Made by a program: the position numbers and the translations under genes
The notes under the pieces: generated by a model
Databases searched by the model: none
What the model was told of the DNA's origin: nothing
Seen by the model: the letters and a program-made list of their open reading frames with translations, nothing else
Virus record (IMG/VR): IMGVR_UViG_3300015360_000013
Coordinates: 1 to 38,774 of that record
DNA: 38,774 nucleotides
DNA from: a virus
Strand: one strand, 5' to 3'
In this document: piece after piece, positions 1 to 38,774 of the stretch
Numbering within the stretch: position 1 is the first letter of the stretch
How the letters are laid out: every line of letters begins with the position of its first letter

Positions 1-123
1 GCAATTTCAATACAGAAAATCAGAATGTGACATCTCTTACTTTTGGAGGATCTGCTGGTTCAGCTGCAAGTGATTCAAAATTTTCTTCAGGAACAGCCTC
101 TGCTATTTCCATCGGGGGTACAC
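1..123. repeat. Terminal direct repeat, left copy (circular closure)
   Basis: Bases 1-123 are identical to bases 38652-38774. The beta-helix gene is open and in frame across the join, so the repeat is best read as the overlap left when a circular contig was cut, not as a biological long terminal repeat. Circular assemblies are expected for headful-packaging, circularly permuted phages, or for a replicating circle. Confidence 0.9.
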
Positions 124-548
124 TTGCTCTTCAAAATTGTATTATATCATCTAGTAATACAAATGCTGTAACAGGAGCGGGTTCTGTTTCTTTTGGAAAT
201 TTACTATTAGGGACACCAGGAACAATAAATGTAACCACTCAAGCTCCAATTATTAGATCCAATGATGCTGTTCAAATTAAAACTCCTGGAGCTTATCCTT
301 ATACAACAGTTCCTCAAGATGGAGTCATTTTAGTAGATACTGCATCTGCTAGAACAATTACTCCATTAGCATCTCCTTCACCTGGTCAAAGACATATTAT
401 CAAAGATAACGTTGGATCTGCTGGTACTAATAATATTACAGTCACTCCTAGTGGTAAAAACATCGATGGGGCTGCTTCTTTTGTTATAACAAATAATTAT
501 GGAAGCATTACCATTATATATAATGGTGTTCAGTGGATTATTGTGTGA
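1..548 (+). CDS. Beta-helix (pectate-lyase-like) tail protein, C-terminal part
   Basis: This is the 3' part of a gene that starts at 37775, runs off the right end and resumes here; with the 123-base overlap removed the whole frame is 1425 bases, 474 aa. The part seen here is rich in Gly, Ser, Thr and Ala with short beta-strand-like repeats. It ends with a hydrophilic stretch (ITVTPSGKNIDG near the C-terminus) that resembles the C-terminal beta-structures of phage fibre proteins. An internal ATG at 27 is not the real start. Neighbouring genes on both sides are tail-fibre-like. Assignment to a receptor-binding or tailspike role is inferred; no catalytic residues can be named. Confidence 0.75.
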   Translation, partial: NFNTENQNVTSLTFGGSAGSAASDSKFSSGTASAISIGGTLALQNCIISSSNTNAVTGAGSVSFGNLLLGTPGTINVTTQAPIIRSNDAVQIKTPGAYPYTTVPQDGVILVDTASARTITPLASPSPGQRHIIKDNVGSAGTNNITVTPSGKNIDGAASFVITNNYGSITIIYNGVQWIIV

Positions 549-592
549 TGATTCCTTCAGAAAGAAATAATTAAAATTATATAAGGTCTAAT

Positions 593-1270
593 ATGGCGTA
601 CAACCCAATAAAAAAAATCGGTTCAGTAGTTACTCAAACATTTACTGCTACAGGAACTTATACTCCAACAGCCGGAATGATATATTGCATTATTGAAGTT
701 GTAGGAAGTGGTGGGGGTGGAGGTGCATGTAATTTTAATGCTGCTATTAACCAAGGAAGTGGTGGTGGTGGTTCAGGTGGTTATGCAAAAGCTTTATATA
801 CTGCTGCACAAATCGGTGCTTCTCAAGCCGTTACTATTGCAGCTGCAGGAGCTGGTGGAGCTGCTGGTAACAATATAGGGGCAACAGGTGGTACGGTTAG
901 TGTAGGAGCTCTAATTTCTGCTACCGGTGGTGTCGGTGGACAACCTAGTAATACTGGAGGTATAAGCCCAGTAATTTTAGGAGGAGCCGGAGGGACTGGA
1001 ACAGTAAGTTCTGGAACTTTTATTATTGCATCTCAAGGTCAATATGGAATGGGTGGATATCCAGGAAATGGAGTATTTTCTATAGTTGGAGGTGGAGCTT
1101 CATCAAGATTTGGAGGCGGTGCTAACCCTCCTACAGCTCAAGATTCAGTAGGAAATAATGCGACTGGTTATGGATCTGGAGGAAGTGGTAGTTATGGATT
1201 TGCAGCAAGTCAAGCTGGTGGAAATGGAAGTAAAGGAATTGTTTTAATTACAGAATATATTAACAATTAG
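593..1270 (+). CDS. Glycine-rich tail fibre tip / adhesin-like protein
   Basis: 225 aa. The N-terminal 30 residues (TFTATGTYTPTAGM) match the usual opening of phage glycine-rich domains; the rest consists of Gly-rich runs (VGSGGGGGA, GSGGGGSGGYAK, GAGGAAG, GGVGG) separated by short beta-strand segments, ending in KGIVLITEY. This is the pattern of phage fibre-tip domains in which loops on a polyglycine scaffold contact the receptor. AAGG stands about 6 bases before the ATG. It follows the beta-helix gene by 44 bases and lies head-on to the glycosyltransferase gene. Receptor binding is inferred from the composition and position. Confidence 0.75.
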   Translation: MAYNPIKKIGSVVTQTFTATGTYTPTAGMIYCIIEVVGSGGGGGACNFNAAINQGSGGGGSGGYAKALYTAAQIGASQAVTIAAAGAGGAAGNNIGATGGTVSVGALISATGGVGGQPSNTGGISPVILGGAGGTGTVSSGTFIIASQGQYGMGGYPGNGVFSIVGGGASSRFGGGANPPTAQDSVGNNATGYGSGGSGSYGFAASQAGGNGSKGIVLITEYINN

Positions 1271-1275
1271 TGATT

Positions 1276-2061
1276 TTACATTTTGTCTTTGAGTATAGGG
1301 TCATAGATTTCATTCATTCCAATTTCTAAATTTATTAGGTCTTGAACTCCTGATCCCCAATTAATTCGTCTAGAAACCTTTTCATGCATAAAAAAATCTC
1401 GATCTCTTGACCAATAATGATTAATTCTAAAGATATCTACCGAATTTTGCGTGTCAAAAGCAGGAAATTGAACGTAAAATTCATGAGGGTGAGGGCATCC
1501 TGTTACATATTTTGGTTGGACTATTAGCTTTACAAATGTATTCCAATGATGATCATCTCTTGCTCGATGGGTTAGATAATTGACAATCTTTTCACCATCA
1601 TTAATCTTTTCAACACTTGAAGTTCCATAGCATCTCCAATACACTTTGATAGATGCAAATGATAAATAATCTCTTAAAATGTCATTAAGATAATTATTTG
1701 GACAGAAAAGAAATTCATCAGTATCAAGGAAAGCACACCATGTGTCCGAATATCTGATTCTTTCAATACAATCCATATAGGCATTCACCTGAATTTGATT
1801 CCAATCACTTTGTGCTATATGAGAGAAATTCCAAGGAATTAATGTAACAATATTTTCTTCAATGTATGGTTTTAGAATACTTTCAGGGCAATCTTTAGAA
1901 TCATTGTTGTATAAATAAAAATGATCAACACCCTGTTTTTTATGAAACTCGATCCATTCAGGGATATATTTAGCATCATTTTTGAAAATACAGCAGATCG
2001 AAAGTTCATGAGATTGGAGATGAGAAAAAACACAAAGATAGATTAAAAAAAAATATTTCAT
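1276..2061 (-). CDS. Exported GT92-like (DUF23) glycosyltransferase
   Basis: 261 aa from the chosen ATG at 2061, which follows GGGA by about 6 bases and gives a clean signal peptide (MKYFFLIYLCVFSHLQS, then HELSIC); an in-frame ATG at 2145 would bury that signal. Features of the GT92/DUF23 glycosyltransferases: ELSICCIFKND near residues 19-29, EWIEFHKKQGVDHFYLYNN at 35-53, the metal-binding D-x-D as FLDTDEF at 111-117, YWRCYGTSS at 141-149 and a late RINHYWSRD motif. It is encoded opposite to the flanking tail-fibre genes and stops 5 bases from the end of the glycine-rich fibre gene. The signal peptide predicts action outside the cytoplasm or in the envelope. Likely role, inferred: altering surface glycans to block superinfection or change the receptor. 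Proteins of this kind with signal peptides occur in environmental Chlamydiae (from memory, not checked). Confidence 0.75.
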   Translation of the reverse strand: MKYFFLIYLCVFSHLQSHELSICCIFKNDAKYIPEWIEFHKKQGVDHFYLYNNDSKDCPESILKPYIEENIVTLIPWNFSHIAQSDWNQIQVNAYMDCIERIRYSDTWCAFLDTDEFLFCPNNYLNDILRDYLSFASIKVYWRCYGTSSVEKINDGEKIVNYLTHRARDDHHWNTFVKLIVQPKYVTGCPHPHEFYVQFPAFDTQNSVDIFRINHYWSRDRDFFMHEKVSRRINWGSGVQDLINLEIGMNEIYDPILKDKM

Positions 2062-2182
2062 TTCAAATCCCGATTTGAACGTAAGATGCTTATAGAAACC
2101 GCTTAAGATATCAAGATTAAGATTATTATCATGGAATAATTTCATATTCTCATGTAGGATTGAGAAAAAGTCTGGTTAAAAT

Positions 2183-2971
2183 ATGACATCTTCTCAATCA
2201 AATGGTCCTTTAGCTAATTCACTCTATAGTCAAACAACGGGAACAACCAGTTCTGATGCTTTCATCACGCTTATTACTGACCGCGATCCTACAACTGGTG
2301 ATGTCAATTATCCCATCACAAAAAGATGGTTAAATACAAATCTAAATAAAGAATTCATTCTTGCAAGTTTTTCTTGTATTTCAGGAGTTACTACAGCTAA
2401 TTGGATTAACTTTACAGGTACAGGTACACCTATAGAAGAAATTATTGTACCTTCTGGAACATCGCCTATCTTACCAAATATAAGCGGGGCAGTGACTTAT
2501 ACGTCAACAGATGGATCAATTTTAATCAATGGTTCAGGTGCAAATACAATAAATTTCGGTGTAAATAATGTTCCTGTGTCATTCTTACCATCATTATTTT
2601 TTGGAAATGCTAATACGGGAATGACATTTGCATTACAAGAAGGAACCTATCTTCAGATTGGAAAACTTGTTTATGTTTATGGAAATATTATATTATCAAA
2701 TAAGGGTTCTGCTACAGGGAAAGCAACAATTAAAGGTACACCATCATTACCAGCTAACAGTAGTACTATCACCTCTACAATATCTGTTCACATGGATTCT
2801 GGTATTACTCTTGATGTAAATTTCACAAGCCTATTTGGATTTATGTCTACAAATTCTCTTGCTATTCAAATTTGGGAACAAGGTTCCGGTCAAACATCAT
2901 TTCAACTTAATGAAACATATTTTTCAAACACAACAGCTATTGAATTTTCTGGTACGTATTTAACGAATTAA
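2183..2971 (+). CDS. Tail fibre-like structural protein
   Basis: 262 aa. Residues about 40-90 contain DVNYPITKRWLNTN followed by GVTTANWINFTGTGTP, which parallels TSYPVGKRWIDT in the N-terminus of the large fibre at 34140; this looks like a shared virion-attachment or linker module. The middle (SGAVTYTSTDGSILINGSG) is a short beta-repeat often seen before phage fibre receptor domains. The C-terminal 120 residues form a Thr/Ser-rich beta-sandwich-like stretch I cannot assign. It ends 4 bases inside the oppositely oriented small exported protein gene. Probably the last gene of the receptor-binding block. Confidence 0.65.
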   Translation: MTSSQSNGPLANSLYSQTTGTTSSDAFITLITDRDPTTGDVNYPITKRWLNTNLNKEFILASFSCISGVTTANWINFTGTGTPIEEIIVPSGTSPILPNISGAVTYTSTDGSILINGSGANTINFGVNNVPVSFLPSLFFGNANTGMTFALQEGTYLQIGKLVYVYGNIILSNKGSATGKATIKGTPSLPANSSTITSTISVHMDSGITLDVNFTSLFGFMSTNSLAIQIWEQGSGQTSFQLNETYFSNTTAIEFSGTYLTN

Positions 2972-3249
2972 TAATTTATTCCTAGTTGATCCTGAGCCAA
3001 GTCTATTTCTCGAAGAAGACTATGGACATTATCAGGATAATCACTTTCATGATGCTGTCGATAAATGAAACTTGCATGCAATAACCCTTCGGTTCTTCCG
3101 AGGTAGTAAGCTTGCCAGTATATTTCAGGATATTGCTGACGAATGTCATTAGTTTTATGAGCTTCATTTAGAAAATCAAGATTACAATCATCGCAGGCTG
3201 ACGCAATAGCAGCCATAGAAACAATACAAAGAGTTAGGATTTTTCTCAC
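2968..3249 (-). CDS. Small exported protein of unknown function
   Basis: 93 aa, starting with GTG at 3249. The first 18-20 residues (MRKILTLCIVSMAAIASAC) form a signal peptide; ASAC at the end could be an atypical lipobox, otherwise signal peptidase I would cut after ASA. The mature part is hydrophilic, with CDDC at its start and YWQAYYLGRTEGLLHASF in the middle, probably helical. No family is recognised and no strong ribosome site is seen. It sits between the fibre cluster and the recombination operon and may be a cargo gene acting in the host envelope. Confidence 0.55.
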   Translation of the reverse strand: MRKILTLCIVSMAAIASACDDCNLDFLNEAHKTNDIRQQYPEIYWQAYYLGRTEGLLHASFIYRQHHESDYPDNVHSLLREIDLAQDQLGINY

Positions 3250-3288
3250 TTATCTATCTTTTTTTTGATTAAGTCTAAATTTTGATAT

Positions 3289-3480
3289 TTATACAACTAA
3301 GCGGCCCTTACAGATGTGAAGTTTTAAAACTTGCAACTCATGACTAATTTCTTGAACAGTCTTCGTCAGCTCTGCATTTTTTGCGTATAAAGAACGTCTT
3401 GTTTTTTCCCATTCATTCTTTATTTTACTGATTTCATATTTAGGATCAACTGTATTTTCAAAGAGGTCTAACTGCATCAT
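3289..3480 (-). CDS. Small coiled-coil protein at the end of the recombination operon
   Basis: 63 aa from the ATG at 3480 (MMQLDLFENTVDPKYEIS), which follows GGAG by 9 bases; a longer in-frame start at 3516 would overlap the exonuclease gene and lacks a ribosome site. Residues 15-55 are Glu/Lys/Leu-rich and predicted to form a helix or coiled coil. The QLDLFEN opening is common among small phage proteins encoded beside recombination genes. Function unknown. Confidence 0.6.
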   Translation of the reverse strand: MMQLDLFENTVDPKYEISKIKNEWEKTRRSLYAKNAELTKTVQEISHELQVLKLHICKGRLVV

Positions 3481-3482
3481 AC

Positions 3483-4049
3483 TTAAGTCTCCGGCGGTGT
3501 GGAATTGGCCACACAATTCCAGAACTCCAAATATTTTTCAAGCATTTTACTTATAAACTTCTCGTCTCTTTCTTCAATTATGGTTATACCTTCCTGACCG
3601 TCAAAGCTATAGTAAAAAATCATCTCTAAACCTGAGATATACATTTGATGCTGAAGTTGACATTTATAGTAATCAGGGATCACATTATTTTTGGCTAAAC
3701 GGTGGCTTGATCGTCCACATTTGATTTCAATAATTGTTTTCCTATCTTCACTGACGCCATCAAATGAAGCACTGATGAATGGCATAATTTCGCATTCTGC
3801 GACCATTGGTTTAACTTTAATGCCAGTCTGCAACTCAAAGCATGCCCTGGCTAATGGTTCAAGTTCCACGCCCCTTTGCATGTTCGCATTCATTGGCTCC
3901 ATCCACCCGAGCACTTTTTCTTCCCACACTTTTAGGGGCGTCTTGTATATCGATAGACCAAGAATGGCAGCGCTCTCGCTTGCTCCAATATGAAGCCGTC
4001 GGAATTCGTGCCACTGTGTCGATCCCTGTAAAAGTTCTATAATCTTCAT
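3483..4049 (-). CDS. YqaJ-like phage exonuclease (PD-(D/E)XK)
   Basis: 188 aa. Hallmarks of the YqaJ/lambda-exonuclease family are in order: an N-terminal Arg pair then IGASES (21-26), RGVELEP (59-65), the metal ligand Asp in SASFDG (D97), the E-x-K in IEIKCG (E108, K110) and the QLQHQ helix (131-135). These enzymes digest one strand of a dsDNA end and hand the overhang to an annealing protein. Its partner, the ERF-type annealer, is encoded just upstream in the same operon, so the two probably form a two-component single-strand annealing system for recombination and concatemer formation. AAGGA lies 5 bases before the ATG. Confidence 0.88.
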   Translation of the reverse strand: MKIIELLQGSTQWHEFRRLHIGASESAAILGLSIYKTPLKVWEEKVLGWMEPMNANMQRGVELEPLARACFELQTGIKVKPMVAECEIMPFISASFDGVSEDRKTIIEIKCGRSSHRLAKNNVIPDYYKCQLQHQMYISGLEMIFYYSFDGQEGITIIEERDEKFISKMLEKYLEFWNCVANSTPPET

Positions 4050-4080
4050 TTGAGTCCTTAAGTAGCATTTTAAACATGAG

Positions 4081-4695
4081 TTATTCCTTTGTTGCGACTT
4101 CCGAGTTCTTTCTCATTCCGTCTAAGATTTTTTCATATTCATCGATTTTAACTTCATTCCAGTTTGCTATCCCTTTTTTATTAAGATAGTTTTTTAAAAT
4201 CTTAAGGTATTCTGGAGAACAGTTACTTTCTAATTCAATAAGAATTTTAGCTTTATCTTTTGAGATACATGCGACTTCCGGTTCTTTCGGTTTAGTTTTG
4301 TTTTCTTTAGGCATCGCACCTTCTCCATCATCATCGTCTTGAGAAATGCCACATATTGCAGAAAGGCTATACCTTCTTGCGTAGCTCAATCCCGATCCAA
4401 TTCCTTGGGCATCATTTTTTGCGGTAACCACGGGCATTGTAGATCGAATCCACTGGCCTGACGAATGCAATAACAAAGTATTCAATACAAGCTTTTCATT
4501 TACAGTGTCCATCGTTTGAACAACTGACAGTCCATTTTTACTCAAAGGTGCACGGCACGCAGCCCATACAGCATTTAAATCTGCATAACGTGACTTAAAA
4601 TGAGGATTTAAAGAATCCTTTATAGCTGGTTCCATTTCACCTTGGCACTTGGATAACGAGATTGCTAAATCTGCTATGTTTTCTGATTGATTCAT
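4081..4695 (-). CDS. erf: ERF-family ssDNA annealing protein
   Basis: 204 aa. The ERF core is clear: NPHFKSRYADL (30-40), CRAPLSKNGLSVVQ (47-60), a central segment ending SYARRYSLSAICGI (104-117), then the acidic DDDDGEG. ERF proteins (phage P22 Erf is the type) bind ssDNA and anneal complementary strands, which circularises or recombines phage DNA. The C-terminal 75 residues are Lys/Glu-rich and linker-like, usual for this family. The start overlaps the upstream gene's stop as ATGA. The neighbouring YqaJ exonuclease supports the role. Confidence 0.88.
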   Translation of the reverse strand: MNQSENIADLAISLSKCQGEMEPAIKDSLNPHFKSRYADLNAVWAACRAPLSKNGLSVVQTMDTVNEKLVLNTLLLHSSGQWIRSTMPVVTAKNDAQGIGSGLSYARRYSLSAICGISQDDDDGEGAMPKENKTKPKEPEVACISKDKAKILIELESNCSPEYLKILKNYLNKKGIANWNEVKIDEYEKILDGMRKNSEVATKE

Positions 4696-4901
4696 ATGTC
4701 CTCACTTGGGTTAAAAAAATCTTCTTCTTCTCTTAATCTCACTACAAACTCTGAAAAGTTCTCAAAGATAGCAGCTATTTGTGAATTAGATAGGCTATCC
4801 AAAGCTTCTTTTCTTACTTTTTCCATATATTCTTGTAACATGACTATTCTTTCGTTTTCCTCTCGTAAATAACTGTCATCCATTTGAAGATAAAAGCTCA
4901 C
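4692..4901 (-). CDS. Small acidic helical protein, GTG start
   Basis: 69 aa beginning with GTG at 4901. The choice is firm because GGAGG stands 6 bases upstream and the GTG overlaps the previous stop as GTGA. The protein is helical and charged (YLREENERIVMLQEYMEKVR, VVRLREEEDFF). It overlaps the ERF gene by 4 bases, so translation is probably coupled to it. No family recognised; an accessory recombination or regulatory role would fit its place. Confidence 0.6.
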   Translation of the reverse strand: MSFYLQMDDSYLREENERIVMLQEYMEKVRKEALDSLSNSQIAAIFENFSEFVVRLREEEDFFNPSEDI

Positions 4902-5086
4902 GCTACACCTCCTACTAAATAACTAGTTATGTCTCTTAACTCATCCGATGTTCTTTTCATTTCCCAATTTAGTTGTTCAATTCTGTAACACAGATCCCAT
5001 CCAAACTTCTTTTCATTGTCTGCCATCAAAGACAATGTATTGCATAGCTTATCTGTAGTTTCTATTAATTGTTCCATTTCGTTCAT
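4898..5086 (-). CDS. First gene of the recombination operon, small helical protein
   Basis: 62 aa, predicted all helical (MEQLIETTDKLCNTLSLMAD, then RIEQLNWEMKRTSDELRD). AAGGAG is 5-6 bases before the ATG at 5086. As the promoter-proximal gene of the minus-strand operon it is likely expressed early. No family recognised. Confidence 0.6.
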   Translation of the reverse strand: MNEMEQLIETTDKLCNTLSLMADNEKKFGWDLCYRIEQLNWEMKRTSDELRDITSYLVGGVA

Positions 5087-5295
5087 ATTGACTCCTTTTT
5101 ATGTTATATCTAGCTTTCTCTACAAGCTGTCCGGCTTGGTGACCGGATCGACAGCGAGCTACTTGCTTTGATAACCGCAACTATATCACATGCATCAATT
5201 AATACGCAACATTTATAAATTACCGACGTCAAAAAAGATCCGTTTGCATTAAAACTAAGAAATGTGTAACATACTAGAATACAAGGAGAGTGTGT
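5087..5295. promoter_or_regulatory. Divergent early control region
   Basis: About 200 bases separate the minus-strand recombination operon from the plus-strand early operon, so both early promoters must lie here or overlap its edges. A short inverted repeat, TCCGG and CCGGA with an 8-base loop, lies near 5128-5145. An open minus-strand frame at 5110-5319 has unlikely composition and was not taken as a gene. Because a Cro-like HTH gene starts at its right edge, the region is a good candidate for operators, but no repeated operator was found by eye. Confidence 0.5.
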
Positions 5296-5490
5296 ATGAA
5301 TTTGAGAGATTATTTGCATTTTAACAGGATGACTGCCAGTTCTTTAGCAAAAAAATTAAACATTAGTCCGAATCATTTAAGAAGTATATGCCGCGGTGAT
5401 TTAAGATGTGGATTTGAACTTGCGACTAAGATTGAAATTATAACAGGTGGTCATGTCACCGTTAAGGAACTAAGAGAGAAAAATGATTGA
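5296..5490 (+). CDS. Cro-like helix-turn-helix DNA-binding protein
   Basis: 64 aa from the ATG at 5296, with AAGGAG 7 bases upstream; an in-frame GTG six bases earlier is too close to that site. SSLAKKLNISPNHLRSICRG (about residues 15-34) is a standard HTH of the Cro/CI type: helix, turn at NIS, recognition helix PNHLRSIC. The remainder (FELATKIEIITGGHVTVKEL) is the usual dimer-forming tail of such small repressors. As first gene of the early plus-strand operon beside a divergent promoter region it probably regulates both operons. No full-length CI partner is visible. Confidence 0.75.
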   Translation: MNLRDYLHFNRMTASSLAKKLNISPNHLRSICRGDLRCGFELATKIEIITGGHVTVKELREKND

Positions 5491-5737
5491 TATTTTAAGA
5501 AAGGTGTTTGGCAAAGAAAAAACAGAAGAACAGATCATGATAGATCTTTCTAAGGATATTCAATCCATTATGTTGGGCAAACCAATTGAATGTTGTTTAG
5601 GGATCTTGTCTTTAGAAATGGCTGTTATTTTATTTCGTTTCCAAGAAATGGATCCAAATATTGCGGATTACACCTTTAAAAGAATAAAAAATATGGTTAA
5701 TTCTTTAGAAAAAAAGAGGATTTCGACAGTTTCATGA
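5483..5737 (+). CDS. Early hypothetical protein
   Basis: 84 aa, overlapping the HTH gene by 8 bases (ATGATTGA), so translationally coupled to it. The protein is helical with a hydrophobic core segment (CCLGILSLEMAVILFRF) and charged ends. No family recognised. Possibly a cofactor of the regulator; that is only positional. Confidence 0.55.
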   Translation: MIDILRKVFGKEKTEEQIMIDLSKDIQSIMLGKPIECCLGILSLEMAVILFRFQEMDPNIADYTFKRIKNMVNSLEKKRISTVS

Positions 5738-5999
5738 AGAAATTGTTAAGAGATGCAAAATAAATCATCCTAGTGTTTAAGTCAATCCTCAGCGGAAACA
5801 GCTTAGCTTAGGGGGATTGCGCAAAACAGCGGATTTTTCTAGAAAATTATTATACGTTAGGAATAAATTCGAAAGCATTAAATAGAAAAGCCCAGCTTGT
5901 TGGCCGGGCTCTTCGGAGACTCAAAACATAAAATTAAATCGTCGTGATCTAATTTTATGAGTCTCCTGAGTTTTAATCAACACAAACTTAAGGAGGATC
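5738..5999. promoter_or_regulatory. Structured intergenic region with bulged hairpin
   Basis: About 260 bases before the replication gene. The clearest element is 5915-5966: GGAGACTCA (5915-5923), a 5-base bulge, TAAAATTA (5929-5936), a 13-base loop, then TAATTTTA and TGAGTCTCC pairing completely. Just upstream AGCCC (5889-5893) and GGGCT (5906-5910) can pair. There is no T-run directly after the long hairpin, so it is more likely a leader RNA fold or a protein site than a simple terminator. A strong AAGGAGG follows at 5990. Confidence 0.55.
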
Positions 6000-6059
6000 G
6001 TGTCTAATTTACATTCAGATACTTACAATTCATTTTTAAATTTCGGCGGTATTTCATGA
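6000..6059 (+). CDS. Short leader peptide coupled to the replication gene
   Basis: A 19-codon frame starts with GTG at 6000 directly after AAGGAGG (5990-5996, spacing only 3 bases) and ends with TGA overlapping the ATG of the next gene as ATGA. The following gene has only a weak ribosome site (GGCGG) of its own. The arrangement suggests translational coupling through a leader peptide. The short spacing between ribosome site and GTG is a weakness. Confidence 0.4.
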   Translation: MSNLHSDTYNSFLNFGGIS

Positions 6060-7027
6060 CCGTCTGTAGAACACATAGAACTAACAACTTTTTCATTATT
6101 TCTAATGTAACCGCTCAAAACCCAGATCTATCTTTTGAAGCTTTAGGAATGCTTACCTATTGTCTATCAATGCCCCCTAATTGGGAATTTCATCCAAAGA
6201 CATTATGGAAACAAAGAGATTGCGGAAGAGATAAGATTTATAAAAAATTTAATGAATTAATAAAAAACTATCATTGCATAAGAATTCGGTTGCCTAATCC
6301 TAAATTTCCTAATCTTCCTGGTGAAATTGAATATGAATTTTATGATGACGTCAATGACTGTAAACATCGAATTAAAGAGTTGGAAAAAACTAAATTATCC
6401 TTTGAGCACGGAGGTAATTTAAAATTAAGTTTACGCAATCCTGAAAAGCAGGATCCCACAGAAAAGGATCCTGTAAACCAGGTCATTATAAAAGACACTC
6501 TTTATACAAATAACAATAACAATATAAATTGCGCCGACAAAGTCGTCGCTCCAGTTAAGAAGAAACCTAAAGAAAAAAAAGAAAAAACTCCCACCAATAT
6601 TCGATTAGATCATGACATTCCCGAGCTACGCATAGAAACTTCAGACGAAGATCATCATAAATTAGTCGCTAAGTTCGGAAATAGTTTTACTCAAGAGTGT
6701 TATAACTATTTACAGCAATGGAAAATATCTAAATGGGAATCTGATCCCAAGCCTTTTCCCTCTCATACCGATTATTTCCGGATTATAAAATGGGTGTCTA
6801 AAGAAATAAAAAAATTAGAAGAAAGACCAACGACTAAGAAAAGTAATCTTGAAAAAGTAAAAGAAAAATTTAAACATTACGGAGTTTATAACGGTGCGAC
6901 ATGTTACATAACCGAGGATGCTATAGCTTTTGAGAGAGGAATTAATAATATATCTGTAAAATTTAAGGAATTAGGATTCGATGATCAGTTTTCGAATATG
7001 CTTATAAAATTCAACATAAAAATTTAA
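6056..7027 (+). CDS. Winged-helix replication initiation protein
   Basis: 323 aa. The N-terminal 100 residues match the winged-helix replication-protein pattern: LSFEALGMLTYCLSMPPNWE (25-44), then CGRDKIYKKFNELIKNYHCI (56-75) as recognition helix and wing. The centre is low-complexity and charged (KQDPTEKDPVNQ, TNNNNNIN, KKKPKEKKEK), a linker typical of phage O-like initiators. The C-terminal half (FPSHTDYFRIIKWVSKEIKK) resembles the tail regions that contact the origin or a helicase loader. No helicase or polymerase is encoded, so the phage would recruit the host replisome. First large gene of the early operon; the origin may lie within or just before it. Confidence 0.7.
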   Translation: MTVCRTHRTNNFFIISNVTAQNPDLSFEALGMLTYCLSMPPNWEFHPKTLWKQRDCGRDKIYKKFNELIKNYHCIRIRLPNPKFPNLPGEIEYEFYDDVNDCKHRIKELEKTKLSFEHGGNLKLSLRNPEKQDPTEKDPVNQVIIKDTLYTNNNNNINCADKVVAPVKKKPKEKKEKTPTNIRLDHDIPELRIETSDEDHHKLVAKFGNSFTQECYNYLQQWKISKWESDPKPFPSHTDYFRIIKWVSKEIKKLEERPTTKKSNLEKVKEKFKHYGVYNGATCYITEDAIAFERGINNISVKFKELGFDDQFSNMLIKFNIKI

Positions 7028-7037
7028 GGAGAAAAGT

Positions 7038-7259
7038 ATGGAATTTGAAGATATAGAAATTTTAATAGATAAATTACAGGATCATTTAAATTATTCTCTG
7101 ACTAGTTGTCATGAAATTTTGAATGGTGTAGGTGAAGAAAATCAGACACAGAGAACCGCTTCTGAATTAATATGTCTTCAATATTGGCTTCATAAGGAAA
7201 TTGAAATGGCAATAGATAATAGTGATTTAAAACACCTAGAGAGAATTGCTTCCCTCTAG
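7038..7259 (+). CDS. Small acidic early protein
   Basis: 73 aa, preceded by AAGGAG 7 bases before the ATG and 10 bases after the replication gene. Predicted all helical and acidic (FEDIEILIDKLQDHLNYS; CLQYWLHKEIEMAIDNSD). No family recognised. Confidence 0.6.
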   Translation: MEFEDIEILIDKLQDHLNYSLTSCHEILNGVGEENQTQRTASELICLQYWLHKEIEMAIDNSDLKHLERIASL

Positions 7260-7300
7260 GAACCATATTAAGGAGACTGGTGTATGAAATCAGTCGCTTA

Positions 7301-7363
7301 ATGAATATCAAATATTTGATTTATAACGCAATAAAAAAGACCGCTAAAGGTTCATCTCTTTAG
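7301..7363 (+). CDS. Possible 20-residue basic peptide
   Basis: A tiny frame (MNIKYLIYNAIKKTAKGSSL) overlaps the stop of a 5-codon frame (7284-7301, with AAGGAG upstream) as TAATG. Its stop lies inside the hairpin 7338-7369. The basic amphipathic character is suggestive, but length and overlap with the hairpin make this weak. Confidence 0.2.
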   Translation: MNIKYLIYNAIKKTAKGSSL

Positions 7364-7369
7364 CGGTCT
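7338..7369. terminator. Perfect 12-bp hairpin
   Basis: AGACCGCTAAAG (7338-7349) and CTTTAGCGGTCT (7358-7369) pair completely around an 8-base loop. On the plus strand no T-run follows; on the minus strand the stem is followed by six Ts (7333-7338 read in reverse). It therefore looks like a factor-independent terminator for minus-strand transcription, although no minus-strand gene lies just upstream, or an RNA-processing site between early genes. Confidence 0.6.
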
Positions 7370-7442
7370 AACCATAACACATAGGAGTCCACATAATGAA
7401 CGGTTAAGATATAACTTAATTTGAAATTAAAGGACAACAGAA

Positions 7443-7601
7443 ATGGTAACTGCCGGTCAATTCACTGGACGTGTTAGCCCTGAAAGAAGGGCAGTAATAA
7501 TAAAAATGTACGCACAAGGAATTTCACAGCAGCAGATAGCAGATAGAATGAGAACATCAAGGACTACTGTATCGAGCATTATTAAACGAAGCAAAGAATG
7601 A
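7443..7601 (+). CDS. Small helix-turn-helix protein
   Basis: 52 aa, too short for usual gene callers. The sequence VIIKMYAQGISQQQIADRMR followed by TSRTTVSSIIKRSKE is a resolvase-type HTH: MYAQGIS as first helix and turn, QQQIADRM as second helix, TSRTTVSSIIKR as recognition helix. AAAGGA precedes the ATG. Its stop overlaps the next start as ATGA. Probably a transcription regulator in the early operon. Confidence 0.7.
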   Translation: MVTAGQFTGRVSPERRAVIIKMYAQGISQQQIADRMRTSRTTVSSIIKRSKE

Positions 7602-7930
7602 GAAAAAAACAATATTATTCTGATGAAGAAAAAGAAAAGATTAATCAAAAAATATTGAAGCATCAAGATAATTTAGGAAAATTAAAAGAGAAGCAAGTTG
7701 ACTATGAAACTTATGATGAAGCTCTTATAAATTATTTACCTGTACATCAAAGAGAATATGCAAAAGGTCCTAATTACATATTTTTATTAGTGCAATTTAA
7801 ATTATTTTTAGAAAAATTAAATTTTCATGAGAATAGACAAGCATTAAAATTAGCCAAAGAAAATTTCGATAATTACTGCGAAACAATGATACAGGAAAAA
7901 ATATGCTTACATGCACATTCATCAAAATAG
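7598..7930 (+). CDS. Early hypothetical protein
   Basis: 110 aa, coupled to the HTH gene by an ATGA overlap. Highly charged N-terminus (MRKKQYYSDEEKEKINQK) and mostly helical. No family recognised. Confidence 0.55.
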   Translation: MRKKQYYSDEEKEKINQKILKHQDNLGKLKEKQVDYETYDEALINYLPVHQREYAKGPNYIFLLVQFKLFLEKLNFHENRQALKLAKENFDNYCETMIQEKICLHAHSSK

Positions 7931-8181
7931 ACGATACAATTTACAATGCAAATTTAATTGAGCTAATATCTTTGGTTGACCTACCAGATCATCTACCTTT
8001 TATACAAAATGATATTTATATAAAAATATTAATAATTTTTATACCTGAAGCAGACCTTAAGCCTAAAAGTGGCTATACGTATTTTCATGAAATAGGACAA
8101 ATTTTTTATGATTGGAAAAATAAAAAAAATAATTTTTTTGAAATTACTATTCTGAACGAAGATGAAATAAAGGATAAATAA
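7903..8181 (+). CDS. Early hypothetical protein
   Basis: 92 aa overlapping the previous gene by 28 bases in another frame; AGGA precedes the ATG by about 6 bases. Ile/Asn/Asp-rich with alternating beta-like segments (DIYIKILIIFIPEADL). The next gene begins at the base after its stop. No family recognised. Confidence 0.5.
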   Translation: MLTCTFIKIDDTIYNANLIELISLVDLPDHLPFIQNDIYIKILIIFIPEADLKPKSGYTYFHEIGQIFYDWKNKKNNFFEITILNEDEIKDK

Positions 8182-8502
8182 ATGATTGAAATATTGAAAT
8201 TAGAAATGGTGAACAAAGGTTCATTGATCGCAAAATTCACGGTGAAGGTTCAGAAATGGGGTGGGTTCTTAATCAAAGAATGCACTTTATTCGATGCCAA
8301 TGGAAAGAAATGGATTACACTTCCATCTAGGCAATATGAAGCTGAAGGAAAGAAGAAGTATTTCTCTTATGTTGGCTTTGAAGATAGAAGTATGGATGAT
8401 ATGTTTAAAGAAAGAGTGTTGAAGGCTGTTGAAGAACAAATAAGTAAACTAGTCACTGTACCTGAAACTCAACCAACAGAAGAACCACAATATCCTTTTT
8501 GA
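8182..8502 (+). CDS. SpoVG-like nucleic-acid-binding protein with SSB-like C-terminal tip
   Basis: 106 aa. The body resembles the small phage proteins related to SpoVG: LIAKFTVKVQKWGGFLIKECTLF followed by WITLPSRQYE, matching the family pattern of a conserved surface strand then a P-S-R motif. The tail is acidic and proline-rich and ends EEPQYPF; a terminal Pro-Phe after acidic residues is the signature by which SSB proteins recruit partner enzymes. It sits between replication initiator and RusA-type resolvase, so a role at single-stranded or branched DNA is reasonable. The family call is from pattern memory. Confidence 0.5.
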   Translation: MIEILKLEMVNKGSLIAKFTVKVQKWGGFLIKECTLFDANGKKWITLPSRQYEAEGKKKYFSYVGFEDRSMDDMFKERVLKAVEEQISKLVTVPETQPTEEPQYPF

Positions 8503-8505
8503 AAA

Positions 8506-8537
8506 AATAAAGAAGAGATTTCAACCTCTCCTTTATT
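8506..8537. terminator. 12-bp hairpin after the SpoVG-like gene
   Basis: AATAAAGAAGAG (8506-8517) pairs with CTCTCCTTTATT (8526-8537) with one A-C mismatch and an 8-base loop. It follows the stop at 8502 within a few bases. The T-run after it is poor (CCATTGTTTT), so termination may be partial or the hairpin may protect the mRNA end. Confidence 0.45.
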
Positions 8538-8560
8538 CCATTGTTTTCTGGAGGAAACAT

Positions 8561-8614
8561 ATGCGATGTTTCAGTTTTACTATACTTGAATCACGCAATT
8601 TGTTAAAGATTTAA
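8561..8614 (+). CDS. 17-residue leader peptide before the RusA gene
   Basis: GGAGG (8550-8554) stands 6 bases before an ATG that opens a 17-codon frame (MRCFSFTILESRNLLKI) ending two bases before the ATG of the RusA-like gene. That downstream gene has no recognisable ribosome site of its own, so ribosomes finishing the leader probably re-initiate there. Confidence 0.45.
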   Translation: MRCFSFTILESRNLLKI

Positions 8615-8616
8615 AT

Positions 8617-8991
8617 ATGAATAATTTTGAAAGCTACATTATTCCCGTAAGGATTGAGAGTGAAGGGAATAAGATGGAACATTGGACCAAAAAACATAAA
8701 AGAAAAAAAGCTCAAAAGACAGCAATAAAATACATGATTTTCAATACTAAAATTTCTCCTCCATGCACCGTAACACTTACAAGAATTGCTCCTCGATCAT
8801 TGGATGATCATGATAATCTTAGGACAGCTTTAAAATTGGCTGTTGATACTGTAGCGGATCAATTAATTCCAGGACTAAAAGCTGGAAGAGCAGATGGATC
8901 TAAAGAAATAAGTTGGATATTTAAACAAGAACGTGGGGCTGTCAGAGAATATGCCCTCAAAATAGAACTTCAGGAAGGACAAATAGTATGA
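8617..8991 (+). CDS. RusA-like Holliday junction resolvase
   Basis: 124 aa, the usual size for RusA-family endonucleases (about 120). The catalytic acid cluster is present as RSLDDHDNLRTALKLAVD (60-77), with the family's aspartates in DDHDNL, and a further Asp in GRADG (D93). A Lys-rich N-terminal segment (TKKHKRKKAQK) precedes it, as in homologues that bind DNA. These dimeric enzymes cut four-way junctions, here presumably to debranch recombining or replicating DNA before packaging. It fits with the exonuclease and ERF annealer encoded on the other strand. Confidence 0.82.
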   Translation: MNNFESYIIPVRIESEGNKMEHWTKKHKRKKAQKTAIKYMIFNTKISPPCTVTLTRIAPRSLDDHDNLRTALKLAVDTVADQLIPGLKAGRADGSKEISWIFKQERGAVREYALKIELQEGQIV

Positions 8992-9212
8992 TTTGCAATT
9001 CAGTAAAAATGAATTTTACATCAATAAATGCGTCAGACAGAAAAAAAGTATCAATTATGACAAACCAATGGAATAGATTTTTAAGTGAACGAAGAAAGAA
9101 GACATTTGAGTTCGGAACAGGTCCTAATTGGTTGACAATGAATGGTCGAGAGTATATGCTGAGCGAATGTTTGAACTTATTAAATAAGCTTATTAGGACA
9201 GATGATGAATAA
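8988..9212 (+). CDS. Early hypothetical protein
   Basis: 74 aa, ATGA overlap with the RusA-like gene. Basic centre (NRFLSERRKKTFEFG). No family recognised; may assist the resolvase, from position only. Confidence 0.55.
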   Translation: MICNSVKMNFTSINASDRKKVSIMTNQWNRFLSERRKKTFEFGTGPNWLTMNGREYMLSECLNLLNKLIRTDDE

Positions 9213-9438
9213 ATTAGAACTTACGTCGGAACAGATAATTAATTTGATTTTCGAAAAAAAAATATCTAGTGGAGATTACAGTATTTCTGCTAAAGATAGT
9301 TGTCTAACGATATTGGCCGAACTCGATACAAGGTTGAATGATGGAAAGTTCTTTAATAGAAAAAATACAAACGTTTGTGGACCAGATTCACCTAAGAAAG
9401 ATGTGTACCGACGACAATCTTCTTATGAAAGAGCATAG
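9202..9438 (+). CDS. Early hypothetical protein
   Basis: 78 aa; start either 9202 or the adjacent ATG at 9205, both overlapping the preceding stop. N-terminal half is helical (ELTSEQIINLIFEKK), C-terminal half basic. Its last 100 bases overlap the next frame out of phase. No family recognised. Confidence 0.45.
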   Translation: MMNKLELTSEQIINLIFEKKISSGDYSISAKDSCLTILAELDTRLNDGKFFNRKNTNVCGPDSPKKDVYRRQSSYERA

Positions 9439-9553
9439 TCGAGAAGATGAAAAAAAATTGATTCTTAAATCAGAGATATACGAAGAAATCCTAAATGAAA
9501 TGGAAGAAATCTTTGAAATGTATCTCGATTACGAATGGGACGAAGATGAATAA
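9338..9553 (+). CDS. Acidic helical protein
   Basis: 71 aa with a very acidic C-terminus (EEILNEMEEIFEMYLDYEWD, then EDE). It overlaps the previous gene by about 100 bases; a shorter start at the ATG near 9401 would reduce the overlap. Charge pattern and coupled downstream start (8-base overlap) support translation at least of the C-terminal part. Confidence 0.5.
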   Translation: MMESSLIEKIQTFVDQIHLRKMCTDDNLLMKEHSREDEKKLILKSEIYEEILNEMEEIFEMYLDYEWDEDE

Positions 9554-9752
9554 ATTTATGCAGGCCTTCATATTTTCTATATCAGCTTGGGTTATTTCTT
9601 TAGGAGGCTCATATTTTCTCCTTACATCTCTCACAGCTTGCACGTATTCCGTTACGAATGTACACACTCAAGGTAAAGCATCTGACGTTGTAGATGAAGA
9701 AGAAGAAGCGAGTGCACATATTGCACCGACTGTGTCTATACCAGCCATATAA
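9546..9752 (+). CDS. Small membrane or lipoprotein
   Basis: 68 aa from the ATG at 9546 (MNKFMQAFIFSISAWVISLGG), which overlaps the upstream stop; the in-frame start at 9495 would add a basic non-signal leader. The hydrophobic N-terminal segment runs into SLTAC, which fits the lipobox pattern (L-T-A-C) with Cys about residue 32. The mature part is short and acidic (ASDVVDEEEEASAH). HTQGxASDVVD-type tails occur in other small phage membrane proteins (from memory). Predicted inner- or outer-membrane lipid-anchored; function unknown, perhaps lysis or exclusion. Confidence 0.6.
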   Translation: MNKFMQAFIFSISAWVISLGGSYFLLTSLTACTYSVTNVHTQGKASDVVDEEEEASAHIAPTVSIPAI

Positions 9753-9761
9753 GGAGAACTT

Positions 9762-9866
9762 ATGGATTTAGTAAATTCGCTTTGTATTTTTTTTGGCGGG
9801 CTTGTTTTGGGGCTTGTTTTATCATTCTTCTACTGCATCTCGCATGATTCTCCAAAACCTGGATGA
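9762..9866 (+). CDS. 34-residue single-span membrane protein
   Basis: AAGGAG is 5 bases before the ATG. The peptide has one hydrophobic span (CIFFGGLVLGLVLSFFYCI) with a Gly-rich face and a short polar tail (SHDSPKPG). Its stop overlaps the next start as ATGA. Together with the preceding lipoprotein-like gene it forms a small membrane pair. A holin-like role is possible but not shown. Confidence 0.55.
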   Translation: MDLVNSLCIFFGGLVLGLVLSFFYCISHDSPKPG

Positions 9867-10087
9867 AGAATGATATCATTGAAAGAGGCGATTATTTTTG
9901 GGATTATTGTGTTTGGGATAATATTGCTTTGCGAAATGATTATATATTTTTAAGGAACAAAATGGACAAAAAAATAAATAAGATTTTATCTACTGAAAAG
10001 AAAGCAGTTAAAGAGACTAAATCTCTTCTGAAGATGGACAAAAAACAAGACAAGAAAATCGATAAACTAGAGAAGAAAAATAAATGA
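9863..10087 (+). CDS. Lysine-rich small protein
   Basis: 74 aa from the coupled ATG at 9863. A shorter start at 9962 (MDKKINKILSTEKKAVKETK onward, 41 aa, preceded by AAGGAAC) would leave only the Lys-rich helix, which resembles small basic proteins common in phages of this kind. Both starts are plausible. The basic helix may bind DNA or RNA. Confidence 0.5.
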   Translation: MKNDIIERGDYFWDYCVWDNIALRNDYIFLRNKMDKKINKILSTEKKAVKETKSLLKMDKKQDKKIDKLEKKNK

Positions 10088-10254
10088 ATCCAGAATTAAT
10101 CGAAAAAATTATCCAAGATATAGATTTAATTACTGAACATCTTCTGAATAAGGAAGTAGATTGCCGTCCTCATGCAACTTATATGCTAGGTAAACTTTCT
10201 TCACATCTTCAGTTCTCATTAGATTGTTTAAATTATGAGGATGATGATGATTGA
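10084..10254 (+). CDS. Small helical protein
   Basis: 56 aa, ATGA overlap with the preceding gene. Helical N-terminus (PELIEKIIQDIDLITEHLL), Cys27 and Cys48, acidic end (NYEDDDD). Too short for usual calling but coupled at both ends. No family recognised. Confidence 0.5.
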   Translation: MNPELIEKIIQDIDLITEHLLNKEVDCRPHATYMLGKLSSHLQFSLDCLNYEDDDD

Positions 10255-10471
10255 TATTCCACGTGAAGTTCCAAAGACAGGAGTTTGTAGCGTAATCACC
10301 GTTACGGTAAAAGATGAAGAGAAAAGACTCTCATCTAAATCTCTTATCTATGATTCTTACTGTGTACATCCAGATGATCCAGTTATAAAAGACTGTATAG
10401 CTCGAGCTCTTAAAGACTTTAATGCTGATCCAACAGATATAAGATTAAAAATTAGTCTTGAGGTGCTCTAA
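10247..10471 (+). CDS. Early operon last gene, hypothetical
   Basis: 74 aa from the ATG at 10247, chosen because GAGG lies 6 bases upstream and it overlaps the previous stop as ATGATTGA; in-frame ATGs at 10235-10244 are less well placed. Mixed alpha/beta pattern (GVCSVITVTVKDEEKRLSS; DCIARALKDFNADPTDIRL). No family recognised. Confidence 0.55.
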   Translation: MIDIPREVPKTGVCSVITVTVKDEEKRLSSKSLIYDSYCVHPDDPVIKDCIARALKDFNADPTDIRLKISLEVL

Positions 10472-10619
10472 GTATTTCAGATACTAATAGCAATGCAGCA
10501 TTCAAATCGCAATTGGTAACGAAGCTCATTTGGGCATGTATGGGTAAATTATCAAAAGATTTATTCATTTCATCAAGCATTGCTAATAATTCTTTCCTGT
10601 TTGGTTTAGTTTCTTCCAT
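10452..10619 (-). CDS. Small minus-strand protein between early and packaging genes
   Basis: 55 aa from the ATG at 10619 (MEETKPNRKELLAMLDEMNK), with AGGG 4 bases upstream. Helical composition is protein-like. It overlaps the end of the early operon's last gene by 20 bases, convergently. It may mark the end of the early plus-strand operon. Confidence 0.45.
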   Translation of the reverse strand: MEETKPNRKELLAMLDEMNKSFDNLPIHAQMSFVTNCDLNAALLLVSEILRAPQD

Positions 10620-10771
10620 CTTACCCTGTAAAGTATAAATTTGACTCACTCGAGAAAATGAACTTTTACCATCAATCGAATATAAAACTTTTAACACAAT
10701 TAAAGATTTATGTTGATCTTTTTATAAATCACTGGATAGCATAGGTTTATAACTTAACCAAGAGAATTATT

Positions 10772-11212
10772 ATGGCATCACCAGTTGGACATGCACCCTA
10801 TAATAAAAACGGCGAAGGTGGACGTCCTAAGATATATACAGATGAATTCATTGAAAAAGAAGCTATAGAGTTTGAAAAATGGATGCAACAGCCGGATAGT
10901 TTATATTTTAAGGAATTTGCTTTTTTGCGTGGTTATTCATCAAAATGCTTTAGTGAATGGGAGCAAGTTAATCAGAGGTTTTCCGAAACGATGTCAAGAG
11001 TCCGTGAGTGGCAAGAGTTTAGGATCTCAAAAGGAGCTCTTTTAAATGAGTTAAATCCAAGCTTCTCGAAGTTTTTTATGTCTAATGTATCAGGATGGTC
11101 TGAACGAACAGAATCTAAGATTAGCGGGGATTCAGTAAACCCTCTTTCTTGCTTACTTGTAAAAATAGGCGGTCAATCTAAAGAGTTGGTTGATGAGCAA
11201 GTCGAAGATTAG
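10772..11212 (+). CDS. terS: Terminase small subunit
   Basis: 146 aa. Start MASPVGHAPYNKNGEGGRPK followed by a HTH-like region (LYFKEFAFLRGYSSKCFSEW), then a helix (SETMSRVREWQEFRISKGALL) and LNPSFSKFFMSNVSGWSER, which is a common pattern in phage small terminases. It binds the packaging site and loads the large subunit. It lies immediately upstream of, and overlaps by about 20 bases, the large subunit gene. The specific family cannot be named from sequence alone. Confidence 0.78.
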   Translation: MASPVGHAPYNKNGEGGRPKIYTDEFIEKEAIEFEKWMQQPDSLYFKEFAFLRGYSSKCFSEWEQVNQRFSETMSRVREWQEFRISKGALLNELNPSFSKFFMSNVSGWSERTESKISGDSVNPLSCLLVKIGGQSKELVDEQVED

Positions 11213-12803
11213 ACAAGAAAGTTACACTGAACAAGATTTTGAATTAGCTCAAAAGAGATTATCAGATCCTTATTGGCGTATCAATAATCTATATCAAATT
11301 GTCAATAAGCAAGGTCAAAAGCTTCAGTTTAAACTCAATTGGGCTCAAGAGGAACTTTATCACAATATGTGGTATTGCAATCTCATATTAAAGGCTCGTC
11401 AGTTAGGAATTTCAACTTTCGTTTGTATCCTTTTTCTAGATAGATGCTTGTTCAATCCAAATCTTTCAGCAGGTATTATTGCTCATACGATGGAAGATGG
11501 TCAGCAGTTATTTCGTCGTATTAAATTTGCTTATGACAATTTACCAGATGATCTAAAAAATCTTATCACGGCTGATAATGATACATCTCAAATGCTTAAG
11601 TTTTCGAATGGATCATCTATTCGTGTAGGAACATCACTTCGTTCATCGACTGTTCAATATCTTCACATCTCAGAATTTGGTAAGGTTTGCGCCACATATC
11701 CAGACAAAGCAAGAGAGATTATGACTGGTTCTCTTAATACGCTTGGTGTTGGTCAATATTGTTTTATTGAATCGACTGCTGAAGGACGAGAAGGTTATTT
11801 TTACGAAATGTGTAAGCAATCACAAGCCAAACATGACGCTAAAGAGAAGCTTACTAAGTTAGATTTTAAATTTCATTTCTTCCCTTGGTGGAGAGATCCG
11901 GGTTATCGAATAGGGTCCTATCCTTCAATGTCTACTGACATGCAAGATTATTTTCTTAGACTAAAAGCTCAAGACATATATCTGGATCATGAGCAGTGCA
12001 ATTGGTATGCTCTCAGATTCCAAACTCAAGGCGAAGATATGAAGAGGGAGTTTCCCTCAACGGCCGATGAGTGTTGGGAAGTATCTAATCAAGGCACCTA
12101 CTATGCTAAATTCATTACTCAAGCTCGCTTGGAAAAGCGGGTATGCTTTGTGCCTTATGATGATTCTCTTCCTGTCTATACCGCTTGGGATCTTGGGTAT
12201 AATGATTCAACATCTATTGTGTATTTTCAAGTTCATGGTAAAGAGATAAGACTGATTGATTATGACGAAGGTAGTGGAGAATCACTCTCTCATTGGTTGG
12301 GAATAGTCAAATCTAAACCTTATGTTTATGAAAAGCATCTTGCTCCTCACGATATTATGGTTCATGAATATTCATCTGGTATGACTCGTCAAGCTTCAGC
12401 TAGAAAAATGGGTATGACTCTTTTACCTGTTGAAAAAGTCGCGATTATTTCTGGTATTGATGCTTCTCGAAACATTTTAAATAGGTGCTGGTTTGATGAA
12501 AAGAAATGCGACAAGCTTATTCGGGCACTTGAAAACTATAAGAAAGAATGGGACGATCGGCATGGATGTTGGAGATCTAGTCCTTTACATAATTGGGCAT
12601 CGCACGGCGCAGATTGTTTTCGTACACTCGCTACGGGTTTGCATTACATCACTGGAAAAAGAACTCAAGCGGAAGTTGATAGAGAAAGGTTAGAGGGAAG
12701 TCGTGATGCTTCAGGTCTTCTTCCTGGTTCTTTCCTTTATGATATCGATACTCAAGATCACTCGCGCGATCCATTTAGAGGTCAAAAAAGACCTACTTTC
12801 TAG
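11193..12803 (+). CDS. terL: Terminase large subunit (ATPase-nuclease)
   Basis: 536 aa. Start taken at ATG 11193; TTG at 11190 is in frame but unneeded. ATPase motifs: Walker A LKARQLGIST (66-75), Walker B ending in QYLHISEF (155-162) with the catalytic Glu, and coupling motif FIESTAEG (191-198). The nuclease domain starts at AWDLGYNDST (331-340, D333), with acidic positions in APHDIMVHE (near 384-392) and HGADCFRTL (471-479, D474). It cuts concatemeric DNA and pumps it into the prohead through the portal. The gene order TerS-TerL-portal is that of P22-like podoviruses. Confidence 0.93.
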   Translation: MSKSKIRQESYTEQDFELAQKRLSDPYWRINNLYQIVNKQGQKLQFKLNWAQEELYHNMWYCNLILKARQLGISTFVCILFLDRCLFNPNLSAGIIAHTMEDGQQLFRRIKFAYDNLPDDLKNLITADNDTSQMLKFSNGSSIRVGTSLRSSTVQYLHISEFGKVCATYPDKAREIMTGSLNTLGVGQYCFIESTAEGREGYFYEMCKQSQAKHDAKEKLTKLDFKFHFFPWWRDPGYRIGSYPSMSTDMQDYFLRLKAQDIYLDHEQCNWYALRFQTQGEDMKREFPSTADECWEVSNQGTYYAKFITQARLEKRVCFVPYDDSLPVYTAWDLGYNDSTSIVYFQVHGKEIRLIDYDEGSGESLSHWLGIVKSKPYVYEKHLAPHDIMVHEYSSGMTRQASARKMGMTLLPVEKVAIISGIDASRNILNRCWFDEKKCDKLIRALENYKKEWDDRHGCWRSSPLHNWASHGADCFRTLATGLHYITGKRTQAEVDRERLEGSRDASGLLPGSFLYDIDTQDHSRDPFRGQKRPTF

Positions 12804-12873
12804 AAGGCTTGTCATAATATTATCTTTGTTGTATCTTCTTATCTTACAGCACATTACGTCAAGGTAGGTTCAT
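12804..12873 (+). promoter_or_regulatory. Terminase-portal gap with ribosome site for a non-ATG start
   Basis: Seventy bases with no gene. Stop codon TAG at 12865-12867 is in the portal frame, so that frame cannot extend further left. AAGGTAGG (12861-12868) lies 5 bases before ATT at 12874 and looks like the ribosome site of the portal gene. Confidence 0.55.
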
Positions 12874-15006
12874 ATTTCTTTTTATTTTCCGCCCTGGAAC
12901 AATGCATTAGAGCCTTCACAAGGTAATGTCCGTCAGTGGCTAGATAATCTATACTCTAAATTTCAGCCGATAGAACAATCTCGATGGAATCAATCTAACA
13001 TCGATACCATGTTTTATGCGGGTGCTCAAACTTTTGTTAATCGATATTTCAACTTTTCTCCCAATACTCCTTCAGGTCAGTACTATTTCAACTTGATTCA
13101 GCAGCCTGTTAATATGGTGACAGGTTACGAGAGACAGCATCGAAAGAATTTCTCTTACATCCCAACTGAGGGTGCTGATCCTAAAACGACCGACCAATAT
13201 ACAAAGCTAATCACATCTGTTGCAAATCAAGGCGCTATTCACGAGCAAAAATCTAAGGCCAAAGAATTAGCAGCAGTTGCAGGCATGTGTTTAGCTCAGC
13301 CATACTTAGATTATTCGAATGGTGACCAAGCTCAAGGCGAATTAAAAGTTAAGATCTGGGAATATAATTCATTTTTGGTTGATCCTTACTTTAGATCTCC
13401 TGATATGTCAGATGCTCAATTTGTCTGGTGTCAAGAATATATTTCTAAACATGAAGCTGAATCTAGATTTCCAGATAAAGTAAGTACAATCAGTCCAATG
13501 GCTGGGACACCTCAGCGTTATGGTAACTTCTATTTCCTTCCTGAAAACTATAACATGGCGCGCAATGACTTAATGGTCTTGTCTTATGTTTGGTATAAAT
13601 GGAGAGGCAAGAAACAAAGATTATATAGTAAGTCACGCAATCAATTCTTTGACTTTGCTAAGGGTAAAGAAGACATTGATATGGTGCTTTATAACATTCC
13701 CGATATGGAGCTTGTAACAGTTGAAGTTCCTCAATGGAAATTAGCTGTCGTTTTGAATGACCAACTTATGTATCAAGGAGAAAATCCTCTTGGAGATATA
13801 GCTTGTCCATTTGTTCCTTATTTCTGGAATTATGAACCTCACAATAATCATTACGATTTAAGAGTTAGATCTCTTGTTCGTACAATGAGAGACCCACAGT
13901 TTCTTTTCAATCATAAAGTCTTAGTCAATAATGATATTTCTGCTGCGACTATTAATTCAGGTTGGAAAAGAAAGATTGGAGCTGTTGCAAATGAAGACAA
14001 TCTTAAGAAAGGTTCTCCTGGTTATGACGTGATAGTCAATGAAGGCTATCAAATGTCAGATGTTGAAAAGATTATTCCAAATGCAGTTCCACAATCAGAC
14101 CTTGAACTTGCTGAGCAAATGTCCAATCTTATCTTTAAAACTTCAGGTATTGACTTAGAGAATTGGTCAGGACAGCAAGATAAACAAATTTCTTCTTTAA
14201 CTGCCATGATTAAGCAAGCAGCTAATCTAATGGTATTCCAGAAGTACTTTGATCAATGGGATTATTCAGATAAGCTGCTTGGCGATAAGTTACTTCTCAT
14301 CGGTCTTAACAATTGGAATGCTGCAAAAGTTTCTCTTTATATTGGTGAAGAGCCAACTCCTCATTTCTATTCAAAGATCTTTGCAAAATATCAAGTGATT
14401 GTTGAAGAATCCGATTTAACTCCAACTCAACAGAACTTACAAGCCTCTCAAATGCTTGAGATAAATCAAATATTCCAACGCGAAGTTTTCCCTCCTTCCA
14501 TGATTATTCCAAAATTGAATATCACTGGCAAAGGGGAAATTATTCCGTACCTACAGAAACAAGAAGAACAACAAGCTGCCGTTCAAGCAGAACAGCAAAA
14601 TATCCAGCATACTGTTGAAGAAATGAAGCTAAAAGAATTGATGTCTAAAATTCATAATCAATTGTCTCAAGCTCGTGAAAGAGATTCTCGTAGTGAATCT
14701 AACATTGGATTATTTGAAGAAAGAATGTCTATGATTAGCAAGAACCATGCGCTTGCATCTAAAGAAAAAATGGCAGCTCTTGCTCAATTACTAGAAACCA
14801 TTCAAAAGTTTGGTGAAGTTGAAACATTCCTCAAGTCTAATGCTTTGGATGCTATTAAAAGTGATGAAGAAGAAATTGAGAAAGAATCAAGACAAGATGT
14901 TGAAAGACAAGAAGCTTCAAAACGATTTATCGAACAGATTATGAGTAGCCAACCTTCGCAAGGTCAAAACCAGATGCAAGGTCAAGAGCCTCAACAACAA
15001 ATGTAA
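12874..15006 (+). CDS. Portal protein (P22-like podovirus type), probable ATT start
   Basis: 710 aa if begun at ATT 12874; the first ATG (13009) would give 665 aa. The 45 codons before that ATG read as protein-like and portal-like sequence (ISFYFPPW, then NVRQWLDNLYSKFQPIEQSR and WNQSNIDT) and lead into FYAGAQTFVNRYF and NMVTGYERQHRKN, a block typical of this portal group. The centre has the crown/wing segments (e.g. VPYFWNYEPHNNHYDL) and the C-terminal 180 residues are Gln/Glu-rich coiled coil. The dodecameric portal sits at one vertex, takes TerL during packaging and the gp4/gp10-like adaptors afterwards. The missing ATG is either a true ATT start or a base error. Confidence 0.88.
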   Translation: MSFYFPPWNNALEPSQGNVRQWLDNLYSKFQPIEQSRWNQSNIDTMFYAGAQTFVNRYFNFSPNTPSGQYYFNLIQQPVNMVTGYERQHRKNFSYIPTEGADPKTTDQYTKLITSVANQGAIHEQKSKAKELAAVAGMCLAQPYLDYSNGDQAQGELKVKIWEYNSFLVDPYFRSPDMSDAQFVWCQEYISKHEAESRFPDKVSTISPMAGTPQRYGNFYFLPENYNMARNDLMVLSYVWYKWRGKKQRLYSKSRNQFFDFAKGKEDIDMVLYNIPDMELVTVEVPQWKLAVVLNDQLMYQGENPLGDIACPFVPYFWNYEPHNNHYDLRVRSLVRTMRDPQFLFNHKVLVNNDISAATINSGWKRKIGAVANEDNLKKGSPGYDVIVNEGYQMSDVEKIIPNAVPQSDLELAEQMSNLIFKTSGIDLENWSGQQDKQISSLTAMIKQAANLMVFQKYFDQWDYSDKLLGDKLLLIGLNNWNAAKVSLYIGEEPTPHFYSKIFAKYQVIVEESDLTPTQQNLQASQMLEINQIFQREVFPPSMIIPKLNITGKGEIIPYLQKQEEQQAAVQAEQQNIQHTVEEMKLKELMSKIHNQLSQARERDSRSESNIGLFEERMSMISKNHALASKEKMAALAQLLETIQKFGEVETFLKSNALDAIKSDEEEIEKESRQDVERQEASKRFIEQIMSSQPSQGQNQMQGQEPQQQM

Positions 15007-15082
15007 AGTGTTTATAGCTAAATATGGCTGTAATTTGGTATAAATGAATTAACAAGGGCCTATAGGCTCAAAAGGGGAAGTT

Positions 15083-15307
15083 ATGGCAGGCGGTCGTAAA
15101 ATTGATGACCACAGCTTTTGGGCTGGGTCTAAAGGTAAAGATAGTGTGTTTCCTGATGGACCACACAAAACAAAAGATGAAAGTTCAGCTGAAGGCGTTG
15201 GCCATGTAGCTTATTATGAAGATACCACTGAGGCTGTTAAAAAAGTCCAGATGGATGCTTCTAAGAAAGTTAAAGGTCACCCTATGAAGACAAGTCACTT
15301 TCACTAA
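15083..15307 (+). CDS. Small conserved virion-region protein
   Basis: 74 aa, basic and Gly/Lys/Asp-rich (MAGGRKIDDHSFWAGSKGKD; EDTTEAVKKVQMDASKKVKG). GGGGAAG precedes the ATG. Small proteins with this opening (GGRKIDDHSFWAG) are, from memory, common between portal and scaffold genes of related environmental podophages, without known function. A terminator follows at 15313. Confidence 0.65.
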   Translation: MAGGRKIDDHSFWAGSKGKDSVFPDGPHKTKDESSAEGVGHVAYYEDTTEAVKKVQMDASKKVKGHPMKTSHFH

Positions 15308-15312
15308 AATTT

Positions 15313-15341
15313 GGAATGGGTTTCTATAGCCCATTCCTTTT
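15313..15341 (+). terminator. Factor-independent terminator
   Basis: GGAATGGG (15313-15320) and CCCATTCC (15330-15337) pair fully around a 9-base loop and are followed by TTTTAT. It follows the stop of the 74-aa gene by a few bases. Confidence 0.8.
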
Positions 15342-15353
15342 ATTTGAGGCATT

Positions 15354-15680
15354 ATGAAAAGTACAAAGACAGTACAAAGTTATAAAAACGTTGCTGCTGA
15401 AAAAAATCGTTCTACTTTAAAGAATACTAAGCATGGTTTTGAACAACCAGATCGTATTAAAGAGCAGAACAAAGAATGTCAGCCAGAAGATGGTGTAAAA
15501 TCTGTTTGGGATTTTAGATGCCCTCAATATGATCAACGCTCATCCAACTTTGTAAATGCAGGAACTCATTATGGAGTTGGCATTAATCAACCTGTTGGAC
15601 ATGAAGGCAATCCTAAACCTGTTGTTCCAGCTCTTCCAAGAACCAGAATGAATACTCAGCAAGTTGATGATAAAGGTTAA
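15354..15680 (+). CDS. Small basic protein, unknown
   Basis: 108 aa; GAGG 5 bases before the ATG. Central RCPQYDQRSSNFVNAGTHYG and a Pro-rich end (KPVVPALPRTRMN). Largely without regular structure. Position suggests a virion or assembly role. Stop overlaps the next start. Confidence 0.6.
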   Translation: MKSTKTVQSYKNVAAEKNRSTLKNTKHGFEQPDRIKEQNKECQPEDGVKSVWDFRCPQYDQRSSNFVNAGTHYGVGINQPVGHEGNPKPVVPALPRTRMNTQQVDDKG

Positions 15681-15843
15681 AAAAACAAAATATAAACAAG
15701 CCCATACCGACAATGTTAAAATGGGAATGGGCGATTATTATGGTACAGGTGTTCGCAATCCTTTAGGTAAAATCCGAGATGTGACAGGATTTAATGAAGT
15801 GAGCGATAAGAAAATAGGAAAACCTCCTAAGACCCTGGCATAA
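15667..15843 (+). CDS. Small basic protein, unknown
   Basis: 58 aa from the ATG at 15667, overlapping the previous gene by 14 bases. Lys-rich N-terminus (MIKVKKTKYKQAHTDNVKMG) then MGDYYGTGVRNPLGKIRD. Similar basic miniproteins with MGMGDxYGTG occur near packaging genes of related phages (memory). It converges with the minus-strand gene at 15827, overlapping 17 bases. Confidence 0.55.
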   Translation: MIKVKKTKYKQAHTDNVKMGMGDYYGTGVRNPLGKIRDVTGFNEVSDKKIGKPPKTLA

Positions 15844-16315
15844 TAAGACCTTTTGTCATCTTGTCGAAAGTCGCACTTCTACTCATCTCTGAATAAATAT
15901 CATCTATTTGAAAGTCCTGAAGATCATCAGCTTCTTTTGCTTCTAACTTATCTCTATGATTAAGAAAATTGTCTATACTTTCGATCACAGTTTTATTTTC
16001 AGTTAGCTTATCCTTTTGAAATTGTTCCCATAATTCTCTTGCAGGAAGCATCCATAAAACCTTTATTATTTCAGTCCCAGGATACGCCTTAAATAACATG
16101 GAATTAGTTTGAGCTTTAGGTTTAGTAAGTCTTGGTTGCCAGATTAATCTTTTAGTGACTCCATCATCATCTGTTCTTGCATGAGCAAAAATATAAAAGG
16201 GATGATTACCAAAAGGTCGCTTATTAATCAAATCTTGGCAGCATTCACTTATATCAAAACCTTGCTTTGTGAAGTGCTGTAAACGGTCATGAGCATCTAA
16301 AATATTTACTTTCAT
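15827..16315 (-). CDS. Conserved phage protein of unknown function, reversed inside the late region
   Basis: 162 aa from the ATG at 16315 (MKVNILDAHDRLQHFTKQGF), which has GGAGG 9 bases upstream; an earlier in-frame start at 16339 has none. Conserved-looking blocks are HPFYIFAHARTDDDGVTKRL, IWQPRLTKPKAQTNSMLFKA and YPGTEIIKVLWMLPARELW. I recognise this as a recurrent uncharacterised phage protein, but no function. Its strand is opposite to the surrounding structural genes. Confidence 0.65.
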   Translation of the reverse strand: MKVNILDAHDRLQHFTKQGFDISECCQDLINKRPFGNHPFYIFAHARTDDDGVTKRLIWQPRLTKPKAQTNSMLFKAYPGTEIIKVLWMLPARELWEQFQKDKLTENKTVIESIDNFLNHRDKLEAKEADDLQDFQIDDIYSEMSRSATFDKMTKGLIMPGS

Positions 16316-16394
16316 ATGAGAAGTCCTCCAAATTATCAATCATAAACATACATAATGACAAATGTGTTATATTCGAATCAACAAGGGGGTCATT

Positions 16395-16667
16395 ATGATG
16401 CCTGATAAGATCCATAGCACTATAGAAATCGATGTCGATAATAGCTGCAATAACTGCTGCTGTATTCCAAGAAGAACAAGAAACCGTGGACATATTAAAA
16501 TAAAAAGACAGCCTACTGCTGCTCATTTACAAGCGATTCAAGAGAAAGAATTGGCAGAAGGTACTGATTTAAAAAATCATAAGATAACAGCAACTCCAGT
16601 TTCCGATGTTACTCTTGTCGAAGAACAATCTAATAAAGTTTTTAAAGAGTTGAATCAGGATAAATAA
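16395..16667 (+). CDS. Small Cys-cluster protein
   Basis: 90 aa; ATG at 16395 (or 16398) follows AAGGGGG by 5 bases, whereas an upstream in-frame ATG at 16362 does not have a ribosome site. SCNNCCCIPRRTRNRGHIKI carries four cysteines in six residues next to a basic patch, as in a metal-binding or nucleic-acid-binding knuckle. The rest is hydrophilic. Function unknown. Confidence 0.55.
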   Translation: MMPDKIHSTIEIDVDNSCNNCCCIPRRTRNRGHIKIKRQPTAAHLQAIQEKELAEGTDLKNHKITATPVSDVTLVEEQSNKVFKELNQDK

Positions 16668-16773
16668 AATTATTTTGAGGATATCTTTTGTCGGGTGGGG
16701 GTGGTGGTTCTATGAATGGGCCATGTACGACACATTGACTAAAGTCAGGCTTAGGAAGCTCTGAAGGGACCAT
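16642..16773 (-). CDS. Small proline-rich protein, end of recombinase operon
   Basis: 43 aa, starting two bases after the stop of the upstream gene. Contains PFIEPPPPPDKRYPQ. It overlaps convergently with the Cys-cluster gene by 26 bases. Kept because it continues the minus-strand operon with tight spacing. Confidence 0.4.
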   Translation of the reverse strand: MVPSELPKPDFSQCVVHGPFIEPPPPPDKRYPQNNFIYPDSTL

Positions 16774-16775
16774 AT

Positions 16776-16940
16776 CTATAGCTTTGATTTAAACTTGTAG
16801 AATATCACCTTTATTTTACCATCTGTTTGAAATTCTTGCCTTACAAATTTCCAACCTTGCCTATATTGCTCAAGAGCAAGAGCCTCTTTTTCACTAAGGG
16901 TTATGGTAACCCATTTAGTAGTGAAACGATTAGGTTCCAT
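16776..16940 (-). CDS. Small protein, paralogue of the adjacent 88-aa protein
   Basis: 54 aa overlapping the upstream gene by 11 bases. Its core GWKFVRQEFQTDGKIKVIFY parallels GWKLLRQEDLENGKVMLVFT in the neighbour, giving a shared G-W-K-x-x-R-Q-E ... G-K-x-x-x-x-F pattern. Predicted small beta-rich fold. Function unknown. Confidence 0.55.
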   Translation of the reverse strand: MEPNRFTTKWVTITLSEKEALALEQYRQGWKFVRQEFQTDGKIKVIFYKFKSKL

Positions 16941-17196
16941 TAGAATCTATATCAGAATCATCCATCACAAAGAAAAGATCAAGAACAGGTCTTGCAAATT
17001 CTGTTTCTAAATCTGATTTGGCTTCAGCAATTAAAGCAGCCCTAAAACGAGTAAAAACAAGCATGACTTTACCGTTTTCTAGATCTTCTTGCCTGAGTAA
17101 TTTCCAACCTAGATGCGATTCAGAGACAACCCAATCAATAATTGCATCTCTTGAACAGCTTAACGTTTTTAAATGTGTAAAAGATACTGGATTCAT
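16930..17196 (-). CDS. Small protein downstream of the recombinase
   Basis: 88 aa, ATGA overlap with the recombinase gene. Contains GWKLLRQEDLENGKVMLVFT, shared with the next gene downstream, and an acidic end (VMDDSDIDSNGT). The tight coupling to the recombinase suggests a related role, but nothing in the sequence shows one. Confidence 0.6.
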   Translation of the reverse strand: MNPVSFTHLKTLSCSRDAIIDWVVSESHLGWKLLRQEDLENGKVMLVFTRFRAALIAEAKSDLETEFARPVLDLFFVMDDSDIDSNGT

Positions 17197-17882
17197 TTTT
17201 CTCCTTTATGACGTAACTTATGAGAAACCCTAAAGATAGATACATGATTCCAATTCATATTATCCCGATTATAGATTTGTTTTTCATTCAATTCTTCAGC
17301 TATTTTTCTATAAGAGGTGCAATCCTTCCTTAGTTCCATGATATGTTTTAAGATTTGTTGTTCTTTTTTATCCTTATCTAAATGAATTTTATCTTCACGT
17401 AATTTAAAACCATAAGGGATATAACCGACTCTTTGGCCTCTTCCTTTTTTGACTTGTAGAGCTGATTTAATCCTAAGACCAATTATAAGACGTTCATATT
17501 CCGCAAAAGCATCTATCATTCTTTTCATCAGAATGGAAGAGGGATCATTATCATCTTTAACATCTCCACTAGCGCTGATTAAACGAGCTTGCTTTCTTTC
17601 AACAGCCCTTTCAATCATGGCATTTACGATAATATCCCGACCGATTCTGTCTCTATTAGCAATTAAAAGAACATCGCCTTTCTCTAATGCATTAATAGCA
17701 GAAATTAAGGCAGGGCGTTTTTCCATGCAAAGCGCCCCGCTAAAACCCTGATCAGAAAATTCTAAAACATGAGCATTAGGGTCATTAATAAATTTATGAC
17801 ACTTTTGTCTTTGGGCTTCGATTCCCAAACCTGATTCTTTTTGCTGATCAGTACTAACCCGAAGATATATTGCATATTTCAT
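17193..17882 (-). CDS. Serine recombinase (resolvase/invertase family)
   Basis: 229 aa. Resolvase domain: YLRVSTDQQKESGLGIEAQR (6-25) with nucleophile Ser10, GFSGALCMEKRPAL, the active-site helix region LLIANRDRIGRD and the dimer/E-helix MKRMIDAFAEYERLIIGLRI. The C-terminal 80 residues (RGQRVGYIPYGFK, then KIAEELNEKQIYNRDNMNW) look like a short Recombinase-type DNA-binding part; the protein is far smaller than large serine integrases (about 450-600 aa). It may resolve multimers, invert a segment or integrate. No tyrosine integrase is present. The start overlaps the stop of the decayed upstream frame as TAATG. Confidence 0.85.
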   Translation of the reverse strand: MKYAIYLRVSTDQQKESGLGIEAQRQKCHKFINDPNAHVLEFSDQGFSGALCMEKRPALISAINALEKGDVLLIANRDRIGRDIIVNAMIERAVERKQARLISASGDVKDDNDPSSILMKRMIDAFAEYERLIIGLRIKSALQVKKGRGQRVGYIPYGFKLREDKIHLDKDKKEQQILKHIMELRKDCTSYRKIAEELNEKQIYNRDNMNWNHVSIFRVSHKLRHKGEK

Positions 17883-18220
17883 TAGTCACCGAAAATATAG
17901 GGTTTTCCAGACAAGTTGATCATATATTTATTAAAAAATTCCAAAATACAAAATTGATTGAATGGGGTAGACACAGAATGATAAAGGTCATCAAATTCTA
18001 AAAGTTCATCGATAACTAATAGATAGTAATTTACATCATTTTTACAGCATTTCATTTCATATACAGATACTTTTATATCGGAATAATCACCCGCTCTTTC
18101 ACCTTCTGGCCATACTTCTAATTTAGTATAAAAAGACGAAGTTCCAGAGGCTCGATTATCTTTCCATAAGTGTCTAGCCCCCTTTTCAAAAGCTAATCCT
18201 CGTTTTCTTCCATTTCTACT
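17882..18220 (-). pseudogene. Decayed gene upstream of the recombinase
   Basis: Reading minus from 18220, 112 codons stay open and look protein-like (GRKRGLAFEKGARHLWKDNR; SFYTKLEVWPEGERAGDYSD; LLVIDELLEFDDLYHS) but no ATG, GTG or TTG precedes the conserved-looking part; the first ATG (18055) leaves 57 aa. Just upstream another frame reads ITERIEVEMEENED then stops at the point where a -1 shift would join the two. This is best read as a frameshifted or 5'-truncated gene, still coupled to the recombinase by TAATG. A sequencing indel is the alternative. Confidence 0.5.
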
Positions 18221-18311
18221 TCAATACGCTCAGTAATTAAAAATCATTTCTTGCAGAAATATTTTAAAAACCACTCATATGTATTTCATCATCAATAACT
18301 AGGAGTTTATC

Positions 18312-18503
18312 CTAGATTAGTTTCAATGTCGTACAAAACGCTATGTATTTCCATGAGTCCTTACAAAACAACAGGAGGAAACACAGATGTCTGATGATAA
18401 ACCTAAAGACTTTATGGACCCAACTCAACCATCGATATTGATTGGTTTCATAAACCGGGATTCCCACCCTTCCATTATCTTCTATTTTCACTTCTCTAAA
18501 CAT
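18312..18503 (-). CDS. Small protein with protein-like N-terminus, possibly truncated
   Basis: 63 aa from the ATG at 18503, 5 bases after GGAG. The first 26 residues (MFREVKIEDNGRVGIPVYET, then NQYRW) are convincing; the C-terminal half is Cys/Phe/Leu-rich and less so. A plus-strand frame at 18387-18572 with AGGAGG before its ATG overlaps it; only one is likely real. The minus reading fits the operon that leads to the recombinase. Fragments between 18230 and 18310 (LLVIDDEIHM; YEWFLKYFCKK) suggest decay in this stretch. Confidence 0.35.
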   Translation of the reverse strand: MFREVKIEDNGRVGIPVYETNQYRWLSWVHKVFRFIIRHLCFLLLFCKDSWKYIAFCTTLKLI

Positions 18504-18541
18504 CATTTCTCCGAATTTTCTTTGATAGCGTCTCTTATTTC

Positions 18542-18691
18542 CTACATTTTAATACACATCATTATAGTGTGAAAATCTTGAGCCACTACCTTGGCTAGTT
18601 CAATTGCGTCTCTGACAGTCCAGTCTTCATAGTCATTTTTTAAGATTTGATCTATAAAATCTTTTTGATCATCTAAATCGTTCAATTCCAT
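18542..18691 (-). CDS. Small acidic helical protein
   Basis: 49 aa (MELNDLDDQKDFIDQILKND, then YEDWTVRDAIELAKVVAQDF). First gene of the minus-strand recombinase cluster, directly downstream of the repeat-rich regulatory region. No family recognised. Confidence 0.5.
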   Translation of the reverse strand: MELNDLDDQKDFIDQILKNDYEDWTVRDAIELAKVVAQDFHTIMMCIKM

Positions 18692-18736
18692 GTAACTTCA
18701 AAAAAATCTGCGAAATATGTTCCTTATTGGGCCTGA

Positions 18737-18840
18737 TTTATGTAACGCGATGTCACGAAAAGATCTATAAATCATCTCCACTTGGTCATTTTCTTAGGGA
18801 AAAGCTGTTTTATTTTTTCTAAATTTATGTAACGCGATGT
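18737..18840. repeat. Direct repeat pair with ATGTAAC half-sites
   Basis: The 17-mer TTTATGTAACGCGATGT occurs at 18737-18753 and 18824-18840, 87 bases apart; in the second copy ATGTAAC appears twice separated by GCG. Each copy is followed by AGATCT. Spacing near eight helical turns would place both on one face of DNA. Confidence 0.8.
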
Positions 18841-18885
18841 AACAGTAGATCTTCTAAGTCTATTTTCATATTTTTCCTTTAATGT

Positions 18886-18913
18886 TGTTACGCTACTACC
18901 TCGTAGCGTAACA
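18886..18913. repeat. Perfect 11-6-11 inverted repeat
   Basis: Arms TGTTACGCTAC and GTAGCGTAACA flank the six bases TACCTC, 28 bp in all. The geometry (two 11-bp arms around 6 bp) matches XerC/D-type dif sites in size, and 28 bp also fits serine-resolvase crossover sites, but the arm sequences do not match the dif consensus. No T-run follows, so it does not look like an ordinary terminator. Confidence 0.8.
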
Positions 18914-18977
18914 TAAAAGAGATTAAAAAGTGCAAGATTTGACATTATAAGCTTGAAAAAATCGTAATTAAGAAGGT

Positions 18978-19208
18978 TTATTGAAAAGGGCTATCTCTAT
19001 CTGAATCGGTCACATTTAGATCATTTGACTCATTTGACTCATTTGACTCATTTGACTCATTTGTAATCTTTGCTGCATAAATATGTTTTTGTATTTTCTC
19101 GTCAGTTTTATTAGCCATATCTAAAATGATTTTATCTAATTCTTTAAGTCGTTGTTCACCACGATGAAAAGCAGATATTTCAGGCATTTCTCTATTTATT
19201 GGATTCAT
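18978..19208 (-). CDS. Small helical protein with Asn-Glu-Ser tandem repeats
   Basis: 76 aa from the ATG at 19208, 6 bases after GGAGG. N-terminal two-thirds is helical (RGEQRLKELDKIILDMANKT); then four NES tripeptides in a row, encoded by a 9-base tandem repeat, and an acidic end. In-frame 9-base unit changes would lengthen or shorten the tail without frameshift. Function unknown. Confidence 0.6.
   Translation of the reverse strand: MNPINREMPEISAFHRGEQRLKELDKIILDMANKTDEKIQKHIYAAKITNESNESNESNESNDLNVTDSDRDSPFQ
19021..19064. repeat. 9-bp tandem repeat (TCATTTGAC)n
   Basis: Four exact units of TCATTTGAC at 19021-19056 plus a fifth partial unit (TCATTTG). It lies inside the coding sequence and encodes Asn-Glu-Ser repeats on the minus strand. 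Such repeats can change copy number by slippage. Confidence 0.9.
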
Positions 19209-19332
19209 CTTTAACCTCCGGTTTAACTTTTGGTTCACTATTAACTACAACAAGACTTCCGTAAAAAGTATCAATGAAAGAAAAATAGTCTTCAAATATA
19301 TATAGACCAGGATTATTAGGATCCGGGATCAT
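19192..19332 (-). CDS. Small hypothetical protein
   Basis: 46 aa (MIPDPNNPGLYIFEDYFSFI; then TFYGSLVVV). Overlaps the NES-repeat gene start by 17 bases. Its C-terminal codons contain the GGAGG used by that gene. No family recognised. Confidence 0.5.
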   Translation of the reverse strand: MIPDPNNPGLYIFEDYFSFIDTFYGSLVVVNSEPKVKPEVKDESNK

Positions 19333-19336
19333 TTAA

Positions 19337-19549
19337 TCAATCTTCCAACTCAGGGATATATAAATCCTCTCTAATAGCTTCTAAAGTCTGTTCCTCAATG
19401 TCTGTAACATTCTCACCATATTTAAGACGGGATCTTATTTTATCTCTCGCGTCATAAATCGAACAATATATCTTATTAGAAAATAGAATCATCTTTAAAA
19501 GGGTGCTATCCTCAAATGTGTCTCCTTCAAATTCTATCTTAAACTTCAT
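19337..19549 (-). CDS. Small hypothetical protein
   Basis: 70 aa, mixed beta (MKFKIEFEGDTFEDSTLL) and helix (SIYDARDKIRSRLKYG), acidic C-terminus. ATGA overlap with the upstream 47-aa gene. A common type of small phage protein, no function known to me. Confidence 0.6.
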   Translation of the reverse strand: MKFKIEFEGDTFEDSTLLKMILFSNKIYCSIYDARDKIRSRLKYGENVTDIEEQTLEAIREDLYIPELED

Positions 19550-19689
19550 TTAAACCTCTTCTCAGCAATGATCACAACTTTGCCTCTAGTCACATACTCG
19601 ATAGTTAATTTGTAACCATTTCGTTTATAATTGGCAATCAACCTTTTCACTTCCCAAGATTTACAATATATCGTTTCTATAGAATTCAT
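19546..19689 (-). CDS. Small hypothetical protein, first of its operon
   Basis: 47 aa (MNSIETIYCKSWEVKRLIAN; KVVIIAEKRFK), basic. AGAGG lies upstream of the ATG. It starts the minus-strand cluster 19689-18978 and faces the scaffold gene across a divergent control region. Confidence 0.55.
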   Translation of the reverse strand: MNSIETIYCKSWEVKRLIANYKRNGYKLTIEYVTRGKVVIIAEKRFK

Positions 19690-19871
19690 TCCACAATACC
19701 TCTTGCGTTAATGGGGTGCGGACGCAGCGACTCACCCGGACAGACCACCTGTCTTAACCCCAAAACAAATAATAAAATATTGATAGATTTACTTGCTCTA
19801 ATATAAATCTTTTAGTTTAATGGGTTTACATCCAAATCGCAGCTCAGCGTTAAGGGTAAAGGATATAAAAA
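19690..19871 (+). promoter_or_regulatory. Structured leader before the scaffold gene
   Basis: Divergent control region. A GC-rich block at 19702-19763 can fold into a branched structure: TGGGGT (19712-19717) with ACCCCA (19757-19762) as closing stem and GACAG/CTGTC (19739-19743 and 19749-19753) inside. The 12-mer CTTGCGTTAATG (19702-19713) recurs in the coat-gene leader at 21557. An AAAGGAT ribosome site precedes the scaffold ATG. Confidence 0.5.
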
Positions 19872-20519
19872 ATGACAGAACCCGTTGATAATCAACCATC
19901 AGAAAATATTTCAAATTCCAAAGCAAGTGATAAAGAATTAAATTTTAGAGCTCTGCAAGACAAATATGAAAAACAACTTTCTCAAGAAAGACAAGCTAGA
20001 ATAGAACTTGAGAATAGACTAAAGCAAGTTCCCGATTCAGACGACGATGATAGTGAACCATATGTCGATCATAAAAGACTTAATAAAAAGCTCGCAAAAT
20101 TCGGTGAGCAAACCAAACAAGAAACAAAATCTGAAATTCAAAATGCAGTTCATTCAGCATTGCAAGAAGAAAGAAAACAAAATTGGCTTAAGAATAACTC
20201 AGATTTTTATGATGTGTTACAGCATGCAGATAAGTTTGCTCAAAAGGCTCCAGAATTGGCTGAATCGATATTGGAGATGCCAGAAGGTTTCGAAAGACAA
20301 AAGCTTGTCTATAAGAATATCAAGGCTCTCGGTATGGATAAACCGGAAATCAAGGCACCAAGTATTCAAGACAAGATTGATGCTAATAGACGCAGTCCTT
20401 ACTATCAGCCGTCTGGCGTTGGAACGGCTCCTTATTCTTCACAAGGCGATTTTAGTGCGACGGGTCAGAAGCAAGCATACGATAAACTTCAAGAACTAAA
20501 GAAAAACCTAAGGATATAA
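19872..20519 (+). CDS. Scaffolding protein
   Basis: 215 aa, highly charged and helical: coiled coil at 25-55 ([20 protein letters not shown]), acidic break ([10 protein letters not shown]), Lys/Gln-rich helix to about 110, then [20 protein letters not shown] and a Pro/Gly-containing tail ([18 protein letters not shown]). No cysteines or beta core, as expected for scaffolds. Its place between portal and coat is that of scaffolding genes in P22-like phages; it would direct coat assembly and then leave the head. Sequence similarity alone would not prove it. Confidence 0.75.
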
Positions 20520-20520
20520 A

Positions 20521-20658
20521 ATGCCATTAGAAAAAGGCTCTTCAAAAAAAGTTGTCAGTAAGAATATTAAAACTGAAATGAATGAGGGAAAACCTCAAAA
20601 ACAAGCCGTAGCTATAGCATTGAGCAAAGCCGGCAAAAGCAAAAAAAAAACAAAGTAA
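20521..20658 (+). CDS. Small conserved basic phage protein
   Basis: 45 aa beginning [20 protein letters not shown] and continuing [20 protein letters not shown]. This pattern (KGSSxxVxSxNIxxEMxxGKPQKQAxAIAxxxA) is a widespread phage miniprotein family with no firm function. Starts one base after the scaffold gene's stop. Confidence 0.75.
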
Positions 20659-20668
20659 AGGATAGTAT

Positions 20669-20788
20669 ATGGCAAAGGCTAAAGAAAAAGTTATTGAAAA
20701 GATGGCTAACAGTCAAAAAATTGCTCATGTTGAAAAAAAAGACATGAAAAAAGAGATGCCTAAAAAAGATATGAAAAAGAAAAAGTAA
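20669..20788 (+). CDS. Lysine-rich small protein
   Basis: 39 aa, about 40% lysine (KKDMKKEMPKKDMKKKK). Follows the previous gene by 10 bases. May bind DNA or be packaged with it; this is inference from charge and place. A terminator follows. Confidence 0.6.
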   Translation: MAKAKEKVIEKMANSQKIAHVEKKDMKKEMPKKDMKKKK

Positions 20789-20812
20789 TTCACAATAGTT
20801 CTCTATTGGATG

Positions 20813-20839
20813 GCCAAGGAATTAACCCTTGGCTTTTTT
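20813..20839 (+). terminator. Factor-independent terminator before the outer-membrane protein gene
   Basis: GCCAAGG (20813-20819), 7-base loop, CCTTGGC (20827-20833), then six Ts. The core CCAAGG/CCTTGG is the same as in the terminator after the next gene. Confidence 0.88.
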
Positions 20840-20874
20840 GTTATTATATTCATGCTTAAATTTTGGAGATCAAA

Positions 20875-21453
20875 ATGAAATTATTAGTTTTAACTGCCTT
20901 ATTTATGTTGTCTTGTTCAAATGTATTTTCAGGTCAATATGTAGGTTTGAATGCAGGTATTGATTCTTTGCATTTGACATCTGGAAAAACACAAGGTTTA
21001 AAAACAGGTTATAAAGCGGGATTGAATTATGGTTATGTATTTGGAAATGGAGTTAGAAGCGAGGTTGAATGCACATATGATAAAAATAATTACAAGACTA
21101 AATATGTTGTAGAAAACGATAATGTAGTTTCAAAAGAATATAATAACATTCATTCATGGGCATACATGGTCAATGTTTTATATGATCTAAAACAATTAGC
21201 AGTAAAAGAAGTTACTCCTTATTTTGGTATTGGAGTTGGATATTGTCAAAATACCCAACATAATAAAATCAAATATGATTCGACTACAAATGAAGATAAA
21301 TTGAAAGATAATCGGTTCGCTTATCAAGCCATTTTAGGTCTTAAATATGCGATCAATACTGACTATTCAACAGCTCTAGAATATCATTATTTCTGTGGTC
21401 AATCACATGCTAAATCTCATAGACTGGGTCTCTCAATAATTAGAAGTTTCTAA
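20875..21453 (+). CDS. Outer-membrane beta-barrel protein (cargo gene)
   Basis: 192 aa from the ATG at 20875, GGAG 8 bases upstream. A signal peptide (MKLLVLTALFMLSCSNVFSG) leads into QYVGLNAGIDSLHLTSG and alternating beta strands (YKAGLNYGYVFGNGVRSEVE; TPYFGIGVGYCQNT; FAYQAILGLKYAINTDYSTA), ending HRLGLSIIRSF, with the C-terminal Phe used by outer-membrane insertion machinery. The size and pattern fit small OmpA/OmpX-like 8-strand porin-family barrels. It would be made by the infected cell and placed in the outer membrane, perhaps to exclude other phages. It is flanked by terminators with the same stem, so it may be a separately transcribed cassette inside the virion operon. Confidence 0.78.
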   Translation: MKLLVLTALFMLSCSNVFSGQYVGLNAGIDSLHLTSGKTQGLKTGYKAGLNYGYVFGNGVRSEVECTYDKNNYKTKYVVENDNVVSKEYNNIHSWAYMVNVLYDLKQLAVKEVTPYFGIGVGYCQNTQHNKIKYDSTTNEDKLKDNRFAYQAILGLKYAINTDYSTALEYHYFCGQSHAKSHRLGLSIIRSF

Positions 21454-21459
21454 TTTATT

Positions 21460-21484
21460 CCAAGGGAGAAATCCCTTGGTTTTC
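21460..21484 (+). terminator. Factor-independent terminator after the outer-membrane protein gene
   Basis: CCAAGGGA (21460-21467), a GAAA tetraloop, TCCCTTGG (21472-21479), then TTTTC. It shares the CCAAGG/CCTTGG core with the terminator before the gene. Confidence 0.88.
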
Positions 21485-21486
21485 TT

Positions 21487-21508
21487 AATGTAAATCCGGC
21501 TTTACATT
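21487..21508. repeat. Dispersed palindrome, copy 1
   Basis: AATGTAAA and TTTACATT flank TCCGGC: 22 bp with one mismatched pair next to the central CCGG. Two further copies lie at 33471 and 33779. Located three bases after a terminator and before the coat leader. Confidence 0.85.
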
Positions 21509-21545
21509 TAACTTCCAAAAAATTCAAAACTTTCATAACATGAAG

Positions 21546-21685
21546 ATTCGCAGACACTTGCGTTAATGTGTCATTCGCGTAAGAGGAATTCGCATCCCTC
21601 ATCAGATATGATCGAGAACTGACGTAACTAGGCTCGTCTACCGATCCTCATATCGTATCAATATCAACAAACAAAAGGTTGATAG
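21546..21685 (+). promoter_or_regulatory. Structured coat-gene leader with ribosome-site hairpin
   Basis: Several stems can form: GACAC/GTGTC (21553-21557 and 21568-21572 area), GAGG/CCTC (about 21583-21600), and a longer one at 21605-21654 in which GATAT and GATCG pair with ATATC and CGATC around a 3-base bulge. Just before the coat ATG (21686) TATCAAC (21662-21668) pairs with GTTGATA (21678-21684); the ribosome site AAAAGG lies in its loop and first stem base. This could tune coat translation. Confidence 0.55.
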
Positions 21686-22651
21686 ATGATCACGAATACT
21701 GGGAATCTAGGCCCTATGATTTTGCAGTCGCTCGCGCCTGCAATGTTATATGTTCCTACCCCTACAATGAACTATATTACTATCTGCGATAAAGTATCTA
21801 TGCCAACTCATGGCGGAACTACATGCAGATTTATGCGCCCACGCGCACTACAACCACCAACCATTCAGTTGGGGAACTCAGGAATAGATCCACCAGCTCA
21901 AGTGCCACAAAGAGACATCATAGATGCTCAAATGGCATTTTTTGGTACTGGATGTATCATTAACGAACAAGTTATTTTGCAAGACCAAGAAGGCGTTTTA
22001 GCTTGGGTATCTGAAAGACTAGCTGTTGCTATGAGACAAGCGGAAGATTTAATCCTTAGAGATTATGTCGTTTCTGCTGCTTCTCAAATCAATGCTGGTG
22101 GTGGATCCAATGGGGACAACCCAACTAACTTAGGAGTCTCTGACTTCTCATTAGTTGCTACAACACTCGATACAAACAATGCATATAAATTTATGTCAGG
22201 GATTGAAGGCATGGATCGGTTTGGTACAGGACCTGTTCGTTCAGCATATTTTATGTTGAGCTCAACAGAACTTCAAACCGATATGGATGCGCTAGTTGGA
22301 CAAGGCTTCCTATCACAATGGAACTACCCTACCAATGCATCAGCGTTGCCTTCAGAGTATGGATCTGTTTTCAACATTCGTGTTTTAACAAGTTCAGAAG
22401 CTCCTGTTGCTCGTGGCGCATCTGCTAACGGAAACGATTTGTATTACAATACTGTCGTTGGTAAGCAAGCTGTAACACACATTAATCAAGATGGTTTTTC
22501 AATGAATTTGATTTACCGTGACCCATACTATAGTGGTATGTTGGCCCAAAATGCTACTCTTGCGGTGAAGTTTGCTCAAGCGCAAGCTATTACTCAGGAT
22601 ACAGCTATCCGAAACCTTCTAAGCACACGCTTATCAAATTTGGGGGTTTAA
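21686..22651 (+). CDS. Major capsid protein (N4-gp56-like)
   Basis: 321 aa. The order of blocks fits the N4-gp56 capsid family: an N-terminal arm, GGTTCRFMRPRALQPPTIQL (39-58), PPAQVPQRDIIDAQMAFFGT (68-87), INEQVILQDQEGVLAWVSER, AVAMRQAEDLILRDYVVSAA, and a C-terminal receptor-free tail. These coats have the HK97 fold. It follows the scaffold in the expected order, has a structured leader, and is directly followed by a likely head decoration gene. Expected to be the most abundant virion protein. Confidence 0.85.
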   Translation: MITNTGNLGPMILQSLAPAMLYVPTPTMNYITICDKVSMPTHGGTTCRFMRPRALQPPTIQLGNSGIDPPAQVPQRDIIDAQMAFFGTGCIINEQVILQDQEGVLAWVSERLAVAMRQAEDLILRDYVVSAASQINAGGGSNGDNPTNLGVSDFSLVATTLDTNNAYKFMSGIEGMDRFGTGPVRSAYFMLSSTELQTDMDALVGQGFLSQWNYPTNASALPSEYGSVFNIRVLTSSEAPVARGASANGNDLYYNTVVGKQAVTHINQDGFSMNLIYRDPYYSGMLAQNATLAVKFAQAQAITQDTAIRNLLSTRLSNLGV

Positions 22652-22652
22652 G

Positions 22653-23798
22653 ATGACTGAATACTCAAGAATGGCTAAGGGTAGATTCGTATCTACTGGA
22701 CAAGCAAAAATGATTAATCTGCCATTCGTGCCAGATTATGTTGAATTAATCAACTATACAGCTTCTGCTTCTGGAGCAGACAATGGAGTTCCTAATGCAC
22801 ATTGGGATTCCTGTATGGGAGAAGGCGTTGCGGTTATAGATAGATTCCAAGCGGCTAATCAGCTTACTACTGATACCGTAGATACTTTAGGTATCAGCAC
22901 TTTCCGTGCTGGTTTAGCTCTTCAGTATGGTGCAACTCAGTTAGTTTCTACCATTACTAAAGCAGATCCAGCCGTTGTGACAGCTTCTGCTGCGCACGGA
23001 TTGAAAAGTGGTGATGTTGTAATATTCCAAAACATTTACGAAACAACTACGACTGGTATGCAGCAAATTTCCGGCATTCCTTTCACTGTTACTGTAACTG
23101 GTGCTACAACATTCACAATTCCATGGAATACAAACCAATCGAACTACACTGCTTATACTTTTGTGGCACAATCTACAAGAGCTTCATTTAAGCAAGTGTT
23201 GTATCCTTACTTGTATTTCCCAGGAACATCTTTTATCAGTGCAGTTGAAATTAATACCCCAACTGGTTATACCACAGTTCACACAAGTAATGCTCATAAC
23301 TTTGTTGTTGGTCAAGAAGTTGCTTTTAGAATTCCTACAATCTGGGGAACCTATCAGCTAAATTCTCTTCCAAACATATTAATTCCTGGGTCTCCGATCT
23401 ATGGATACGTGGTATCTGTGACTGATTATAACACTGTTGTTGTTAGCATCAATTCTCTTGGTTACACAGCATTTAACTCTAATCAAGTATTTGCAAGCTT
23501 CCCTGGAGAGTTCTACCCACAGATCGTAGCAGTGGGCGATGTAAATACCGGTGGAGTACAAATATCGGCTGGATCACAATTGTATCCTCCTCCTTATTCT
23601 GTACAAATCGGTACAACTAGAATTAACACTATCAATGGACCTGCAATCCAAGGGGCTTATGTAAATAACACCTCTCAAGGATTCATCATTGGTGCGGGTG
23701 TTGCTCAAGGCGATGCATCAGCAATACTAATTGGAACTGCTGAAGACGTAATTTATTGGAGAGCTTTCCTCCATGACATTTCGTTGTGTTCATCATAA
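22653..23798 (+). CDS. Head decoration or virion surface protein with repeated beta domains
   Basis: 381 aa, starting one base after the coat gene's stop region with GGGGG as ribosome site. Two copies of a beta domain: about 97-169 (DPAVVTASAAHGLKSGDVVI) and 194-276 (YTTVHTSNAHNFVVGQEVAF). The A-H-G/N-x-x-x-G-x-x-V-x-F pattern is that of the FCCH-like beta domains annotated in phage structural proteins. The same domain appears in the next gene and in the gp10-like protein. Position after coat suggests a decoration or head-completion protein. A terminator follows. Confidence 0.65.
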   Translation: MTEYSRMAKGRFVSTGQAKMINLPFVPDYVELINYTASASGADNGVPNAHWDSCMGEGVAVIDRFQAANQLTTDTVDTLGISTFRAGLALQYGATQLVSTITKADPAVVTASAAHGLKSGDVVIFQNIYETTTTGMQQISGIPFTVTVTGATTFTIPWNTNQSNYTAYTFVAQSTRASFKQVLYPYLYFPGTSFISAVEINTPTGYTTVHTSNAHNFVVGQEVAFRIPTIWGTYQLNSLPNILIPGSPIYGYVVSVTDYNTVVVSINSLGYTAFNSNQVFASFPGEFYPQIVAVGDVNTGGVQISAGSQLYPPPYSVQIGTTRINTINGPAIQGAYVNNTSQGFIIGAGVAQGDASAILIGTAEDVIYWRAFLHDISLCSS

Positions 23799-23805
23799 TT
23801 AATAT

Positions 23806-23829
23806 GGAGAGGGGAAACCCTCTCCTTTA
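23806..23829 (+). terminator. Factor-independent terminator inside the virion operon
   Basis: GGAGAGGG (23806-23813), GAAA tetraloop, CCCTCTCC (23818-23825), TTTAT. It follows the decoration-like gene and would lower expression of tail genes relative to coat. Confidence 0.85.
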
Positions 23830-23840
23830 TGAGGTTATAA

Positions 23841-24266
23841 ATGGTTTTCCCAAGCGCAATTACAGGTCCTATTGCACCTTATTCAAATGTGCCTATAAAT
23901 CCACAATATTACGTGCCAAGACAATATTTTATTTCTACTATTGTTAATGGAGCCACAACATTGGTGACGACAACTACAGCTCATAATTATGTAGTTGGGC
24001 AGCAAGTAAAATTATTAATTCCTATGTTTAACAAAATAATTGAATTAAACAATAAAACTGGTTTTGTGATCTCTATTCCAGCTGCAAATCAGGTAGTTAT
24101 TGATATAAATTCAAACTTATATAATATATTTCAAACTTCTACATATCCAACTCAACCACAGATTCTTGCGATTGGAGATATCAATAGTGGAAATATAAAT
24201 ATATCTGGTAATGTGAATACGGGAACGTTTATTCCCGGAAGTTTCATTGACATATCACCACTGTAG
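23841..24266 (+). CDS. Small virion protein with the same beta domain
   Basis: 141 aa; GAGG before the ATG. Residues 30-97 (TLVTTTTAHNYVVGQQVKLL, IIELNNKTGFV) resemble the second domain of the preceding gene, and ILAIGDINSGNINISG parallels IVAVGDVNTGGVQISAG there, so this gene is probably a partial duplicate. A minor decoration protein is a reasonable guess. Confidence 0.6.
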   Translation: MVFPSAITGPIAPYSNVPINPQYYVPRQYFISTIVNGATTLVTTTTAHNYVVGQQVKLLIPMFNKIIELNNKTGFVISIPAANQVVIDINSNLYNIFQTSTYPTQPQILAIGDINSGNINISGNVNTGTFIPGSFIDISPL

Positions 24267-24273
24267 GTAAACC

Positions 24274-24858
24274 ATGACAGAAGAAAAGAAAGCAAAGCCT
24301 AAAATTGCACAAACGGAAATGGATAAACTTGATGATCAATTTCAAGCATTTGATAAGAATGTTCAGGAATTAACTCGCGATAGAATGAATACAGCTCCTG
24401 TAGAAGAAAGAGAGCCTCAGACTAAAATTGCACAAGTAGATTTAGAAAAATCTAAAGATATTTATTTGAAACCTAAAAGATCGATTGGTTGCAAAGAAAA
24501 ATTTAATGAAAAGTTCCGCGATGACTACAACTTTAAAAAAGAATATGTCCATTTTACTGCAGAAAACCATGAGATTATTGGGGAATCTATTGATCTTTGG
24601 ACAAGACCATTTCCTGGAGTTCCAGCAGAAAACTGGGTAGTTCCCGTTAATACAGCTGTTTGGGGCCCAAGATATCTTGCCGAGCAAATTAAAGGTTGTA
24701 CTTATCACCGTCTTCATATGCAACAGCATACCGGAACTGGATCAGATGGAATGGGTCAGTACTACGGTGCGATGGCTGTCGATAAAACAATACAAAGATT
24801 AGATGCATTACCGGTAAGCAAAAAAAAATCAATATTTATGGGAGCTAATAGCTTCTAG
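24274..24858 (+). CDS. Head-tail region virion protein
   Basis: 194 aa. Charged N-terminal half with helix-forming repeats (AQTEMDKLDDQFQAFDKNVQ), then a conserved-looking block: RDDYNFKKEYVHFTAENHEI, IDLWTRPFPGVPAENWVVPV, NTAVWGPRYLAEQIKGCTYH. I recognise this as recurrent in related podophages before the gp4-like gene, function unknown. Probably a minor head or connector protein. Confidence 0.6.
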   Translation: MTEEKKAKPKIAQTEMDKLDDQFQAFDKNVQELTRDRMNTAPVEEREPQTKIAQVDLEKSKDIYLKPKRSIGCKEKFNEKFRDDYNFKKEYVHFTAENHEIIGESIDLWTRPFPGVPAENWVVPVNTAVWGPRYLAEQIKGCTYHRLHMQQHTGTGSDGMGQYYGAMAVDKTIQRLDALPVSKKKSIFMGANSF

Positions 24859-24869
24859 GATGGTGAATC

Positions 24870-26093
24870 ATTAATCTTTTACAAGACGTAATTACTTATA
24901 TAAGAAGGATCATAAAAAGTCCTTCTAATAGTTCTATAAGCGATAGTTTATTGATCGACTATATCAATAGATTCTGGTTAATGGATGTAGATGCAAGAAT
25001 TCAAGTTTTTGATCTTAAGTCAAAATATGCATTCCTAACCTCTCCAGGCGTTGATCAATATAATATGCCTTTATATAGCGCACAAGTCGAACCAGGTAAT
25101 CAATCAATAGCTATGTTTCCTGTTTATCAGGGATTTTTAGATCCATGCTATATAAATGGTGTTCAAGTTCCTCTTCAAACACAAAAGAATTTATTTTTTA
25201 ATTCCTATCCAAACGTTGTTCAAAATTTACAAAATGTAGAAACAGGAAATGGTGGAAGTACTTATAATTTTAATGTACCTATAATGCCAAGTACTGTTCC
25301 AACTCCTATAAATCCCCCAATCAATTGCCTTTTAAGAGGCCATGTTGATCTTACTGGGGTTATCTCTACTGGTAATAATGTAGATCCTCCATTAATAAGT
25401 GGTGCAAGAATATTAAATATTGCAAGTGATCCATTTATCTCAGACATGCCTGTTACAAGTGTATTTCCAGCAGTTTATATTACAGCAATAGCAGCAGATG
25501 GAAATAATGTGGTTGTGACAGATAGTGGACAATTCTTAGAATCTAATGTAAATTATGGTCTTTTATTATCTCCAGGGCATGCACCATTTGGCAATGTCGC
25601 CTTAAGTGGAGCAGCTCCTGTATATAGCACAACATCGAATACTATAAATTATTTGACTGGTGAAATAAATGTAACCTTTCCAGTCGCTATTCCAATTGGA
25701 GCTAATATTAGTGTCCAATGTTATTATTTTCAGACAGGATTACCAAGATCAATCCTTTATTACAATAATACTCTTACTCTTAGAAGTCCTCCTGATAGAC
25801 AATATCTTGTTGAATTGGATGCTTATTTAACTCCTGCAGCATTTTTCCAAACATCACAAGCGATCCCTTTTGGTTACATGGCTGAATATATTGCAAGAGG
25901 ATCAGCAAGAAAAATACTTTCCGATACTGGTGATTGGGAGCAATTCAATGCTTACGAGCCATTATTTAAAGAACAAGAAAGCCTTGTTCATATAAGAAGT
26001 CAGCGTCAATGGACAAACAATAGAACACAAACAATATATAGCCAAGGCTCTATTGGTGGTTTTGGCACTAACTTTGGTGGGGGAACGCTATGA
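24870..26093 (+). CDS. gp4-like head completion/tail adaptor, probable ATT start
   Basis: 407 aa if begun at ATT 24870. The first usual start codon in frame, TTG at 24951, would drop INLLQDVITYIRRIIKSPSN and ISDSL, which read directly into LLIDYINRFWLMDVDARIQV and look like the normal opening of this tail adaptor group. TGA at 24864-24866 blocks further extension. AGGA (24857-24860) is 9 bases from the ATT. The C-terminal part (RQYLVELDAYLTPAAFFQTS; YIARGSARKILSDTGDWEQF) matches the helical end of such adaptors. P22 gp4-type proteins join the portal to the tail hub. Confidence 0.72.
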   Translation: MNLLQDVITYIRRIIKSPSNSSISDSLLIDYINRFWLMDVDARIQVFDLKSKYAFLTSPGVDQYNMPLYSAQVEPGNQSIAMFPVYQGFLDPCYINGVQVPLQTQKNLFFNSYPNVVQNLQNVETGNGGSTYNFNVPIMPSTVPTPINPPINCLLRGHVDLTGVISTGNNVDPPLISGARILNIASDPFISDMPVTSVFPAVYITAIAADGNNVVVTDSGQFLESNVNYGLLLSPGHAPFGNVALSGAAPVYSTTSNTINYLTGEINVTFPVAIPIGANISVQCYYFQTGLPRSILYYNNTLTLRSPPDRQYLVELDAYLTPAAFFQTSQAIPFGYMAEYIARGSARKILSDTGDWEQFNAYEPLFKEQESLVHIRSQRQWTNNRTQTIYSQGSIGGFGTNFGGGTL

Positions 26094-26758
26094 ATTTAAC
26101 TTATACAACGGGAATTCCTGATACCCCAAATAATCCTTCGAATGATCAGCCTCCAATGAAAGTGAATACGAATTCAATAAATTCTATTATACAAATTGAT
26201 CATTCTGGTTTTAATGATAATGACGGCGGATATCATACAATTATTCATCAAAAATCAGCTACTAGAAGTAGAAGTGGACAAGGGAATACATTCACAAACT
26301 TTCCTGCTGCAATAGCCTTAGTAGATCAAATATTTACAGCTGCTTACACGCCAGATACAACAGGTGGTGTTGCCGATACTCAAATATTTAGTCGTACAGG
26401 AAATGGAGATATTTCACAATTATCAGGATTTGTAGCATCTACCGATGGTCATCAATGGCTAGGAGGAATACTAATTCAATGGGGAAGAGCTGGATCAGGA
26501 ACTGTAACTAGCGGAAGCTTTGCTTCAGGTGCAGCATTAGGAACTATTACATTTAAAGATAGATCACCAGGATTAATCCCGTTTCCAAACGCATGTTTTA
26601 ATGTGTTAACTGTTCCTAGGTATGCCACTACTCCCCCTAATGCGGCAGGAACTATTTCTGTAGATTTCAATACATTATCTAGAACTGGATTTGATTATAG
26701 ATTTATTTCTGTAAGTGGAAGTTATACTGGTTTTTTCTGGGTAGCAATAGGTAATTAA
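26090..26758 (+). CDS. Tail fibre protein with gp53-like C-terminal domain
   Basis: 222 aa, ATGA overlap. N-terminus TPNNPSNDQPPMKVNTNSIN and IIQIDHSGFNDNDGGYHTII form the attachment segment seen in small phage fibres; the C-terminus (GGILIQWGRAGSG, ITFKDRSPGLIPFPNACFNV, then FYRF-type end and FFWVAIGN) fits the gp53-like fibre-tip domain. Encoded between the gp4-like and gp10-like genes, so it may attach to the tail hub. Confidence 0.72.
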   Translation: MNLTYTTGIPDTPNNPSNDQPPMKVNTNSINSIIQIDHSGFNDNDGGYHTIIHQKSATRSRSGQGNTFTNFPAAIALVDQIFTAAYTPDTTGGVADTQIFSRTGNGDISQLSGFVASTDGHQWLGGILIQWGRAGSGTVTSGSFASGAALGTITFKDRSPGLIPFPNACFNVLTVPRYATTPPNAAGTISVDFNTLSRTGFDYRFISVSGSYTGFFWVAIGN

Positions 26759-29703
26759 TGGGACAAAAAATCGTTGTAGGTTCATTAAATAAAGGTCTAA
26801 AAAATGACGTTACTCCTTTCAATGTCGATAACGATTCATTTCCGACTTTAATAAACGCCTATCAATGGAGAGGTCGTGTAAAAAGAAAACGTGGCACCTC
26901 TCTTTTGGGAAGACTTCAACGTTTTATTGGAACAACTGATGGAGCAGGAAATTTAGTTGTTACGATTCTACCAATTCCAATTGCAACAGGAATTGTGTCA
27001 TTTACAATCGGTGCTGATGTATTTGTAGATCCAGGTGGAGCAAGTCCTGTAGCCCTATTAACAAATAGCGCAGGTACTGGTACTTTAAATAGAACGACTG
27101 GTGTTCTCACAATTACAGGGTCAATTGCGCTTACATCTGTGATTTATTTTCCAAGATTGCCTGTTATGGGTCTCGAAGAATTAGCCTTAACATCCACTCA
27201 ATTTCCAGGCACATTAGCTTTTGATACAGATTATTCTTATAATATTTTAACGACGTTTCCTTATTCAATTTATGATGTAAGTTTTTATAAAAATTTAGCA
27301 ACCGGAACGTATCCTGGATATATGCAAAAAACAACTTGGACTCCAACGACTTGGAACGGTGAAGATTATCAACAATTCTGGACTGTAAATTATCAAGGCG
27401 CATTGTGGGCTACAAATGGGATAAGTGTTCCTTTTATTGCGGCTACAAATATTGGGATGCAATATAAGTTTATAACAGGTGTTACAATTGGTGCAGCAGG
27501 TCCTCCTGCTTTAGCCAATTTAACAATTGTCGATCATGGTTTAGTTGTAGGTGATTTTTTATTTATCAATGAAGTTGGAGGAATAACTGGGATTAATTTT
27601 CAAACCGGTTATGTTACAGTCGAAATAGATGCACATAATGTAACTGTAGAATTTCCTAATGCAACTCTTGGTGGAGCTTATACAACTGGAGGAATTGCTC
27701 AATATCTAACAAATCGTTCTGATACTTCTGTAGATTCATTAAGATGGTATGATGGTGATCCAACAAATGGCAATCCTACTATACCAACTATGGTAACAGG
27801 AAAAGGTTGGGTTAATTTCGCTCCTCCATTGTCCAAATTAGCTTATTCTATCGCCGATACTCCTGAAGCTATCTACTATTTAGTAGGCGCTAGAATGATT
27901 ATTCCTTTTAAAGACAGATTATTGTTTCTTGGACCTGTGATCCAAACATCGGCTGCTGGGAGTCAAATATATCTTCAAGATACAATCATTTATAGTAATA
28001 ACGGAACTCCTTTTTATACAGCTTCGTTTACTGGTGACCCAAGTCTTGCTACAACAACATTTACTCCTATTCTTGTTCCAGTAAACCAAACCGCAATTCC
28101 TACATCTTATTGGGAAGATCAAACTGGATTTGGAGGATTCATATCAGCTGGTATTTCACAACCTATTTTAACAGGTTCTTCAAACGAAGATATTTTGATA
28201 GTAGGATTCAGTGAAACTCAAACCAAATTGGTTTATAGCGGTAATGATATCGTTCCTTTTAACTTTTATCTTATAAACTCTGAATTGGGTTCAGGTAGTA
28301 CATTTTCATCCATTAATATGGATAGAGGTGTACTTACAAGAGGTCAAAGAGGTTATCTTATAACTTCTCAAGTAGGAACACAAAGAATTGATTTAGATAT
28401 CCCAGATGAAGTATTCCAAATTTCTTTAACTCAAAATGGAAACGAAAGGGTTACCGCTCAAAGAGATTATATAAATGAATGGTGTTATTTCACATATCCT
28501 GAGACTGATAATCAAGACAAATATAAATTTCCAAATCAAACTCTACAATATAATTATCGAGACGACTCATGGGCTATATTCAACGAATGTTATACGACAT
28601 ATGGTTCTTTTAGAAAAGCATCAGGTTTCACTTGGGGTTCTGTAGGTTCAGTTTATCCCACTTGGGGATCTTGGACAGTACCTTGGAATGCAGGTTCTTC
28701 TAATCTTGAACAACCAGAAGTTATTGGTGGAAATCAACAAGGTTTTGTAATTGTACGCGATGATGGATTGGATGAATCTAATTCTCTTTACATTCAAAAC
28801 TTTTCTACAAGTGTTGTGACTTCTCCGGACCATACTTTGAATGAGGGTGACTACATAGTTATTAGTGGAGTTCTTGGAACAATTGGAACTCAAGTTAATG
28901 GTAAAATATTCTCTGTTGCATCTCCAACTACAAATACATTTACTTTGAATCCAGCTATAACGGCTGGTACTTATCTAGGTGGCGGACTTATTAAAAGGAT
29001 GTATGTCCCTTTTGTACAGACAAAACAATTCCCAGTTGCATGGCAAATGGCAAAGAAAACAAGAATTGGAGTTCAACAATATCTTTTAACAACAACGGCA
29101 AATTCTCAAATACAATTACTTATTTTCTTAAGTCAAGATGATTCAACGCCTTTCAATATTGGTTCTATCGTTCCTGAAATAAACACTGTGAACGATTCTC
29201 TTGTTTATAGCACCGTACTTTATACTTGCCCAGAAAGTACTAATTTAGGTTTGACACCTGCAAATACTAATTTGAATCTTCCAACAGCTAGAACTCAAAA
29301 CCAAACCTGGCATAGAATCAGCACTTCTTTAATTGGGGATACTATCCAATTAGGATTTACAATGTCAGATACTCAAATGAGATCTTTGATTGCAACTGGT
29401 GCTCTTATAGCCATTACTGCTGTAACAAGAGCAAATCCAAGTGTGCTGTCAACTACAGCTGCCTATCCTGTAGGAACAGTTATAGAGGTTAATAGTGTTG
29501 TAGGAATGACCCAGCTTAACGGGAATAGATATATAATTCTTGAATCTACATCTACAACTATCACTATCGATGTGGATTCTATAAACTTCACTGCATATAC
29601 ATCAGGTGGTACTGTCAATTCAGTTGCTCCAAGAAATCAATTCTCAGAAATCGAATTGCATGGATTTATTTTAGATGTTTCTCCATCACAGGACTTAGCA
29701 TGA
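26758..29703 (+). CDS. gp10-like tail hub / DNA stabilisation protein
   Basis: 981 aa, the largest protein; start overlaps the previous stop as TAATG. The N-terminus GLKNDVTPFNVDNDSFPTLI and NAYQWRGRVKRKRGTSLLGR is characteristic of gp10-like tail proteins that close the portal after packaging in P22-like phages. The body is beta-rich with at least three FCCH-like insertions (about 250-320, 684-745, 884-960; e.g. VDHGLVVGDFLFINEVGG). P22 gp10 is about half this length, and the extra domains may explain the size. Confidence 0.75.
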   Translation: MGQKIVVGSLNKGLKNDVTPFNVDNDSFPTLINAYQWRGRVKRKRGTSLLGRLQRFIGTTDGAGNLVVTILPIPIATGIVSFTIGADVFVDPGGASPVALLTNSAGTGTLNRTTGVLTITGSIALTSVIYFPRLPVMGLEELALTSTQFPGTLAFDTDYSYNILTTFPYSIYDVSFYKNLATGTYPGYMQKTTWTPTTWNGEDYQQFWTVNYQGALWATNGISVPFIAATNIGMQYKFITGVTIGAAGPPALANLTIVDHGLVVGDFLFINEVGGITGINFQTGYVTVEIDAHNVTVEFPNATLGGAYTTGGIAQYLTNRSDTSVDSLRWYDGDPTNGNPTIPTMVTGKGWVNFAPPLSKLAYSIADTPEAIYYLVGARMIIPFKDRLLFLGPVIQTSAAGSQIYLQDTIIYSNNGTPFYTASFTGDPSLATTTFTPILVPVNQTAIPTSYWEDQTGFGGFISAGISQPILTGSSNEDILIVGFSETQTKLVYSGNDIVPFNFYLINSELGSGSTFSSINMDRGVLTRGQRGYLITSQVGTQRIDLDIPDEVFQISLTQNGNERVTAQRDYINEWCYFTYPETDNQDKYKFPNQTLQYNYRDDSWAIFNECYTTYGSFRKASGFTWGSVGSVYPTWGSWTVPWNAGSSNLEQPEVIGGNQQGFVIVRDDGLDESNSLYIQNFSTSVVTSPDHTLNEGDYIVISGVLGTIGTQVNGKIFSVASPTTNTFTLNPAITAGTYLGGGLIKRMYVPFVQTKQFPVAWQMAKKTRIGVQQYLLTTTANSQIQLLIFLSQDDSTPFNIGSIVPEINTVNDSLVYSTVLYTCPESTNLGLTPANTNLNLPTARTQNQTWHRISTSLIGDTIQLGFTMSDTQMRSLIATGALIAITAVTRANPSVLSTTAAYPVGTVIEVNSVVGMTQLNGNRYIILESTSTTITIDVDSINFTAYTSGGTVNSVAPRNQFSEIELHGFILDVSPSQDLA

Positions 29704-30182
29704 GCGCAAACGTAGTAAATCAAGTTGCTTTCTTAAGGACATCTAGAAACTTTCCTGAAAATATTCCAGAGTTGGTTGTGCAATTATCCAAAAGTTATAT
29801 TGATACTTCAAATGCTGTAAACGCTAGAACGATTGGAATATTCCCTACTAATCGTCCAGCTATTACTGGTGAATCTTGGTATTTTAATAAAAACCAAAAG
29901 CAGCAATCGCTTAGACAGATGTATACGTTTACGACCTTAACAGCGATTACTCATGGAATTATATTTGGTGCAACATTTGATGAAATTGATCGATTTACAA
30001 GAACATTTGGTGAATATACAGATGGTACGAATTGGTATGGATTAATTCCTGGAAGTAATGTTGCAATAGCTGGACAAGTTTCATTTTATGTAACGCCCAC
30101 TCAAATTATATTTTTATCTGGTGTTGGGGCTCCAGCTGTAACTAATGGAAATGTAGTTTTGGAATGGCTTTCAGATACATAA
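29700..30182 (+). CDS. Tail/virion protein
   Basis: 160 aa, ATGA overlap with the gp10-like gene. N-terminus VAFLRTSRNFPENIPELVVQ, LSKSYIDTSNAVNARTIGIF then a beta-rich C-terminus. This is a recurrent small tail protein in related podophages (memory), possibly a tail needle or nozzle component. Confidence 0.6.
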   Translation: MSANVVNQVAFLRTSRNFPENIPELVVQLSKSYIDTSNAVNARTIGIFPTNRPAITGESWYFNKNQKQQSLRQMYTFTTLTAITHGIIFGATFDEIDRFTRTFGEYTDGTNWYGLIPGSNVAIAGQVSFYVTPTQIIFLSGVGAPAVTNGNVVLEWLSDT

Positions 30183-30212
30183 AGTGATAATATAAGTAAA
30201 AAGAGGTGATAT

Positions 30213-30773
30213 ATGATAGGGGATACAATTCCTGAAGGTTATTCAACTGCATCTTTGCAGAATTTTACACCAAAACAGATGAAACTGTTTAAAAGAAATT
30301 TTAAAAATGTAGGGAAAAATAGTTACCTATCAAAATTAGCTGGTGGTGATCAATCATTTTATGATGAGATAGAAGCACCGGCACTCAGACAATTTTCAGG
30401 AATTCAAGGAAATATTGCTTCAAGATTTAGCGGTGGTGGTGGTGGTCAGGGCGCTATGAGTTCAAGAAGGAGTAGCGGATTCCAAAATGAAATGTCAGGT
30501 GCAGCTTCCGATTTTGCTCAAGACTTACAATCAAGACGTCAATCACTTCAAAGACAAGCACTTTTAGATTTGCAAGACATTAGTCAACAATTAATGGGTC
30601 AAAGACCAAGAGATAGATCGCTTGTTCAAAGACCTCAAGAAGATGATTCTGGATCTGGATGGGGTGGTTTAATTGGAGCTGGATTAGGAGCTGGAGCAGG
30701 ATTCTTTGCAGGTGGACCAGCTGGAGCTATGACTGGAGCTAAATTAGGACAAAGTATTGGTTCATCATTCTAG
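30213..30773 (+). CDS. Candidate ejection protein (gp7-like position)
   Basis: 186 aa. Helical and Gln/Ser-rich with a Gly run (SRFSGGGGGQGAMSSRRSSG), then a Gly/Ala-rich hydrophobic C-terminus (GGLIGAGLGAGAGFFAGGPA) that could insert into a membrane. First of three consecutive genes placed like the P22 gp7/gp20/gp16 ejection proteins. GAGGTGAT precedes the ATG. Confidence 0.6.
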   Translation: MIGDTIPEGYSTASLQNFTPKQMKLFKRNFKNVGKNSYLSKLAGGDQSFYDEIEAPALRQFSGIQGNIASRFSGGGGGQGAMSSRRSSGFQNEMSGAASDFAQDLQSRRQSLQRQALLDLQDISQQLMGQRPRDRSLVQRPQEDDSGSGWGGLIGAGLGAGAGFFAGGPAGAMTGAKLGQSIGSSF

Positions 30774-30780
30774 GAGATTT

Positions 30781-31938
30781 ATGGCTATTCAAATATTACC
30801 AGCAGCGCCTCAGAAAAGATCATTCGCTCAGAAATTGAATGAAGGTGTAGGTCGAGGTCTTGAGATGGGATCTCAATTAATTCAACAACATCAGGCTAAA
30901 CAAAAACAAGAACAGCAAATTAAACAAATGGATGAAACCATTTATAAATTGACTGGTCAAAATGTTTCTGGGTTGCCCGTTGATGCTAAGACTAAGTTTC
31001 TTCAAGAAGTGACAAAAGGTGAATATAGTTTAGAAGGAAGAAAGTTGGGTACTCAAGGAAAATCACCAGCTGGTGGTTTAACCGGTCAACCTGTTCCCCC
31101 TGAAGTTAGTCAAAAATTAAATGAGATTGTTCGAGGAGCTCCTAATTCTAGTGCTGACGAATTAAAAGGGATGATGGATGAGCAAGGAATTCCTCCTGCA
31201 TATTCTAATGGCTATGTAGAAAATAGAAGAAGACAAGACGAACGAATTGCTGCATCAAAAGATAAAAGATCTGAAGCTGGACAAAAACGAGCTGAGAAAA
31301 TCTTAGATGAAGGTGATATTCTTGGAAAGGAACTTCCTCTTCTTGAGTCTTCTGTTATGGCGATGGAAGATGCTATCCAAAATGGAGATCAAAGTTTTTG
31401 GTCCCTTGATAATTTAGCAGAATTAACAGGATCGGAACTATTTAGAACTGCAAAAGGTGGACAATTTAAAACAGCTGCAAAGACATACTTCCTAAATGAC
31501 TTGAAGTCTTCAGGAGGTCGTCCAAATATGTTTATAGAAAAGATGCTAGCTGATGCATTACCTAAAATGGGAAGGTCGGAAGAAGCAAACCAAACCGTTC
31601 TTGAATCTTTTAAATTTTCTAATGACTTAAAGAAAAAAAGACATGAAACAATTAGAGATTTAGAAAAATATTACGAAGAATCAATGGGATTTTTACCTGG
31701 ACGTTTTAATTCAATAGTTGAAGAGAACATGAAGCCTTATATTGAAGAACGTCAAAAAGATTATGAAAAAAGACTTAAAGAAATCGCCGTAATTGAAAAG
31801 AAAAAGTCTAAGAAAGGTAAAGAAAAGAAAAGTCAGTTATCAGGAACATTTATAGATGTTATGGGTCCTGATGGCCAGATGTATGAAATCGATCAAAGCG
31901 AAGTTGATCAATTACCTGAAGGGTATAAAATCCAATGA
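30781..31938 (+). CDS. Candidate ejection protein, helical
   Basis: 385 aa from the ATG at 30781, with AGGAG 6 bases upstream; a start at 30757 would overlap the previous gene needlessly. Almost wholly helical and charged, with coiled-coil stretches (LIQQHQAKQKQEQQIKQMDE; RLKEIAVIEKKKSKKGKEKK). The C-terminal 25 residues (TFIDVMGPDGQMYEIDQSEV) form a small acidic tag that reads like a motif used for packing proteins in the head. Position supports ejection with the DNA. Confidence 0.6.
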   Translation: MAIQILPAAPQKRSFAQKLNEGVGRGLEMGSQLIQQHQAKQKQEQQIKQMDETIYKLTGQNVSGLPVDAKTKFLQEVTKGEYSLEGRKLGTQGKSPAGGLTGQPVPPEVSQKLNEIVRGAPNSSADELKGMMDEQGIPPAYSNGYVENRRRQDERIAASKDKRSEAGQKRAEKILDEGDILGKELPLLESSVMAMEDAIQNGDQSFWSLDNLAELTGSELFRTAKGGQFKTAAKTYFLNDLKSSGGRPNMFIEKMLADALPKMGRSEEANQTVLESFKFSNDLKKKRHETIRDLEKYYEESMGFLPGRFNSIVEENMKPYIEERQKDYEKRLKEIAVIEKKKSKKGKEKKSQLSGTFIDVMGPDGQMYEIDQSEVDQLPEGYKIQ

Positions 31939-33248
31939 CACCATCTACATTGAGATTAAAATCACCATCTCCAAAAGAATCACCAAAAGAACCGATATCT
32001 TTTCAACCTTTAGTTGAAAATCAACCACGACCACCCCCTTCATCTTTAAAACCAAAATCTCTTAGACCAAAGAATCAAAACTTTCCTTTAGAAGGGGAGA
32101 ATGATTTAGACAGAGAAATCGAAAGAAATGTTGCTCAGCAAACTTCTAGAATTGGCGAAACTCTTCTAGGAGCTCCGGGTGATATATATTCTTTTGTAAA
32201 AGGAATATTTGGAGGAGATCCAGAAACAAATTTACCGACATCTAAAAGTTTAAGAGAAAAATCTGAAAAAGCATCTCTTGGTTATACAAAACCTCAAAAC
32301 GAATTTGAAGAAAGAATAGGGGAAGTTCAACAAGATATTGCCTCATTTATGATTCCAGGATCCGGTAAATATAATCTTCTAAGAAATATCGGAATTCCTG
32401 TTGTTGCCAATCTTGCAAAAGAAGGAATCAAGTTTGCTGGAAGCGAAAAAATGGGCGATGCAGCAAAAATTGGGACCATGATTGCCTTAGATTTGATGCA
32501 TTTGAAGGGGGGGGGAGCTAAAAAGTTCGCCGGAGACCTATTTAGTCAAAGCGAAAAGATGATAGTAGAAGGAACAACTCTTAAATCTCCAGGATTACAA
32601 AAGTCTCTTTCTTCATTAGAAAAATCTTTAGAAAGTGGAGGGTCAGCACCTTCTAAAGAAAAAGCTTTAAAGAAAATTAGTGAGATTCAATCCAAAATGA
32701 AGTCTGGAGAAATCGAAGTTAGAGAATTATTGGACTTTAGAAAAACCATTAATGAACTTAAACAAGAAATGGGTGGATTTGAGGTTCAGCTTCCAAAACA
32801 TATTAAGAAAAAAGCCATTGCAAATTTAGAACTCGTAAGAAAACAAGTTGCAAAAGGTATTGATGAATATGGAGCTCTTCACGATCCAGAATTTAGAAAA
32901 ATAAACAAAGCAGCCAATGAAGCTTATGCTGCTTATGAATCAAGCGATACGATTGCAAGATTTATTAAAAAACATGCAACTAAAAAAAGCCCTTTAGCAA
33001 AAACATTATTTGGATCAATAGGTTATGTAGGCATTAAAGCTCCCTTAATGGTGGCTAAAGGTACTGCAGGACTTCCAATAGCTTATGCAGCATATGAAGG
33101 ATATAAAGTTCTTCATCAAGTAATTCAAAGTCCGACTTTAAGAAAGTTCTACGGAAATATCCTTAAAGGAGCAACTTCTGGAAATGCTTCCCAAGTTTCT
33201 AAAAATATGCAACTTTTAGAAAAAGGACTTGAAAAAGAAGAAGATTAA
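31935..33248 (+). CDS. Candidate ejection or pilot protein
   Basis: 437 aa, ATGA overlap. Pro/Ser/Lys-rich disordered N-terminus (SPSPKESPKEPISFQPLVEN), a Gly-containing hydrophobic region about 145-200, helical middle (SLSSLEKSLESGGSAPSKEK), and an Ala/Gly-rich hydrophobic C-terminal stretch (GSIGYVGIKAPLMVAKGTAG). The mix of disorder and amphipathic segments is typical of proteins pushed through the tail to form a channel. No lysozyme motif is visible. Last gene of the virion operon; ends head-on with a minus-strand gene. Confidence 0.6.
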   Translation: MTPSTLRLKSPSPKESPKEPISFQPLVENQPRPPPSSLKPKSLRPKNQNFPLEGENDLDREIERNVAQQTSRIGETLLGAPGDIYSFVKGIFGGDPETNLPTSKSLREKSEKASLGYTKPQNEFEERIGEVQQDIASFMIPGSGKYNLLRNIGIPVVANLAKEGIKFAGSEKMGDAAKIGTMIALDLMHLKGGGAKKFAGDLFSQSEKMIVEGTTLKSPGLQKSLSSLEKSLESGGSAPSKEKALKKISEIQSKMKSGEIEVRELLDFRKTINELKQEMGGFEVQLPKHIKKKAIANLELVRKQVAKGIDEYGALHDPEFRKINKAANEAYAAYESSDTIARFIKKHATKKSPLAKTLFGSIGYVGIKAPLMVAKGTAGLPIAYAAYEGYKVLHQVIQSPTLRKFYGNILKGATSGNASQVSKNMQLLEKGLEKEED

Positions 33249-33448
33249 AAATGATTTCCATCATTGAAATAAGCATCTTCATTTTCAAGATTTCTCTTAG
33301 CAATTAATTGTTCATCTCCCATCCATATAAATAGATTAATGAACATTTGTTTAATTCCTTTTAAAATAGAAAAAAAGATTCCGAAAAAAACTATAAAATA
33401 TAATGCTGACATACCCGTGATAAATATGTATTTACAAATTTCAAACAT
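33245..33448 (-). CDS. Small membrane protein
   Basis: 67 aa with one long or two short hydrophobic spans near the N-terminus (YIFITGMSALYFIVFFGIFF) and a basic then acidic cytoplasmic-like tail. AAAGGATAAG before the ATG. Copy 2 of the palindrome lies 23-43 bases upstream. Candidate lysis or superinfection factor. Confidence 0.55.
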   Translation of the reverse strand: MFEICKYIFITGMSALYFIVFFGIFFSILKGIKQMFINLFIWMGDEQLIAKRNLENEDAYFNDGNHF

Positions 33449-33470
33449 AAAATAAACTTATCCTTTGGGT

Positions 33471-33491
33471 AATGTAAATCCGCTTTACATT
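33471..33491. repeat. Dispersed palindrome, copy 2
   Basis: AATGTAAA and TTTACATT flank TCCGC, 21 bp, in the gap between the stop of the holin-like gene and the start of the membrane-protein gene. See copies at 21487 and 33779. Confidence 0.85.
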
Positions 33492-33496
33492 TAAAA

Positions 33497-33769
33497 TTAT
33501 TCAGCTTTTCTATTCTGTTTATCATCTTTAAGAATACAGCATTCTTTAGAATAAAACGCCCCTTCCATTCTGTTTAGGCTTGTTCTTGTTTCTTTTAGAT
33601 CATTCCTAATATCTTTAATATCTGATCTCATATCTCTAATTTCAATATCCAATTCAGCGAATTTCGTATATAAATCAGCCTTGAAATTACGAATGATCGT
33701 ATATAAAAAAGTGGAGACGGCGATTGAGGTTCCAATAATGGAAATAATTATTTGAGTTGTGGCGTCCAT
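33497..33769 (-). CDS. Holin-like protein with membrane span and coiled coil
   Basis: 90 aa. One N-terminal span (IIISIIGTSIAVSTFLYTII) followed by a coiled coil (FAELDIEIRDMRSDIKDIRN, DLKETRTSLNRMEGAF) and a charged end. This N-span plus coiled-coil layout resembles XhlA-like and related phage proteins near lysis genes. GGAG lies 5 bases before the ATG. No endolysin gene is adjacent, so a holin role is only possible. Confidence 0.5.
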   Translation of the reverse strand: MDATTQIIISIIGTSIAVSTFLYTIIRNFKADLYTKFAELDIEIRDMRSDIKDIRNDLKETRTSLNRMEGAFYSKECCILKDDKQNRKAE

Positions 33770-33778
33770 TTAATCTCC

Positions 33779-33800
33779 AATGTAAATCCGGATTTACATT
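33779..33800. repeat. Dispersed palindrome, copy 3 (perfect)
   Basis: AATGTAAATCC is followed directly by its exact reverse complement GGATTTACATT, 22 bp. It starts at the stop of the ribbon-helix-helix gene and ends just before the ribosome site of the holin-like gene. Confidence 0.88.
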
Positions 33801-33982
33801 CATTGTTTCATCATCTTTTTTAAGTGCTTAGCAGTTTTCAAGTTGTCTTCTTGAATCTTAATAAAGTTTTCTATCAGAGCAACGCTTTGCTTTGTGATAG
33901 ATAGTTCCATGTCAATGCATAGAATTTTGTATCTTTTGTATAAGTCCAGTGGGACTCTGAATCTTAGTTCTTTTTCTTTCAT
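33800..33982 (-). CDS. Ribbon-helix-helix (Arc/CopG-like) regulator
   Basis: 60 aa from the ATG at 33982, shortly after GGGG; an in-frame ATG at 34018 would add a hydrophobic leader. ELRFRVPLDLYKRYKILCID then MELSITKQSVALIENFIKIQ shows the beta strand, two helices and the turn of the Arc/CopG fold. Lys-rich C-terminus. Such dimers bind short palindromes, and a perfect palindrome begins at its own stop codon, suggesting a regulator-operator pair; this is inference. Confidence 0.65.
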   Translation of the reverse strand: MKEKELRFRVPLDLYKRYKILCIDMELSITKQSVALIENFIKIQEDNLKTAKHLKKMMKQ

Positions 33983-34032
33983 AATCCCCATTATAGGACA
34001 AATTACAATTTTCCACACTATTTAGATTAGAT

Positions 34033-34060
34033 TTGCATAAACTTTACCTTATCCTATGAT
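34033..34060 (+). promoter_or_regulatory. Candidate promoter of the tail-fibre block
   Basis: TTGCAT (34033-34038), 16-base spacer, TATGAT (34055-34060), about 80 bases before the large fibre ATG and divergent from the regulator gene. It resembles a sigma-70 promoter, but the host's sigma consensus is unknown. Confidence 0.45.
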
Positions 34061-34139
34061 ACTTAAGAATTTACAAAAAATATTCTGGGATTAAATATGG
34101 GGAAGATCTACATTTGAACTTAACAAAAAAGGAGTTTTT

Positions 34140-36599
34140 ATGTTTCCACCAGGCGCAATGTTATATTCACAAGGTTTTGGAGCAAGACCTGAAAATGTCG
34201 AAGTCCCCGTTCTTTCTACAAGAGCACCTACATCCGTTGATACTTCATATCCAGTAGGTAAAAGATGGATAGATACAGTTGGGAATATTGTTTATGATTT
34301 AACTAGTCTTTCAAGTGTTGGTGGTGTTTTATCATCTGTTTGGTCATCTGGCGGTAATGCTTTAGCCACGACAACTACTCCAGGTATTGTTGAATTATCA
34401 ACTTTAGCAGAATTACAAGGTGGTACAGCTCCAGCCGGTGCAGTTCCTACATCTAACGATGTTGCGACAGTTATCGCAGCAGTTGTAGTCGGAGCAGTCC
34501 CAGCTGCTACAGAAACAGTTGCGGGTATTGCAGAGATAGCAACTCAAGCTGAAACAAATACCGGAACCGATGATGCAAGAATAGTATCACCTCTTAAACT
34601 TACTCAGCTTTTAATTAATGCTCCTCCAGCTATTGGTTCTACAAATCCTGCAGCTGGTTCATTTACAACTTTAGCCGCTTCTGGTTTAACTTCTCTTTCA
34701 GGAAGCGCAACTATTACAACTGGTGCAACTGCTCTTAATTTAGCTTCGGATGCTTCAACTGGTGCAGTAAATATCGGTACAGGAGCTGGAGCAAGAATAA
34801 TTACTATTGGTAACGTAACTGGTGCAACTGCCGTTAACGTTAACACAGGTACAGGTTCTTTTACTTTGACCACTACTGGTGCCGGTGACGTTGTTTTAAA
34901 TGCTGCTGATACAGTCCTTATCGATTCAGCCGGTGTTTTAGAATTAAACTCATCTGCTGGTGTAATTAGCATTGGTAACGATGCAGTTGCTCAAAACATT
35001 AACGTTGGTACTGGTGCTGCTGCTAGAACAATTACAATTGGTAATAGCACAGGCGCTACAAGCTTAGTTTTAAACGCAGGAACTGGTGCTTTAAACATCG
35101 GTACAAACGCCGTTGCCCATACAATTACAATTGGTAACCAAACTGGTGCAACAAGCGTCGTAATAGATTCTGGTACTGGAGCAATTAACGTTGGTACTGC
35201 GGTTGCTAAAACAATTACTATTGGTAACGTCACAGGTGCAACTGCTGTTAATATTAATACTGGATCTGGTGGATCAACCTATACTACTACAAATGCTGCC
35301 TTTACTTTGGCAACTGGTACTGGAACTATAGGAATTTCTGCAGATGCTGCGGCAACTACAGTAAATATAGGTACTGGAGCAGCAGTTGTTAAAACAATTT
35401 CTATTGGTGGTACTGGAGCGAACGTCATCGCTATAGGAAATACTCAAACAGGTGGTAGTGTTGCAATTGGTACTGCAATGACAACTGGTACAGTTTCTAT
35501 TGGTGGTACTGGTCTTCAAACAGGTACGGTAACTATTGCTCCTGGAACTGGCGCTCAAACAGTCGCAATTGCAACTGGTGGTACTGGTATTAAAACAGTT
35601 AATATTGCAACCGGTGCAATTGATAACGTCGTCACAATTGGTACTATTACAGGTGCTGCTTCTCTTGCATTAAAAGTTGGTACTGGTAACTTTACTCTTG
35701 ATGGCGATGCTTCTTCAACATACACAATTGGAGCTTCAACAACTACAGGTACTATTACAATTGGTGGTACTGCAGAAACAGGAACCATTACTCTTGGAAG
35801 TTCTTCAGGAACTAACATTGTAGCTATTGGAGCTGGTACTGGTGCAACAACTGTTAATATTGCAGGTGGTGCGACAAACGCTAAAGCTGTAAACATCGCA
35901 ACTGGAGCCGTAGCAAACGTCATAACTATAGGTAGTGTATCCGGAGCGGCTGCAATTAGCATGTTAGTCGGTACAGGTAACTTTAGCTTAGATGGTGCAG
36001 CTACTTCAAACTACACTTTTGCTCCTTCAATAACAACCGGTACAATTAACTTTGGTGGTACTGGTGCTAACTCAGGAACAGCAACAATACTTGGTGGAAC
36101 TGGCGCTCAAACAATCAACATTGCCAACAACACCGGTATTAAGACAATCAACATTGCTGGTGATTCTGCAACTTCAGCTAACATTATTAAGATCGGTACA
36201 GGAGCTGCTGCACAAACAGTAACCCTTGGTTCTACTAACACAACTAGTACAACTACCATCAACTCAGGAAGTGGTAACACTAACGTAACAGGTGGTCATC
36301 TTTCAATTGCAACAGTAGCAAAAACATTGATGGTTAATGGTGGAGCTGTAACTGACTTTATTGGTACAGGAGTTTTAACAGGTGGTACACAAACTATTGC
36401 AAATACTAACATCGCGACTGGTGATGTAATTATTCTTAGTCGTACTGCAGTGAATGCTTCCACTACTTTGGGTGAGTTTACTTATACCATAAGTAACGGT
36501 GCAAGTTTTACTGTCACATCTGTGATTCTTGGAACTCCTGGATCAACACAGTCCGGAGATGTCAGTTCATATGTCTACTTTATAGTACGACCAACATAA
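34140..36599 (+). CDS. Long repeat-rich tail fibre
   Basis: 819 aa. N-terminal attachment-like segment with DTSYPVGKRWIDT (about 38-50). Then ATTTTPGIVELSTLAELQGG and TETVAGIAEIATQAETNTGT, the tail-fibre repeat that precedes many fibre shafts. From about 213 to 697 a series of imperfect 18-24-residue repeats follows with cores such as ARTITIGNSTGATSLVLNAG and KTITIGNVTGATAVNINTGS, a beta-helical or triple-beta-spiral shaft. The last 100 residues (GTQTIANTNIATGDVIILSR; ending YVYFIVRPT) would be the tip. GGAG 6 bases before the ATG. A strong terminator follows. Confidence 0.82.
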   Translation: MFPPGAMLYSQGFGARPENVEVPVLSTRAPTSVDTSYPVGKRWIDTVGNIVYDLTSLSSVGGVLSSVWSSGGNALATTTTPGIVELSTLAELQGGTAPAGAVPTSNDVATVIAAVVVGAVPAATETVAGIAEIATQAETNTGTDDARIVSPLKLTQLLINAPPAIGSTNPAAGSFTTLAASGLTSLSGSATITTGATALNLASDASTGAVNIGTGAGARIITIGNVTGATAVNVNTGTGSFTLTTTGAGDVVLNAADTVLIDSAGVLELNSSAGVISIGNDAVAQNINVGTGAAARTITIGNSTGATSLVLNAGTGALNIGTNAVAHTITIGNQTGATSVVIDSGTGAINVGTAVAKTITIGNVTGATAVNINTGSGGSTYTTTNAAFTLATGTGTIGISADAAATTVNIGTGAAVVKTISIGGTGANVIAIGNTQTGGSVAIGTAMTTGTVSIGGTGLQTGTVTIAPGTGAQTVAIATGGTGIKTVNIATGAIDNVVTIGTITGAASLALKVGTGNFTLDGDASSTYTIGASTTTGTITIGGTAETGTITLGSSSGTNIVAIGAGTGATTVNIAGGATNAKAVNIATGAVANVITIGSVSGAAAISMLVGTGNFSLDGAATSNYTFAPSITTGTINFGGTGANSGTATILGGTGAQTINIANNTGIKTINIAGDSATSANIIKIGTGAAAQTVTLGSTNTTSTTTINSGSGNTNVTGGHLSIATVAKTLMVNGGAVTDFIGTGVLTGGTQTIANTNIATGDVIILSRTAVNASTTLGEFTYTISNGASFTVTSVILGTPGSTQSGDVSSYVYFIVRPT

Positions 36600-36618
36600 T
36601 TCTAGAATATAATTGATG

Positions 36619-36654
36619 AAAGGGGATATAACTTGAATAAGTTATAACCCCTTT
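36619..36654 (+). terminator. Long hairpin terminator after the tail fibre
   Basis: AAAGGGG and TATAACTT (36619-36634 with one A-A mismatch) pair with AAGTTATA and CCCCTTT (36639-36654) around a GAAT loop. The T-run is short, so termination may be partial. Confidence 0.75.
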
Positions 36655-36671
36655 CAACTTATAGGTATACA

Positions 36672-36875
36672 ATGGAAGAAAAGAAATTTCAACTCGATGC
36701 GAAAGTAGAAGGAAAAAATTATAATTTTACATGTAACGCTGATTCACCGATCGTTCATGTGAAAGAAGTTCTTGTTAAATTTTTGCATTATGCTTGCCAA
36801 CTAGAAGATCAAGCTCTAGCACAACAATTAGAATCTAAAGAACCACAAAAAGAAGAAATACCCCAAGAGGTTTAA
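36672..36875 (+). CDS. Small protein in the fibre block
   Basis: 67 aa (KKFQLDAKVEGKNYNFTCNA; HVKEVLVKFLHYACQLEDQA), with an acidic Gln/Glu tail. Immediately followed by the next ATG. Could be a fibre chaperone or regulator; unknown. Confidence 0.55.
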   Translation: MEEKKFQLDAKVEGKNYNFTCNADSPIVHVKEVLVKFLHYACQLEDQALAQQLESKEPQKEEIPQEV

Positions 36876-37208
36876 ATGTCGTTTACTTCAAGAATAGCAT
36901 GGGAAACACTTAGAACCATTGATTCAGCTACATTTACAGGATCTTATCAAGCAGTTGGAGTCCCTTTAGCGAATCCTTCCTATATTTTAAAAATGGTTAA
37001 TAATTCTACTGTTATTGTGACCATTTCAATCGACGGTCTTAACGATGTAGATGTTTGTCCAGCTGGAAGTTTTTGGCTATATGATGAAGGTAAAGTAGGA
37101 TTATCCTCTGGATTTCCATCCGTTCCTAAAGGAACACAAATTTATGTGAAAGGGTCTGCAGGTACAGGACTGGTTTATTTGGTAACTCAGTATATATTAA
37201 CAAACTAA
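36876..37208 (+). CDS. Conserved small virion protein
   Basis: 110 aa. Pattern TIDSATFTGSYQAVGVPLAN, KMVNNSTVIVTISIDGLNDV, PAGSFWLYDEGK, VPKGTQIYVKGSAGTGLVYL is one I recognise as a recurrent beta-sandwich protein of podophage tails, function unknown. It begins directly after the previous stop. Confidence 0.65.
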   Translation: MSFTSRIAWETLRTIDSATFTGSYQAVGVPLANPSYILKMVNNSTVIVTISIDGLNDVDVCPAGSFWLYDEGKVGLSSGFPSVPKGTQIYVKGSAGTGLVYLVTQYILTN

Positions 37209-37217
37209 GGATATAAA

Positions 37218-37775
37218 ATGAGCCAAGCGGGATCAATTTCAAGTTCTGGAGGAGGCGGAGGCGGAACCGTCATTCAAGTTAATACTCAATTAGGAAATGC
37301 AACTCCTCTAGCTGGAATCATCATTGTTAATGGTATTGATTCCATAGAAAATAATGACAATGGGATTATAACTAACGGTGGAGTTGTAGGGACTGGGACT
37401 CAAAATTTAGTCAATGTTAAATCTACAAATAGACAAACAGGATCCGTAACTACAACTGATGCAACACTGACTACAATCATTACTTTTGCACTAGATGTAA
37501 CTCCTGGGACATATTATGTTTATGGAAGTGTTCAAGCTTTCAATTCTTCAACTCCTGCATCTGGATCTTATTCTTATTCAGGTGGATACCGAACAAGTGG
37601 TGCAGCAGCTACAGAACTTGGAATAGAGCTTCATGACGAATTTGAAGATCCAGCCTTTATTACAGCAGATATATTTTTATCTTCTAGTGGAAATAATGTA
37701 CTAATTCAAGTTCAAGGTGTAGCTGGGTTATCTATAAATTGGAATGCAATCCTAGAATTTAGGCAGGTGACATAA
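37218..37775 (+). CDS. Tail protein with Gly-rich N-terminus
   Basis: 185 aa. AGSISSSGGGGGGTVIQVNT at the start is a Gly linker common in phage fibre subunits, followed by beta-rich sequence with TYYVYGSVQAFNSSTPASGS. AGGATATAAA precedes the ATG. Its stop overlaps the start of the beta-helix gene by one base (TAATG). Confidence 0.65.
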   Translation: MSQAGSISSSGGGGGGTVIQVNTQLGNATPLAGIIIVNGIDSIENNDNGIITNGGVVGTGTQNLVNVKSTNRQTGSVTTTDATLTTIITFALDVTPGTYYVYGSVQAFNSSTPASGSYSYSGGYRTSGAAATELGIELHDEFEDPAFITADIFLSSSGNNVLIQVQGVAGLSINWNAILEFRQVT

Positions 37776-38774
37776 TGGCAGGTAATTCTAGCGTTAGAGG
37801 TGATCAAACAGTCACCCATACAGATAATATGAGCTTCGATGGAACAGATCGTGGCGGAGCAATGACAACCGATGGTCAACTTTGGATAGGTGCTACAGCA
37901 TCAAATAGAGCTGATAACGGTGGACATGTTAGATTGGGATCATTAACAGCTGGCACCGGGATAACAGTAACAAACGGTGCAGGTACAATTACAATTGCAA
38001 CGACAGCTTCTCTAACAGATCTTCATACAGCCACATATATTGTTAGTTCATCTGGAACTTTAGGAACTGGAGCTAATTATTCAAGTATTGCTTCTGCCAT
38101 AGCCGCAGCTGTTGGAACTGGTATCAATGCAACGATCTTTATTATGCCAGGATCGAATGGAGTGTATACAGAAAATATTACTCTCCCTGCTGGTATTAAT
38201 TTAGTTGCTTTTACAGGAGATGCAGACACCCCAAACGTGACAATAAACGGGACTGTCACAATGACAGCTGCAGGAACATCTTCTATTAGCGGCATTAGAC
38301 TCCAAACAAATTCAGCATTTGCTATTGCAGTTACGGGTATAGCAGCATCAATATTAAATCTTTATAATTGTTATATCAACGCTTCGAATAATACAGCGAT
38401 AAGCTATACATCTTCTTCAGTAAGTTCAGCTATTAATTTTTATAGATGTTCAGGAAATATAGGAACAACTGGTATAGCATTATATGCTTCTTCTGGTGCG
38501 GGTGGAGTTAACTTTTATTTTAGCAATTTTACAAATAGCGGAGCTAGTACAACAGCTAGTACAGCTTCTTCAGGAGCTGTAAATTATTTGTGGTCTACTT
38601 TCATGTCTCCTTTTACATTCACAGGAACTAGTGGATTGGGTTGTGCTTTAAGCAATTTCAATACAGAAAATCAGAATGTGACATCTCTTACTTTTGGAGG
38701 ATCTGCTGGTTCAGCTGCAAGTGATTCAAAATTTTCTTCAGGAACAGCCTCTGCTATTTCCATCGGGGGTACAC
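37775..38774 (+). CDS. Beta-helix (pectate-lyase-like) tail protein, N-terminal part
   Basis: Starts at 37775 and stays open to the end of the window; continued at 1-548 for 474 aa in total. N-terminus TDNMSFDGTDRGGAMTTDGQ, LWIGATASNRADNGGHVRLG and LTAGTGITVTNGAGTITIAT are the usual head-proximal parts of such fibres. The middle (GTGANYSSIASAIAAAVGTG, INATIFIMPGSNGVYTENIT, LPAGINLVAFTGDADTPNVT) matches the pectate-lyase-type beta-helix pattern used by tailspikes that bind or trim surface sugars. No active-site acids can be named. Confidence 0.8.
   Translation, partial: MAGNSSVRGDQTVTHTDNMSFDGTDRGGAMTTDGQLWIGATASNRADNGGHVRLGSLTAGTGITVTNGAGTITIATTASLTDLHTATYIVSSSGTLGTGANYSSIASAIAAAVGTGINATIFIMPGSNGVYTENITLPAGINLVAFTGDADTPNVTINGTVTMTAAGTSSISGIRLQTNSAFAIAVTGIAASILNLYNCYINASNNTAISYTSSSVSSAINFYRCSGNIGTTGIALYASSGAGGVNFYFSNFTNSGASTTASTASSGAVNYLWSTFMSPFTFTGTSGLGCALSNFNTENQNVTSLTFGGSAGSAASDSKFSSGTASAISIGGT
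38652..38774. repeat. Terminal direct repeat, right copy
   Basis: Identical to bases 1-123 and in phase with the beta-helix gene; an assembly overlap of a circular genome. Confidence 0.9.

Follow-up and report, generated by a model that had tools for sequence, protein, structure and literature searches.

The pcnB gene of Escherichia coli begins with AUU. Non-canonical start codons as a kind are already known, and few have been characterised; those named in the excerpts of the literature used here are infC and sigR (PMC5472188) and cvfC1, ccpN and citZ of Staphylococcus aureus (PMC13009471). According to these excerpts, infC, the gene for IF3, starts with AUU in E. coli, AUC in Streptomyces and AUA in S. 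aureus (PMC5472188, PMC13009471), cvfC1 has an AUU start and ccpN an AUA start, extended Shine-Dalgarno (SD) sequences are found on infC, cvfC1 and ccpN, and in reporters the weak starts of S. aureus reached, in poor medium, ~10% of the output given by AUG (PMC13009471). In the same partial accounts, sigR of Streptomyces has a GTC start, through which the ratio between two proteins that interact is set (PMC5472188), and non-AUG starts are described for chloroplasts (PMC9845219).

Here we describe a portal gene that very probably begins with ATT, in a window that comprises the whole 38,774-base virus record IMGVR_UViG_3300015360_000013 (Table 1). The PHROG 156 profile matches residues 23-696 of the 712-residue frame counted from 12868 (E 8e-43; profile positions 10-663 of 681) and so spans the whole portal protein, and solved portal chains are also matched (8jov_0, E 3e-8; 9vyf_H, E 8e-5). 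Portals form twelve-membered rings, and two of the three entries have 12 copies. After the TAG at 12865, the portal frame reads GTT CAT ATT(12874) TCT TTT TAT TTT CCG CCC TGG, with the ATT placed 5 nt 3' of AAGGTAGG. ATG, GTG, TTG and CTG are all absent from this frame between the TAG and ATG 13009, the first canonical codon, which lies 45 codons past the ATT. A preliminary description of the window had reported the closed frame and the 5-base spacing, and both are seen in the sequence and its translation. The locus thus combines a codon one mismatch from ATG, where no canonical codon is available, with an SD at proper spacing. As a gene for a portal and not for IF3, it falls outside the infC type.

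Table 1. Features of the window (positions on the 38,774-base record) and of the portal genes of relatives (locus:positions)
Feature	Position	Strand	Basis or remark
Promoter-like site TTGTCA-17-TATCTT, 5' of portal	12809..12837	+	chance expectation for the whole window: 0.8 sites
Shine-Dalgarno-like AAGGTAGG	12861..12868	+	pairing energy -8.3 kcal/mol to ACCUCCUUA
In-frame TAG closing the portal frame upstream	12865..12867	+	sequence
Predicted portal ATT start codon	12874..12876	+	homologous position holds ATG/GTG/TTG/ATC/ACG/CTG/ATT starts in relatives
Portal gene	12874..15006	+	PHROG 156; solved portal chains
SD-like GGATGGTGA before second ATT-start gene	24858..24866	+	sequence
Predicted ATT start codon of second gene	24870..24872	+	conserved N-terminus; starts at the homologous place in 55 distinct sequences (with the window)
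Second gene, likely head-tail adaptor (mechanical listing: from TTG 24951)	24870..26093	+	structure model and fold matches
47-53-nt inserts in relatives	L124:2357-2404; also L058, L215, L232, L199, L197, L047, L250		~110-165 nt past portal start

Relatives were collected from IMG/VR with four queries, whose sets overlap and from which the best 80 of 283, 286, 204 and 368 were taken, and from 5 loci of bacterial genome contigs. With the window included, 248 sequences had a match and 243 had an alignable N-terminus, which gave 151 distinct leaders; left out before counting were L076, L078, L157, L093 and L158, which had no match near the N-terminus, and L081, the window's own excerpt. The start was placed by its distance to the conserved tryptophan of the PPW motif, blind to the codon found there. 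The codon at this fixed distance was ATG or a near-cognate in 146 leaders and another codon in 5; for L217, L037, L047, L153 and L240, a canonical codon one or two places off was assigned, which favours the canonical counts. Among the first 80 loci, all of which were inspected, the conserved peptide SFYYPPWNNALEP starts right after this codon, except in L022 and L047, where it is shifted by one or two codons, and in L076 and L078, which have no alignable start.

The start codons of the 151 leaders, window included, are TTG (41), ATT (32), ATG (31), ATC (21), ACG (15), GTG (9) and CTG (2), so that 70 leaders have a non-canonical start and 81 have ATG, GTG or TTG. The preliminary description had taken AUU starts to be very rare, which does not hold for this portal family. 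The 150 other distinct leaders, with their start at the homologous place, also argue for ATT 12874 in the window, and the conserved N-terminal peptide of the relatives reaches back to exactly this codon. Over codons 9-44 of the 66 uninterrupted portals with non-canonical starts, differences per pair were 7.3, 3.9 and 18.9 at codon positions 1, 2 and 3, which points to purifying selection on the protein directly after the start; the earlier view that the codons before 13009 encode portal protein is thereby sustained. Initiation at ATG 13009, with the upstream frame left untranslated, would use the first canonical codon in frame and is very improbable, given that the 45 codons before it are conserved as protein, that relatives with ATG, GTG or TTG begin at the position of the ATT, and that the residue at 13009 is mostly Leu (IDTLFYAG) in the relatives printed, whose portals do not begin there. 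An error of sequencing or assembly that masks a true ATG is hardly more credible. The window is a single metagenome record, yet ATT is found in 31 other distinct leaders, and the same ATT, ATC or ACG leaders recur across samples (for example L042/L044/L045, L067/L068/L071 and L019/L020). The repeated occurrence of non-canonical codons across many contigs makes a read error an unnecessary assumption. Two cultured and very distant relatives, Skulduggery and JC1 (20-23% identity), have portals annotated from ATG.

What is conserved at the predicted portal start is the codon and not the residue, the set being ATG and codons one mismatch away from it. Translated as an ordinary codon, the start would give Met, Leu, Ile, Thr or Val across the leaders. 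Each of the 15 Thr-type starts is ACG, though this codon makes up 17% of Thr codons in these genes; none of the 53 Ile-type starts is ATA, though ATA makes up 23% of Ile codons; and all 43 Leu-type starts are TTG or CTG, 3 of them among the five adjusted leaders. Chance values for this restriction ignore relatedness. On a FastTree tree, the leaders require at least 75 codon changes and at least 40 switches between the canonical and non-canonical classes, so the restriction has held again and again.

Start codon identity is accompanied by SD strength, taken as pairing energy to ACCUCCUUA. Median energies (in kcal/mol) are -5.6 for ATG, -6.6 for TTG, -7.7 for ATC, -8.7 for GTG, -9.3 for ATT and -10.2 for ACG. 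The motif GAGG is present in 7/31 ATG leaders, 28/32 ATT leaders, 18/21 ATC leaders and 13/15 ACG leaders, with its 3' end mostly exactly 5 nt before the start codon. A regression with phylogenetic covariance gave a difference of -3.5 kcal/mol between non-canonical and ATG starts (t -7.3; codon class p 7e-11), with similar values at assumed signals from 0.5 to 0.95. With one representative from each of 95 clusters (crude ungapped identity), the medians were -9.3 vs -5.4 (p 8e-8). Sign tests on independent tree pairs were weaker (median p of 0.039 with ATG, and of 0.09 and 0.07 with the non-canonical class). SDs of -9 kcal/mol or stronger are found in 43/70 non-canonical leaders and 20/50 GTG or TTG leaders and in none of the 31 ATG leaders, where 12.9 were expected; zero was reached in none of 20,000 permutations. 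Conversely, an SD weaker than -5 is found in 2 of the 70 non-canonical leaders, with 8.8 expected. In this family, start codon and predicted ribosome-binding site compensate for each other, the weaker codon being paired with the stronger site. The window's own AAGGTAGG, at -8.3, lies outside the GGAGG type, a point against the explanation favoured below. Several leaders look like stem-loops just 5' of the SD; fold z-scores in this region are only mildly shifted (17% below -2 vs 5-7% in control stretches), and we do not claim such a structure.

Other genes of the window served as controls, under the lenient rule that ATG, GTG and TTG be absent over the stretch from 12 codons before the aligned start to 8 codons after it. 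By this rule, 55 of 142 distinct portals are without a canonical start, as are 7 of 633 sequences in 16 other gene families with at least 8 homologues each. The large terminase was rejected as a start control, as its 13 distinct homologues each had a canonical codon somewhere upstream and the comparison was too loose. Other genes of these genomes do combine ATG with a strong SD, as in gene 22653, with ATG in 74/75 and a median SD of -9.7.

In a seventeenth family, listed from 24951, 26 of 53 sequences had no canonical start under the same rule. Inspection indicated that the conserved N-terminus extends further upstream, to ATT 24870 after GGATGGTGA. Among 55 distinct sequences, window included, the starts are ATG in 32, GTG or TTG in 13 and ATT, ATC or ATA in 10. 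ATA starts, absent from portals despite the common ATT and ATC, occur once here (L089). The structure model of the product (pLDDT 74.7) is similar to the head-to-tail adaptors of podoviruses (E 4e-5 and probability 1.00 in the viral library), and comparison with the portal-tail chains of phages VP1 and GP4 in the PDB gave probabilities of 0.97 and 0.87, at E >0.001 and low TM-scores. On this model, the gene likely encodes a head-tail adaptor. Such adaptors are present in about twelve copies. The SD trend of this gene runs in the same direction as that of the portal and is weak (-6.3 vs -4.1, p 0.09), and a link between non-canonical starts of the two genes within one genome is not supported (6/9 vs 19/45, p 0.27). 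Inverted repeats like TGTAAAGC..GCTTTACA, seen by eye, recur just 5' of its ribosome-binding site in L241, L112, L089, L082, L098 and others, and could be an RNA hairpin or an operator.

The portal at 12874 and this gene at 24870 make two ATT-start genes in the window. This would be expected if initiation in the host or phage were relaxed, such that any near-cognate codon works well and the start codon drifts neutrally. We regard relaxed initiation as unlikely, as the 16 control families are nearly always canonical and SD strength follows the codon.

We favour instead an explanation in which the rate of portal initiation is what selection maintains. The portal would be transcribed from its own promoter at 12809-12837, which would leave an RNA leader of ~30 nt. 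A single match of this kind is expected by chance, and the support comes from the shared distance in relatives, in which a related promoter-like box lies at a similar distance 5' of the portal. The well-spaced SD would hold the 30S subunit and place the initiator fMet-tRNA on the mismatched codon, so that the portal protein would begin with Met. Selection would hold initiation of this low-copy neck protein close to a single low rate, since few portal copies are needed per virion. That rate could be reached by several pairs, either ATG with a weak SD or ATT, ATC or ACG with a strong SD, and lineages would drift among them. The preliminary description had proposed that weak initiation suits a low-copy ring, which fits the exchange between codon and SD. 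Its implication of reduced output is not required, because SDs are stronger before ATT than before ATG and both designs may give similar output. The absence of ATA from portal starts counts against the clamp, which would allow this codon too.

We consider it moderately probable that portal initiation is clamped at a low rate by selection. The ATT start and the clamped low rate, taken together and loosely, have in our estimate a probability of about three in four. The broader proposal, for which the odds are only a little better than even, is that the neck-ring genes (the portal and, less clearly, the adaptor) are rate-clamped throughout the family, with the start codon as an evolutionary tuning knob that the SD follows. 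With similarly slight preference, we suggest that the codon wanders over ATG, GTG, TTG, CTG, ATT, ATC and ACG, with ATG plus a strong SD forbidden.

A switch that senses IF3, as in infC, would instead make portal synthesis respond to the IF3 level of the host. AUU, AUC and ACG belong to the class that IF3 disfavours, according to the part of PMC5472188 available. However, with 81 of 151 leaders canonical and at least 40 class changes, this reading would require repeated loss and regain of the switch. This route is not needed, and we consider it improbable.

The portal genes of relatives also carry inserts. The frame is interrupted early, at about codons 23 to 55, in 13 of the 151 leaders, and in 7 of these a 47-53-nt insert lies directly after CGG (Arg); L250 holds an eighth copy. 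All 7 have a 16-pair hairpin, though 14 of the 16 pairs change type (G-U included), so that the pairs covary strongly. A short tail follows the hairpin, and then CGN before a conserved TGG in 6/7 (CTA in L047). The second codon of the gap is a stop in 5/7, and two of the lengths are not multiples of three. In T4 gene 60, as the excerpts of PMC11194080 and PMC5009743 describe it, ribosomes bypass a 50-nt gap with a stop after the take-off codon, a stem-loop and a matched landing codon. The inserts resemble this element in layout, with a gap of 47-53 nt, a hairpin and, in 6/7, a CGG and a CGN that may correspond to the matched codons, and differ in that the stop, where present as above, is the second codon of the gap, whereas in gene 60 it is the first. 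They look like a family of gene 60-like putative translational bypass elements.

The other six interrupted leaders (L162, L173, L072, L077, L210 and L219) have inserts of ~200 nt within the first 400 nt of the portal gene. In L162, L173 and L072, the three tested, removal of the 204-215-nt insert brings the portal frame back exactly into register. The 5' flank, whose last base is T, forms a P1 of 7/7 pairs with an internal guide, T-G lies at the splice site, and G is the last base of the insert. The ~200-nt inserts thus appear to carry group I intron features in 3/3 tested, and the Rfam group I intron model had no match at gathering score in the six insert loci and L093, and none to E 5 in L173. 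Both kinds of insert fall within the same short part of a single gene family. A second class of short inserts (~30-33 nt) is found after TGGCTT in L173 and L219, after GAACAG in L210 and L077 and after CCTCCG in L078; TAA comes right after the flank, and by eye the 5' arm of the stem seems to be made up of bases from the flanking gene. In-frame stops also occur inside otherwise matching portal frames in L027 (nt 1554 past the start) and L060 (nt 2103).

The window has no tRNA gene and no Rfam family at gathering score. Elsewhere, the Rfam int-alpA RNA scores above gathering 5' of the portal in L093 (8465-8529) and L162 (9301-9368). A host assignment from genome-collection matches was rejected, the five contigs all lying in unrelated metagenome bins.

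Gene callers limited to ATG, GTG and TTG would give truncated or misplaced genes for about half of these portals. Within the family, a single gene also provides dozens of natural trades between start codon and SD strength, with which reporters could test whether evolution holds translation rate rather than sequence, and natural ATC and ACG starts in phage genes would add to the start codons that work in bacteria. The literature searched showed no start of this kind in a structural gene of a phage, nor an earlier example, at the scale of a family, in which start codon and SD co-evolve by way of non-canonical codons. As far as this literature extends, the use in a phage structural gene, the frequency (70/151) and the family-wide exchange with predicted SD strength would be new.

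The portal resembles pcnB, in the partial accounts available, as the latter is a chromosomal gene with an inefficient AUU start, and differs from it in that pcnB is a single cellular gene and not a structural gene of a phage. It shares a non-canonical start with sigR (excerpts of PMC5472188), whose codon has two mismatches and whose product is a sigma factor and not a virion protein. Like infC, as described in the parts of PMC5472188 and PMC13009471 used here, it may keep a near-cognate start for low expression, whereas infC is a cellular gene autoregulated by its own product and the phage portal codon changes freely between canonical and near-cognate. The portal is also like cvfC1 and ccpN, in which the available part of PMC13009471 describes a weak start codon combined with a strong, extended SD. 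Those codons are conserved in the genus, whereas the portal codon and its SD exchange strength across lineages, through ATC, ACG and CTG as well.

Follow-up and report, generated by a model that had tools for sequence, protein, structure and literature searches.

A palindrome common to tailed phages and Chlamydiota chromosomes as a possible parS-like or chromosome-organising site

The partition site parS (TGTTNCACGTGNAACA) is a short palindrome; a chromosome has anything from a few copies to tens of them, within and between genes, around oriC and near parA. Noc sites and matS are also dispersed chromosomal palindromes that are tolerated inside genes, and matS lies near the terminus. In phages, the stoperators of mycobacteriophage L5 and the repeated operators of SPbeta are operator-like sites scattered over short gaps between genes, and it is the repressor of the phage itself that reads them. 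Finally, the operator OB of plasmid RK2 (TTTAGCSGCTAAA) occurs as many dispersed sites, and KorB, the member of the ParB family that reads it, combines partition and regulation in one protein (PMC11790492). The palindrome that we describe here shares features with each of these. However, it differs from parS in sequence and is longer (19-22 bp); its sequence is not that of Noc sites or matS, and in the Chlamydia genome tested it is proximal to the origin instead of the terminus; and, unlike the sites in L5 and SPbeta, it is common to host chromosomes and to phages that are not closely related.

The window, that is, the whole stretch of DNA that was analysed, is the 38,774-base virus record IMGVR_UViG_3300015360_000013, a 38.8-kb virus contig without host flanks that encodes a P22-like portal as well as terminase and coat proteins of phage families (Pfam/PHROG). 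The original prediction placed three palindromes in gaps between its genes, and we found exact copies at those positions and in the forms described. Copy 1 (21487..21508, AATGTAAATCCGGCTTTACATT) has a two-base centre, 8-bp arms, and an imperfect inner pair. A terminator-like hairpin directly precedes it, and the leader of the major coat gene (21686..22651, plus strand, PHROG 1357) lies downstream. Copy 2 (33471..33491, AATGTAAATCCGCTTTACATT) has a 5-base centre (a one-base centre in terms of the relaxed motif below) and lies between minus-strand genes of 90 and 67 amino acids, 22 nt before the 67-aa gene. Copy 3 (33779..33800, AATGTAAATCCGGATTTACATT) is perfect (11+11). It shares the last base of the stop codon of a ribbon-helix-helix-like (RHH-like) open reading frame and abuts the Shine-Dalgarno sequence (GGAGATTAAATG) of the 90-aa gene. 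The predicted context (terminator and coat leader, starts of minus-strand genes, stop of the RHH-like gene) thus matches the sequence. The 90-aa gene (33497..33769, minus strand), which fills the space between copies 2 and 3, encodes an N-terminal membrane segment and a coiled coil; it has a weak match to PF11043, under the family cut-off, and belongs to PHROG 1863, whose function is unknown. The RHH-like frame (33800..34018, minus strand; 72 aa, or 60 aa from an internal ATG) is present and ends at copy 3 as predicted; its ribbon-helix-helix identity comes from the look of the sequence, and searches of Pfam and PHROG gave it no match at E ≤ 0.001. There is no fourth copy in the whole 38,774-base record, and an Rfam search of the window gave no match.

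From record-level searches that tolerated mismatches we derived a relaxed motif, xATGTAAA[GTA]C-N(1-2)-G[CTA]TTTACATx (the bracketed positions being D = G/T/A and H = C/T/A). The reversed pattern, used as a control, had zero matches in the window record and in the mismatch-tolerant record searches. When we scanned 2.9 million viral contigs for exact matches, 35 stretches had the motif, and the commonest variant in viral loci, by far, was the 21-mer of copy 2, on either strand. Many contigs of tailed phages, including mutually unrelated ones, contain the motif, and the window's phage and other phages of chlamydiae each have one to four copies that sit in permissive gaps or are built into codons. 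Beyond the 21-22 bp the flanks are dissimilar, except among obvious homologues. In 0.79 Mb of phage contigs there were 39 exact matches, as against none for 60 palindromes with shuffled arms. Similarly, 1.36 Mb of loci around relatives of the coat gene, a set that was picked independently of the motif, held 17 exact matches, as against none for each of 60 shuffled-arm palindromes. (The viral collection is rich in relatives of the coat gene, with 229 stretches.) The three palindromes are genuine, and chance falls far short of explaining them. The search with mismatches that the original prediction had proposed found the motif widely in phages, but it is not specific to the window phage or to the RHH-like gene.

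The relaxed motif is also found in 99 of 234 Chlamydiota genomes, with 367 copies in all and up to 37 per genome; the reversed pattern was found in one of the 234, and the exact site is absent from 135. None of 398 genomes of Bacillota, the sole outside phylum searched with the relaxed form, has a match. A scan of 84,980 genomes with the exact long form gave 11 matches, mostly with other centres and probably due to chance. The same scan also picked up an exact 21-mer in a Chlamydiae metagenome-assembled genome, where it lies at the 3' end of parA. On these numbers (11 matches to the exact long form and none to the relaxed form in Bacillota) we reject a general host repeat outside this clade. 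As for the host of the window phage, relatives of its coat protein are encoded on contigs that were binned in eight Chlamydiota genomes (74-95% identity in two and weaker in the other six), and three of these contigs are phage-sized (35-40 kb). Although co-binning can err, a chlamydia is very likely the host, because coat relatives occur in Chlamydiota bins and because the motif is shared. The phage contigs that were binned with Chlamydiota have no copy of the palindrome in the stretches that we read, so the site is not required by every such phage.

On host chromosomes, the sites lie both between and within genes, and in several genomes they lie near parA or the origin. In G107, a complete Chlamydia genome in which GC skew changes sign at the genome start (hemB), the three exact sites found by a whole-genome scan lie near the skew switch, at distances of about −65, −27, and +10.6 kb. 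(A measured origin was used for this genome alone; in the others, a shared gene neighbourhood stands in.) One of the three has thrS-parA-CT583 at a distance of 1.1 kb, with parA itself about 3 kb away. G097 has a site at the 3' end of parA, G164 has a site inside thrS, beside parA, and parA neighbourhoods that bear the palindrome are also found in G275 and G322. In G275, 13 of 37 sites are on one 115-kb contig, where 2.5 would be expected (P about 2e-6, which is somewhat flattering as the contig was singled out by its number of sites). This contig holds thrS, parA, CT583, recB, tyrB, and mreC and is syntenic to the origin region of G107. Four more sites are on the hemB/greA contig of G275 and four are on its uvrD/groEL3 contig. 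Clustering is modest in G322, in which the parA contig has 8 of 33 sites (2.2 expected, P = 0.002) and many sites are on other contigs. Chlamydia-type genomes have sites at the same recurring positions, namely within recB, beside a gene that adjoins thrS, and at the 3' end of rpoN. Some Chlamydiota genomes hold 24-37 sites, and on contig C6 of G275 there is a site roughly every 8 kb. The sites also show flank preferences that are specific to a genome and common to several of its sites. We considered the XerCD site dif and rejected it: a chromosome has a single dif, of 28 bp, close to its terminus, and the palindrome has multiple sites that are proximal to the origin in G107.

We propose that the palindrome is a Chlamydiota-specific chromosomal site, parS-like or chromosome-organising, that phages have copied and that a putative host protein reads. 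We give this explanation about an even chance, and whether the role is parS-like in particular could go either way. A host-encoded protein with two-fold symmetry would bind the palindrome as a dimer and work with ParA, and the host sites, often near the origin and parA, would serve the segregation or organisation of the chromosome. The copies in phages would load the host protein onto phage DNA, leading to tethering, positioning, or partition. The phage might gain by being tethered to a segregating chromosome, by being positioned, or by persisting as an episome. The right arm could also act as a −35 box at the coat promoter, which may lead to a side effect on regulation.

Which protein might read the site? 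ParB readily suggests itself, since the related protein KorB reads a palindrome (TTTAGCGGCTAAA) with the same centre, AGC-S-GCT (PMC11790492), although the outer arms differ (TTT/AAA for KorB and ATGTAA/TTACAT here) and we identified no KorB-like protein. ParB was detected in 75 of the 234 Chlamydiota genomes. However, in none of the 12 genomes that have five or more sites did we detect a canonical ParB (these assemblies may be incomplete), and this absence from palindrome-rich genomes makes ParB unlikely as the general binder. ParB may still be the binder in Chlamydia itself, because the palindrome (at least one copy) is commoner in genomes with ParB (45 of 75) than in the others (54 of 159). 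Nor is the palindrome a form of canonical parS. The sequences differ, near-canonical parS matches in Chlamydiota are close to the control level, and it is these matches that track with ParB (31 of 75 genomes with ParB as compared to 24 of 159 others).

A more specific form of our proposal is that Chlamydiota have a ParB-independent partition system, in which ParA and a UPF0137 protein encoded in the same operon (CT583 on chromosomes, Pgp6-type on plasmids) would read the origin-proximal palindrome as a centromere, and that phages carry copies so as to use the segregation machinery of the host. We hold this form tentatively, as a possibility that is less probable than the general one. The CT583 gene follows parA and is present on chromosomes and on plasmids. 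Chlamydial plasmids lack parB, and Pgp6, the plasmid counterpart of CT583, is needed for plasmid maintenance (PMC7846284), so CT583 is a natural candidate for the binder. The parA-CT583 plasmid sequences (two whole and two partial) contain no exact copy of the palindrome, and one of them has look-alikes with 3-4 mismatches. A sequence search found no relative of CT583 in the PDB, and we found no relative of ParA, ParB, or CT583 in the phage sequences that we examined. In the open papers that we searched, we found no description of a Chlamydiota chromosomal centromere, a chlamydial parS, or a function for CT583.

A second explanation is that the palindrome is the operator of a chlamydial transcription factor, which would time the expression of phage genes, for example at the coat promoter. 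A copy is found upstream of the coat gene, at the same position as in the window, in six other loci (G014, G016, G017, G019, G001, and L082); in some phages, TTTACA could supply a −35 box (TTTACA-16 to 18-TATAAA-like); and several copies directly adjoin Shine-Dalgarno sequences. Also, the 22-bp form, TGTAAA-N6-TTTACA, resembles a TyrR box, but most copies have a five-base spacer with a central C-N-G rather than the six-base spacer of that box. This explanation seems unlikely because terL, recB, and other reading frames also contain copies, a long way from their starts, and because of the clustering near the origin. Furthermore, the intergenic sites that we counted in G275 are between convergent genes more often than between divergent ones (8 and 2 sites, respectively), unlike promoter operators.

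Third, the palindrome could be the site of a host nucleoid or cell-division factor (Noc-, SlmA-, or MatP-like, or SMC-loading) instead of a ParA-dependent centromere. The number of sites per genome, their spacing, and their dispersal in and between genes would suit such a factor, as would the existence of palindrome-rich genomes without ParB. However, the proximity to parA in several genomes and the close clustering around oriC in Chlamydia fit partition better, and chlamydial division differs from FtsZ-based systems. We consider this explanation doubtful, to the same degree as a transcriptional operator.

The copies inside genes allowed us to ask what is being selected. A clade of phage terminases (terL) carries the palindrome in frame, where it encodes V-K-Q-[IL]-Y. 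Among 15 non-redundant members of this clade, which were gathered by protein similarity and hence selected on amino acids and not on codons, the three most biased of the gene's 315 codon columns are the tyrosine, valine, and glutamine of the palindrome: TAC in 15 of 15 (background 0.32), GTA in 12 of 15 (background 0.28), and CAG in 12 of 14 (background 0.34), respectively. (Common ancestry makes the P values look stronger than they are, but it does not affect a ranking in which the gene's own columns are the reference.) This ranking argues against a coding coincidence; selection acts on the DNA of the palindrome inside terL. The site is also inside recB in many Chlamydia genomes, so it is conserved at the DNA level regardless of reading frames.

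A role as an RNA hairpin (a terminator, a stabiliser, or a translational element) is very improbable. It might have been expected from the palindromes that lie in transcribed leaders beside Shine-Dalgarno sequences and from one host copy (L258) that continues into a terminator-like hairpin. But it is the letters of the arms that are conserved rather than their pairing: besides 39 exact copies, we found 9 one-sided changes in the arms and only 1 compensated double change. Because arm changes are uncompensated, the palindrome is not an RNA stem, and a hairpin would not account for the copies inside reading frames.

The original prediction read the palindromes as an operator set for the phage's own RHH-like protein. 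That they form a set of putative protein-binding sites still seems right, and the palindrome does abut the RHH-like gene in the window and in G014. However, these are 2 of the 9 examined phages that have an orthologue of the gene; the other seven (among them G016, G055, G017, G019, G001, and G033) lack an adjoining palindrome. In G016 and G055, nothing separates the RHH-like gene from its neighbour, so that copy 3 is missing from the homologous junction. Conversely, we found no RHH match in the examined sequence of many phages that bear the palindrome (G005, G009, G013, G024, G025, G026, and others). The original prediction had named a high frequency of the motif in host DNA as evidence against it, and the palindrome is indeed spread through the chromosomes of the host clade. 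With orthologues that lack the site and sites without a detected RHH gene, we reject this protein as the binder; we would be surprised if it were.

The original prediction's other suggestion, a mobile palindrome or recombination linker (REP- or MITE-like) that hops between gene junctions, is just as improbable: the identical 21-mer amid dissimilar flanks and its gain at a gene junction that lacks it in G016 and G055 would fit, but the copies in terL and recB are built into the codons, vary by substitution, and are constrained at the synonymous level with no insertion, there is no larger conserved element around the 21-22 bp, and the flank preferences are common to several sites of each genome.

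If the palindrome is a site that Chlamydiota use to segregate or organise their chromosomes, then this phylum-specific, origin-proximal sequence offers a concrete handle on DNA segregation in Chlamydiota. A phage that carries the site of its host would be a virus that uses the chromosome-handling signals of the host. The tailed phages of chlamydiae are a poorly known group, and the motif may help to assign uncultured phages to chlamydial hosts.

Among relatives, the major coat gene has a highly conserved 5' leader (window 21530-21685). In the window and in the coat-gene leaders of loci L039-L113, this leader contains repeated hairpin-like blocks of the form TCGC...GCGTNA as well as a conserved segment, GATATGATCGAGAACTGACGTAACTAGGCTCGTCTACCGATC. 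From its sequence, the leader looks like a structured RNA; a search of the window against Rfam gave no match for it. (Two relatives, L020 near 2605 and L097 near 8789, have a tRNA-like sequence adjoining the palindrome that precedes the coat gene.)

The coat gene itself is split or longer in several relatives (contigs G134:C164 and G242:C2 and loci L020, L030, L103, and L107); in G242 the extension, of roughly 1 kb, falls near codon 104-122. These altered genes suggest an intron or a similar insert.

Directly ahead of the coat gene lies a gene for an outer-membrane beta-barrel protein (window 20863-21453; OMP_b-brl, also Surface_Ag_2), which is an unusual phage cargo. Similar ORFs are present in G001 and G016, two of the sequences compared with the window. 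At window 17193-17882 the minus strand carries a gene resembling serine recombinases/invertases, but we saw no prophage junction.

Among plasmids, the Simkania plasmid pSn (L429:18997) has a weak look-alike of the palindrome, ATGTACAACTGTTATACAT, which differs at 4 positions and is situated roughly 100 bp upstream of the plasmid's parA. Chlamydiifrater plasmids carry a perfect palindrome, ATGTATAATGAAT-TAAG-ATTCATTATACAT, shortly after a CT583-family gene (L431:3284-3313 and L432:5704-5729), and in L431 it is adjoined by tandem GCAACTTTAGGTGGTAGACTAT repeats. This palindrome is a candidate for the plasmid's centromere or origin.
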